Shown here piece after piece: positions 1-64,000 of a stretch of 64,000 nucleotides of DNA. Source of the DNA: Acanthochlamys bracteata (Eukaryota; Streptophyta; Magnoliopsida; Pandanales; Velloziaceae). A program made the position numbers and the translations under genes. Position 1 is the first letter of the stretch, and each line of letters starts with the position of its first letter. The stretch spans positions 3,846,501-3,910,500 of the forward strand of contig CM034132.1 in the NCBI GenBank assembly GCA_019914995.1, written 5' to 3'. Below the pieces are notes generated by a model. That model saw only the letters and a program-made list of their open reading frames with translations, was not told where the DNA came from and made no database searches.

Positions 1-237
1 TTTAAAATAAAATTCTGTCAAGTAAATAATTTATTTTAAAACGCGAAATAAATTTTTTTTTTGAAATGCTCGTACAAACAATCTTCAAATTCTCACATCT
101 TGAAGAGAACAAAGAATTGGGAATGCATAAACGACGAATATTTTCAAAAATATTATTATTCTTTAAGACCGTTTTGAACCTTTTTATCCTATTTGGACGA
201 AGTTATATTTTAAGAAGTCATCCATTTGCAAACACTT

Positions 238-524
238 AGTGGGTGTTTCAAGTGAGTGAAACTTCACTTTTTTCCGCCAGAATTGGAGTTCCACTCACTT
301 TCTTTGTTTCAATTGCAAATAAAACTGGGAACTCGAGTTCCCAGTTCTATATAAATGGAACTCAAGTTTCATTATATATTTTTTTTTAATTCACTTCCAA
401 CCCACTTCAACAATCAATTAAAACATAAAAACTAAACTCCACTTTCAACTTATTTTTCAAGAAACTCCACTTTCCATTTTTTACTTTCACGTAACTCAGT
501 TACGGGCATTTGAAACACGCCCTT
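238..524. repeat. hAT-like MITE
   Basis: A non-coding block of about 290 bp with imperfect terminal inverted repeats. The left end reads GGGTGTTTCAAGTG, and the reverse complement of the right end reads GGGCGTGTTTCAAATG. The inside is AT-rich with short self-complementary pieces. I could not find a clean 8-bp target duplication, so assignment to hAT rests on the terminal sequence only. A similar right end lies near 28165-28190. Confidence 0.45.
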
Positions 525-2577
525 AAATCATGACCAACAATAGCCCGACGTACCGCTGCGGGTTAACTTAATTACGATAATATATTACTACAGCAAACTA
601 CCATTCCATTCGAAAATTTTAAAGCAAACGAGATGAACTTTTAGTAACTATTATTGATATTGGGAGTCAATTCCATATCTTTAGAAGAGCAGAGAGTGTC
701 AAATAACTACTAGATGGCTAGTGATGTAATAGATTGTATGTATTGAAATTAGAATGTTTTGATTAAATTCTATTTTTACTGTACAAAGAATTCTTTAATT
801 AGAATTTAATTTAAGTTTGTCTAATCTGTATTGTAACTTTTTATTCAAAATATTCTTGATTTTTGTTTTTGTTATTTTTTATTATAAATGAGTCTACTCT
901 CATCCACAGAGAATGAAAATCTAAAAAATACTACCCTGACACGCTCCTCTCAGTTGGCCAAATTAATATTTTCCGAAAACCACACCACCGCCTATCGTCG
1001 TTCTCTTCCATTGTCTAGCAAAATCAAAAGTTTATCTGCTCTTATGCCAGAATAGAAGTGCTTCTCTGCTCAAACCATAACACTGATCAACAATCAGTAA
1101 AAAGCATCTCTCACCCATCACAAATCAAAATATACAATGATTTCATCAGTTACGTTTATATTTGTTTGATTTGCTGTGTGCAAAGTTTTAAATTCTTTTG
1201 TACATTTGTTGTTCCATCATTGCATTTCGTCGTCTTTGTTAGAGCTCTTGATTGAAGAGGAAGGGTCTCTTCAATCGAGAAACTGTTCGACTTTTGGTCG
1301 AATAATTTGTCTCTTCGAATCTATACGAATGAACCTCCTTGAACCACATCCAACCTATTCGAACCTCTTCGATCCAGTTCAAACCTAATCGAACATATGC
1401 AACCCTTTTCAAATCTATTTGAAAGTACCTTGAACAGTCCTTCCTCGAACCTCTTCAAATTTAAAACATGGGTTCCTTCTTTGAACCAAGAATGTATTCT
1501 AGCATAAGTCGAAGAGTGTTACCTTATTCTAATAGTTTCGTTCTTCAAACCCCTTCAAATTTAAGATGAATAATTCCTTCTTCGAAACTCTTCGAATTTG
1601 AAGACATTGAAGAGATAATGTATTATTATTCTTTTACTTTAAAATAAATTGTAAGGATTTTTCTAACCCTATCCGGCAGCCAACAAAAAAAAAAGAGAGA
1701 GGGAGAAGAGTTTTGTCTCTTGCTGTCCATTTTGATCAATCTAGCTGAGTTAAAATTTCATTTGCGTGTTTCTGATCGATAGTTTTTCATTCTGGACGGT
1801 AAAAATTATAGTTGGAGTTCTCTATACACATATCCGTGCGTGTTTATGAAACCATCGGTTATAGTGAGATCTCTCTACTTGACTTTTGTAATTTGCTGAA
1901 TTATTGAATCTTGAAATATATAGTTATTTGCATCTAGTTTAGTTAAAAATAATGTGTGTATTGTCTTTATTACAGTAGTAGAGATTTATTTGTTGTTTTA
2001 ATTTTAATTTCTCATGTTGGAAAAGTTTTTCATATAAATTAATTGTGTTGATATGCTTACGATTTTAGTGATTGATTTCTGTTGTGGTGATTTGATTGAT
2101 TTTTAGTTCTCGTGATGATTTCTATTCAAAAGAGAGAGATAATTTTTTTATATTCACTAAATGTTGTATATTGGTAGGTGTTATTTTATCCCCATCAAAA
2201 TGTGCATATTTTATTAAACTTATTAGATTTAGAAACGTCCACTCGATGTTGGTGCCTGTCTGCTTGATAACGAAATACCAAAAACAAATGCTCTGTTGAA
2301 TTTAGAGTGTTTATATAACTTTCTATTAATGAACGTATCTAACTTCGCTGTAGAGTACTAACTGTATAGCTATCAACTCCATGCTGGATTCCTCAATAAA
2401 TTAAATTAATTAAAAGTTTGGTTGGCAACTTGTATGCAGCCTGAACACCGCATGTGGCTAGCCATTAGGATCATTAGATGCTTCCAAAGCTTCTACTGCT
2501 GTTATGAATAAGACAATTTTCATTTATATGGGTAGCAATGAGTAGCACCTGAATTCTTCCAAACAAGCAACCGTGGT
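525..2577. other. Intergenic, no supported gene
   Basis: AT-rich DNA. Short open frames (for example 1058-1388) have no recognisable protein character, and stops are frequent in all frames. It holds the TTCGAA-rich patch listed separately and a purine tract (AAAAGAGAGAGGGAG) near 1690. Confidence 0.5.
1247..1612. repeat. TTCGAA/TTCAAA-rich degenerate short repeat
   Basis: Over about 360 bp the words TTCGAA, TTCAAA, CGAACCTC and their complements recur many times with variable spacing, on both strands. The pattern looks like an eroded short-period satellite. Alternating GAA/TTC also resembles heat-shock-element arrays, but no gene starts directly downstream. Confidence 0.4.
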
Positions 2578-2700
2578 ATGAACCTTCTTGGCCACTCCGG
2601 TGATGATGTTGAGTTCTTCCAGATAAAGTACAAGTCCTATTAACAAGGAATATATTACAAGGAGTTAGATCGATGCAAGGATACCCGATTTAATTTTAAG
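2578..2700 (+). pseudogene. Orphan exon-like coding stretch with one stop
   Basis: A 41-codon frame runs from an ATG to a consensus splice donor (AAG|GTAAGAAT at 2700/2701). It is interrupted by a single TAA at 2641-2643. The composition is protein-like (DDVEFFQIKYKSY before the stop, YYKELDRCKDTRFNF after it) and is unlike the flanking AT-rich DNA. I do not recognise the family. It may be an exon fragment of a lost gene or one carried by a transposon. Confidence 0.3.
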
Positions 2701-3434
2701 GTAAGAATCATAGAATGGAATGATGGATTAAATCTATTTTAGAAATGCCACTTTATTAAATATTGGTAAGTGGTTTGATTCGAATGTGAACAAGCTAGAT
2801 ATGCATTATGATGAAGTTCAATAGTTAAGAAAGATGAACAATCATCCAAAAAATTAGAAGTCCAACAGTCAAAAAACTTAAAGCATCTTTTGAAAGAAAG
2901 AATGTTAAAAAACTTGAATAATTAACGAAAAGATAGAATACCAATTATTTAGAAATACAAAAATCTCGTTAGACACACACATACTATATATATAAGAGAT
3001 ATTTATTTGAAACATTAATCAACAATGATCACAATATCAATCAATCGATACTTATAAGAGATACAAGCGAGAGCATTTCAGTGGAGTTTTTATCTTTTTT
3101 ACTCATATGAATCTCTTATAAATATTCACTATGTTTTTGTCTCAATTATAGTATTGCTTAAAAAAAATTTTTAACTGTGTTTTATATTTTCACTACATTT
3201 ATACATGTTCGTAAAGAAAAAGCAATAAACACAGTGCAGACCGTAGAGTTGGTGAACAATAGGGCAACTCAAAGAAAAAGACAAAATGCTAGTGTATGCA
3301 AAATGCAAGCATTGTCATAGTGGAGATTATAGACGTATTTATTTATCGCTATAATTCAGAGGAACAAATCAGATCTTATAGTTGTAAATAACAATTTCCT
3401 TAATTCACTCTTGTTAGAAAGAGTTCGTTGAAGT
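2701..3434. other. Intergenic, nothing recognised
   Basis: AT-rich sequence without a sustained frame, RNA gene or clear repeat boundary. Confidence 0.5.
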
Positions 3435-3700
3435 TTATTTAAAGAATATTTGGGAGTGATTATGAAATAAAATTTTATAGCATGAAGGATATTTTGAAAT
3501 TTTTTTAAAAAACGAATTTTACTTTTTCACTTAAAAAAATAAAAATAAAAAATAATAAAATCTTACGATATAAATTTTTTTAAAATTTTAAATTTTAAAT
3601 AAATTTTATAAATATTATAAAAATTTTATTAAAAAATATGAAATAAAATTTTTTTAAAATGTTATTAAATGTTTTGTCAAATATGATCTTAATTTTGCTA
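3435..3700. repeat. AT-rich MITE-like repeat, copy 1
   Basis: One of about a dozen related blocks of 170-260 bp in this window. Each is built of alternating A-rich and T-rich runs (AAATAAAATTTTTT, TTTAAAATTTTAAAT) that fold back on themselves, with a less AT-rich edge such as CAAATATGATC. Other copies: about 4840-5010, 19705-19880, 20800-21020, 24640-24860, 31800-32040, 32900-33110, 35060-35275, 35330-35580, 38285-38475, 49970-50150, 50165-50380, 52795-53055 and 53620-53740. Boundaries are approximate. Confidence 0.4.
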
Positions 3701-3717
3701 AATAGAACAGTCCATAA

Positions 3718-3747
3718 AACACACACACACATATATATATATATATA
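3718..3747. repeat. (AC)n(AT)n microsatellite
   Basis: ACACACACAC followed by alternating AT, directly abutting the snapback MITE that starts at 3748. Confidence 0.85.
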
Positions 3748-4138
3748 GGAGAACGATAACGGCACTTCTAAGCACTCTATTTCTAGTTTTATTGTTAAGA
3801 GGACATTCAAATCTAATTTTTACCGTTAGATATAGAGAATTATAAGATAAAAATATACTTACAAAATTTCAACTCAATCGAAATATGATTTCAGCTCTAT
3901 CTGGTCACTTAATCAATATGACAGAAATGATACGATATATATATTTTGAAGTCTTATTTTCTGTCATCAAATGACCGGATGGAAGTGAATTTGTAATCCG
4001 ATTGAGCTGAAATTTTGTTAGTAGATTTCTAACTTCTAATTCTTCTTATCCAATAGTAAAGATTAAATTTGGAGATCACTCAGTCATAAATCGGAGAGAG
4101 TGTTCAGAAATGTCTCTAATAATGAGGAATCTCTATCC
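3748..4138. repeat. Snapback MITE, copy 1
   Basis: The two halves of this roughly 390-bp block are inverted repeats of each other. The left half carries TTACCGTTAGATATAGAGAA, AACTCAATCGAAATATGA and TGGTCACTTAATCAATATGA. The right half carries their complements in reverse order (TCATCAAATGACCGGATGG, CCGATTGAGCTGAAATTTTG, CCAATAGTAAAGATTAAATT). A transcript would fold into one long imperfect hairpin. No coding content. Related copies lie at 4160, 37433 and 38859. Confidence 0.65.
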
Positions 4139-4159
4139 CCCACCCACCCCACACATATA

Positions 4160-4564
4160 GTGGAAATAGAGGCACATCGTTTTTTAAGGACACATCGGTC
4201 CGGTTCCACCGATACAAAGCTTCAAATGTGATCTTTATCGTTGGATATAAAGAACTATGTGTTGAAAATATATTGACAAAATTTCAGCTAAATCAGACAA
4301 CGAATCAACCTTCATCCAACTTCTTAATTAATATGATAAAAATGAGAAAAATCTAAAATATATATTGTCTTATTTTTATCATATTGATCAAGAAGTCGGA
4401 TGAAAGTTGACTCGTGATCCAATTGAATTAAAATTTGGTCAACACATTTTCAACTCGTAGTTTTTCATATTCAACGGTAAAGATCACATTTAAAATTTTG
4501 TATCGGTAGAACCGGATCGATTTGTGCCGATGTGTTCTTAGAAAATAATATGCTTTTATTTTCA

Positions 4565-4566
<2 letters not shown>
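4160..4566. repeat. Snapback MITE, copy 2
   Basis: A second hairpin element, about 20 bp from copy 1. The outer arms are TGGAAATAGAGGCACATCG (left) and the complement of CGATGTGTTCTTAGAAAATAA... with GCTTTTATTTTCA (right). Inner arms pair through GATAAAAATGAG/CTTATTTTTATCATATTGATC. The right end abuts a (TA)n tract. It belongs to the same family as copy 1 but is divergent. Confidence 0.6.

Positions 4567-4567
<1 letters not shown>

Positions 4568-4601
<34 letters not shown>
4568..4601. repeat. (AT)n microsatellite
   Basis: Uninterrupted alternating AT for about 34 bp at the right edge of the second snapback element. Confidence 0.9.
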
Positions 4602-4607
<6 letters not shown>

Positions 4608-6715
4608 TGAGGTGTTAGGAACGTACAATATGTTATCTTTTAAATTACCTATAGTTTTAAGATTATTCTTTTTATAAGATAACGTCGGATGTATGTGTCA
4701 CAATATATATGACTAGTCTCACTTAGATATAATAAAGTCGAGATAAGATAAAGACAGTTCAACTAATTTTCTGTACATCCAATCGCTCCAACCAAAATAG
4801 TATACATGGCTTACCGAATTTTTTGGAATTCATATTCCAAAAGCACTAATAATTTTTTTAATGTTTTAATTTTTTAAATTCGAATTATATATATAAATTA
4901 TAATAATATTTTTAAATTTATAGTAAAATATAAATTTATCTTTAGAAAATTTTTGAACTTTTAAAAAAGGTTATTTTAAGCATTCCGAACATTCTTTTAG
5001 AGCATATTTTGGCAAATGGTGACTTTATTCACTATATTTTCCGTTATAAATTTGATGTGGATTTGGTTGTAATGTTGTATAATAATGTAATACGACAAAA
5101 AGTAGATCCAATAACAACTACATGAACGTACGTCACCAACTTCTAAGCGGTTTAAGATTTTTCATCTACTTCTAAAGATGTTTTTGCATCTTTATAATTA
5201 ACTTAACATTATTTTTAATTTAATTTTAGTTATACAAAATAATAAAAAAAAAATGTATAACTTATTTGTTTCTAAAAATGTATAATATTAATAAATATAT
5301 TTTTAATAACTAAATTTCAATCCAAAAGAACTTGTTTTAAGTGTCACAAATCAAAGCCGATAAGGTCATTATTAATAATTTTACTATATTTGGCTTCATC
5401 CTGACCTACCTTGTGCTATTGCTCACCATACCTTCAAAACTTTTCAGCAGGACCAGTTCTTCCATCAACTCAACTTAGTGTAATACTTTCATCATTTATT
5501 GGCAAATTTTTGGTACGTCTTTTTCCTTTCGTTTTTTGTCTCTTTTTTATAACGCGAGAAAAATACAAACACTCTTTGTTTTTTTAGGTATAATAGTTCG
5601 TTTGGTAGAATTATGAAAAATTAAAATATAAAATGCAAAATCTACGTCTCCTAATCTCAAAAATATTGTAATCATTAATCTCAGTAATAAAAAATCTATG
5701 ATCGTGGTCATTATCAAATATTTTTTAATAAACAACTTCAAATGTTATTATTAGAAAGTAAATCAGTAAATCGGACTGAACAAAATATTTTTTTTGAATT
5801 AAATTGAAACGTTCTAGTTTATTTTCAATAGCTTTACTAAAATAAACTCTGTATGAGTTAGCGACTGATTCCTGCTGCTTTGCTTCAGTAATAAGTCAGT
5901 ATCGTTAGAATTAATCTTTAGAATTAATTATTGAATTAATATAAGAACTATTCACCGATATACATTCTCCTCTAATGCAACTATTGAACTTAAACATATG
6001 TCGTGGGACCTCTACATCTTTGATTAATTAATAATTCCCAATAATCCTCACCGTGCATGCTGTGCATTTTCACGGATAATATCTCTCATAATCCGCAAAT
6101 TTCTCATAATTAGTAGAAGCAAATTGTAGTTACTCGTTCATGCTCAGTTATATATAGCATTCAATCAATTTCCTCAATACTATTTTATTGTTAGATGAAA
6201 GTGGCACTTCATTTTTCACTAAACCTCATCAAGAACAATAACCAGATCATCTCCTTGGGGAAGAGTTAAAAATGGTAGTTCAAGAGTTGAGAAGCATGAA
6301 TTTAAGTCGCGTTTCGGTTATTTTTCTTCTACGCTACGGCGCACGGTAAAATCTCATTTAACCAATGCATTGCAACCCATCCCTATATGCATTGCAACCA
6401 ATCCCTATACATGCATTTTTAACTCCAAGAAAAATAACATTATGTATGTGACTCTTACATAAATGTAACTTACTGCTAGTTGTGTATAGTTTATAAGTTA
6501 CAACTGTCCAACATATATATCCATTCTTTTCTTTGACATTACTCTTCTGCAACAGGAATCCCTAGTATTTCACCCCTTTCAATTTGCTCTCTTCAAGACC
6601 CAGATATTAATTACAAGCATCAACCATGTCGTCAATCTATATATTCTTTGTCGCCTCCGGTTCTCTTCATATGTTACTACTCTTCTTCTCTAAGTAATAC
6701 TAGCACTGATTCACT
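4602..6715. other. Intergenic / 5' flank of first TBL gene
   Basis: AT-rich DNA with one AT-rich repeat copy (about 4840-5010). From about 6540 the sequence becomes pyrimidine-rich (CTCTTCAAGACC, GTCGCCTCCGGTTCTCTTC), which is typical of a plant 5' UTR leading to the ATG at 6716. I see no other gene. Confidence 0.45.
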
Positions 6716-9700
6716 ATGGGGAAAGGTTCATGGCTAGAAAAAGAACCATGGTCTCCAGTACACCGCAAGAACATGAACTATATCATCGTCTTGCTCTTCG
6801 CAGCAGCACTTTTCCTCGTTGTTTCTTTCCATCTCTTTTCTGCTCGTTCTGTTGCGGTCATCGCAGTTTCGTCAGAGAGCACAATGCCACTGAGAGCAGT
6901 GACACAGTTTGAGCTAGTATACTCTAACCGTTCTATCCTTTGCCTTCCTGTGTCTAAGGCAACTGTAATAGTCCAAGCAGAAGTTCAGCTTGCTGACGGT
7001 AATGATTTACCGGTAACACTTTTACCTGCTCCGCCGGATTCGGTGCAGAGTTCTGATACGCAGATTAAGTTCAGGTATGTTAATAATTCTGTAGTATGCC
7101 TTCCTGTCTCTGGTGCTGCTGTTAGTCTCCATAGACCCAAGAACCGTACCGGTGACGTGAAACAAAATGAGAATGAAAATGTTACAACGACGGTTGCTAG
7201 CACGCCAGCCGCAACAGATACAACGGATAAAGCTGAGCTTATCAATCCCATTATAGATGAAGAAGAGCAGAGAGGTATGTGTGAGTTTTTAACTGTTTAG
7301 TTTCTTCTTCTTTTTTTAATAACTCAATTAGCAGCTAGATTCTGAAATATATTCATGCATCTTTGAATTTGCTGATTATCTTTGGCAAACCTTGAAACAC
7401 TTTGTTCCATCTTCAAAGGAATTCTTGTAAGAAGCATTGCTACTGTAATAATTCTATAGTTCGGAATCAAATCCAAGTAAATCTAGCTAGTTTAATTGTT
7501 TGGCTACAAGCATCTCTTCTGTTTGGGGGAATTTAAGATCTCAACAACTATCTACAAACAGCTAGATTAACACAGTACTCATCATGAAGAAAAAATTAAA
7601 AATTCCCCAGGACAATCTATATAAAACGTTTACGTAAATTTAGCTGACATTTGTTGGATTTTGACTTGATATAGCGAGGCTTCTGTTTATTGTCTCTAGA
7701 CCACTGTTATTTGTTTCTCTCAATTCACAGAGCTCCATAGGAGAGTTCTGTTACTGAAGAGATAAGAAAATTTAGGTCCAACCCTAGTGAGTAGAAAGAC
7801 ATTGTATCGAACTACAAAGACACTACGAACCACATATTAAGAAGCTCATATACAATAACACATATTAAGCAAAGATTGACAAGGTGATATTAGTTAATGA
7901 CTCAATTATGGAGAAAATTTGTTGTCACTGACAGTAACACTGTGTAGTGTGTCCCCCCTGCCAACAAATTTCACACATGCGTCTTACTGTTTGGTTTGAA
8001 AAAAATAGTTTTGCTTAGGATTGAAGTCAAACAACTAGAGACAGACTGAAAATAAACTATTGAGTTAATACATTAATAAATTGAGTAATTATGAGTCATT
8101 AACAGTGTTAATTATCTACAATCGGTAGCTATTAAATTTAGTTAATTACGGTCTAGTCCCCTATCCGATTGTATTTTGGTTTCCAATCCCTTAAATTGAT
8201 TAAATTATTCTATTAAATTTATGATACGACATCTTTCAAACTTAATTATGTGTTGGGTCAAGTTTTAGCATTTGTAATGACTATGGCAAAATATAGTGTT
8301 GCGGATACAATTAGAGTTATAAAAAAGTTCCTGATGATTTGGTGTAACTGTTTTCAAGTTAATCTTGGTGCACATTTGAACTAGACTATGCCCATTGCAA
8401 CATTGATCAGTATTTTTGACATTTTACTTATTCACAGAGATTGAACGTCGCCGGACTCACAACAAGGTGATCCGGCGATGGCGAATGATCCGGCCACATT
8501 GCGACGTTTACAAAGGACAATGGATCTACGATAACTCCTACCCGTTCTACAACGTATCAACCTGTCCTTATCTCCGCAAAGAGTTCCACTGCCAGAAATA
8601 CGGTCGGCCTGATACGTCGTACCTCCAGTTCCGATGGAAGCCCGACGGATGTGATATACCAAGGTTCGAAGCCGAAGATTTCTTATGGAGAATCAGAGGG
8701 AAGAAGATAATGTTCGTTGGCGATTCGTTGAGTGTTAACATTTGGGTTTCACTTGTTTGCATGCTTCATTCAGTAGTACCTAGTCACGGGTACCGAAAAC
8801 ATGGCATGTCCATTGCAAGATTTGAGGTACGTACTTATCAATCTTGCGTTTGATTTTACTCGGGTAAATGTTCATGTATATATATCTTTGTGCTTATGTA
8901 CATTCAGAAATACGACGTTGAGATAATGAACCAATGGAAACCTTACTTGGTTGACATAGAAGAAGAAAAGGAATTAGGTCGTGTGCTGAAACTGGATTCA
9001 TTACAGTGTAATGGGACTGAATGGAGTGGTGTTGATTTTCTGGTATTCAACACTTGGTATTGGTGGTTCCGGCAAGGAAAGGCCAGACCGTAAGTGCGAG
9101 ACCCTAACATATTGACAAAATCCTAAACTTGATTTTTGATACACGTTTACTGGGTGTAGGATGAAATTAATGGTTATTATTCTTTCGTGATGCAGATTTG
9201 ATTTCATAAAAGATGGAGATAAGGTAGTCAAGGACATGAACCGAATGGATGCATACGCAAAAGCTCTTAATACTTGGGCTTCATGGATCAGTTCCAATGT
9301 TGATGCTTCGAAAACTAGGATTATATACCAAGGTGTGACTCCTTCTCATCTCAGGTAAGACGTGCATATTTTACAGAACTACCGAAACATTTAGAGCAGG
9401 AACTTGAATACCCAAAATATCTATTTGAATGAACACATTTGTCTTTATACGGGGCCAATTATCTGCTGCCACAATAATAGAACTTGATGAGCTGATATAA
9501 TAGGCACGAATAAACCACTCGATCAGAAAGCTTAAATTTGATAGATATGTAATGGACCAATATATATACTCTGATGTTTTATGCATGATTTAAACCAGTG
9601 GAAGGGAATGGGGGCAGCCAAAAAGAGCAAATTGTTTAGGACAGAAGCACCCTGTGAAGGGATCGACTTACCCTACTGGTCCGATTCTGCCACAACCTAT

Positions 9701-9893
9701 CATTGAGAAGGTGTTGAGTACAATACCAAAATCCAAACATGTAATTCATCTCGACATAACGCTTCTTTCACAGCTGAGGAAAGATGGTCACCCCTCTGTC
9801 TACAATGGGTTTCATCATATGGATTGTGGGCATTGGTGTGTTGGGGGTGTCCCTGATACATGGAACCAGCTCCTCTATGCAGCTATTGTTTGA
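6716..9893 (+). CDS. TBL: TRICHOME BIREFRINGENCE-LIKE (TBL) protein, five exons
   Basis: Predicted Golgi polysaccharide O-acetyltransferase of the TBL family, whose studied members acetylate xylan, mannan or pectin. Exons: 6716-7274, 8438-8826, 8908-9089, 9196-9354, 9599-9893. All introns are GT-AG and the joined frame gives 527 aa. Seen: a cytosolic stub, a signal-anchor helix at about residues 22-42, a long variable stem (43-187), the PMR5N Cys-rich block starting at Cys208 (YGRPD, RWKPDGC), the GDS motif at 281-283 (FVGDSLS) and the DxxH motif at Asp505/His508 (DCGHWC, then PDTWNQLL). These supply the family's catalytic Ser, Asp and His. Oddities: the usual NQW after GDS is NIW, and the stem carries an internal duplication. 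The closest group by eye is TBL36-43. It is paired with the second TBL gene at 21.4 kb, which has the same intron phases. The polymer substrate cannot be inferred. Confidence 0.93.
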
Positions 9894-10459
9894 TAGGTAA
9901 TTAATTCTAAAGGTATATCTACTGTAAGTACACATTATTGTAATAATTTTCTTATTGTACCGCAGGAGGTGCTGAGATGCAGCTCCTCCCCCAGGATGGT
10001 TTCTGTATGGAAAACCTACACAAACCGAATAGAAAAGGGGTGAATTGAGTTGCTTACAAAAAATAAAAGTCATAAACCAATTTTCTTTCGAAGTAGCAGT
10101 AATATAGCTTGTTTACATTGTAGCAGACGGAAAGAAACAAAGATGGATTAGTTAAACTAGTCAAGTAATCCTAAGCTATATCAAAAATAAAGAAAAGTCA
10201 GTTTTTGCAATCCGAATTATATGTAAGAAGAAAAAAGAAACATTCACCACACAAACACATTAAATTTACATGTTCAGTTTGTTTACATCGATGTCGATTC
10301 TTCGTCAAGCGTGAAATATATTAATTTTCTCAAATTGTTATAATGACAAGGTAACGTGTTTATCCAAATAACCTCGCCTTAACCGGTTCCCTCCTCGATC
10401 TAAACTTTCAGCAGCTTTCTAAACTCTCAATTTTCTACGGTTGCTATCTGATACCCAAT
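9894..10459. other. 3' flank of first TBL gene
   Basis: The 3' UTR presumably lies within the first few hundred bases, which contain several AATAAA-like words (AAAATAAAAG near 10060). The rest is unremarkable and leads into the gypsy element. Confidence 0.4.
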
Positions 10460-10918
10460 GTGAAGTGGAGGTGATGAGGAGAGCTGGTGATCATCCTCAG
10501 CGCTTGAAGAAATTCAACCAACGATGTAGGCCGTAATTGAAAAGTCAATGCGAGGAGAAGGCAGCAGTTGGGAAGGAGAAGATAGTAGCTAGTCTAGACT
10601 TAGCCTTGCATTGGTGGAGCTAGATTAGGCTATCATTTGGCCTTCTAGAAGTAGCTGGAAAAATAAGTGGTAGAGTTAGCAAAGAAATAAAAATACTAGT
10701 GTTTGAGTTTATGTTAATCTTTGATTAGATTAGGACTTGGTGCTGAATAAGAATTAGAATCCAATAGAGACTGTGTTATTTTATTTGTATAAATAGGTGA
10801 TAGTTCATTAGGAGCTACACGGTGGATGAGAATAATTATTTTTCCGCTTACTTTCATATAACATTTATAGTACTTACTTTCGGTAGATTTAGCCTAGATC
10901 CAATTAGTTTCTTATCAT
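10460..10918 (+). mobile_element. Putative 5' LTR of decayed Ty3/gypsy element
   Basis: LTR assignment is inferred from position. The block lies directly upstream of a primer-binding-like site and a gag frame. It contains a promoter-like TATAAATAGG near 10788 and a T-rich 3' end. I could not find a matching 3' LTR after 14600, so its left boundary is a guess. Confidence 0.4.
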
Positions 10919-10919
10919 T

Positions 10920-10931
10920 TGGTATTAGAAT
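10920..10931 (+). other. Degenerate tRNA-Met primer-binding site
   Basis: TGGTATTAGAAT matches the canonical initiator-tRNA-Met primer site TGGTATCAGAGC at 10 of 12 positions. It sits just after the putative LTR and before gag, as expected for a Ty3/gypsy element. Confidence 0.5.
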
Positions 10932-11169
10932 TAGGTGATTCTATAGAGAAACAAGCTGCCCTATACCCAACTCACCACACTCACGACTGGGTTCACCCAG
11001 GATTGCAATAGAAAGTTTCTTAAAAAGACCAAATTCTACTCAAGGAACTAAGAGATCATCAGGAGATATTGATTGGCAAAAACAATACAACTGCATTGCA
11101 CCCCAATTCTCCTTGATAATTTCAAACATGAATGTTGAACACGCAGAATTAAATACTGAGTGAACGGAG

Positions 11170-12180
11170 ATGAGACAATTGATGCATCAATTTAGACAAG
11201 TGTTACGACAAGCACAAGGCGAAGCAACACCACCTGTTGCAATTCAGAGGGATTCCAACCCACACCTCAGCAGCCAAGGTGGGCAACCCTCATCAATCAC
11301 CAATATGGCAAGTACTTCAAGCATACCCATACAAACTACCGCCCCCATTAACCAATACCCAATCTGGTTTAACCAGCTAGCAGTCAAACTATACAAACCA
11401 CAATGATCAACCCATTGAACATACCTTAACTTGTAGTTTCCATGATCTGCATACATCTACTATACTGAATCCATCATCGACCAATCATCAATATATACAC
11501 CAACCTCAAGGAGCTACTACAATGCTTAACCCATTTTCATACCATAATCAAAATATGCATTAAACTCCAAGAGCTACCAACAATTTGTTCCATCAGCAAT
11601 ACCTACATACCACCAATTACCCACCATATCAAACACCTAAAAACTACAGAGCACACAATCACATGACCCCCCCAAGAACCATGACACTGTACCAAACTCC
11701 TATAGGAAGGATGGATCTACCAACCTCAGTGCCGAGAGACAAACATACGTTCACAAGCTTTGATAGAATGGGTCCGCGTGAGTGGGTGTATTCTGTAAAC
11801 AAATACTTCAAATATTTTCGCACTCCTCTATGTGATTGCAGTTCCATCGCAGCCATGTACTTGAAAGAAGAAGCAAATAGGTGGTATCAAAACTTTGAAA
11901 AGGCTAGGCCTCACCACACTTGGGAGGAATTAGCAGATGCACTCCTATTAAGATTCGAACTATCTACTTATGGGCATCCCAGTTTTGCACTACATATGCT
12001 AACACAGAAGGGTATGGTAGCTGAATACCAAGCGCAATTTGAAGACTTACGGACATGGCTTCCTGAGGCAACAGAAGGAGACTTGATAGGAAGATTTAGT
12101 GGAGGTTTGATCAAGCAAATTGCTCTAGATGTTATACAAGACAACCTAGAGACCTACATGAGACATATGTATTAGCTAGG
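11170..12180 (+). pseudogene. Ty3/gypsy gag remnant
   Basis: Broken frames at 11170-11406 and 11585-12175. The second encodes the plant retrotransposon gag core. Recognisable are DRMGPREWVYSVNKYF, the AANRWYQNF-like EEANRWYQNF, TWEELADALLLRF and VAEYQAQFEDL. An internal stop and frame change separate the two parts, and the zinc-knuckle region after 12180 is no longer readable. The element is dead. The order gag-PR-RT-RNaseH-IN supports Ty3/gypsy over copia. Confidence 0.8.
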
Positions 12181-12540
12181 ATATATGAAGAAAAGCTTAC
12201 TGTAGAATCAGGTGCATCACGGTCTTCCTAATTTCGTATGCAACTAGCTTTGTTGTCCACTACAGCTTCTCCTGGTCTTCCTGTTGGAACAACCACTAGT
12301 AGCTCACCTACTAGCGCTCCTCCAGGCACTACCCATCCTAAGCTCTCAGTTGTAGAATCAACTCAATGAGAGTAAGAGGACTATGTTTTACTGTGATGCT
12401 AAATTTGAAAAAGATCACAAGTGCCTTACCAAGCTCTATTTGATTTCTAGATTAGAGTCACATGATTGCGAAGAGGAATGGACAGAACTACCTTAAGCTT
12501 CATGAACAAAACAAGATGTAACTGTTTCCTTTTTAAGTGC

Positions 12541-12780
12541 CATGCAAGTCTTATAAGACCTCAAACAATTAGAGTAGTCGGAAAAATTAAACGCCAACAG
12601 ATTTTTATATTGATCGACTCGGGTAGCACCCATAACTTCAAAGCCGATCATCTTGCCAAGCAATTGCGACTATCGGGTACTACTGTCCGACCCTTAAAGA
12701 TAGACTTAGCATACGGTAGACCACAGTCAATAGACATATTATATAATGACATACCTTTAGAGGTGCAAGAGCAGAATTGA
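12541..12780 (+). pseudogene. Gypsy aspartic protease remnant
   Basis: The frame contains the retropepsin motif LIDSGSTHNF at about 12609-12638, preceded by RVVGKIKRQQIF, the usual strand before the active site. It stops at 12778-12780. After this point the alignment continues in another frame (GGMLGIKWLESLGDM). Confidence 0.75.
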
Positions 12781-13229
12781 TTGTAGATGCATGTTCTTTT
12801 CCTTTGGGTGGCATGCTAGGAATAAAGTGGTTGGAAAGTTTGGGCGATATGGTTTGCAATTGGCATCATTCAGACATGAGATTCTCTATACAAAATCGCA
12901 ACTTTGTTTTACAAGATATCCGATAATGAGGGGTATCCCAACTTACTAGCTTACACCTAGACACATGCCTATGTTTGCTTTGTCTAGTGGTTGTAACACC
13001 GGAGAAGGATCAGACAAAGAGGAAGCATGAGCAACTACCTCTGGAACTACAGCAACTGATAAATCAGTATGCTTCAGTTTTTCGATCAATATTGGGCTTA
13101 CCTCCATAGCGATCTCATGACCATGACATCCTCTTACTTTCGGTGCTATTCCAGTAAATGTCAGACCCTAAAGATACTCTCATATACAGAAAGTTGAAAT
13201 CGAGAAAATTGTTACCGTGATGCTATCCC

Positions 13230-13700
13230 AAGGAATAATACGACCTACTAGTTCGATGTTTTCATCGCCAGTCCTATTAGTCAAAAAGAAAGATGAATCA
13301 TGACGTTTTTGCGTAGATTATCCAGCACTTAATGAAATCACAACTAAGGATAAATACATAATTTTAGTGATCGATGAATTGTTAGATGAACTCTACGAAG
13401 CATGTTTCTTCTCCAAGCTTGAGTTAAACCTAGGGTATAATCAAATTCGTTTGAAGAAAGAGGATACACACAAACTGCATTTAGAACTCATGACGGTCAG
13501 GACGAATTCCTTTTCGTGTCTTTTGGTTTGAGAAATATATCGGCAACCTTCCAATCCTTGATAAATGAGATTTTCGTCCCTATCTCCGTAAATTTGTTTT
13601 AGTCTTTCTTTATGATATTTTAATTTACAGTACCAGTTGGCATGATCACCTCTAGCATCTAGCTATATTTTTCTTTCTACTGCACAGGAGCGTCTCTATG
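13230..13700 (+). pseudogene. Gypsy reverse transcriptase remnant
   Basis: Translation shows [41 protein letters not shown] and YNQIRLKKED, the standard RT blocks with stops between them. The catalytic box, normally FxDDIL, reads FLYDILIYS, so the first Asp of the pair is lost. Several frameshifts are present. Confidence 0.75.
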
Positions 13701-13735
13701 CCAATTTAGCCAAGTGCGAGTTTGGATGCCAACAG

Positions 13736-14300
13736 TTGGAATACTTAGGCCATGTGGTTTCAACACAAGATATAGTTGCGAATCTCACTAAGGTGCGTGC
13801 AATGCTGGACTGGCCAGCACCTAACTCCATTTCGGCTCTATGTGGATTCCTCGATCTCACAGGTTACTATATGTGCTTTGTAAAAAACTATGCTACCATT
13901 GTAGCACCCCTGACTGACCTTTTAAAAAAAATACTTTTGCTTGTAGTGTGGAAGCGAATGCCGCCTTTGAGGCACAAGAAGGCGATGACGACTACTCCAG
14001 TTCTAACTACTCCAAATTTTTCTAAACCTTCACCATTAAGACTGATTCATCGGGATGGAGCATTGGAGCAATACTTTCTCAGGAAGGAAGACCAATTTCA
14101 TACTTCAGCAAGGCCATCATCTTCCTTAGCCAAGTCGATATATGAAAAGGAGTTGATGACACTAGTTCTCACAGTGCAGTGATGGCTGCCTTATCTTCTG
14201 GGTAATAGATCCATTATCAAAATAGACCATCTAAACCTTAAATATCTAATATCTTCTAGAGCAAAGACTATGCAGCGAACTTAGCAATCAGCTAAGACAG
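13736..14300 (+). pseudogene. Gypsy RT thumb / RNase H remnant
   Basis: The frame at 13736-14182 encodes YLGHVVSTQDIVAN, KVRAMLDWPAP and GYYMCFVKNYATIVAPLTDLL, the conserved RT-RNase H connector. An RNase H fragment follows (IKIDHLNLKYLISSRAKTM, about 14214-14272). Frameshifted and truncated. Confidence 0.8.
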
Positions 14301-14344
14301 TGAGATGACATTTTAAGCGAGTTCAAGTATCACTTGCATCGAGC

Positions 14345-14600
14345 ATAGAATCGTATGAAACAAATAGTTGTTAGGCACCGCAGAGACAAGATTTATCAAA
14401 AGAGAGATTGGGTATTCGTCAGACTCTAGCCATACCGATAGTCTTTGGTAGCATCCTGTCGCTTTCAGAACCTTCTACACCGATATTACGATCCTTTGCA
14501 TGTCCTTGAGCGAGTTGGACCAGTTGCGTGTAGATTGGAGCTGCCAGCCTATGCACGAATCCACCCGTCTTCCAGATCTCCTAACTCAAGGATGACTGAG
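14345..14600 (+). pseudogene. Gypsy integrase C-terminal remnant
   Basis: In one frame with stops: RDWVFVRL, HRYYDPLHVLERVGPVA, CRLELPAYARIHPSS. This is the GPF/GPY-type C-terminal domain of gypsy integrase. The integrase zinc-binding and catalytic core domains, normally about 250 residues between RNase H and this block, are missing, so RNase H jumps directly to the C-terminus. Confidence 0.7.
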
Positions 14601-15133
14601 AAGGTATAGCCACTCCTCACGGAATATAACCTGCTCTTTTAAGTCTAAGCATGTGAGATTTGTAACCTTCTCATACAAATACAAGTACAGAAGTACTATC
14701 ATAGTTTATTAGTAAATCGAATAATAAATAAAGGAGGGAATCAAAAGGAAATGCTAATATGTTTTCTCGATGTGGAATAAGCAGTGGGTGAAAATGTAAT
14801 ACTATTAGTTCTGTGATTTGTATCTCTCTTATGTTTTGTTCTCTGTCTCCTCCTCGCTTCTTTTTTGTCTTTCTCTTATATTTGCTCTCTTTTTATGCTA
14901 AAAATTTTGAATCTCCTAACGGTAGAAAATCATCTTTTAGTTGTCTCTCATTTGCCAACTATAGTGTGTTGTCCAATCGATTTTGCTAGCCTCTACTCTT
15001 TGTCTTTAACAGTTGTATTTTTTTTCAAGCTATATAAGCATTTAAGTAAAATCTTTGTGAAATCTCTTCTACATCACTGAGTTGACATTTAACTTTCTAT
15101 GATTTGGATTGATCTAATCTATTTATTGCAGCA

Positions 15134-15226
15134 TCAAATGAGGAGGCTGAAAAATTAGAATTTAGAGCGCGTGTTGTGTTTGTTATCCAGTGTGCAATAT
15201 TTCTTCTTTGTATATGGCTCCAGTAA
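15134..15226 (+). other. Exon-like fragment ending in a hydrophobic tail
   Basis: A good acceptor (TTTATTGCAG) is followed by 30 open codons and TAA. They read SNEEAEKLEFRAR and then about 15 hydrophobic residues (VVFVIQCAIFLLCIW), like the last exon of a tail-anchored protein. No upstream exon was found, so it may be a gene fragment or coincidence. Confidence 0.2.
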
Positions 15227-18200
15227 AATGATGACTTAGAATGGATTTTAGAATGAAGCAAAGTTGAATTTCAATTTCCCACTTAGAATACGTCGGATCG
15301 ACCTAATGATGTCCCTATCAAGTATCGTACTCTTGTGTAGCTTCTTCGGGTGGACTTGTCTTGCCGTCAGCTTCAATGTGCAAAATTTGTTCTTCATTAG
15401 TACATGCTTGATAATTGAACTTTGCTATCACCTCAATGTGTTGATATGATCAAATTTGTCATATGGTAAAAAAAAACCTCTTTCTGTTAATCCTCAATGT
15501 CTGAAAAGTCCTATTCTATAAGTAAATAATTTCATATTTTAGTATTTTAACTCTATGACTTTGGATACTGATGGATCTTTGTTATAAGGTAGCATATGGT
15601 GTGTATGATAAGTCCTTCTAACCATCAATGAATTAATCTTGAACAGAAATAGAATTTTGGATGTTAGACTAATTTCTACACTGTTTATAAGATATGATTG
15701 TAATAGTCTTTCATCATGTGTGTATTACCTTCTTTATTGTAAATTTGATCAATTCTTGATGTGGATTTGTTGGTATGATGGTTTAAATCTGATCGAAAGC
15801 TGTCCTCAATTTAAATCAGCATCATATTTAAAATTCTCAAAAGTGTGCATGATAGTAATGATCGCTCAGATTATTCTTTGTTAATGAGTAGCAGCAAAGT
15901 AGTAGTGAAATAGTTAGATACTTTCTAAAGGGTTTATATTCTCCTTTGTTCATAAGTCTTAATGCTATGTTCTGACATTTAGTCAAATAAGTAGTCCCAT
16001 GATGGAGAGTTATTCTACAATATAATTGGCTATTTGGCAATTATCTTTAGAAAAAAAATTTTCTTATGATGTGGCTCTCACATAACTGGTTATTCTGTAG
16101 AAACACGTTTTACTGGTACTCTGTTTATTGATATGTGATTCTACAAATTAATTTTAAATCATTAGTGCACCTAATACATAGATTATAATTGTTATAGCTA
16201 TTGTCATCAAAAATAACTTTGAAATTCTAATAATTTTCTTCTTTTCTATGATGATAAAATAATTAATAATTATTGATTTATCCACTCTAGATAAAATACT
16301 TCACTAAAGAATTAGGAATTTTACTTTGAGAAAGAATTTTTTGACTATCCTCGGTACATGCATTAAAGGTTTTCACAATTTTATTTGACAAGTTGTAATC
16401 AATGATAGAACATTTTTCAAGTCAAAATATAGTGGAGATTTTTGTGCCACCGCCCTAGAGGCAATAATTAAATTTCAACTTAGCATTTGATATTAGAGAT
16501 TATGAGAATGATGCCTCATGAACGTAGTTCATGGATATGCTGAGGGCGGCCGTCAGCAATGTAGAATGGTATTTGTATCCAAGAATGCCATCCGGACAAT
16601 TTTTCCCAACATCCATCTATGGGATCATTATATTATTTCGGTTAAAATATAAAGAAGAAATTATAAATTTAAAGAGTGAAAAAGTTTATATCTTTGTTTT
16701 ACATAGCCACTAAAGAGTTTCTTACATCGAAATTCAATTATATAAGAGAGAATATTTGCAAATGGATAATGTTATGAAATAATAAAACGGGATATTGGAG
16801 TCGAATGATGCGCTCTTTGTTATTTAGAAGGTAAGCGATATTTCATAATTACAACTAGTATTTAAAAATGTATCAACACAATATTAAAAGTTGCGAGACT
16901 GCTTCCTGTTGCTCTTGATTTAGCATCTGGGGAGATCTAGTGTAAACATGGTTATACGATCGTAGAAAATAAGCATAAGAGGTTAACACTGACTTCCTAG
17001 TGTGAAATTAAACTTTATCGACGAGTTTTAGGATCCAAAGGCACATTATCCATCCCGTTAACATATAAGAATACCGACTATTTGATGGATATATGAATGG
17101 GACAACGGAATTAGAGTATGACACTTGCACTTGTTAAGTGTTTGATTTAGATGAAATCTCGTATGAAAATGCCTTGCCTGTGGCAAGACATTGCCACATC
17201 TTTATCCACAGTCTCTTCTTTCATTATTATAAGACAAAACATCTCCAACAGGCATATGAAGAATATACACATCCAGCTGTCCATCCCTTCGAGCGATAGC
17301 TTATTATGAGAATTGTGGTAGAACTGTGTTGCTCCTAATAACTAGATGAACTTCATATAGGAAACATATTAGAAATATTTTATCATAAGATCAGAAAGCA
17401 ACGAGAAAGAAGTATTTGTGATGTGTTGAGTGTGGCATAGCAAATAAACTGCAAGCAGCACATACCACTTAACCAATACCACGTGGAGAGAATAAGGACC
17501 CTTGAGTAGTTAGGCAAACAATGAGTCTTGTATCTAGTAGAGTTACAGTCTGGAATAGTTAGTGTGGTTAGCATTTCCTTCTCGATAGTTAGACTTATAA
17601 ATAAGTGTATTATTGTCAATATGTAGCATGGAATACATATTGTAAGTTCTTGTGCTCTCCCTTATTTCATTTTGAGATATGCGATCATATACAAGCATTT
17701 TTGGAAAATGTGTACTCATTAATTGACCATCTCTAACACTCAGGGTACACGAAATTTCTCATGGTGTTAGTAAATATATATTTAATTTATAAATTTGTTG
17801 ATGCCCTTATTTTTGGATATTTGCGAACTTCTAAATAGATTATATTTTTCAATTTGGAGACATGGGCACTTGGATAAGTAATCCAGGCTCCTTCTGAAAG
17901 AGCACTCAGTAATGTTATGGTTATATATGGTTGCAAAAGTGTCAAACTATTATTGCACAAGCACAGGGCTGCAAATGGTGATGCTTATATATATATATAT
18001 ATATATATAGATATATGTTTCTTTTGTGTATTTGTAAACTTGTAAATAGATTTGGTATTTATATTTCAGAGATGTGGTGCCTAAGCACTTAGACAAGTGA
18101 CTCGGATGCAATTTAGAAGAGCGCTTGGAAAATATTATGGTCGCACGAGGTTGCACACGGCTAGACACAGATCGCACAAGATAGCACACAATTAGACATG

Positions 18201-19685
18201 GGACACGCATGATCATTCACGACTATACATAGCTGCATAGAGTTATAATTAAATACAGATCGCAAAGTGTCACAAAAATTCCTAAGTTCATAGATATTAG
18301 CTTGTAATCAACAAACTATCATAGTATCGGAGCTTATAATAACTTGATGCATTCAAAAGTTACAATTTTAACATCAAAACTTTTGAATAGAAAACAGGTA
18401 ATGCAATTTTACAATTTCAAAAACTAAATTTATAAAAAATATCATAATTAAACCAAAACTAATATTTATAAGATAAATTAAAATTACATTTGTGTATTTA
18501 AATATTATTTCTCATGTCTATATCCAAAAGAATATTTTTAAATTCCCGATCCGCAAGCTTTTATTCCTTGTCATCCAAAGTATTGGTAAAAGAATTGCCG
18601 ACATTGAATAGTTCCACCATTTTTCGATAAAAATTGGAATATTTTGTCATGAGTGAATAAGCGGTAGTCTTTACCAACGTAAAGATATTTCAAATACATC
18701 AATACAAAGGTCTTTATAGAGATTTTTTTAATCAATAACTCATGCTTTTCATATAAGATCCGTAAGAATTTCAACAGTTATTATAACTCTTACTACAACA
18801 AACCTGTTCAAATAATGTGTTTAGCTACTAGCCAAGAATTCACTACCATTGATATGGTCACTTGAATTGAGAAAAAAACATTTTTTCTAATCACCTATTT
18901 ATTTTTTATAATATCATACTTATCCAGATAGCTATTCCTACGGTCAAATTACTTGATATATCTTACCTTCCAAGAACCAACTATTTAGACGTTCAAACTA
19001 TCATGGCGTCGTTCAAACAAATAAAAAAAATTTTATTTCTCCTCAATTTTGTTTGTTCAATCTAGTTTATTACTTAAAGTTTGCTAATAAAAATTTTGTG
19101 CATAAAATAGTAGCAAAACAATCCTATAGCAAAAATAGTCAAATGTTTTGCCAGAATTGAAAAGGTTTTATTTTTAGTTGTAATCTGGTACAACTCAATT
19201 CATTTCTATTCTTGAGCTATGCTCTATGGAAATCCTAACAGCTTCATTAGGGATAAATAGGATATTTCTGATCACGTTTTACAAGTATGTTGATAAAAGA
19301 TACCATTGAATGAAAGTCATTCATCAACCGAAGAAGTAGAAAAAATTCTTTGAAAGTCCTTAGTTTTTATCTTTCCTTTTGTTCGAAGTTCTAACAACAA
19401 ATTTTTCAAGAGTAAAATTAAATCCACTAACTTTTTGTAAGAATTTAATGTATAATACTATTAAAATATTTTACTGAAAACAAAAATGATCTCGATAAAG
19501 TATGCTCTCTGTTTTCTTTCCTCCACTAGATTTTTGGTTATGTTGTCGTACCCGTAATGCTTGGAACATGATGAGGATGGAACGAAATGCCATTTAGAAC
19601 ATAATAAATTCTAACAAAATAATAAAAAACTAAAGTATTTAATTCATTCTATTTCGGTGACATTTGACTGTATCTATAACTACTT

Positions 19686-19708
19686 ATTATTATTATTATT
19701 ATTATTTC
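19686..19708. repeat. (ATT)n microsatellite
   Basis: About seven tandem ATT units. Confidence 0.85.
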
Positions 19709-21397
19709 AATATATTTTGATAAAATTTTAGATAAGTTTTAAAAATTTTTGAAAGTTTATTATAATATGTCATAAATTTTATATGTATAACTTTTATTAT
19801 GATAAAAAATCAAATTTATTTTTAAAATTCAAAATAAATTGTTTTTTAAAAACTCAATAAGCAACATAACAAGTGGTTATATTTTGAGCAAATTACAAAT
19901 ATAATCGGTTTCTAACGTTTAAATCAAATTAGAATTACAACCATTCATATTGGCATAGTAGATTACATAAAAATTGAACATTTTTGAAGTATTCTCATAA
20001 GAAGCACAACATACTCACGGTCACAGTTTAAACCCTGCTTGCAAAAGGAAAAACTCCATTCACTCCAAGCTGCAAACTTGCACATCGTTCTTTGAACAAC
20101 CCATTTATCACTTCTGATAAATTCCAAGTCAATCCATAGCGTATACGATCAAATTGACGCAGACATGCCTACAACAATCAATTATTCGTTGGCTTCGATA
20201 TGATCGAGAGATTTATAAACATTAAGTTTTCAATCAGGGAAATGTTTACATCAACCTACCACTATCAGAGTCCTTTTGCTTTTATTCATTCATTCTCTGC
20301 CATGGCATTTCTTCTCGTTCTTTTCTTTCTTAGATTCTCATCAAATCATCCTTCTCATTTTTTATTACCATTTGGTAATCGGTACATTCAAGTGTGGTAT
20401 ATATAAGACAACATGTTCAACTTTGCATTTCATAGAAGATGAAATCTGTTGTGGAAAAGAATTTGACCTAATTCTTCCGATCAAGTTATTGCTATTAATT
20501 AGATCAAAATAAAATTGGAATTTGAGGACTGACATAAGGGTACCTTAATTAAATTTTCTTTGATTGCTAATCGCTTTCCATGTGGAAAAAAGGTGCTAAC
20601 ATTGAGACGAACTACCGGTTGTTAACAAAAGCATGAACAGCATATGTAGGTCTAACAAAAGACTCAGACTAAGCTTTACGGAAAGCCAAATATCCTTTTG
20701 ACAATAATACAACTAAATATGCATTACTTCAAACTGTGGTATGCTTGAGAAAATATAGAACTAAATATTAATAAGTCTCTAAATTGAGGCTATATTTAGC
20801 ATGACTTTTTTTGACGATTTTTGAACTTTTTAAGTCCAAAATGTCATGCACAGTAGCGTAGAAGTTTTTTAAAAAATTTTAAAAACTAATGAATAAATAT
20901 ATAAAATAATTGTGCATACACGCTCATTTTTTTAAAAAAATATACTAATTACTAATAAGCTTTTAATTTTAGAAAGTGTTATTAAATTTTATTTTCTCAG
21001 CTATCCCAAACATGGTCTGAGTCTGCGTCTTAATTTCTTTGAACAAGTTATACCTATATAGATATTTATTCAAATGAATTACATACATATAAATATAGAT
21101 ATAATTTCACAATAAAAGATCATCACTATATGAGTTACATGAAATCCGTAAAAAGCTATTCTAGTTTAAAGAGGATTCTAATTGGTCAATCAACTTAATA
21201 GACCTGATTAATTTTCATTAAATAACCGTTTAATTACCATTGAACCTGAAAACTTTGAGAAGATAGTTAATTATGCCAAGAATGCATTTTCAAATCAAAC
21301 AAATCTAACCTTTCCCAAACCCATTCCCATTTTATTTGTTTTCAAATCATCAAATATTCCAACTTCAATCTTTATTTTCTTTTCGTACTATATAAGA

Positions 21398-24203
21398 ATG
21401 AGAAATCATTATAAGCCTATCAAACTAAAGATGGGATCTGTTTGTTTTCTTGCAGCCTTCTTCTTATGTTTCTTCTTCTCTGTTTCGTTCTTGTCATTCT
21501 TCTCCGAAGCCTTTCTATTGCGAGAAGTTTTGCACAACCACCATTCGCCTTCTTTAGATGGAAGAAAACCTTTCTGCAACATGTATAGAGGAGTCTGGGT
21601 CTTCGATGAGTCGTACCCTCTTTACGACTCGTGGAAATGTCCCGGAATACGTAAAGAATTTGACTGCCAGAAGTATGGCCGTCCTGATAAGGCGTATCTC
21701 AAGTATCGGTGGCAGCCAGATGGCTGCAACCTTCCCAGGTAAGTAAATAAGATTACTATTTATTGCTTAAACAATTACATCTAATAGTTTTTTAATACTG
21801 CATATGTGCATAGGTTTGATGGAAGAGATTTCTTGAAGAAAATGGAAGGGAAGAAGATTATGTTTGTCGGAGACTCGTTGAGTTTGAATCAATGGCAGTC
21901 GCTGCTTTGCATGATTCATGCTGCCGTCCCCGGCATTAGAAGTTCCTCGGTGACAGTAGGACCCATTACGACTGTTGCATTCATGGTAAGTTCTGCTTTC
22001 TCTGTTATATAAGTTTCAAAGAAAATCGAAAGAAAACAAACGAACAAGAAGGTAGATAGATTCCCGAATTCTGACAGAAAGCATTGGGCCAAAGACTGCT
22101 GGCACTTATTTTGTATTTAGGAGGGACCATTTGAATGTGGTTGGCATATGAACAAAAACACATTAGTACTTCACTAGGGGGTTTGGCCTAGAAATAAACC
22201 TAAGAGACAAGATTTCGGTAGATAGTGATTTAGATTCCAAATAATTATTTACCTATTACGGTGGTTTTTACCAAAATTTGGGTCATGATAGTATCTCAAA
22301 TTACGTTCTTAAGCATCTCTATTGATTGAAATGCATGTATAACTTTTGTGACATTTGGTAAGTTATGCACGAGATATAAGTTTGAAAGATAAGCCAACAA
22401 GTTTTGCCTTCTTCCCTAGAAATGTAAGAGTGGTTGAGACACAAGAAACAAACGAAGGTCCTTAAATGAACTTGAACCAATTACGAAAGATGATTTCATG
22501 AAATTATTTCTTTTTATTCCAACTTAGTAATTGAAATAATCACCTAACACATGCATAGCCATGGTACAGATAATCAAATTTAAAGTACCAGCTCACTTCC
22601 CTCTCATGCCAAGGCTACTATTTTATCACTAGATGTTTTTTTTTTTTGGGTACAGTTCTAGTAAGATGAGATAAATGAACCCTGAGACTAGGGTCGACAA
22701 AAGAATGCCGGGGAATGAAATGTTAGGGCGCATACGATAAAACCCATTATCAATCACTAAAATATTATCGACCATTTTTCACAGTCAACAATTTGTACTT
22801 ATATGATCACTCTGCTAAGATATGATCATACGCCGTCTATTGCCAATTGTTTGGGTGGGTCCTGTCCAATTCAGATGTGTACATATTCGGAAGAAAACAA
22901 ACAATATTTGGAGCAATTGCGGCTTAAATGTGGCCTGACCAAACAAGCAACCTTGAAATAGACGTCAAACCTAACTTAACATGTTCACATATTGATGAAA
23001 GAAATAAAAATAACAAGCAATTCTTGATCATCTTTTTCTTGAGATTTAGGTACCGCTTAACTAACATAACTAGTTAACAGGACTACAATGTCTCGGTGAT
23101 GTTGTATCATTCTTTGTATCTGGTGGACATTGTTGCCCAGAAGTCTGGTCGCGTATTGAAGCTGCAATCTTTGAGTAGCAGCAAAGACTGGCTTGGTATC
23201 GACATGCTCATCTTCAACACTTGGCATTGGTGGCTCCGTGTAGGTCCTACGCAACCGTATGTGACATAACTAAAACTCAACTTACTAAGTACCTAATATT
23301 CGGCAGTATCCAATATGGGAGATAAAGAACAGCAAATTGTTTGTTTCTTTGCAGGTTTGATTTTGTTGAAGATGGGGATGAGATAGTGAAAGACATGGAC
23401 AGGACGCTTGCCTTTTCCAAGGCTTTGAGTACATGGGCCAAATGGGTGAACTCAAACGTTGATCCATCTGAGACAACGGTGTTCTACCAGGGCGTCTCTC
23501 CTTCTCACTACCAGTAAGTAAAGCAACAAACTCTTACCAGCTACAATCATCGATTAGGCACTCACTATCGAACAAGTCATGCTATAATCGAACACTACCA
23601 CTATTAAAGTGTGGTTCATTTTTCAAAATCATTTGTTCCATTTCATGTATAAGGACTAAAGTTTATGTTTGGACCGCAAGAACAATTTGCATAGCACAAG
23701 TTGTCAGCCTATAGGTTGTATTATCCTAAAACGGCAGCATTATATACCGATGAAGGGCCAATTCATATGCGTGCTTAACTGTCCATCTACTGCATGTAGT
23801 GACTTCTAATTTAAGGTCATTCATAAAGACACTCATAACATCAGTGCCGAATTCTGCCATCACTATAAAAATGAAGTTTATTGGTTATTTTTGTGCCACT
23901 AAATGCAGTGGAGAAGATTGGGGAGCATCAAACAGAACAAGCTGTAGAGCGCAAAAAGAACCGATTAAGGGATCAAACTACCTAGGAGGTCCTCTGCCAC
24001 AAGAACAGATAGTGAAGAATGTTTTGAGTACAATAGCAAGGGTCCCTGTGCACCTGCTTGACATAACATTGCTCTCACAACTAAGGATAGACGCTCATCC
24101 AGCTTCATACAATGGCATCCATGGAAGAATGGATTGCAGCCATTGGTGTGTTGCTGGTCTCCCTGATACTTGGAACCAACTCCTCTATGCTGCTATCTTA
24201 TAA
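21398..24203 (+). CDS. TBL: TRICHOME BIREFRINGENCE-LIKE (TBL) protein, five exons
   Basis: Second TBL gene, same strand and architecture as the first. Exons: 21398-21738, 21814-21985, 23081-23256, 23355-23513, 23909-24203, all GT-AG, 380 aa. Seen: an N-terminal signal anchor (residues about 12-35, Phe-rich), the PMR5N block ([36 protein letters not shown]), GDS at 133-135 ([11 protein letters not shown]) and DxxH at Asp358/His361 ([14 protein letters not shown]). All catalytic motifs are intact. It lacks the long stem of its neighbour. Intron 2 is about 1.1 kb. A TATATAAG sits only 9 bp upstream of the ATG at 21398. If it is the real TATA box, translation begins at the in-frame ATG at 21431 (369 aa), which starts directly before the anchor helix. 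Family role: Golgi O-acetylation of wall polysaccharides; substrate unknown. Confidence 0.93.
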
Positions 24204-25449
24204 CTTGATTCTATACTACATTTTTCATTAGAAATGATTGATTAAAAGGGATAAATAAAGCAAACAAAATTATAGTTCTTATAGAGTATACTTGGTGCAT
24301 AACATGGGCCAGATTTGGGCTTTAACTTAGAACTTCAAAGTTGTCTTGGGCTACCGGTAGGCAAAAGTTTGGCTGTAAGTTCTTAAAACTGAAGGTTAAT
24401 GTTGATACAAGGACAGAAAGAATAATTGCATATAAATTTTATCATGTGGAATAACTAGGTACTTCCTTTTAGAAGATTCATCTGTTTATTAATGCTTATC
24501 GCAAACTTATCCATTATCTTTTCCCAAACATTATAGTTTCAGCTTTTGTATTTTTCTGTAAAAATTATGATAACCCTCCAAATAAAACTTAGTAAATATT
24601 TCATTCAAATAATATATAGAAAAGAGATAGCCTCTCATTATCTGCTCATTTTTTTTTTAAAAATAAAAAATATTTTTATCGACAAAACGAATTTTATAAT
24701 TTTTTATCTTAAAAAAATAAAAATAAATAATATAGTAAGATCTCAGCAACTAAATTTTGTAATATTTTTAATTTTTAAATAAAATATATAAAATAGTATT
24801 AAAAGATTTTTTAAAATTGAAATGAAAAGCGCTTTGAGAAGCAGCCAAACGCAGCCTAACTGTGAAGATTAAGAATGGATAGAATATGGACAGACATTGT
24901 TATTATATGTCTTTCTATTATTAGTATTTATTTTACTTACTAAAAGCTAATAGCAAAGTCCTATAGTTACAAAGATGTTTTATTATAATTAATACTTTTA
25001 TAAATGTTCCAAGAATTTAAAATCAAAATCTAAAATTGAGAAACAGCTTTTAATGTTTATATTTTAACTTTTAATTTTTTGCTATTCGAATTTATAATAA
25101 TAAATATTTCTAAATAGAATTTTATAATCTATAACCTGTATGAATACATAATCAAATTTTGTGACAAACCAAATAATCTTTTCGTGATAGAATCAAATAA
25201 TCGAGAATCAACAAGTAGGGTGAATCAAAAAGCGTTTACTTTTGTTCTCTCCACTAAAAGATTTGTAGTGCAGAAAACATGGGCTTTAGAACGTTCTCGT
25301 TGAAGTCCATGCTGGAGTCAATTGAATCAAACAGACATGGGCTTTCAACCAAAACAGGCCGAGACTCGATATATCTTTTCCATTTATGTAATCAAATATC
25401 AAAAGTTTCAGGACATTTTAAAAGCTGTATTTCTCCTGATGATTTGACC
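24204..25449. other. Intergenic between TBL and LEA genes
   Basis: AT-rich. It contains an AT-rich repeat at about 24640-24860 ending in GCAGCCAAACGCAGCC and a partial one near 25050-25170. No gene seen. Confidence 0.5.
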
Positions 25450-25454
25450 GGCAA

Positions 25455-25528
25455 CATGCACTAGGGGATACGCGGCGACTGCACCGCTCACCAACAACAA
25501 CACGTTAGCTTTCAACCCAACGCGTGTC
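25455..25528 (+). promoter_or_regulatory. RY and CE3-like seed/ABA motifs upstream of LEA gene
   Basis: CATGCA (RY core, 25455-25460) and ACGCGTGTC (25520-25528, identical to the core of the ABA coupling element CE3) lie about 145-220 bp upstream of the LEA start codon. AACACGTTAG at about 25498 adds an ACGT core. RY plus CE3/ABRE-type words are characteristic of late-embryogenesis promoters. Function is inferred from motif content only. Confidence 0.4.
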
Positions 25529-25672
25529 ATCACCACGCTTCACTCGCCATCCATTCCCCGCCCTTCAAAACCGTACTAAACGTTTCTCTCCATCTCCCGC
25601 TATTGTTCATCTTCTTTCTTCCCTAATCAGAAACGCAAACAATTTCCAAACCAAGTTATCGAAACGGCAGCT

Positions 25673-26821
25673 ATGGCTTCAAATCAGGACCAACGAGTTC
25701 CTCTCTCCAATGAAGAGATCGGGCGGTACCGGGCCGCGGCGCAGCAGAACTCAATGGATGCTATTAGAGCTGCTGAAGAACGGTACATGAAGGCGAAAGA
25801 ATCAAGCACTGTTGCCGCTCATAGTTATAAAGAGGCTGTCGCGCATGGTGCTGCAGCCGCTGGTAATTTCGTAGCGGCGGAAGGCACCAATGCGAAAGAA
25901 AGTGCTCTTACTGCGGCACAAGCTGCTAGGGAGTTTACTTGTGACAAGGCATCGAGAGGGTATGAGGCGACGAAGGATACTGCTGTTGTTGCTGGGAAGA
26001 AGACGGCTGAGTACGCGCAGAAATCTGCCGTGACTGCAAAGGATGCTGCGGTCTGCACTGGTGAGGCCGTGACTGGGTACACGACGGAAGCGACGGTGAA
26101 GGTGAAGGACGCAGCACTTCGCGCCGGAGAGACAGCGATAGATTACACGAAACAGGCAGCTGTAACCGCAAAAGATACCGCTGTGAATGCGGGACAGACG
26201 GCGGTGAATTACACTAAGCAAGCAGCGAACACAGCGAAGGAGACCACGATGGGTGTGGGGCAGACGGCAATGGCTTGCACTAAACAAGCAGCGAGCACAG
26301 CAAAAGGCGCTATAATGAGTGCAGAACAGACTGCAGTGGATACCACTAAGCAGGGAGGGGAGAAGGCGAGAGATGTGACGATGAGCAAGGTCGATAGTAT
26401 TACTGGTTATAGCCAAAGGAACGCAAAGCAAGCTGAGGCCGGGCACAGAGCCAAGGACCATGCTGGACAGAAAGCAGGGGAAGCGAAAGAGACTAGCCAT
26501 GTGGGAATCGGGTACAAGGTACGAAGCGATCCTGCGTTGTCTTCTTTGTTGTGCTCTATTTGATCGTTCTGTTTCTTTACTCTGCTGCTTGATAATGTGA
26601 AGGGAATTGCTGAGCAGACTGAAGCAGAGAAAATAATGCAGTCACCCTCTGCCACGGATGAGGTTCACAAGCCGGCCGATACTGACGAACTGAGAACAAG
26701 TACGGCTGCAGGTGGTTTACTTCAAGCTGTAGGAGATACCGTTATTGGTATCGCGAAGGAAGCAAAGGATCTGGTCATGGGCACTAACACGACAGAGAAG
26801 AACGCTAGTAACACTAAATAA
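25673..26821 (+). CDS. Group 3 LEA protein, DC8/ECP63-type
   Basis: Late embryogenesis abundant protein of the LEA_4 class. Such proteins accumulate in maturing seeds or under drought and protect membranes and proteins as intrinsically disordered, helix-on-drying chains. Two exons, 25673-26518 and 26603-26821, with an 84-bp GT-AG phase-0 intron, give 354 aa. Seen: the N-terminus has the DC8-like pattern (QRVPLSNEEIGRYRAAAQQN, AAEERYMKAKESS), then from about residue 60 to 250 come degenerate 11-mer-based repeats. The repeating phrases are TAKDTAV, GQTAV and YTKQAA, rich in Ala, Lys and Thr. It is hydrophilic with no signal peptide. The C-terminus has a less repetitive tail (GIAKEAKDLVMG). Local GC content is higher than in the surroundings. 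Convergent with the CHUP1/IPGA1-like gene, whose stop codon lies about 150 bp away. Confidence 0.9.
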
Positions 26822-26974
26822 GCTCGGGGTTCAATGTAGGCATCACCGTTCGTTTCTAAGCTTTTCCCTACCTAGTTGATGTTTTGTTTTGTAGAAGATG
26901 GATGAAAGAAGCACTAGTAATGAACAAATGAAATTTCCACTTATGTAATTTGCGAATACAAAATAAGTTGTAGA

Positions 26975-29900
26975 TCATGTTGTTGTTTTGTGATGATCTA
27001 AACAAGTAGCAGACCTGCTGTATGTTTTCTGCTGTTGATTATGGCTTTGGCTTTGGTTCTGGATTCGGAAGGATCGAGCTTTTTCCTTCAGCTCTTGGAA
27101 TGCCTTCATTGTTTCAACATCGAAACCACCTGCGAACTGTTCAAGTAAAAAAAGGGACTTGATTTAGGTTGAAGGCTTTGATATATAGCTTTGATTCACT
27201 TGTTTTACGAATAGGGGGTTCTCTTTAACCTGATGTACCCTGAAGGCAAACCGAACTCCTTGAAGCATAAGTTCCTCTTCATCTGGACCACCGGCAACTA
27301 ATTCCAGTTCAGAAGAGACCCTCTTCACGTACTTCATTGCTAGCTTAACTGAAGCTAGCTTGATCTACAATGAGTAACATTTAACCAAATCAGCACACAT
27401 TCAGAATTCAATTGGTTACCATTATTAGACCTTCAAGGCTAGCCCTCACTTTAAGATAAATAGTGCAGAACAGTCCGTGTTGATGCTGTGATAAAATTAC
27501 GGCATTTACGGATTATGGAGAACAATATATTTCCGTTTTGATGCCAGTGAAGTTGCAAGCATTAACAAAAGTTCAAGGTCTAATTAATATGATGCCATTG
27601 ATATCATGAAAAGTAACCCATTCAAGTACAAGTAGTTCCTGTCGGACTGATCATTCCTTAAGTACTTTATCTTTTGACACCTTAAGTAATAAAATGAACT
27701 CCCATCTGGTTGTGCTTCCTCGAACATGCTTTCCAAACTCAAATGTTTTAACTGCGTTATACCCAACACTGCCGCTGTCGGCCTAATTAACAGCTTTAAA
27801 CAGTGCACTTTTGATTGGCAGGCTCACAACTATTTCGGATGCCAATAAGTCTTTTTTTACATACCCAAAATTTTTAATTATTTTTGTCAAAATTAGAATT
27901 TCAAATAATTCACTCATTTTAACGTGCTATAGATTTAGAACTCTTATTTTCGATAAAATTAGAGTTTCAAATAATTCACGCAATTTAAGGTGCTATAGAA
28001 TTTAGAGTTCTACTTCAGCATTATTATATACAAAATTTTAAATAAAATTAAAATATAAAAATTAAATTTTATTTTCAACTTACTTTAAAAAGAATTGAAT
28101 TATAAAATTAAACTTAATGAAACTTATTTTCAAGAAACTTTATTTCTACTTTTTACTTCTGCAAAATTCATTTACGAAACACCCTTGGTCAACATTAAAT
28201 CTTTCAAGATGTGATTACTAAAAAGAGTGTTGAGATTACTAGTTAACCTTATAACAAGACAACCTCTATTAGCAAAAAATATGGGCTCGACTTTCAACAT
28301 CTTTAAGGACTGACTGTAATGACTTTCAACCTTTATCTATTTACAAACAAAAAAGAGCGCTAAGGATGCAATGATTCGTAAATGTGCATCCTAGTTGGTT
28401 GAATGCATGGAACATGATTGTAATGACTAGTATCACTACATCAACATATGTAAAGACCAATAACAAAACAATATCGTAGAATATATTCAACCATCTAAAG
28501 TTGCACCATCTATTGGCAATTAAAGGGTGGTCTCTGAAATAAGTTTCAATATACATTTTCAGTGTTCGTTTTTTTCTTAACGTCAGTTGCAATTTTGCAA
28601 AAGCAAACAAGCACTTAAAATTCATATTGGTATTGGATACCGATATGTAAAATTCGAGCAAGCACTTTGCCTCCATAGCACGTTCAACAAAAAGAAAATT
28701 ATACCGTGAATTGATCTAAAAGTGACACCTCCAATCTCTCATACTCTTAAGAAGATATGGAGTGGAGTAGACGTCTGCAGTCCGCAATTCCTACCGATAA
28801 AAGTTACCCTTTGACATTAAAAAAAGAACATATATGTTTTGCCTACTAACATGTCTGTACCACTAGGCACTCGCATACTGTTTTGGTGCAATCCAAAGAC
28901 AGATTGAAGAAAGCAAACAAAGACCCGGTGCCAAAAAGCCCAAAACAAAACCGGTTCACGTGCTCCTATGCGCACCTTCACCGAGATCTTTGGGCCCAAA
29001 CTTTAGTCCTAAACATTTGTCTTTATGCGAGTAATAATCCTTAATAAACTAACATTAATGTTCATTAAATTAGTGAACTACCTAAACTATCAATTTATCT
29101 TAATCAACACTTGTCACGTAAAAGCTCTTCCTAGATCTTGTGGACCCCTAACTCAATGTTTGGCTTAAAGTTGTTCTTGGCTTTTGTTAATCGTTGCAGA
29201 CATTAAACAAAAGCTAGCTATAAGCTTAATTAATTCAATTACCTGGCTAATTAGTACTCCAGACTCCAGCATCCATTCATTAGGGATTTGAAAAGCTTGG
29301 TATTTCTTTCCTGTAGTTTCTCTTGCCCGCGACAAGTTGTAGACCTTGTGCTCTAGCCTGTTATTGACCATACGTAAGCTCAGTAAAATGTACATGATTA
29401 ATAACTCTAACAATGCTGAAGTAGATAGTTAATTACTTCTCTAACAATGCTTGCATCTTCTTGAGAGCAGAAGAGCAAGGCTGCCGGAGATCGTCCACGA
29501 ACGACGAAGCTTCTGATTCGAGCTTTTTAAGATCGCAGTATCCGAAAGCGGCTTCACGCATTGCGTCTGCTTTCTGTTCAGGCCAATTGAAGTGTTTCAG
29601 CACCGCCCTCTCATCCACCTACAAATTTTACAAAATCGATATCAATCAGGATTTGAATTGATTAGCTTTCTCCAACTGAAATTTTAATTGGTTTGAGTAA
29701 GTACCAGGAAGGAGAGTTCATCGTCGAGCCATTTAACGAATGAAACGACATCCTCTATGTTAGTGAAGGCAGAGTTCTCTACTTCTTTAATCAGGAACCG
29801 AATCAAATCTCCTTGCGTCTCCACGTCCGATTTGATCTGTGCATAACATAATTTAATTGAAGAAGAATATTTTCAGAACTAATTTAGATCTGGAAGTTGT

Positions 29901-31402
29901 TAGTTAACTTCAGTAGAAACATTTTATCAGTACTGACCTTCATATTTTAATAATAGCTCACTAAATTACGTAAGATTTTAAATGCACAACGGCTAGTTTG
30001 CAAGAAATTTAACAAACAAATAGAAAGAATTTAATAAACAGAGACAAAATTCAACGGTGGTAGAACAGTAAAATCAGTAAAGTGATCGGAGACTTACGGC
30101 GAGTAAATGGGAGGAGCGATTCTCGATCTCGCCGATCATGTTGCGAGCATTAGCCGCGGCAGCAGAGGCAGCCGGAGTAGCCGCCGTATCGCTGTTTTCA
30201 CGCCTTGAATCGCGGCGCATTATTGAGTGATAGAACTCAACTACCTCCGGCACTCGCCTCACGCTCACTGACGTCGATTTCGCTCCCTTAGAAGGAGGCG
30301 GCGGTGGTGGCGGTGGCGGTGGGCCTCGTTTTCCAAGAATAGCAGCTGTTGCTCTTGATGGAGGCGGCGGCGGCGGTGGTGGAATAGGTGGCAGCTTTGA
30401 TAACTCCGGTGAGGTTCTGCTCTTTGTAGCTGCGCACGTCTCCGAGGAAGAAGACAGTGTTGAAGACGAAGTTGAAGAAGAAGAAGAAGAGCATGGAGTT
30501 GATGCATTACTACAACGAGTTGGTGGAGGCTTTGGAACTCTTGGAGCAGAACGATTTCTCGAGCACTGATTAGATTCATGATCTCTGTTCCGGTAATTGC
30601 TCTCCTGATCCGGTGACAAAATGTCAGTACTCGTTGATTTGGTTTCCTTCCTCGATAAGCACTTGAGTGAACCGTTTGATTTTGCAGATTCTTCTCTGAT
30701 CATAATGTTGAAGCTCTGCGAAGAAGAACAAAAAGATGATGAACAATCATCTATGTCCGTTGCTTCGCCGCAGGCGCTCAGTCGCCCGGAGTCCTCGCTA
30801 TACACGTTCTCCTGGTTCTTCTGTTGCTGCTGCTGCTGCAGCTTGTAATCTTCCGTTAATCTCTTCAACTGCACTACCTCAGCTTCAAGGTTTTTAACTC
30901 TCTCATGCTCTGTAATGGATTTCGCTTTTTGTATCTCAATCTCAGCTTTAAGCTCGAGATTTTCAGCCTCCAACTTCTCGATCTTCTGCTTCCGTCGCTC
31001 AAGCTCTTGTTCCCTGGAATTAATCTCTGATTCAAGAAACGGAACTATCTGTGCGGTCTCTTTAGCTAACTTATACTCTAACAACTCAGTGCGAAGCCGC
31101 GATTCCCGCTCTTGTAACTCCTCGACGATTCTCAACAGCTCTGCAACATCCGGCGGCCGCGGTTGAACTTGTGCCGGTGCCGGTCGAGGAAAATAAACAC
31201 CAAAAGACCTTGAGAAAACCGCAGCAGCGCCGCTGTTGCTAGACTTACTATTTCCACCAGAATGCGATGCCGTTCTCGCAGACGCAGGAGAGCACGAAGC
31301 TCGCCGGAAAGTTGACGAAGGTGTCCTTGTTGTTTCTGTTGTTTTTGGTGTTGCCGGGCTTCGCTGGAACCCCATTGCTGCCTTCACTTTCCCTGCAACC
31401 AT
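26975..31402 (-). CDS. CHUP1/IPGA1-like coiled-coil, proline-rich protein, six exons
   Basis: Plant protein of the CHUP1 superfamily. CHUP1 itself links chloroplasts to actin, and IPGA1-type relatives bind microtubules and shape cells. Exons (minus strand): 31402-30098, 29836-29705, 29618-29437, 29357-29243, 27364-27230, 27136-26975, giving 676 aa. Seen: a Ser/Thr-rich basic N-terminus, a coiled coil at about residues 85-195 ending in a Gln run (QQQQQQ), a Ser-rich linker, two polyproline blocks, then the conserved C-terminal domain (VPEVVEFYHSIMRRDSR, NMIGEIENRSSHLLA, FVKWLDDELSFL, LKHFNWPEQKADAMREAAFG, PNEWMLESG, LAMKYVKRVSSELE). There is no N-terminal hydrophobic chloroplast-anchoring segment as in CHUP1, so an IPGA1-like cytoskeletal role fits better. 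Intron 4 is about 1.9 kb and holds a small tandem duplication. The exact orthologue is uncertain. Confidence 0.9.
27884..28015. repeat. Two-copy tandem repeat of about 65 bp in an intron
   Basis: Two adjacent units share AAAATTAGAATTTCAAATAA / AAAATTAGAGTTTCAAATAA, then TTCACTCATTTTAACGTGCT / TTCACGCAATTTAAGGTGCT. Located in intron 4 of the CHUP1-like gene. Confidence 0.7.
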
Positions 31403-33946
31403 TGTTGTTTTCTCCTTCTTGTTTCTCTCGTTGTTAATGAGATTAATATTGCAGGGGCATTATGGCAGGTGGTGTTGTGCAGAAGAGAAGAAAAGTTTGT
31501 TTACTGTGTTTTGGTGTTTGTGGATAGAGCGAGAAAGAAGAAACAAGTGGAGAAGTTAAAGAAGGGAAAAGGAGGAATAGTTAAAAGCACAGAGATCGAC
31601 GAACGGTCGGGTTTCCCGGATCCAAAGTTTGAAATAAAACACACAGTGATCAACCAGTGAGTTAACCAATCCGAGTGAATATAAAGCTAATTCATCGAAG
31701 AAAATTGTGTTGATTATGTCAACCTCTCAGCTCAAAATTCCGCAGAAAAATAAAAAGATAAGTTTATTAACAAATACTATTAAATCAAAATAACTATTCT
31801 TCAGACATATAATAGAACGCAAAATATTTACTAAAAGAATATATAGAGATAGTTTGATATTGTTTAGAAATAAATTTATTATTAGTTTAAATAATAAAAA
31901 TATAAATTTAAAAATTTATGATGTATAAGATTTATATTTAAAAAAGTCACAATTCTTTTATAATTCTTAAAAATTATTTGTTAAATAAAAAATTAAAATA
32001 AATGATGAACTAGTATTTGAAAATTACTTTCAAATAGCACACTAGTGTTATGATTCTAATAGTCAAAATGCTCGGAGCCGAAGTAATTGTGCACAACACA
32101 GTCAAAGTGATAAAATCAAACCTATATTAAATGGTGGTAAATGATTAAATGTATGTACCTACGCAGAAATACAGTGTTTGTGGTGTGGACGTATAACGGT
32201 TAACGGTAGGTGATTTATTAATTGAATGAACGGATTGAAATATTTTAGGAAACCCAAAGCTTGAACTAGTGATGAAGTTTAATAAAACGGTTGGGTAGGT
32301 TATGCAATATACGGTAGTGGAGCCAGATTATTAGAGAGCTGGACTCACGTGATTGGAGAGACTAATAAGATGGAGACAGAAGCAAGCGGCAGCTGAGACG
32401 ACGAAGCGCCTTATGGTACAGTTACCTGATGGTCACGTAAAAGATGGATGATGAAACGGTGTGGTCCATTGCTACATGTCAGGTCAGGTATGTATGCGTT
32501 AGTACTACAAAACTTGGACCAACTTCATCTTCTGTTTCTTTCTGCATTTAATATACTTGTGCTAGATCCATTAGGATTAATATATACATGAAGCCTTTGC
32601 CTTTCTTTTCAGGGTACGTTTGACAACTTTTTATTTGCTGGAACAAGATTTACTCGGTGATTTTGTTTCTGAATGCAAAGTAAACGCGAAATGTTGGATG
32701 TAAAATGCTAAATTTCATTCTAGCAAATATGAAGTTGTCATGTATAGAAATTTGGAAAAGAACATAAGGGCAAATAGATACATGGCTTGAGATCAGTGTC
32801 AAAATCGAATAGCGAATTTCGGGAATGATTCGTGTTGTTGTGGTGGTGGTGGGGGGGAGTGAAGTACGACAGTTTTACATTTACCGTAATAAGAATTGTG
32901 GTAGATTTAGAAGATATTTAAAAGTATTTTTAAATAATTTCTTTTTAATAAAATATATTTTTATTTTATTTTAAAAATAAATTTTATTTTTTATTTAAAC
33001 AAAATAAAATAAGTAATAAAAAAATTTTAAATAAATTACTTTTAGAAAAAATCTAAAATAAAAAATATGTTTAAAAACGTAAGAAAAGCAATTCTAAAAG
33101 CTCTCTTAGTATGAATTTATATGTTGTTTGTAAATTTTACGGGAACTTCAATTACCTAACGCGTAAACAAGAACACCTTAATTATAAGATCAAATTTTAG
33201 TCTTGCAACACAAATTCCTAACTATTTAGTTATTATAGTTAGCATTTATCCAATCAAATTCTATCAACCTATTATCCTGGAGATTCACTAACTGTTTCTC
33301 CGTCAAAAACTAAACACGTTAGCAATCGTGCAATTAAACATTAACCTTTTTTTGAAGATGTATGGCGTTAGGGATCTCGCATTACATAAAGCAAATCATT
33401 GTAGTGAAACGAAACCACGGATGGTAATAATAATGCAGGAATCTTCGGAACGCCAGAGAAAGCACTATTTCAGGCTCCGGCCAGTTAGCTAGCAGTCGAC
33501 TTCCTCCAGAGCTTTTTGCTTCGTGACTTAAGGACTACACGCTATTGCACTATTTGGAAAGCATTCAATTACAAAGATGAGTCACAAGCGTTTGGTTGAG
33601 CAAAAACAAAGAGCGTTTTCGTTTGGGACCATATACATTATGCACTGTAGTTAAACCCCAAATGACTTGTACTGGAAAGAAATTTCTGAAGCCGAAGGGA
33701 CGATTGACTACGTTTGACGTCTTAATACAGGTAAATCTTCCTTAATGTACTACATGCAATGTCGATTTCTCGAATGAACTAAACCAAATAACAAAATATT
33801 ATTTAGGCACCATATGATATCACAATTCTAAGACTTAACTCCTACGAATTGGTTTTGGTATCTCTTTGATATGGTTGGTGCGATAAGAAATACAACGCGA
33901 TGATGTTGAGTTCTTTTCTTTCTTACATTGCAACTTGCTGGAACTA
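31403..33946. other. 5' flank of CHUP1-like gene and intergenic DNA
   Basis: Purine-rich leader sequence lies next to the start codon on the minus strand (TTCTCCACTTGTTTC complements near 31540). Beyond about 31750 the sequence is AT-rich with repeat copies at about 31800-32040 and 32900-33110 and a (GGT)n(G)n run at about 32837-32857. No other gene. Confidence 0.45.
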
Positions 33947-34790
33947 AGGGTGATAATATATGACCCGATCCGAAAATTCAATCCGAAACCGACCTGTTTA
34001 ATCAGGATTAGGGTTAAAAAATTTAACCCGTATAAATATATGGGTTGGGTTAGGATTGAACGAATTTGATCCGATTATTAAATGGGTCGATCCGAGTTAA
34101 TCCGAAATTGACTTACCAATTCGAAATAAAAAAACAATTCTTGATTTTTTTTACCATAATATAAAATATTGGCAATAAAAATAATCGATAATAGTTATTT
34201 ACAAACTATTAAATTATATTATATTTATAATTAATTTTTTATTTTTATACCTTAGTAAAATCGTGTAAGATAAAAATTATAATATTATCGAAAGTATTAC
34301 TATGTAGGTATTTAATGACGAATTTAGATTTCGTATAAAGATTTTTATAAAATTTTTGTTAGATAGATATATTTATCAAAATTTTTATCGAAATTATTAA
34401 TATATATTTATAATCATAAATTTCAGCTGTTATCATATATTTTCAAAAAAATAAAAATAATATATTTTTTTATATTGTAAGGACTGATAAAGATATTAAG
34501 AAATACATATTTTGTCGGACATAATTATATCTCGTCAGTAAAAATATCATTCACTTTCATTCGAACTGATATTATAATTTCACTTAAACTTAAAATATAA
34601 AACTAATAATTAATAATTTTAATTATTAAATAGATCGATCCAAATTTGACCCGATTATTAGTAGATTAGGTTAGGATTAACAATTTTGACCCGTATAAAT
34701 TTATGGATTTGAATTAGGGTTGAACAAATTTGATCCGATTATTAAATAGATCGATCCGAAATCGACCCACCAACTCATATTGCGACCCCT
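33947..34790. mobile_element. Mutator-like MITE, long type, copy 1
   Basis: An 844-bp non-coding element with terminal inverted repeats. It begins AGGGTGATAATATATGA, and the complement of its end is AGGGGTCGCAATATGAG. Both subterminal regions are full of GACCCGATCCGAAA-type words. Flanks share CTGGAAC at the same offset within an 11-bp window (33936-33946 and 34791-34801), which I read as a mutated target duplication. Homologous over its length to the copy at 62275. Confidence 0.65.
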
Positions 34791-34801
34791 GTCTGGAACG
34801 A

Positions 34802-36072
34802 TCGCTTCCTCAATGATAAATTTCTATTGTCTTATTCCCAATACGGGAGAAGAATAAACTTAAAATTAATTAGTTATTCAAATAGGAGCCTAGAATCTTA
34901 TACAACAGTGTAATTTATATTTTTAATCAATACAAAATTATTTTCTAGTACCCGCACTTATCTGCAATGTGGAAACAGTAATTACGGTAGAATTGCATTA
35001 AAGCCAATAGCGTAAAAGCAAGTCTTACATTACAGTGTAAAGACAACCTTTTCAACTTTTCCCCATTTTATATTTTCAATACATATTTTATAAATATATA
35101 AAAAATTTATTTAAAAATTTAAAAAGTGTAAAAAAATTTTACGTAATAAGATCTTTTTATTACATATTTTTATTGTTTTTTTAGAAGTAAAAAAAATAAA
35201 ACTCATTTTTCAAAAAAAATAAAAATATCTTTTATTTTATAAAAGCTTCATTTCATAAGCAATTCCAAACGTCCCCTTAACACCTGCACTCGTACAAAGA
35301 GCGTAAATCCGGAATAAGGCGCAAATGCTGTTTGGTTAACATTTCTTAAAAATTAATTTTTTAATTCATATATTTTAATATAGTTTATATAAATATTTAG
35401 AAAATTTATAAAAAATTAAAAATTATAAAAAACTTTGACATAATAAAATTTTTTTATTATTTATTTTTATTATTTATTTCAAATTAAAAAATATAAAATT
35501 TATTTTTAACAAAAATAAACATATTTTTATTTCTAAAAAATTTTATTTCAAAAGTATATTTAAATACTTTCTAAAGCTCCTGAAATATTACGGTATAAGA
35601 GACACCGGGAATACTATGTTAGAAGTCGGTTCTCAACTAAAACCAATTGGTTATTGGACTAGGAGCTTAGGATTTCATATAGCAGGGAAAAATTATATAT
35701 GTATATAGATTAGGATAAAGATATATTTACATTACAGCACATCAAATTCTAATCATCAGATTAAACAATTTAAAAATTACATTTTAATAAAAAATTAAAT
35801 ATACGTACTTTTCAAATTAAAGACATTCTCGTACTATCATAATTAGTCATCTGATCGCTTGATCGGATAGTCACGATTCACTCTATAGTTCTTAAAAAAA
35901 AATGACAGGTTTCCTTTTGTGCAGATCGCTTGAATTGTAGCCGTCCGATCAAGCAACGAGAAAGTTAGTTTGAAGGAGTGCGTGAAAATATACACGAAGA
36001 GGGTAGTACTTACATCCTTAAACCATATGTATTACTATGTATTGTTAAACTATGCTGCAAACGTACTCCATC
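34802..36072. other. AT-rich repeat field
   Basis: Two adjacent AT-rich repeat copies (about 35060-35275 and 35330-35580) and anonymous sequence. No gene. Confidence 0.45.
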
Positions 36073-36082
36073 AAGTAATGGT

Positions 36083-36633
36083 AGGGGTGACAAATTTTGA
36101 CCGGAACAAAAAATCTGATCCGAAAAAATCAGGTTTGGATCAAATCTTAAACGGATTTGAGTCAATTTCGGATCGATCCAAAAATGACCCAAAAAAATTA
36201 AATGGGTTCGGATCGGATTGACCCAAAAATAATCCGTTTAATTATTTATATAGTATATATTACTTAATAATTAGAAACAAAATACCAAAAAATTTAAATT
36301 TAATTTGTATATATATTTTTTTAATTTATCTTAATTTTAACTAATTTTTATTTTAATTTATAAATTTGTCAAAATTAATATTTTTTCTTTTTAAATATAT
36401 CATAATTAATAATTTTGATATATTATTATTAAAAATTAATATTTATAATTTTTATTTAATAATTTAATTATTAAATGGGTCGACTCGAGTTTGATCCGGT
36501 TATAAATAGGTTAAATTAGGGTTGATAATTTTGACCCATATAAATAAATGAATCGAATTAGGTTGAATATTTTTGACCCAATTATTATATAGGTCGATCC
36601 GAAATCGATCTATAAACTCATATTGTCATCCCT
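36083..36633. mobile_element. Mutator-like MITE, short type, with perfect 10-bp target duplication
   Basis: Bounded by AGGGGTGACAA on the left and the complement of TTGTCATCCCT on the right. Identical flanks AAGTAATGGT occur at 36073-36082 and 36634-36643. Interior AT-rich, subterminal parts rich in GGATCGGATTGACCC words. No transposase, so non-autonomous. A 9-11 bp duplication is the hallmark of Mutator-like elements. Confidence 0.8.
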
Positions 36634-37132
36634 AAGTAATGGTCCTCCATTTGTTTCATATCAATAATCAATTTGTCCTTTGTTTGGCAATAATTCTCTT
36701 CTTCTTCTATTTGAATTGGAACTTGTGAACTCCATAATAGCGTATACTAGCTAGCCAACTCTAGCTACTGATCTTTACTTCTTTTTTAAGAGTAATTATG
36801 AAGAAGATACGTATGAGGTAAGTTGGTTTCCTTCATTGATGACAATTGATGAGAACAAAATTATCTTTTCTGTTTGGAGCTACGTTGTGGAGCTGGGATT
36901 TCATGTATGTTGTTCATGTCTAAAATGTGATGATTTTTTAACTTTTGAGAGGTGGAGCGGTTGCTATATAACCTTTATTCAATAATTGTTTCTCATAGGG
37001 AAGACCTCTTTGGTGGAATTTGAAAGGCACGACACTTCCTTTAATATGTTTTATCCTAAATTTCTGATTATCCTCCGTTTTGGTTTTTGGGTTAACCACG
37101 TGCATTTGAAACTCTTACGCATAAATTGGAAA

Positions 37133-38101
37133 AGATGATCACATCCATTCGGATTTCTGGATCGAATCAATTTATATAATAATCGAATTAAAATCATTCA
37201 ATACTAACTTTACTTATTTATTTATATAGATAAAAATTATCAATTCTAATTTAATATATTTAACAATCGGTCTAAATTTGAATCAACTCATTTATTAACT
37301 AATAAATTATTAAAACTAAAATTTATAAATATTAATTTCTAATAATAATATATATAAATTATTAATTATAATATATCTAAAAAAAGATATTACTTTTGAT
37401 AAAATTTATAAATAAAATAAAAGTTAGTTAAAAAGGAGAGATATGAGCACTCTCTCTCCTAATAGCACTCTCACGCATTCTACAATAAAAAATGACCGTA
37501 GAGGATTTCAAATTTAATCTCTACCGAATTTGATGGTTTATGAGTTGGTAGCATATTAATAAAATTTCAGCTTAATCAGAATACGAATCATCCATCCACT
37601 TGATCAAGATAATATAAATAGTAAAATTTGACAAAATATATATTTTTATTTTGTGTCATATTAATCAAGTGCCAAACCAAGGTTGATTCCTATTTCGATT
37701 GAGTTGAAATTTTTTTAGCGTACTACTGATTCATAATTCTTCATATTCAACGGTAAAAATTGGATTTCAAAATTTTTACGATAAAAAATAGCCATAGCAT
37801 GAGCGAGAGTGCCCCTATCCCTTTCGTTAGTTAAATTCTAATAAATTAAAAAATATATATACAAAATAAATTTAAAATTTATATTATTATTTAATTATTT
37901 TATAGTTAATAAATAATATATATTATATAAATAATTATACGAATTAAACGATTAATTTTGAATTAATTCGATTCCGATCCGAGTCCGCTTAAATTTTTAA
38001 TCAATTTCGGATCAATAAAAAATGAATCCGGGGAAAGTTGGACCTGAATTTAACAATTTTGAATTAATATTTTGAATCGGATAATAAACTACCAACTCTA
38101 C
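37133..38101. mobile_element. Mutator-like MITE, short type, reverse copy split by another MITE
   Basis: Read on the minus strand, the two outer parts (38101 down to 37836, and 37422 down to 37133) align in order with 36083-36633. For example, the minus strand has TCGTTTAATTCGTATAATTA where the other copy has CCGTTTAATTATTTATATAG, and ATTATAATTAATAATTTATA where the other has ATCATAATTAATAATTTTGA. The middle is a snapback MITE at 37433-37825. Ends are degenerate and no outer target duplication was recognised. Confidence 0.6.
37433..37825. mobile_element. Snapback MITE, copy 3, with 10-bp target duplication
   Basis: A 393-bp foldback element flanked by identical GTTAGTTAAA at 37423-37432 and 37826-37835. 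Ends pair imperfectly: AAGGAGAGATATGAGCACTCTC against the complement of GAGAGTGCCCCTATCCCTTTC. Internal arms match copies 1, 2 and 4 (AATTTCAGCTTAATCAGAAT against ATTTCGATTGAGTTGAAATT). Inserted into the reverse Mutator-like MITE. Confidence 0.8.
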
Positions 38102-38284
38102 ATAAATCAAGCTGCATCAAAATTAATAATAACTTGGTAATAGAAGGCGGCATGATGCCATCACGCCACAACTCACAAGTCACAAATTATCACCTAAACT
38201 AAAAATATGAAAATTTTATCAGTAGCGCCTTATTAGTTAAGCGCAATCTGCCACCGTTGAAGCTGCGATTTGCATACTTCTCGT

Positions 38285-38475
38285 AGCTTTTAACAAGTAT
38301 TTTTTATTTTCATATTTTTAATATACTTTCTAATATTTTAGAAAATTTATTTCAAAACTTTAGAATATAAAAAAATAAAAAAATATTATTTTTATTTATT
38401 TAATAAAAAACTTTTTTCTAAAATAAAAAATATTTTTTAAAAAAGTTATATTTTACTAGCATTTTTAATATTCCG
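38285..38475. repeat. AT-rich MITE-like repeat
   Basis: A member of the AT-rich family described at 3435, here bounded by TTTTAACAAGTATTTTT and AGCATTTTTAATATTCCG. Confidence 0.4.
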
Positions 38476-38825
38476 TTAATTTCTGACCGCAAGTTGATAA
38501 ACGATGTCGTGTTACAGGAAGCCAATAGCGGATTTAAGAATTGGAGCATGTTGTGTGTTATGGGTACAAATGGGCTAGACCGACCCTAGACAAAAAGAAC
38601 CGTAGCCCATCAAAGTCCTTGACTTGTAAAGTGTTTGTTTGGGACTCCGTTGCTCGTAAGATCATAATGGGCTGCAAAAAACCAAACTCTCTTGAATCTC
38701 TATAGATGTAGTCTTCCGGGTTGGGTTTGGGCTGGACCACCCTGTTTCCTCGGAGGGAAGGTTAAGGAGTGCTTCAAGGTTTTATTGAAACTTTTTAAAA
38801 ATAAGTTCAATTATTTTAATTTAAA

Positions 38826-38856
<31 letters not shown>

Positions 38857-38858
38857 TA

Positions 38859-39250
38859 GTTTTTTTTTTTTGGAGCACTTTCAGACACTTCCTACTTAGT
38901 TTATGGCCGAGGTTACCTCCAAATTCAATCTCAACTGTTGAATATAAAAAATTATAAGTTAGAAACCTATTTATAAAATTTTAACTCAATCGAATCAGAA
39001 ATTCACCTCCATCCGTTTAATTGATCAAATAACAAAATATAAAAAAATTTAAAAATATATATAGTATTATTTCTGTCATTTTGATCAAATGATCGGATGG
39101 AGATGAATTCGTGATCCGATTGAGCCGAAAGTTTATGTGTAGTCTTCTAACTCATAATTGTTCATATACAAAGTTGGAGATTAGGTTTGAAGATTATTCC
39201 GGTCATAAACCGGAGAGTGCCAAGAAGTATTTCTACCATTCTCTCTCTAT
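38859..39250. repeat. Snapback MITE, copy 4
   Basis: A foldback block of about 390 bp adjoining a (TA)n tract at about 38834-38858. The left arm holds AACTGTTGAATATAAAAAAT and AACTCAATCGAATCAGAAAT. The right arm holds GATCCGATTGAGCCGAAAGT and TTCATATACAAAGTTGGAGA. Its end CTCTCTCTATATATAT runs into TA-rich DNA. Confidence 0.65.
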
Positions 39251-40440
39251 ATATATTTTAGTGATATATAATTTAGTTATTTTTTAATATATTCTAAAAT
39301 ATTGTTTTCGTTAATGCAAAAAAAATAAAAAAATATTGTAATAAAAAGCAGTGCAAAATATGCTTTGGCACACACCCGCTGAATCTTTTACATCTCTAGT
39401 ATAACAATTGGATCAACTTAATTAATCATTTTGTCATCGAGAGCATGTAACGGTTTGAACCCTCCTTAATTATGCATGCGTCACTAAAAGTACAAACGAA
39501 AATCATTCTAAAGGAAGGCAGGCACATGTAAACAAACACAGCTGCAAGCCTGCTAGTATTATACGGTACACAAACCAACACATTAAACATTAGACATTAT
39601 ACATATGAAGCATCCAGCAGCAGCCCATATTCTCCAAGCATCCAAATTCGACAATAACAATCACAATATCAAACATTATACTAAATAGTTTGAATCTAGT
39701 AGCGAATGCCCACAACTGAAATCGACCGATCAACGTACAGACAAAGAGTTTGCATTCAATCACATGTCCAAGCTAGAAATCACTGAATTTGAAGATAGGG
39801 AAGGCTTCGGCAAAGTAAGGAAATAGTTTTCTACAACTCTGTATGGTTCAACTGCCGACGGAAAGTTCAGGTGGAAGTTAAGGTGTTGCTCAGATAGCTT
39901 AATTCGGCATAACTGAAGTAGGGAATATAAAATAGAGAGTGAGGGGAAAATCTTTGGGACACTCAACAGCAAGAATTGATCGGATCCGGCTCGTGCATGC
40001 AAATGCACCCGGCTAGTCGATCGGTGATATAGAGCTGCAGCGAAACTTGTAGTGGAAGAGAGAAGCCAGAGGTGAACTCTAAAGGTTGCCGGAGATGGAA
40101 GGGAAGATTGCCCGCCGCAAGTTTACGTTATTCGAGAAGAAAGAAAAACGATAGGAAAAAAAAATGTACAACTAGAAAGTTAAGATTACAAGGACGATGA
40201 GAGGACTGGAATAATTGAAATATCACCCAAAAGACTAGATAATTTAGGTAAGTAAAAACTTTTTTCCTTTAATTTTAACCGTCGTAAATTTATCTAGGTA
40301 GTTGGGTCGTCTGGTCGAGAAAACTGCCCCAATCAAAATAGGTCCAAACGATTCGCTTGTACAAACTGTTCTTTGCAGATCCGAACTAATTTTGGTTTCC
40401 AAGTCAATGGTTCGCGAATCAACATAGACGGTTCAGTTTC
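39251..40440. other. Intergenic, transcript-like but no gene called
   Basis: The segment from about 39560 to 40150 is less AT-rich than its surroundings, and an 82-codon frame exists on the minus strand, but it has no recognisable domain or splice pattern. I do not call a gene. Confidence 0.4.
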
Positions 40441-40447
40441 CGCTGTT

Positions 40448-40940
40448 TATAAAGTACCATCAAAGTACATTAATTTTGCACTTCTAAGCATATACATTTA
40501 TTTTACTTCAGGTCAGTCAAGATCTAACTTCTAACTATGTTTATCTAATTTTTAAAATTTTATTTTAATTTTTTATTTTTCAATAAACTTTTGTAATATT
40601 TAAAAATTTTATTTAAAAGTTAAAAATGTAGATAAAATTTTTTTAATTATTTTTAGATAAAAAAATGAGCTCGTTTTTTTAAAATTTCAAAGTAAGCTTT
40701 ATCAAGTACCATCAAACTATACTATTTTGCAATTCTAAGCACATATATTTATTTTACTTTAAGTCAGTCAAATCCAACTTCTGATTATGTTTATCACTAA
40801 TTTTTAAAATTTTATTTCAACTTCTTATTTTCAATAAACTTTTACAATATTTTAAAATTTTATTTAAAAGTTAAAAGGTGTAGATAAATTTTTTTTCTTA
40901 TTTTCTAGATAAAAAGATAAGTTTGTTTTTCGAAAATTTC
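40448..40940. repeat. Two-copy tandem duplication of about 245 bp
   Basis: Units start at about 40450 and 40696. Both carry AAGTACCATCAAA, TTTTGCA(C/A)TTCTAAGCA, ATTTATTTTACTT and TTATTTAAAAGTTAAAA, then an AT-rich MITE-like core. Confidence 0.7.
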
Positions 40941-40974
40941 AAAATAAGCTCTATTTATATACTTGGGGGACCTA

Positions 40975-41432
40975 AACATCACATCAAAAAACTGCTGAGA
41001 GATTCCTTCTTATCACAAACAGTAGTAACAGGACATGACCACTGACGTGGTTTGACGAGACGTTCTGTCTTGTAGCTATTATTGTAATAGCATAGTGATA
41101 AGATTTCCATGCATTATTGTACCTAGCCACTATGTATCAGGGGCCACGTAGATTAGTAGAGTTTTGTCATTAGTTAGTGATATTTTATCATTATACTATG
41201 TTCATATGAATATGTCGGCCACTAGCACAAGATAAGGCTTATGGGATACGCCACTGCGATCCCTTGTAAATACTATAAATATGGGGCTTCCCCCCTTAGT
41301 TGAGGACACCCCACATACCACTTGTGAATAAACCTAAAACTTTGGTTTACATCTCTCATCTTCCTCTGTTTAATTTTCTTCCAACCTTTCTCCTTCCGCC
41401 GCCCGGCTATCTAGATCCAGGTCATAGCAATT
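40975..41432 (+). repeat. Divergent LTR-like repeat with promoter, pararetrovirus-related
   Basis: Homologous to, but clearly diverged from, the terminal repeats at 43568 and 48011. Shared words include CATCACATCA, GCATTATTGTACCTAGCCAC and ATGTCGGCCACTAG. A TATAAATA box (41274-41281) is followed by a leader and AATAAA at about 41328. It directly precedes a primer-binding site. It probably represents a related subfamily whose 3' portion is gone. Confidence 0.6.
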
Positions 41433-41445
41433 TGGTATCAGAGCC
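41433..41445 (+). other. tRNA-Met primer-binding site
   Basis: TGGTATCAGAGCC, a perfect complement to the 3' end of plant initiator tRNA-Met, at the downstream edge of the divergent LTR-like repeat. Confidence 0.85.
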
Positions 41446-42142
41446 GTAGATCGTCTAAACCACATCGTGTATCTTCTTTGTGCATCTAACGTCGTCTATC
41501 AGAGATTTGGAGCTTAACAAGTAAAAGCTGGAGGTTTGCTTTGACAGAACTGGTATGGCTTCCTTCACAATATCGTTTGGTTTTCCTAACATCATGCTAG
41601 TCTTAGTTGCAGGAAGTGTTGTCGTTATTTGCTTATAGTATTGTAAGAAAATGGTAAGTTGAGAAACTTACAGTTCAATGGTACCTTCTTCGATCTTGAG
41701 CTACTACGCCACGGAGTAGAAAACGAACCATGGCTGTGCTCGGTACTTCTGAAGCAGGGGTATAGACTAGGGGTTCAAGATACTTCCTAGAGAGAAGTTG
41801 AGATTGAAGCTGAGCTCTGACACGAAAGCCACCGTCAGGGGTGCTCTGTTTAGCCGGAGGTATTTGGGTCAAACCTAGTGAGAGGTTGAAGAAGAATGCC
41901 TGAGAACTGTTCGTTTTGATCTTTATTGATTTCTTATATGATTATAGCAAATAGACGAATATATGCTCTAAGCTAACTGTGCAGGTCTAACCAAAGAAGG
42001 AAGGAACTGTCAAAGAAATATTAGGGTCAAATACAGAGGATACCTATGATCAAGGATCAATTCACATAGTATACCTATGGACAGAAATGTTCATATTTCC
42101 TCACCAGGAAAGCAAGCGTCTCTATAGAGACCAAATCTGCAT

Positions 42143-42301
42143 CCGGTTACTAAGCCCATATAACTCTTGGCTAAAGTATACTGGAAATACACCACCTGGT
42201 TACTGAGCCTAGATAACTCTTGGCTAAAGTATACTAGGAATACAACATCTGGTTACTGAGCCTGGATAACTCTTGGCTAAAGTATACTGGAAATACAATA
42301 C
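42143..42301. repeat. 53-bp tandem repeat, three copies
   Basis: Units start at 42143, 42196 and 42249 and share GGTTACTGAGCCTAGATAAC and CTTGGCTAAAGTATACT. The opposite arm of the inverted repeat (about 42805-42900, reverse) carries two units, so the tandem array was in the leader copy before or while the inverted repeat formed. Confidence 0.85.
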
Positions 42302-42551
42302 GCTCTTCTGAATAAGAAAACTAAAACAAAACGATCGTATGTACTACGATTGCTTCCTTTCCCACAGGAAAGAAACTCCTTCCCAACTGGAAGAGAGAAA
42401 TACTTGGAGCAAGTCTAAGTTCACAGGTGTTTACTCATAACGGGAAACATCCTGATGACTTTAGATCTCCTTATAGATAGGACAATACTCATCGAACGAT
42501 GAATAGTCTGCTGACTATTGTAGGCCTTCTCGGTCAACAAAGTCAGATGAC

Positions 42552-42572
42552 ATATATATATATATATATATA
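42552..42572. repeat. (AT)n microsatellite
   Basis: Alternating AT in the spacer of the large inverted repeat. Confidence 0.85.
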
Positions 42573-43567
42573 AATATGAGTTTGAATAAATTTCAGTATA
42601 TTTTTTGGAGTCTACCACAATAGACAAAGAAGAATATAAATACTATATATATCGTTAGGACTTTATAGTCAAAATATCCAATACGATATATACAAATATA
42701 ATATTGTTCGTATACTGCACAATTCTTACAATATCCTTTGTATCATATTTGCAGTTACACTAACGTGCTTGTTCCTCTTATCAGGAACTAGATATCGTAT
42801 TCCTAGTTATACTTTAGCCAAGAGTTATCTAGGCTCAGTAATCAGGTGGTGTATTTTCAGTATACTTTAGCCAAGAGTTATCTAGGCTTAGTAACCGGAT
42901 GCAGATTTAGTCTCTGTGGAGACGCCTGCTTTTCTGGTGAGGAAATATGAACATTTCTGTCCATAGGTATACTATGTGAATTGATCCTTGATCATAGGTA
43001 TATTATGTATTTGACCCCGATATTTCTTTGACAGTTCCTTCTTTCTTTGGTTAGACCTGCACAGTTAGCGTAAAGCATATATTCGTCTATTTGCTATAAT
43101 CATGTAAAAAATCGATAAAAATCAAAACGAACAATTCTCAGGCATTCTTCTTCAACCTCTCACTAGGTTTGACCCAAATACCTCCGGCTAAACAGAGCAC
43201 CCCTGACGGTGGCTTTCGCGTCAGAGCTCAGCCTCAATCTCAACTTCTCTCTAGGAAGTATCTTGAACCCCTAGCCTATACCCTGCTTCAGAAGTACCGA
43301 GCACAGCCATGGTTCGTTTTCTAGTCCGTGGCGTAGTAGCTCAAAATCGAAGAAGGTATCATTGAACTGTAAGTTTCTCAACTTACCATTTTCTTACAAT
43401 ACTATAAGCAAATAACGACAACACTTCCTGCAACTAAGACTAGCATGATGTTAGGAAAACCAAACGATATTGTGAAGAAAGCCATACCAGTTCTGTCAAA
43501 GCAAACCTCCAGCTTTCACTTGTTAAGCTCCAAAACTCTGATAGACGACGTGAGATGCACAAAGAAA

Positions 43568-43970
43568 AAACCGTAGCAGCATAGGCCGCAGCGAAGTGTG
43601 GTGGGACTATACATCATATCAGCATCACATCAAGCACTGCTGATGGATTCCTCCTCACATGGGCATCACGTGGGCCCGATGGGACGTCTCGTCTTATTAT
43701 ATTGATGTGACCATGTAATAGTAAAGTGATAAGATTCTGTTGCATTATTGTACTTGGCCACTATGCACATGTCGGCCACTAGTTAATGGAGTCTTATCAA
43801 GGACGCCACAGCATTCCTTTGTAACTCTATAAATAGAGGGCGCTCTCCTCCATTAAGGATCATTCTCAACCTAAATAAACGAAGATCTTCTTTAACATCA
43901 TCTTGAGCTCTTGCTGTGTTTTTAAGCTTTCCTTTTAATTTCTTTCTTTGTTTAGCTGTAGAATACAATC
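43568..43970 (+). repeat. 5' terminal direct repeat (LTR-like) of pararetrovirus-like unit
   Basis: About 400 bp that recurs in direct orientation at 48011-48409. Shared start AACCGTAGCAGCATAGGCC, shared end GTAGAATACAATCTG. It contains TATAAATA at 43828-43835 and AATAAA at about 43874, so it has both promoter and polyadenylation signals. By eye the two copies differ at roughly two to three dozen positions, mostly C/T and G/A transitions, plus a few small indels, so the unit is old. No TG...CA termini and no target duplication were found, which is unusual for a true LTR. Confidence 0.85.
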
Positions 43971-43983
43971 TGGTATCAGAGCC
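43971..43983 (+). other. tRNA-Met primer-binding site
   Basis: TGGTATCAGAGCC lies exactly where the 5' direct repeat ends, as in LTR retroelements. Caulimoviridae also prime minus-strand synthesis from initiator tRNA-Met at this sequence. Confidence 0.9.
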
Positions 43984-44463
43984 TTGGTGCGTGGAGCTCC
44001 GAAGCTTGGCGATTTCGGTAAGCTTTCCTTTCTTTTGTGTTTTTTATTTACCTAACATCATGGTAGCTTAAATTGCAGGAAGATGTTCCGCTGTTTGCCT
44101 GTAGTATTGCGGAAAATGGTAAGTTGATGAACTTCTAGTTCAAATGCACCTTCTATGATCTCGATCCACTACGCCACGGAGTAGAAAACGATCTATAACT
44201 ATGCTCGGTACTTCTGAAGCAGGGGTATAGGCTAGGGGTTCAAGATACTTCCTACAGAGAAGTTGATATTGAGGCTGAGCTCTGACGCGAAAGCCAACGT
44301 CAGGAGTGCTCTGTTTAGCCGGAGGTACTTGGGTCAAACCTGGTGAGAGATCGGATGAAGAATGCCTGAGAACTGTTAGTTTTGATTTTTATCAACTTTT
44401 TGCAATATGATGGTAATAGCTGAACATCTCCTACAAGCTACTACTTGCAGGTACAACCATAAC
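43984..44463 (+). promoter_or_regulatory. Leader with predicted 332-bp intron
   Basis: Non-coding leader between primer site and first ORF. A strong donor (AATG|GTAAGT, intron from 44119) and acceptor (ACTTGCAG, to 44450) define an intron. The homologous copy at 41.6 kb has the same pair at 41654 and 41984 (331 bp). Splicing would remove the ATG at 44407 and leave the ATG at 44464 to open the first frame. Leader splicing is known in some Caulimoviridae; here it is predicted from sequence only. Confidence 0.55.
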
Positions 44464-44706
44464 ATGGAAAGCGCTGCCATAGCAGTCGTTGAAGACACCT
44501 ATAGGGGTCAATATGGTCTAAACAAATATCATTATGAACATACAGTTCATATTCCCACAACAGGGAATGTCTACACAGAGATAACATCTGGGGTCTACAA
44601 CTACATTGTAGATATGCTCCAGGAAATAAAAAATGATATCAAATCTATAAAGACCTTATGGACACCAGTTGCAAAGCCAAGGGATACCACGGCTAAACTG
44701 CACTGA
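44407..44706 (+). CDS. Small coiled-coil-like protein of the pararetrovirus-like unit
   Basis: An intact open frame of 99 codons from the first ATG, or 80 codons from the ATG at 44464 (preferred if the leader intron is spliced). The C-terminal half (YNYIVDMLQEIKNDIKSIK) has heptad-like spacing of hydrophobic residues. Small coiled-coil proteins are common in Caulimoviridae (virion-associated proteins), but I see no specific motif. It ends 10 bp before the coat-like frame, in a compact polycistronic arrangement. It is the only frame of the unit without a break. Confidence 0.5.
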   Translation: MMVIAEHLLQATTCRYNHNMESAAIAVVEDTYRGQYGLNKYHYEHTVHIPTTGNVYTEITSGVYNYIVDMLQEIKNDIKSIKTLWTPVAKPRDTTAKLH

Positions 44707-44715
44707 AAAAATAAT

Positions 44716-46520
44716 ATGGTGAGATATTCTTCTGAAAAGAAGAATAAACTCAACATAGAAGAAATCGATCGTATTTACTACGATTGTTTCCTTTCCCTAC
44801 AGGAAAAGGAATTGGCTGGAGAAATTAATCCGGTAGATGTTTATTCGTACTACGAAAAACATTCTTGGGCAGTAAATTTCTTCCGGTACAAAAATAACTC
44901 TTCATATGAAGATATTGAATTTGAACAAAACTCGCAATTTTCCGATGAGTCCGATACATCGGACGTAGTTGAATACAAATTGTTCATGAATGAACAAGGT
45001 GAAGCTAGCGGGTCCGCCCTAATGCTATCTTCACCCGAAATGTATTCACAATATCAGGGTATGCATCCACAGATGCACCTGCAGGAGACGCATCCACAGA
45101 TGCCTCCGCAGGCAATTCCTGCACAACAAACACCCCCACCGGAAATTCCAACGGCGGAAGCATATCGGCCTCCGGATCCATTACCGAAAATGCTTAGATT
45201 TGCTTCGAGATCGGATTGGATTCAGCTCCACTCCTCGAGAAGGGGAATAGGGAACCAACCAAATCCATCTATACAAAACTATAGTCCCACAGGACTAACC
45301 TTCAATATCGATAAAATACCCCATCGATATATGAAGGATTACATCTCAAATTGGACCCAACGAATATTGGGGACAATATGGGTTCTTTCAGCTTTGACGA
45401 CGAATGAATACATTCGCTTCACAACAAGTTTCTGGGAGGGAGACGCACTAGCATGGCTAGAAAGTCTCGACAAAAGCTGTCCACAGACTGTTGCTAAAAT
45501 CAGGAGTATCCCAAAAACTGAGGCACTACCCCGATTGATGAATATCCTCTTAGCAAATTTCACTCGAGAAACTGCTATAGAAGGGAAAAATCATGAAAAA
45601 AGCTGTTCCAAATAAAACTATGCGACATTTATATGTTAGAAGAATTTGCTTCTGAATACATCGGTCTCATTTTTCGACTTGGAACAACAGAACAAAAGAA
45701 TTTCTGGATCAAAAGATTTTTTACAAAAATCCCTAGTCCATGGAATAAACTTATACAGACAACTTATGATCAGCTTCGGGCTACAGCTTAAACAACTGAT
45801 CATTCCACAGGTCTTTTAAAAAAGGCTTGTATGGAAACAATGGAGAAAGTCTGTGAGCAAGCAAAGGCTCAAAGACAAATCAAACATACAAAACTTGAGT
45901 ACAATTGCTGTACCAAGTATACAGTCAATACAAACCAAGACTTTGGCTATCCTCCAAAATATGAAATATGGGATAAAGCTCTCAAAAAGCAGGACCCTAA
46001 ATTTCGTATTACTCGGAGAAATTGGAAACCATATGAGAAAAGGAAAATCCAAACGGAGAAGAAATTCTCTGATAGGAAATTCCTAGATAAAGAAAAATTC
46101 AAATCTTGTTGCAAATGCTTCAAATGTGATCAGAAAGAATACTTCACAAGAGAATGTCTCACTCAGATCAGAAGCATAACACGTAGTGATATCGATCAAT
46201 ACGGTATCCATATCGGAACCGTGAAAGATATCTCAAACAACAATGACTCCTCAGAATATGAGGTTGAATCTATTTGTTCGGATACATCCGACGATAATTC
46301 AGTAGAAAACCTAAGGATGAATATGTTCACCATAAATCATACAATGAATGTGGTGAAAGTTACACAATTGAGCAAACACTCAATACTCCCAAAAAAGGAG
46401 AAAGCAAACTCCCCAGGCTATACATTATATGCCAGGAAAAATATTAAATTGAAAAGGTACCGAACAACTGAGATATATTTGGATCTAATTATCCAGACCC
46501 GTTCGGATACTTTAGGATAA
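44716..46520 (+). pseudogene. Decayed coat/gag-like protein with zinc knuckle, Caulimoviridae-related
   Basis: Frame 1 (44716-45615) has an acidic N-terminus, a Gln/Pro/His/Met-rich repeat (QMHLQETHPQMPPQ) and a capsid-like core (EYIRFTTSFWEGDALAWLE). A frameshift near 45600 and a stop near 45790 break it. It resumes at 45831-46520 with a Lys-rich stretch, a CxCx2C zinc-knuckle start at about 46110 and an acidic Ser/Asp-rich tail. In the knuckle the position that should be His is Tyr (codon 46140-46142). The arrangement capsid core, basic region, knuckle, acidic tail is that of caulimovirid coat proteins; a retrotransposon gag is the alternative. It lies upstream of the movement-protein frame, the reverse of the order in most genera. 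Confidence 0.65.
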
Positions 46521-46608
46521 TCCATAATATACCCAAACATACGAAAAATAATATGTTTATAACACAGAGTATTATCTACTAGTAGTCAAGACCAATGTAC
46601 TAATCTTA

Positions 46609-47981
46609 ATGAAAAGTACAAATCTTGATGACAGGGATTATGAGATTGAACAAAGAGACCCAATAGGACTCCTTGTAATACATAAATACGAGGACCTTCC
46701 GATAATAAAGGAAGAACTCGAAGATATTGAAATCTGCTCTCCACAAAGAGCATTCATGCACTCTCCACAGAGAATTTCAACTAGCAGCACCCCACAAAGG
46801 GCCGCGACTTGAACTCGTTCCCCATTAAGGGCCGAGGCTTCTAGCTCTACTCCCGCTAATATATCTAAAGAAGGAGGAGATATATTTCGAGAGTATAGGC
46901 TATACATGTTCAAATTCTCTTCCGAACCGGAAGAAACAATACATCCGAGTATTCAAGATAGCATGGATGAACAATTCGAAGTCACCGATGAAGATCTTAA
47001 AAGACTCAAAGAGACAATTCCTCATTCTGACAAGAGGGAAATTTACAAACCCCCCTCTTTCAGATCAAGATTCCTCAATAGGCATACATATATTTTCGAA
47101 CGGATGCAGGGAAATATTGAATTAAAAGGTGATGAAGATTTATCTTCCATCAGCCTTTTAAACTAAAACAAAATTGAAAAACTCCGTGATAAATACTCGA
47201 GAATGGAATACATACATATTGGGCTAATACAGCTCAAAATCACGGTTCTCTTTAGATCCGGGATTGATACACCTATAATGGTGGTATGTATGGATGAGAG
47301 GATTGTTAACAACCCTCTAAACAGTATCATTGGCGGAGCTAAATCTAATTTAGCAAACCGTCTATTTGGTGTCACTATACATCCAAACTTTTGTATAAGT
47401 TTGGAAGATCAACATATAGATAAATTTGCACTTTATCTGTAAAACTCCAAGGGATAGAGCTCTTAACAGGCTCAAAAATACTTGGAATACAATAGGAACA
47501 CTGTATGGCTTTGAATGATACATCTACATTAAAGTCAGTAACTCCAAAAGAGTTTGTCAAACTATTCGAAGTTGGAATAGGTAAAACTATTCAACTAATA
47601 TTAGTTGACATAAGACACTTAAAGTTGGATAATGACATGCAGCTATTCCTAAAAACCCTAAAGCCAAAACCTCTAATGCCAATTGAGTACTTCACAGCTT
47701 CAGGAAATACAATCTCGTCTGTGATCAAGCATACCAATCCTAACGAAGCATCCACCTCAACAAACGTACCACCACAAGGGGTAACAAGGTCCGTTTCATC
47801 TCTATCTTCCCGCAGATAGGCAGACGTAGAACTCACTCCAGAAACTCTACACGACATCCATCGTTTAAGCTTCAAGGCAGATGATCCAATTGAAGGAAGA
47901 ACAATAAAACTCCTTGAGCGACAAAGGGCAGATAAAGTGGTAGTCAAAGTATCACTATCCAAGATAAGCACACACGAATAA
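46609..47981 (+). pseudogene. Decayed 30K-type movement protein, Caulimoviridae-related
   Basis: The sequence reads through in one frame from 46609 to 47442 with stops at 46810-46812 and 47164-47166. It then shifts frame near 47440 and continues to 47981 with stops near 47490 and at 47817-47819. The core at 47203-47390 has the 30K signature: YIHIGLIQLKI, FRSGIDTP, then CMDERI with the hallmark Asp (LxDxR-like), then a small hydrophobic stretch and FCISLEDQ. Such proteins move virus particles or nucleic acid through plasmodesmata and are absent from ordinary retrotransposons. The N-terminal part has a short SPQR-type repeat (SPQRAFMHSPQR). Inactive as it stands. Confidence 0.75.
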
Positions 47982-48010
47982 GACAAGAAGACTGGTACAT
48001 CCACCATGAG

Positions 48011-48409
48011 AAACCGTAGCAGCATAGGCCGCAGCGAAGCGTGGTGGGACCATACATCACATCAGCATCACATCCAGCTGATGGATTCCTCCTCATATGG
48101 GCATCACATGGACCTGATGGGACGTCTCGTCTTATTATATTGATGTGACTATGTAAAAGTAAAGTGATAAGATTCTTTTGTATTATTGTACCTGGCCACT
48201 ATGCACATGTCGACCACTAGTTAGTGGAGTCTTATCAGGGACGCCACAGCATTTCTTTGTAACTCTATAAATAGAGGGCGCTCTCCTCCATTGAGGATCA
48301 CCCTCAACCTAAATAAACGAAGATCTTCTTTAACATTCTCTTGAGCTTTGCTGTATTCTTAAGCTTTTCTTTTAATTTCTTTCTTTGTTTAACCGTAGAA
48401 TACAATCTG
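48011..48409 (+). repeat. 3' terminal direct repeat of pararetrovirus-like unit
   Basis: Direct copy of 43568-43970 with TATAAATA at 48266-48273. It lies 30 bp after the end of the movement-protein frame. The match to the 5' copy breaks off just where the primer site begins in the 5' copy (ATACAATCTG then GTATCAG in one, AGAGATG in the other). Confidence 0.85.
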
Positions 48410-48770
48410 AGAGATGTAAAAATAGGTCCGATTAAACATTCTAACTAGTTGCGCCAAGTTATAATCCACTAGGCCTATAAATAGTACTAAAAAAGGATTG
48501 GATTAATCAAGTATATTATAATAGGTGGTATCGGATCAAATTTTTTTGTCAAACATGCGGCTCGGATGTGTGGTCAGCATTCAAAAATTTAACCATCGAT
48601 AGAAAGTCAATTTTTGACCATTAATTTAATCAAAAATAATATTTTATTAATTAATAAAATAATATAATAATAATAAAATATAAATTATAAAATTAAATCG
48701 GATTGATGAATCGGATTAGATTATTAATTTATCAACCAAAAATCGAACCGACTCAGCCCTAATGCTATAA
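48410..48770. repeat. Repeat related to GGATCGGATT-type MITEs
   Basis: Non-coding AT-rich block with TCGGATTGATGAATCGGATT and ATCGAACCGACTCAGCCCTA near its right end, words like those in the Mutator-like MITEs. Boundaries and family membership are uncertain. Confidence 0.3.
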
Positions 48771-50387
48771 ATAAGATGGGCCGCGCGACCCGGTTGTTAC
48801 GTTTGGTCCCAGCTTACACCTCTTTTAAATGTGTACGCCTGATTTTCTGCCAGTCAAGCTTCCATTATAATATTGAACTTAATTTGTTTTCGTCAGTTGT
48901 TGACCCGTATGTGTTGGTAAAGAAGACGTAAAGTTGAACGGTAACCATGTTCGTTTAAAGAGTATTATTTCTAAAATAAACTGTTTTAAAAAATGAAAAA
49001 TGCAAAAGTAGATAAAATTGAAATGGAAGTGCACAATCAAACGGATATTAAAGTAGTTGATCCTTAACGAATTTATTGGAGAGTTCCTACGTGTAACGAT
49101 TGTCAAATGCGTCTTTTAGACTTTTTACGATAGTAAACAAAAGTGGAAAGTGAAGTAATCGACTTCTAATAACGGTTTATAAGTAGTTGTAGACCCAATT
49201 TTCGACTAATTCAACCTATCATTTATAACCGTTGTTGTCACTGATTAATTACTTACATATATAGTGCCAAATTTTTTCTTCCAAACTTACAATCATTCGA
49301 TTTCAAAGAATTTTTAAATTAGAAATTTCTTTTCCTAGCAACTGTAGCAGGTGACATAAGAAAAAAAATCTTGCAATAAAATTTCGTTAGAAACAGTCAA
49401 TGATATATATGCTACGTGCCAACTTACATGCTAATTATGGCTGACATGATCAACACAAGCTTGATATAACTAAGTCAAAAGCTTTCCCTAGCAAGCTAGT
49501 CAGATTATTACTTTTTAAAAGGATAAGAAAAAAACAAAAAAGAAAAGATTGATATTAATAGAGGACGAAGAGTTTTATTTTTTTGACTGCAAGAATTTGA
49601 TCGATAAAATGGACTTTGTCAAGATGTTTTTAAATGTACGCGCTTAGGATGTTCGGATTGATCCGCTCATGCAATACATGTATTAAACTAACAACAACGT
49701 TTATGTATAATTTTGTTTTCTATATTCTACAGAATATGTAAAAAACTAAATGTTATAATGAAATGGATAAAAAACTAAATGTTGTTGCGATGATATATTA
49801 AAACATATTGAGAACATATTTATTTTTCCTTTATGTATAAGTAGCACTTTCTAATTATCTAAAATTATAAATCTTAGTAACTTTGGCATCCGATGATAGA
49901 GGAAAAACTATGAGGACCTTAGGCTGAGGGTTGTAATTTCATTTCAAATAAACACCTCACATTCTTAAATAAATATTTTATATTCTTTTGTTTTTTTAAA
50001 AATTTACAAAAATATAGAAATTATATGTCACAAAATTTTTATATCTAATTTAATTATTTTTTTAGATCTAAAAAGTTAAACTTATTTTTAAAAAAATTTA
50101 TAATATTTTTTATTTAAAAAAATTTTTAATTCATAGGCTCTGCTAAACGTACACTAAAATATTATTTGATAATACTTTTGGCTGTGCTTTTTCTAAATTG
50201 TAGTTTTAATTTTTTAATTTTACATTTTCAAATAAATTTTTTATAATACTTATTTAGAAATATAAAAAATATAATAAAGAAATTTATAATATAAAATTTA
50301 TTATTATTTATGTTTTAAATAAAAAAGACTTATTTTTTAAAATAAAATAAAAATATTTTTATTTAAGAAAAATTTATGTAGACCTCT
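48771..50387. other. Intergenic, 5' flank of TmpA-like gene
   Basis: AT-rich DNA with two adjacent AT-rich repeat copies (about 49970-50150 and 50165-50380) immediately before the promoter of the next gene. No gene. Confidence 0.45.
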
Positions 50388-50395
50388 ATAAATGG
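50388..50395 (+). promoter_or_regulatory. TATA box of TmpA-like gene
   Basis: TATAAATG 78 bp upstream of the start codon at 50466, followed by a pyrimidine-rich short leader (CCCGCTCAGCTCTTTCCC). The upstream side is an AT-rich repeat, so the promoter may lie partly within repeat DNA. Confidence 0.55.
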
Positions 50396-50465
50396 ATATT
50401 CCCGCTCAGCTCTTTCCCGTGCACTTCAACAAAACTCTCACAAAAACGTAAAGCCATTCGCACCA

Positions 50466-52202
50466 ATGGAGAAACCATCAGGAGTTGAAGTCGCAAGGTT
50501 TTCAAGCTGCCGTGGAGTTGCTTTCGAGATTAAAAATCTCGACGCATCCCCGTTAGCTATAACAGTTCCTCCTCTTCCTCCATCTCAGCCGCCGGCACTC
50601 TCTGATGCCACGCAAAATGGTCGATGGGTTTGGCTCCCTTGGGTCCATGCAGCTCCTCCTCGGGTTTTCCCTTATGTTTCCACCAATAATAACCCGATGA
50701 TGATTGCTAGATCTCTTAGTAGACCCAGTAGCCATTTCTGCGATTTAACTGATGATCAACATGGTGAAGGAGATGAAGAAGAACTTGTTGACGTCGAAGC
50801 CCAGAAGATCAATGGCTACGAAGAGCCTGAGCAACTTCTCCAAAAGGAAAACTCCATGACCATAAAGAGAAGTGGGTCTGTGAAAGGCCGCGATGGCAAG
50901 CCAAAGAAAGAATCGAGATTATCAATAATCTTGCTCGATCAAGGTTTGTTCACCGTTTACAAGCGCTTGTTCGCTGTATCCATAATTCTCAATGTTATCG
51001 CGCTTATCCTCGCTGCCACTAGCCATTTCCTTTACGCGAAAAACCATGCCGCTTTATTCTCTATAGGCAACATCCTCGCCCTTACGCTCTGCCGCAGCGA
51101 AGCGTTCCTCCGCATTGTGTTCTGGCTCGCTGTCAAGCTCTTCGGCCATCCTTGGATCCCGTTGTTCCTTAAGTCTAAAATTACAGCTCTTCTTCAATCT
51201 ATTGGAGGCATCCACAGCGGCTGCGGAGTCTCCTCCATCGCCTGGCTGATCTATGCACTCGTCCAGACACTCCACGACCGCGATAACACTTCTCCAGAGA
51301 TCATTGGAGTTGCTTCAGCAATCCTATCACTTCTTTGTATCTCGGCCCTGGCAGCGTTCCCACTTGTTCGACATCTGCACCATAACGTATTCGAGCGCAC
51401 ACACCGCTTCGCCGGATGGGGAGCGTTGTTGCTTCTCTGGGCTTTCGTCTTACTCACCATCGGCTACAATCCAGATACGAAATCCTACGACAATCTGAAA
51501 GGTTCAAAACTAATAAAAATACAGGATTTCTGGTTCACCACTGCTCTAACGATCCTCATCGTTCTCCCATGGCTGACGGTTAAGAGGGTTCCAGTCAAGG
51601 TTACGGCTCCATCTGGCCATGCTTCATTTATAAGATTCTCCGGCGGAGTTAAACCCGGCCTGCTAGGTAGAATAAGCAGGTCGCCGTTATCAGAATGGCA
51701 CGCTTTTGGCATTATATCAGATGGGAAAGACGAACACATCATGCTCGCCGGTGCAGTTGGAGATTTCACTAAAGGCCTTGTGTTGAACCCACCGAAACAT
51801 CTCTGGGTACGACAACTTCACTTCGCCGGACTACCTTACCTTATAAACATGTACAGCAGGGTACTGATGGTCGCGACGGGCTCAGGAATCTGTGTATTCC
51901 TCTCGTTCCTGCTGCAAAATGTCGCGGCAGACGTGTGCTGCCTCTGGGTGACTAAAGGTGTGGAGCAGAACTTCGGGATGGAAATCAAAGAGATGATGAG
52001 CGGGTACCCGAACGGAAAGGTGATAATACACGATACGGCTGTACATGGACGGCCTAACATTGCGCAAATGTCCATCGATGCCGCGAAGAATTGGAAGGCT
52101 GAGATGGTGGTGGTGACTAGCAATCCTCAGGGCAGCAGGGACGTTGTCAATGCATGCAAGGGTGCTGGTTTCCACGCTTTCGGACCCATTTGGGACTCGT
52201 AA
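50466..52202 (+). CDS. TmpA-like multi-pass membrane protein (ferric-reductase-like, single exon)
   Basis: Intronless, 578 aa, higher GC than its surroundings. Seen: a Ser/Pro-rich N-terminus, an acidic stretch (about 98-113), and five or six hydrophobic segments at about 168-188, 198-226, 240-268, 278-300, 315-333 and 356-372. Several His occur in or near them (His250, His303, 305, 306, His313), reminiscent of haem-ligating ferric-reductase transmembrane domains. The C-terminal 200 residues are soluble and resemble a ferredoxin-reductase-type domain (SEWHAFGIIS, VATGSGICVFLSFL). Plant databases often call such proteins adenylate-forming reductase-like, and fungal TmpA is a related flavoprotein. 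The adenylation domain of fungal fused forms is absent. Biochemical function is unknown. The start is supported by a TATA box 78 bp upstream. Confidence 0.75.
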   Translation: MEKPSGVEVARFSSCRGVAFEIKNLDASPLAITVPPLPPSQPPALSDATQNGRWVWLPWVHAAPPRVFPYVSTNNNPMMIARSLSRPSSHFCDLTDDQHGEGDEEELVDVEAQKINGYEEPEQLLQKENSMTIKRSGSVKGRDGKPKKESRLSIILLDQGLFTVYKRLFAVSIILNVIALILAATSHFLYAKNHAALFSIGNILALTLCRSEAFLRIVFWLAVKLFGHPWIPLFLKSKITALLQSIGGIHSGCGVSSIAWLIYALVQTLHDRDNTSPEIIGVASAILSLLCISALAAFPLVRHLHHNVFERTHRFAGWGALLLLWAFVLLTIGYNPDTKSYDNLKGSKLIKIQDFWFTTALTILIVLPWLTVKRVPVKVTAPSGHASFIRFSGGVKPGLLGRISRSPLSEWHAFGIISDGKDEHIMLAGAVGDFTKGLVLNPPKHLWVRQLHFAGLPYLINMYSRVLMVATGSGICVFLSFLLQNVAADVCCLWVTKGVEQNFGMEIKEMMSGYPNGKVIIHDTAVHGRPNIAQMSIDAAKNWKAEMVVVTSNPQGSRDVVNACKGAGFHAFGPIWDS

Positions 52203-54388
52203 TCTAAAATGTTTAGAAAAAATCATTAGGTACTTCTGAAGTACGTACACTTTCTTACATTTTTAGTTTGAGAGTTACTTGTGATATTGGATTCAGATAA
52301 CTAGTTTATAGAAGTAGTTTAAGGAGTATGTACTCCAGGTAAGTATCAACCTGATAGTTTACGAGATTGTTCAACTGTACACACGTATGCCCACAGAAAG
52401 TTCTACACTTAAAGGTCTCTTGTACTACCGTAGCGAGTTGCAAAACGACAAAATGCGTGTAGATTGTATTTGGAAATAAAGAATCGAACTTTCGTTTCCA
52501 TGGATAATAGAATCTTGGGTCCCACCGTCAATTTAACATTTTTAGATATTTTACTATTAACATCAATCAATTGAATGTTTTTAGGTACATAAAAATTATC
52601 TTCAAACTAAATTTCATACGCTTTTAATATAATTTTTGTCCCCAGTCGTGACAAAATCTACTCTGAATGCTTCTCATCTGTGCATTTTCAATTGAATGTC
52701 ATAACATATGAGACTTGGTCTATAAATAGATGTGCTGATTGTAAGCAGGATGTATATTTATAGTTAACCTATCCAAATCTATTTGCATAACAACTGTTTT
52801 TAGATAAATATTTTGGATCGTATTTACTATAAGATAAACTCATTTTTTTGAAAATAAATTTAAAAAATGAAATTAAAAACTAAAAATATTTAATAAAAAA
52901 TAAAATTTAATAATTATTTTATATTTTAAATAAGTTTTAAAATTAATTAAAAAATAAATTTTTAATAAAAGTAATTTATTTTAACTTTGCAATGTATTTT
53001 TTATTATAAATAAATTTTAAAAAATAAGTTTAAAGAGGTACGTAAACAAGCACTTTATGTAGCTATTCATATTCAGCTGATAAGTAATGTAAACTATATT
53101 ACCAGGCCAACTCGTACATCATAAGTCCAACACTTAAGGAAAAACCTTACATCATTGAGTCCGTAGTTCTAGAGAAACACTGAAGGACTGTATAGTGATT
53201 CAGGTGAACTTATAAATTCAAAACTTTTAATAGTAAATTTTGATAAGTACTCACAATGTACCTTTCGCGACTTATTTAATAATAACGTCAGTATATTTCT
53301 TTGAAAAAGCTGTTTATTGTGAGCTTTGCGGTAATGTTAAATGCTCTTTTGATCCTCTACATACCATTTTAACTATAATGTGCATGTTTTCTTAAACTTT
53401 TTTACAAAATTGGCTTAATTATTTGAAAAAATTATGACCACAAATGAAAATCCAAATATAACTTTTATTAAAATAATATTAGTAATTAAATTTGTTTAAT
53501 AAAATGTTAAAGTATAAACAATGAATTATATGAAAAGGAATATGCAAGTTGAACATATATCATATATTTGAAAGGTAGTTAAATCATTTTATTTTTTAAA
53601 ATCTTATAAATGCAAAGTAGTATCATCAGCTTATTTTAAAATAAGATACTTTATCCAAACACACTTAAAAATAATTCCTAATTTAAAACATAAATTATTT
53701 ATTGTATTTATTAAATATTTTTAGTTTTCCAGGTCATCCAAACGGCATTCATGATGAGTAGCATTGCGTCTTCGCTTGATGATTTTAACTGCTCACTGTA
53801 TTGTATTCTGAAATCCATCATCATGATCAGAACATTAAAACTCATTGCTTGTGATAGGCAGGCATCAGAAGAGCTGAACATAGATAGCTCATAGCTCTGC
53901 TAGTCCATGCATCCTTTGACGTCTCTCATTATCAAGAAGCTATTCAACATTCTAAGTATCAAACCTAAACATCTCGAATTGAGCTTTAAATAAATTCAAA
54001 AGCAATCAGTTGCAAGGTTACATATAACTAGCCACGCTCCCAACCTTGCACAGACATAAACATGCGGGCTCAAGTAATCAACCACATCTAGCTTCTCTTC
54101 TTCTGGAATGAATTATGGAGAATATCACATGCTTGTAACTTATCAGGGCCTTAGACAGACACCACTACTAATACTACAGATACTTACTTAGTCCAATGTT
54201 CAGTTGTATAACAAAAAGGGCCACAGACAGACAGCTGATTGACTTATGTCTAATCACTTACATCACAAATGTACTAATGGTACAGAGGAACCACGCCGAG
54301 ATGCTACACCGAGTAACTTCTACAAAGTTTTTGCACAAAATTGATGCATATCCACTTCCATCATCCAAACTTATCAAGGGCCGATTCC
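52203..54388. other. Intergenic between convergent genes
   Basis: Contains the 3' UTR of the TmpA-like gene, AT-rich repeats at about 52795-53055 and 53620-53740, and from about 54000 the probable 3' UTR of the PPI1-like gene on the minus strand. No other gene. Confidence 0.45.
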
Positions 54389-57192
54389 TCAAGCACTTAT
54401 TCTTCCTGAAGAATAATAGTACCCCACAGCAACAAGTACCAGCAGCATAACAATCGCTGGAGCTGCCCACAGCCAGTATGACTGCAACTTTTTCTTCTTG
54501 TGGATGATCCTCTGAAGTTGTTTGTCTTGAACCTTTGATCGATTTCTTTGCTTAACTTTGACCTTCTCCTTTATATTCTTTTCTGCGATTGGTATCGGAT
54601 TCTTATCTTCAGGTTCCTCCTGTGGTTCCATCACTGGATCGGCCTCAGCCTCTTCATCAGGTGGAGGAACCACTAAGCCAGCCTTCTTTCTGGCTTTCTT
54701 TTCCTTCACCTAAACATAAAAAGAACTATCAGAGAATACCACAAAGACAACAAAAAAAAAAAAAAGTGGAACAAGACATATAGACTGCAATACTTGCCTT
54801 CTCCTTTTTCTCAGCTTCTTTTTGTGCTCTAGCAGCAGCCTTTGCCGCTGCCTTCTCTGCTAATTTCCTCCTCCTCTCAAGGGCCTGCTTAGCCTTAGCA
54901 ATCTCTTCTTCTCTTTTCATCTCCTTCAACTTTGCAGCATCAATTTCATTAGGTTGAGATACATCCCTTCGAGAGGTCTCTACACCAGCAGAGCTGTCAT
55001 TGGCCTCTTCTAAAATTTTTCCCTTCTTTTCAACCTTAAGCTTTTTAGTATCCTCAGCTACACCCTTAGGAGGCACTGCAGCAGTTTCTGGAGTAGCTTT
55101 CTCATTCTCTTTTACATGTTTCACATTCGGCTTAGGTTGTTCTTGTTCAGATTTAGATATCACCGTTGGCTCTGATAAGATTGGCTTTTCATCAGGATTC
55201 CTAATCCGTCCATCCCTGCTAAATTCTCGTTTATCAAGTGACGAAAGCATGTTCTTCTCATAGTGATCTCTGAATGCTTTATTATTGTTCCACTCCGACA
55301 TGAACTTCTCCATCTAATTGAAACAGAAAAGTAATGCCATCTTCATTCATTGGACCAAAACCGCCAGTTTGTGTAAGAAAAATTTATATGCGGTACTAAC
55401 CTCATTATGGCAAAACTCTTCAATGGCGGCTACGTCCTTTTTTAGTGCAAGATCCTTTGCCTTGTAGATAACATTGCGATATTGGTGGTGGTGTGCATTC
55501 TACAATATAATCGCATAAAGATAAAACAAGTCATATGTAACAAGAAATCCATATAAATTTAATATATTAAAACTGATCGCAGGCGGGAATGCAAACTTTC
55601 CCTATATCTATAAAGAGAGCCATTCCACTCTAATACTCCAGTGAACTAGGATGAGAGACCTTTGCATATGTTTCTGTAAGTGTTCCATTCCAATTATTAT
55701 ACAAGGACTGCAAATGCAGCCTATATATCATAGGTGACTAAGGCTTTCAAAAGATATAATCAAACAATCACTTTTTGATTATAGATGCTTTATGGAATTG
55801 TATGGACATTAATTATGACATAAAAGGATAGCAATTGAGCAAGGAGAACACACACAGCCAGAGAGAGACTAAAATCATTACGACACTGGCTGATACGGAC
55901 AGCTTCATTAACATATGCACACACTTATGTCCATCACTATAACCTGTAATAAAAAAAGCAATAAAAAGTTAGACTAATACCGCAGCTTCTACTGACTTCC
56001 TTAGCTCATTATGCATTTCAAAGGCCTTGTCTCTCTTCTCAGTAGCAGCATTCAGTTCTGACTCCATTGAACTAATATCTTCATCAATAGCCTTGAGTTG
56101 ATCCTCCAATTGCTTTATTCTTGCCCTGACAGACTGTTTCTCCTTCCTAACTCCATCAATATCTGCACCTATTAACTGAGCAGCCAGAAATATTAAAAAT
56201 TTGGCAGAGATCAACTTAATTCAAGGCTCCAGCATATTTCTATGAGAAATAGAACAGACTTACTTTGACCTGGTCTTCAATAGCTTCCTTCTGGCCTAAA
56301 GAATCCTGGATTTTAGCCTTCATGGCAGCATTTTGAACAACTTTATCTCTAGTTCCTTCCAGCTGCTTTATTTCCTTGAGTAGTTGTTTCTCCTCAGCTA
56401 AGGTATTGCTCTCGTGTTGAATACGGTATTGCAACTGCTGTATCTGTTTTACGACATATATAAGTATATCAGAAAACATACTAGCAAAGTGTCATTGCAA
56501 TGTATGATGAGATGAGTCTTCTTACAAGGCTGTCAAGCTCTTCTACTGAAGTGCACAATGTCACGCCTTTCTCTCGACCAGTATTATTAGGATTCCGTAG
56601 CTTGCCCAAGGCATCTTGGAGAGGTTCTCGTTCCTTTTTCTTCTCATCCATGATAGCTCTAAAGTGTTTGTCCTCAGCTGTCAACGGCTTCAACTGTGCA
56701 ATCACCTCTGACCTTTCTGCCTGCAAAAACCAGAGCACGATGTCTTTCAAAAGTGAAAACCTCCATGGAGAAGACAACTACTACTCAAACAAAAGAGCTT
56801 CCAAAACATAAACTCGTCCTAAACAGACAAGTTACCCATACCCTCTTCGCCTTTAATGATGCAATAATCTGTTGGCGAGCCACGATTCTTCTCTGTTTCT
56901 CCTTATCAGTTTGATCCCTCTTCAATCTAAGCTTTGGGTCATCAGAAGGAGGAAATTTGGGGAACCAAAACATGTGTATTGCCTTTGGTGCAGGCCACTC
57001 ATCAGTAGCATTTTTTGGAAGATCAGTATTTTGATTTTCACCAGCTTTTTCTGGTTCACCCAGTCTGCGAGAATTATTAGCCATCTCCTCCTCCTTCAAT
57101 TCCTGACCCTTCTTATTCTTGGTTTGTGCTTCCGATGTACTATCCCCATCAACTCTCTCTTTCACAGGGGCTTCATTTGTATCCATAACCAT
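54389..57192 (-). CDS. PPI1: Proton pump-interactor 1-like protein, seven coding exons
   Basis: Homologue of Arabidopsis PPI1, which binds the C-terminal region of the plasma-membrane H+-ATPase and modulates its activity; it associates with the ER and plasma membrane. Coding exons (minus strand): 57192-56841, 56716-56526, 56443-56264, 56175-55981, 55499-55401, 55313-54798, 54709-54389, giving 617 aa, close to the usual 612. Seen: a Glu/Lys-rich N-terminus, the conserved MFWFPKFPPSDDPKLRLKRD-like opening, long coiled coils (LQYRIQHES, KQLEDQLKAIDEDISSMESE), a variable Lys/Glu/Ala-rich region, and a C-terminal membrane anchor (WLWAAPAIVMLLVLVAVGYYY). The intron at 54710-54797 is GC-AG. In exon 2 the second of two nearby AGs (56717-56718) is required, because the first shifts the frame. 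A 5' UTR intron of about 960 bp is likely. Confidence 0.92.
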
Positions 57193-58155
57193 GATGCCTG
57201 CAGACAATTTCGTTAGTGAAAAGCTACAAATGACCAAACAATTTTCCAATAACTGCCAGCACACCAATATCTCTTGCAAAATGTAATGTCCCTTGCATCA
57301 TTTATGACATAGAATACAAAAAATAATTCCTGTAATACAGCAATAATTGGTCCAGAGTAACTTGTCTGGCTCTCTCCTAATAATCAAACATACACCCATA
57401 TATGAAAATTTTTGACAAACAACCCTGCCACTCGCAGGGTGATATCTTTAACATTGACATGAACTAGATCCTATAATTTTATTGCCCAATTATGTTTTAA
57501 GGCTCAAAGTTTTCATAGATAGGGGAAAAGTTTCTGGCCTCTTTTCAAATAAATCACACTCATGACCAACGCAATAAAGAAATACTAATATATTGCCACA
57601 GATGTTAAAATCCTCAAGAGTACATCATAATAAAACACCATGAACTTCAAAATTCCATTATCGTCAGATGTTCCATGAATACCAATTGGGTCACAGCGTC
57701 ATAGCACAACTCAGGGTAATACAACTTCAAGCATGCAATGCAATCTAAGAAAACAAAAAATTGTAAAAGAACTGCAATCAATCAAATAAAATTCATGTTT
57801 AAATCAAACAAAGCATGACCTGCTACCCTAAACGCCAAAGGAGGGATCAAACAAGCAGAGCACTCTATTGATTCAATCACACATATAATCAACAACCACA
57901 ACATGCAATGATCAAAGGTACAAACTTACAAAGAAAAACAGATCTATTTTAAAAAAAGAAAAAAGAAAAAAACACACCACGCACTAGAGAATCTCCCGTG
58001 ATTTTGGACTAAAATTCGTTTCCATCTACTAAACCCCCATCAAAATCAACGAGATCTATCCACTAAAACACAGAAACTGCACAGATCTAAACATGCAAGC
58101 ATCAAAATCCAATCTTTATCAATAATGGTCAAAATTATATAAGAAAAGTGTCACC

Positions 58156-58330
58156 TTTTGATGGATTTATTCAGTTATTTCGCCGAAATCGGCGACGGCG
58201 ATGGATCAGAGAAGATGGTGGTGGTGGTTGGCAGAGAGAGAAGGGCAGGGACGAAAAACGAGAACTGTGTTCTATTATGGGCGAAAGAAACAAAAGCTGA
58301 AATAACTGAAACGTGGCAAGTTTGGTGGGA
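58156..58330 (-). other. Predicted non-coding 5' exon of PPI1-like gene
   Basis: On the minus strand, a compositionally distinct, GC-richer stretch ends with AAAAG|GTGACA (donor at 58155/58156). The matching acceptor is TCTGCAG at 57198-57204, six bases before the start codon. I infer a leader exon and an intron of about 958 bp. The upstream limit is approximate. Confidence 0.45.
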
Positions 58331-58996
58331 CCTGCAAACTTAAGAAGATTGATCATATAATAATATAATATTTTTCTTTCTTGTTTGTTTTTATAAAAAA
58401 AAATTCTCAATCTGGAGGTTTAAATTTTTTAAGAAACTTTCGTGAATTCTGTCATCAGAGCGAATGATTTGTAAAAAGTGCTAGACAAGGCTTTTGGATT
58501 GTACAGAAAATATTTAGAATATTAAAGATGGATTTTGCAATTTATATCTTCCTGGTTTTCTAGGTAACCTTTCATGATATCACTGTCAAACTTAAACCGT
58601 TCAAGTCCCAGAACAATTTTCTGCGTCCAGTAAGTCCGTCTTATAATTGAAATTGTAGTTAGGTAAAATTTGTTCCGTAAGTGGTTAGTTACCCTGTATA
58701 TTGTTTTGAAGAATGTCCTGATATTGCCTAGAAGCTGAAGGGAAGAATGCTGAATCAGAATGATTTCATACTGTTTTAAAGAAGTCCACTAGCTATATTT
58801 TGAAGTACCAAATAGTTTACTGAATGATCACCTCCTTGGAATACTCAATAACAATCTGAGCACAAGAAGTTTCAGTGCACAAGCTTTTTTTGAATAATCA
58901 TTTCATACAAACATATACAAGGACTGCAGAGGTATTAGAAATGGCTAAGGTAGAAGATAGCATTGGTCTTTTTTCAGGGCCATGATTCTAATGACC

Positions 58997-61683
58997 TCAG
59001 GCAAGTGATACAAGAGATTGCATCTGTTTGCCATTCTTAGATAGACGATGCTGCTGAAGAGGGGGGTATGTGTTTGTTTGAAGCAAAGCAAGAGCAATAG
59101 AATGATAGGCGGCTTCAGTCAAGTGAAGGCCGTCCCAGTTTATATGAGAAGATGGATCTTTGCATGCTCTCGAGCCAGGAAGCCCGCAAAAAGTGGTCTC
59201 ATTGAAGTTGTAAGGACCAGCACCACCGCAACAAACTGTTAGAGCCTCTGCATTGCTAAATCCTGGAAAACCAATAATTATAAGAAGCTATTATATGTAA
59301 TATCAACTGGATAGAATTTAATTCAAGATGTCTAAAGTTCTATACAGCAATTAAGCATTTATATCTGCCAGACTGTTCACAGGTAAATATAAATTCTTCC
59401 ACATGCAAGTTGCATTAGTTTTGAATCTCTTGGTTATACAAAGACAATAGTTCCTGACAGCTTTACTTATTTGCTTCCGCTAGCTCATATGTACAGAAAG
59501 AATTAGAAAAACAAGTAGGCTCCTACAGAATCAAAATTATCAATCTCGTTTAGGAAACTATCGGCATATATTCATATCAGTAGAATCTAGCTCATATATA
59601 TAGAAAGAATTAGAAAAGTGAGTAGGCTCCTACAGAAATCGAAATTATCTAACCTAACTCATTTAGGAAAATATCGGTACACATACATATCGATAGAATC
59701 TAGCTCATACATACAGAAAGAATTAGAAAAGTGAGTAGGTTCCTAGAGAAATCGAAATTATCTAACCCCAATCTGGTTTAGGAAAATATTGGTATACATT
59801 GCGTATAGGATTGTAGTCAGTGACTCAATAAAGTTTAGCCCAAGTATATTCACCACGTATATTGCAGAGTAATTGCCATAACGTTTTACTCAGTACACCA
59901 GGTTGTGTACTTGCTAATAAGAAACTGCAAAGCTGCTACCATGGACAAGAATGTTTATGATTAGTAACTAAAAAGATTCTCCTTTCAGGAAAATCTTGCA
60001 TATTAATTAATATGTCTTGCTGTGCACGTACTGATCATACATTGGCTAGTTGTATCTCTACGGTGAAATGATCTTCTTCACCTAAGAAACTATTTACTAG
60101 AAAGAATCATGGGCGATCCAGGAAACCCAAAAAGAAAAAAAATTATGTCAATGACCCAATCTTTCATTTCCCAATACCAAACTTCCAACTAAGCTCAAAC
60201 ATCCCACACTGATGAGCATGAAGCTCCATCAACTGGTATGCATTGCAGAATACAGAACTAGTATTAAATGAGGTTCCATTGCGTATCAATACGTTTTGTA
60301 ATATTTGTGCCATATTCATGCATGTCATTGAGTTTCTGACACAAATCTTATAGCAAAATCTAGGAACTTACCAAAATTATCAGGATTGTTTGCAAGCTGA
60401 AGAGCCGCGTGATAATAATCTGCATACATAATCCTTACACTTGGATGCTTCATTTGGAGCTGATCCAGTGCACGACGAAGAAATGAATTGTGCAGCACAG
60501 CAAATTCATTAAGCAATTGCAGGCATCCATTCTGAGGATCATAGTCTCCTGGATCGCTACTAGTGAAGCTTGACAAATACATACCCGAACATCCAACTGG
60601 CAGGTTCCCTGGAACAAGTATCTCGACTGCACCATGGTTGATCAATCTCTGCAAATAACATATTAGTGAAGCATAAGGTTTGGACAACTGACATTATGAG
60701 TTGCTCAATATTGGATTTCTCCTTACTTCTGTAGCATTTATGATAGCTTCAACAACATTAGGAACATAGCTTGTCACCTCCTTCAAACTCCTACCAGAAA
60801 GTAAGGGATAATTGTAATCATTCCCACCAATCTCTCCCATAATAAACAGCGATTTACTGAATACCTCTCTGCAATCTGCATATTCAAACTCTTTTAAGCA
60901 ACCATCTTGCGGATTTCATGCTGTCCTACTTCAAAGACTATACTAAAACATTCAAAGACAGTATGTCCTCTAAACTAACATGCATATCGAAGAATTAATC
61001 TGAAAGCTGTGGTCCTAATTTCATCAAGAACAAAACTTCCAGTAATGGCAATCCAATTAATAATAGTCTAAAGATAGTTTGTTTCTTTAACCTTGATATG
61101 TGGAGCAAAGAGATGGCTTCAAATCCTCGAACCATCTGAGTTGAGTACTCAACGACAACTCTGTGAGAAGAATATCTCCCATCCCTCTCTCCACAAAGAA
61201 TTCAGGATCCAGAGCTGAAGCACCAGCAACAGCAAAGTTGATTCCTTTCTCAAAACTCCCCCCTTTGGCTAAGTAGGGCGGAAGGAATGGGAGCCCAAAT
61301 GCCTCAGCTTACAAAACAAAGCTTCCAAGTCATAAACTTCAAACAAAAATCTGAACTTTTCCCAAATTTCATTTTATAATCAAGAAAAGGAATGGAGGGT
61401 TGATCAAAATACCTATAAAATCAACGATCAAGCGGCCGTCAGAGGCACGGCCGGTGGAGTGGTTGAAGAAAGTCATGCCATAAGGAAGACGACCAAAAAT
61501 TGGAGTGAAGTCAGAACCAGAATGAAGAATGTTGCCGGTGTCGGCGAGTGAGTCACCAAAGCTGAAGATCGAGGTGTAGTACTTATGGATAACTGGTTTT
61601 TCAGGACGGAAGTAAGAAGAAAGAAGAAAGATTGCAATGAATGGGAGCTTCAGCAACTCAATGAACCGAGTGAAACATGCCAT
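58997..61683 (-). CDS. GDSL esterase/lipase (SGNH hydrolase), five exons
   Basis: Secreted plant GDSL esterase/lipase. Exons (minus strand): 61683-61413, 61307-61092, 60875-60727, 60648-60372, 59262-58997, all GT-AG, 392 aa, typical family length. Seen: a hydrophobic N-terminus consistent with a signal peptide (LPFIAIFLLSSYF); block I FSFGDSLADTGN with nucleophile Ser45; block II GINFAVAGASAL with the conserved Gly; block III GGNDY with the conserved Asn; block V with Asp348 and His351 (NWDGLHLTEAAY). All four catalytic blocks are present, so the enzyme should be active on an ester substrate that cannot be predicted. The pattern resembles the sinapine-esterase-like GDSL subgroup. Intron 4 (about 1.1 kb) contains a three-copy tandem repeat. 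Same strand as the PPI1-like gene. Confidence 0.93.
59481..59810. repeat. Three-copy tandem repeat of about 110 bp in a GDSL intron
   Basis: Units begin at 59481, 59588 and 59701 (spacing 107 and 113 bp). Each contains TAGCTCATA, AGAAAGAATTAGAAAA, GTAGG(C/T)TCCTA, AAATTATC and TTTAGGAAA. It lies wholly in intron 4 of the GDSL gene. Confidence 0.85.
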
Positions 61684-62274
61684 GGCAAGTTCTCCACAGA
61701 AACACAGAAGCTTTTAGTACGATTGTATTTGATCCTGAATTTTAGGTAGGTAGGCTATCTGCGATACGCAGCGAAGTGTGGACTGTTCTAATCAATCTGT
61801 CATGTATTTGCATGTAACGAACCTATTGAAATTTGAGTTCCAATTTATTATTACTTGTGTTTCAGTTTATCGAACTTATCAAACTTATTTATAATTTATT
61901 CTTACTGAATTCATTTTTAATAAACTCATCTTTTACTAATTAATATGAACTCTAAATGAACAAGTAAATAAGTGGACAGTAAGATGAGCCAAGCATCAAA
62001 TTAAGAAGATAAATTAGATTTGCATCGGGATCATTTGTTTATATATGGTCAAAATAACCCTTTTTTTCATCTAATTTTGTTTTTAATCCCACTTATCAAA
62101 ATAATTATTTTACCCTCTTTCTACTAAAATAATCAAAATATTCCGAAGGATACTTTCGTATTCACTTTGCATTCCCGCTTAAACTAAAAGGTAAATTAAC
62201 TCAGAATTTTTTTACGCTCTAAATCTTCTATCCAGTCCTCTTTCTTATCCGCTTTCAAGTGAAACCCACATCAT
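61684..62274. other. 5' flank of GDSL gene
   Basis: Leader and promoter side of the GDSL gene on the minus strand, then anonymous AT-rich DNA. No additional gene. Confidence 0.45.
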
Positions 62275-63075
62275 ATGGGTGGCAATATCTGACTCAAAAA
62301 TATTGAACTATATAAATATATAAGTTGGATTAAAATTGAACGAATTTGACTCAATATTAAATATATCGATCCAAGTTAATTCAAAACTGAACTATGAATC
62401 CGAATTGCCATGTTTTAAAGAAATAATATTTGATTTTCTCCGTTTATTAAAATATTAGCAATAAAAATAATCAATAATAATAATTTATAAATTATTAAAT
62501 TATATAATATTTATAATTAATTATTACTTTTATATTTTAGTAAAATAGTGTAAGATTAGAATTATAATACTATCGAAAGTATTACTATATAGGTATTTTT
62601 GTAATAACGAATTTAAATTTTGTAAAAAATTTTATCAAATTTGTTAGCTACTATATTTATCAAAATATTTATTGAAATTATTAGTATATATTTATAATCA
62701 TAAAATTTCAGCTGTCACTACATATTTTTCAAAAATAAGAATAAATTTTTTTGAATATTTTAAACCGATGAAGATATTAAAAATAACATATTTTGACAGG
62801 TATTTATTATATTTGGTCACTAAAAATATCGTGCATTTTTATTACATTTGATATTATAAATTTATTGAAATTTAAAAATATAGATTAAAAATTAATAATT
62901 TTAATTATTAAATGGGTCGATTCAAATTTGATTCAGTTATTAATAGGTCAGGTTGAGATTGATAATTTTGACTCTTATAAATTCGTGGGTTGAGTTAAGA
63001 TTGAACGAATTTAATCATTTATTAAATAGGTTAATTCAAAACCAGCCCAGCTCACAAATCTAAATTGTCACTCTT
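62275..63075. mobile_element. Mutator-like MITE, long type, copy 2
   Basis: Homologous along its length to 33947-34790. Shared phrases include AATACTATCGAAAGTATTAC / AATATTATCGAAAGTATTAC, TATATTTATAATCATAAA and TTTCAGCTGT. Ends: ATGGGTGGCAATAT and the complement of ATTGTCACTCTT. The flanks give no clear target duplication. More diverged (many C-to-T changes in the CCGATCC words) than copy 1. Confidence 0.65.
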
Positions 63076-64000
63076 ACCACCTAATTTCTGTCGGCCCTCT
63101 GCATCTCCTTTAATAATAGAAAAAATCTTCCTGTAGCTACTTGTATGTCAATAAACTTTTGCTATAAACATTATGTCCAAATTTCACTAAAGATCACGTG
63201 AAAAGTGGCTTCAAATCCGTCATTAGAAACTGCACTATTTAGAAGAATAACTTCAAAATTAGCATATTATTTTGCTAAACCAATTATGACAAATCTACGG
63301 CCAATTACAACAAAGTTATGGTAACTTACAACAGTTATGATCACTTGCAATCTTGTTCTGCATCTGATCAGCAATATCTTCGCTATGTTCTATTTATTTT
63401 TCTTCTTTGTATGGTGACGCGTGAGCCCGCACACCGTCTCATGCGCATGCGGTGTGCGAGTGTGATGCGTGGGCGCATTAAAGGGAGAGTTTTGGCCCAG
63501 CCGTAATCAGCTCTCTAATGCAGTTATATTAAAACTAGCTAGGATTTTTGTGTGCACTCATTAGTGAGAGCAACCATAGTGTGTTAGAGTTATGGACAAT
63601 AGCAGCGGCCATAGAGTGCAAAATAGTGTAGAACGATGAGCAAGAATTATAGTATGTGTGTTGCAAAAATCTACTAGTATAGTGATGCTACAGACAACAG
63701 TAACAGTGCATTTGTGGGATGTTATATAGTATGTATTTTTGTAAAACTTGTACTACCATACTTGAATGTATTTAGATCGAGACAATAAAGCATTAGAATG
63801 TTCTCTTTAGATGAGTGAATACAACTCAATTTTAGCTATTTATATTCTCCCTTCTGTTACTCTCTCCACGTTAATGTTAGACATGTAAATATAGACGGTG
63901 CTAGGCGAACCTAACCCGATTGGGTAAAAAAATAACCTCATCGGGCCGATCCGACTCGTTTCAGTTAGCCGAACTATGTTGACCTAGATGAAATATTTAT
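63076..64000. other. Intergenic, window end
   Basis: No gene. It contains the GC-rich hairpin at 63428-63458. After about 63890 another GACC/CCGATCC-type repeat begins (AACCTAACCCGATTGGGT, GGGCCGATCCGACTCG) and runs off the window. Confidence 0.45.

What the first reader, a model, noticed from the sequence alone, without database searches (positions are those of the whole stretch)
43568..48409. Pararetrovirus-like unit with LTR-like ends, coat-then-movement-protein order and no reverse transcriptase
Seen: about 400-bp direct repeats, a tRNA-Met primer site exactly at the 5' repeat edge, then small ORF, coat-like frame with zinc knuckle, 30K movement protein, then the second repeat, with no room for protease, RT or RNase H. 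Known: 30K movement proteins are a viral trait, and Caulimoviridae usually place the movement protein before the coat and carry RT; petunia vein clearing provirus has quasi-LTRs. Inference: either one component of a divided-genome endogenous caulimovirid, or a non-autonomous LTR-type derivative that captured virus structural and movement genes and is mobilised in trans.
Basis: partly seen in the sequence, partly recalled or inferred. Interest (0 to 1): 0.88.

Follow-up and report, generated by a model that had tools for sequence, protein, structure and literature searches.

The report
Coat/movement segment of split plant pararetrovirus
The unit looks like one piece of an ancient plant DNA virus whose genes were divided over separate small circles, with the reverse transcriptase on a sister unit elsewhere in the same plant genome; two-part fossils of this sort have been described before, and here there seem to be three parts.

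Summary
In detail: ~400-bp direct repeats, a tRNA-Met primer site at the left repeat's edge, a coat-like frame with a zinc-knuckle stretch, a 30K movement protein (PF01107, E 4e-17), no RT. It is not a lone deletion: three other full collinear copies (81-86%) and several partial ones lack RT too.

A sister unit (A) carries a protease-like stretch, RT, RNase H and a C-terminal protein behind a similar repeat, leader, small ORF and coat N-terminus. A third unit (B) carries a paralogue of that C-terminal protein behind a diverged repeat, its own primer site and the shared leader. None of 36 leader-to-repeat walks holds both movement protein and RT. The types lie joined at several loci.

Many repeat ends fall at a G-rich site inside a captured piece of initiator tRNA and at the primer-site break, so the LTR look is best explained by opened, filled-in nicked circles. 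No integrase and no target duplication were seen.

Best reading: a multi-component endogenous caulimovirid, genus unresolved. Bipartite florendoviruses are the precedent; three components, LTR-like ends and the tRNA capture are the variant.

The parts
40967..41432 (+). B-type repeat (promoter, TATA, poly-A signal) with left end at GGGACC
41433..41445 (+). tRNA-Met primer site of the B-type piece (TGGTATCAGAGCC)
41581..41926 (+). B-type leader, homologous to the leader of the C-type unit (86%)
42968..43566 (-). inverted second B-type leader piece, abutting the C-type unit
43568..43972 (+). left repeat of the C-type unit; extends 36 bases left of the usual GGACC end
43580..43611 (+). stretch resembling the initiator tRNA-Met 5' half (left copy)
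43971..43983 (+). tRNA-Met primer-binding site; 13 bases match the host tRNA gene in L040
43973..44406 (+). leader shared by all three unit types (B-type from about base 75 on)
44407..44706 (+). small ORF0 (99 aa); homologue (56-60% aa) in RT-bearing units
44716..45615 (+). coat-like frame, 299 aa; its N-terminus recurs in RT-bearing units
45792..46520 (+). second coat frame with zinc-knuckle stretch (about 46117-46158), then dUTPase-like N-terminal segment
   Evidence: dUTPase likeness from copies L014 and L025
46813..47442 (+). 30K movement protein, N-terminal and core parts (stop at 47164-47166); PF01107 on 47167-47442
47505..47819 (+). movement protein C-terminal part, in another frame here
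48011..48409 (+). right repeat, ending at AATCTG
48023..48066 (+). stretch resembling the initiator tRNA-Met 5' half, containing the GTGGTG|GGACC point; best block 24 of 26

Best explanation
The unit is the coat/movement component (C) of a multi-component endogenous caulimovirid. Separate circles of about 3.2-4.4 kb each carried promoter, poly-A signal, tRNA-Met primer site and a common leader: A with protease-like stretch, RT, RNase H and a C-terminal (possibly transactivator) protein; C with ORF0, coat, knuckle, dUTPase-like segment and movement protein; B with a paralogue of A's C-terminal protein. A supplied RT in trans, C coat and movement (inferred). Each circle had a minus-strand break at the primer site and a plus-strand break at GTGGTG|GGACC, 368 bases apart; opening and filling-in there gives a linear DNA with 368-bp direct repeats, which host end-joining captured, often several components together (end positions shown, pathway inferred). 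A and C look like complementary deletions of an ancestor ordered ORF0-CP-MP-PR-RT-RH-T (inferred).
For: RT-less unit recurs: L009, L015, L022 collinear with the window at 86, 84, 81%; repeat-pair K2P runs from 0.07 (window) to 0.22 (L021), so RT-less copies entered at different times. RT unit: L020 has leader, ORF0, coat N-terminus, protease-like stretch, RT, RNase H, C-terminal protein; L033 and, with RT deleted, L017 agree; PF00078 E 1.4e-11 (L013) and PF17919 E 1e-9 (L020). 0 of 36 same-strand walks from a leader to the next repeat hold both movement protein and RT. Of 7 RT places of this type 6 lie within 5 kb of a repeat or leader, against 2 of 46 for the genome's other caulimovirid RT (without the two query places 5/6 vs 1/45, p 1.5e-5). 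A and C leaders are not separated, B leaders form a group at 93/94. Joined components: L009, L010, L014, L020+L036, L035, L038 and the window. Coinciding ends: 12 left, 7 right. Third/second codon-position ratio 2.7-3.0 in movement protein core and C-terminus and in one RT piece, leader control 1.3.
Against: All copies are decayed fossils; nothing shows that any component replicated. No particle, episome or RNA evidence. Repeats and leaders are about 70-90% alike between units, below the >90% used for bipartite florendoviruses (PMC4241990), so no A-C pair can be tied to one virus strain, and no inner branch of the leader tree reaches the tool's strong-support mark. Codon test: the non-coding leader control is itself biased (0.13/0.13/0.17), the protease-like piece shows no bias (p 0.91) and a second RT piece little (p 0.04); rows are not independent. 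Primer sites of A units are decayed (L033, L017, L013 with 1-2 mismatches; none within 2 in L020). The protease-like stretch has no Pfam hit. Loci around several repeat and leader hits were not fetched, so a rare monopartite form could be missed.
Confidence: 0.73

Rival explanations
1. Defective derivatives: C and B are deletion replicons (satellite-like) of a monopartite caulimovirid with gene order CP-MP-PR-RT-RH-T, packaged and copied in trans by the complete parent, and only the short forms happened to be captured.
For: A keeps ORF0 and the coat N-terminus, as a deletion derivative would. T is present in both A and B. Geering 2014 did not exclude a helper for bipartite florendoviruses (PMC4241990, passages).
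Against: No monopartite parent was seen: none of the 36 walks has movement protein plus RT, and where movement protein and RT lie near each other (C1) a repeat and leader stand between. C copies of different ages keep the same structure. Third-position excess in C's movement protein points to a working gene.
Confidence: 0.18
2. Non-autonomous LTR retrotransposon that captured coat and movement genes and is moved by an autonomous LTR element.
For: Direct terminal repeats with promoter and poly-A signal, primer site at the edge, coinciding ends.
Against: Ends are GGACC...AATCTG, not TG...CA; no target duplication by eye at L009, L015 or the window; in L020 only about 250 bases lie between RNase H and the linker/C-terminal protein, no integrase; the RT piece is 40-57% identical to the caulimovirid-type rows compared, 27-33% to three Ty3 copies of this genome (some rows that may be Ty3 reach 40%).
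Confidence: 0.05
3. Simple internal deletion of one provirus, spread by segmental duplication.
For: Some flanks are shared (L012 and L015).
Against: Full copies lie on contigs C7 (two places), C16 and C20 with different flanks and different repeat-pair divergence.
Confidence: 0.02

Closest known systems
Bipartite florendoviruses (Oryza sativa B virus, Vitis vinifera B virus components A and B; Geering 2014, PMC4241990, passages seen)
   Same: Endogenous caulimovirid; one component with RT, one with coat and movement protein but no RT; shared intergenic region; compound insertions; a homologue of the last protein on more than one component.
   Different: Here coat precedes movement protein, units are 3.2-4.4 kb (florendovirus components 5.5-6.9 kb), a third component exists, the protease-like stretch was found only on the RT unit, a dUTPase-like segment is present, ends are LTR-like, and a piece of initiator tRNA lies at the plus-strand end.
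Solendovirus / Cavemovirus (gene order recalled; TAV homologues in these genera: PMC5902531, passages seen)
   Same: Coat before movement protein, then Pol, then a further protein in the TAV position.
   Different: Those are monopartite (recalled; family 7.1-9.8 kb, PMC7660458 passages). RT genus not resolved here; T pieces gave no Pfam match over cut-off and no public homologue.
Petunia vein clearing virus provirus with quasi-LTRs (recalled; the QTR paper is not held; mentioned in a passage of PMC12904150)
   Same: Terminal direct repeats around an integrated caulimovirid.
   Different: PVCV is monopartite with a single polyprotein (recalled); no component split.

Membership tests
Caulimoviridae (endogenous) | 30K movement protein | tested here: met
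   PF01107 E 4.4e-17, 1.2e-18 in L010
Caulimoviridae (endogenous) | Caulimovirid-type RT and RNase H | tested here: met
   Only on the partner unit: L013 and L020; a 103-aa piece falls among caulimovirid-type rows, apart from the one Ty3 row that passed; genus unresolved, weak support
Caulimoviridae (endogenous) | tRNA-Met primer site | tested here: met
   (C and B units; decayed in A units)
Caulimoviridae (endogenous) | No integrase | tested here: met
   frames of L020 6200-9901 read, no match in the pieces scanned
Caulimoviridae (endogenous) | Single circular genome of 7.1-9.8 kb | tested here: not met
   Units of about 4.4 kb (C), 3.2-3.45 kb (B), 3.4-4.3 kb (A); bipartite florendoviruses fail it too. 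Filed as caulimovirid-derived, not as a standard member
Bipartite florendovirus | MP before CP in one polyprotein | tested here: not met
   CP-like frame and knuckle precede MP
Bipartite florendovirus | RT within the florendovirus clade | tested here: inconclusive
   tree has no named florendovirus reference
LTR retrotransposon (Metaviridae) | Integrase, TG...CA ends, target duplication | tested here: not met
Multipartite virus | Components separately replicated and needed together for infection | not testable with these tools
   Only fossils; complementarity and joined insertions shown

The most novel reading that the evidence does not exclude
A three-component pararetrovirus: RT, coat/movement and a third (possibly transactivator) gene each on its own circle with a shared control region, in which the plus-strand start lies inside a captured 5' half of the same initiator tRNA whose 3' end primes the minus strand, so both strand starts are tied to one host tRNA.
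Probability: 0.5. Interest if true: 0.87.

Novelty: new variant of a known kind. Interest (0 to 1): 0.76.

Why it matters
PMC4241990 (passages) calls bipartite florendovirus fossils a unique organisation among viral retroelements and knows no divided genome in extant caulimovirids. A lineage with another gene order, three components and apparently complementary deletions would show that splitting arose again and went further. The coinciding ends give a testable origin for LTR-like repeats around integrated pararetroviruses, and the captured initiator tRNA piece raises a new question about plus-strand priming. Components without RT escape RT-based surveys; CAULIFINDER reports lower sensitivity for florendovirus component B (PMC9719215, passages).

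Tried and rejected
Pfam gave no match over cut-off for ORF0, the coat frame, the knuckle frame and the outer movement-protein frames, nor for the protease-like, B and T pieces; PHROGs, two frames given, nothing convincing. dUTPase lead: no Pfam match, 13 of 14 weak PDB matches were dUTPases for L014 (best E 0.22), none with the five-row profile, 23 of 23 were dUTPases for L025 (best E 0.0011), no support for a C-terminal part; kept as a dUTPase-like N-terminal segment only. PF02160 in the genome: 24 marginal rows, two just over cut-off with their neighbours. Leader RNA fold no better than shuffles (z -1.14). IMG/VR scans with MP, RT and a 20-base leader pattern found no relative (records near this genome may be left out there). 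Public proteins: one movement-protein relative, 84% over 38%; none for T. RT genus unresolved: 103 aa, no named solendo-, cavemo-, petu- or florendovirus among the references. The other RT family (RTy; L010, L041), whose movement protein lies about 3.8 kb upstream at several places, is a different caulimovirid and not the partner. Structure prediction could not be run.

Rows dropped: one search counts 46 of the 49 best rows (three under 60% dropped, lower rows not counted) and 44 of the 50 repeat rows; one search drops RT hits under 50% identity, stops at 5.2 kb or the next leader. B_mid was read in a wrong frame, over stops; its bias pattern points to the frame 7778-8284 of L011; mapped positions are unaffected. 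At least nine repeat alignments begin elsewhere than GGACC (truncation or divergence), the window unit's own left repeat among them.

Full report
OBSERVATION. The repeat carries TATAAATA and AATAAA, and its right edge overlaps the primer site TGGTATCAGAGCC by two bases.

NOT A LONE DELETION. A genome search with the repeat gave 50 matches (a lower bound). L009, L015 and L022 are collinear with the window unit (86, 84, 81%; the left repeat of L022 is truncated). L021 has an internal deletion; L010, L014, L018, L019, L028 and L038 are partial. L018 shows movement protein, one repeat, leader and coat in a row, a head-to-tail form. Repeat pairs differ by K2P 0.07 (window), 0.11 (L009), 0.12 (L015), 0.19 (L022) and 0.22 (L021). 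At recalled plant rates of 7e-9 to 1.3e-8 per site per year the window pair would be some 3-5 million years old, if the repeats were identical at insertion.

THE PARTNERS. In L020 the leader is followed by ORF0 (60% aa), the first 38 residues of the coat-like frame, then a protease-like stretch (by eye and position; no Pfam hit), RT, RNase H, a proline/threonine-rich linker and a C-terminal protein, then a repeat that continues B-like into L036. L033 repeats this order and L017 too, with RT deleted. Pfam finds RVT_1 (1.4e-11, L013) and RT_RNaseH_2 (1e-9, L020). The frames read show no integrase. A third type, complete in L011 and L023 and nearly so in L038, has its own repeat, the common leader from about base 75 on, and a protein 28-41% identical to A's C-terminal protein; exact primer sites stand in L011, L022, L024 and the window. 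Walking from each leader hit to the next repeat on the same strand gave 36 walks: 6 hold coat plus movement protein (window, L009, L014, L015, L021, L022), 3 protease and/or RT (L017, L020, L033), 4 B protein alone (L011, L022, L023, L038), 1 a rearranged mix of coat and B (L028), 5 single coat or movement pieces, 17 no scored feature; none holds movement protein and RT. Seven places encode this RT; 6 lie within 5 kb of a repeat or leader against 2 of 46 of the genome's other caulimovirid RT.

JOINED COMPONENTS. L038 has B then C in one direction. L020 with L036 has the C end, repeat pieces, an A unit, then B-type repeat and B protein pieces, with an inverted fragment between. L009 has a B right end, a few bases, then a C left end; L010 has a C right end, 13 bases, then a B left end. 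L035 holds pieces of all three. The window has a B piece beginning at 40967, an inverted B piece ending at 43566, then the C unit. In a leader tree of 17 rows B is one group (93/94) and the three A rows lie among the C rows, but no inner branch has strong support. Geering 2014 argued for bipartite florendoviruses from domain complementarity, a shared intergenic region and compound insertions (PMC4241990, passages); all three kinds of evidence are present here, at lower intergenic identity than their >90%.

ENDS. Twelve repeat copies with eleven different left flanks begin within two bases of GTGGTG|GGACC (L009, L010-B, L011, L011-B, L012, L013, L014, L015, L021, L023-B, L027, window-B; L012 and L015 share a flank). 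Seven copies with seven right flanks end at AATCTG or up to two bases short of it (window, L009, L010, L025, L028, L022, L019). At least nine other alignments begin elsewhere. In L023 a head-to-head junction begins at GTATCAGAGC, the other side of the AATCTG end; in L011 a similar one begins at TGGTATCAGAGC. The ICTV profile says caulimovirid circles are broken at the priming sites of both strands, with short displacement (PMC7660458, passages). If the two breaks lie 368 bases apart, opening and filling in gives exactly these direct repeats. This is inference from end positions. No target duplication was seen by eye in L009 and L015.

TRNA PIECE. The stretch across the left end matches a host initiator tRNA-Met (L039) at 24 of 26 positions in the right repeat (one mismatch, one gap), same sense; score 41 against a maximum of 31 in 5000 shuffles and 25 elsewhere in the window. 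In B-type repeats the match starts at the first base of the tRNA (L009, L011, L022, L023, L025); the same holds for L026 and for the A-type repeat of L034. It may simply supply the G-rich primer, or reflect an old copying accident; I cannot tell.

SELECTION. Differences between copies concentrate at third codon positions in the movement protein core and C-terminus (0.096/0.074/0.209 and 0.115/0.084/0.227) and one RT piece (0.110/0.073/0.222). Coat (0.140/0.096/0.180) and B_ct (0.128/0.103/0.186) are weaker, another RT piece 0.102/0.103/0.156, the protease-like piece flat (0.167/0.159/0.152); the non-coding leader control is 0.13/0.13/0.17. Only the large ratios carry weight: movement protein and RT were working genes while the lineages diverged.

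CLASSIFICATION. The RT piece is 40-57% identical to the caulimovirid-type rows compared, 46% to CaMV, against 27-33% to three Ty3 copies of this genome. Its best solved match is an 'Enzymatic polyprotein' (8r0s; CaMV by recall), ahead of Ty3. The genus is open. Coat before movement protein with Pol and a further protein after it suggests a solendovirus/cavemovirus-like ancestor (order recalled; TAV homologues in those genera from PMC5902531 passages). T as a transactivator is a guess from position.

PRINT. Searches for bipartite, tripartite, multipartite or divided-genome caulimovirids listed bipartite florendoviruses and papers citing them; in the listings and passages I saw nothing on three components. 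The library holds open-licence papers only. Of PMC4241990, PMC10377300, PMC9719215, PMC13308828, PMC7660458, PMC12904150 and PMC5902531 I saw passages, not the whole text.

CHECK.

Noticed in passing
L041 2-1456; L042 284-1600; L010 2908-3446: A second, different caulimovirid lineage with long open frames; 46 RT places counted, movement protein about 3.8 kb upstream of RT at several.
   Followed up: partly
window 40967-43566: B-type leader occurs as an inverted pair (41581-41926 + and 43106-43459 -), a palindromic insertion next to the C unit.
   Followed up: partly
window 48023-48066; L011 8627-8670: Piece resembling the 5' half of initiator tRNA-Met at the repeat start in all three unit types.
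   Followed up: partly
L014 2240-2803; L025 5845-6273: dUTPase-like N-terminal segment after the zinc knuckle and before the movement protein.
   Followed up: partly
L011 5421-5531 and 8883-8922: B-type repeats carry an extra partial copy of the promoter element (about 176-284 of the C repeat), possibly a duplicated enhancer.
   Followed up: no
P0001: A JGI-sourced protein on a 952-base contig is 84% identical over 38% of the L010 movement-protein piece, so a close relative is recorded elsewhere.
   Followed up: no
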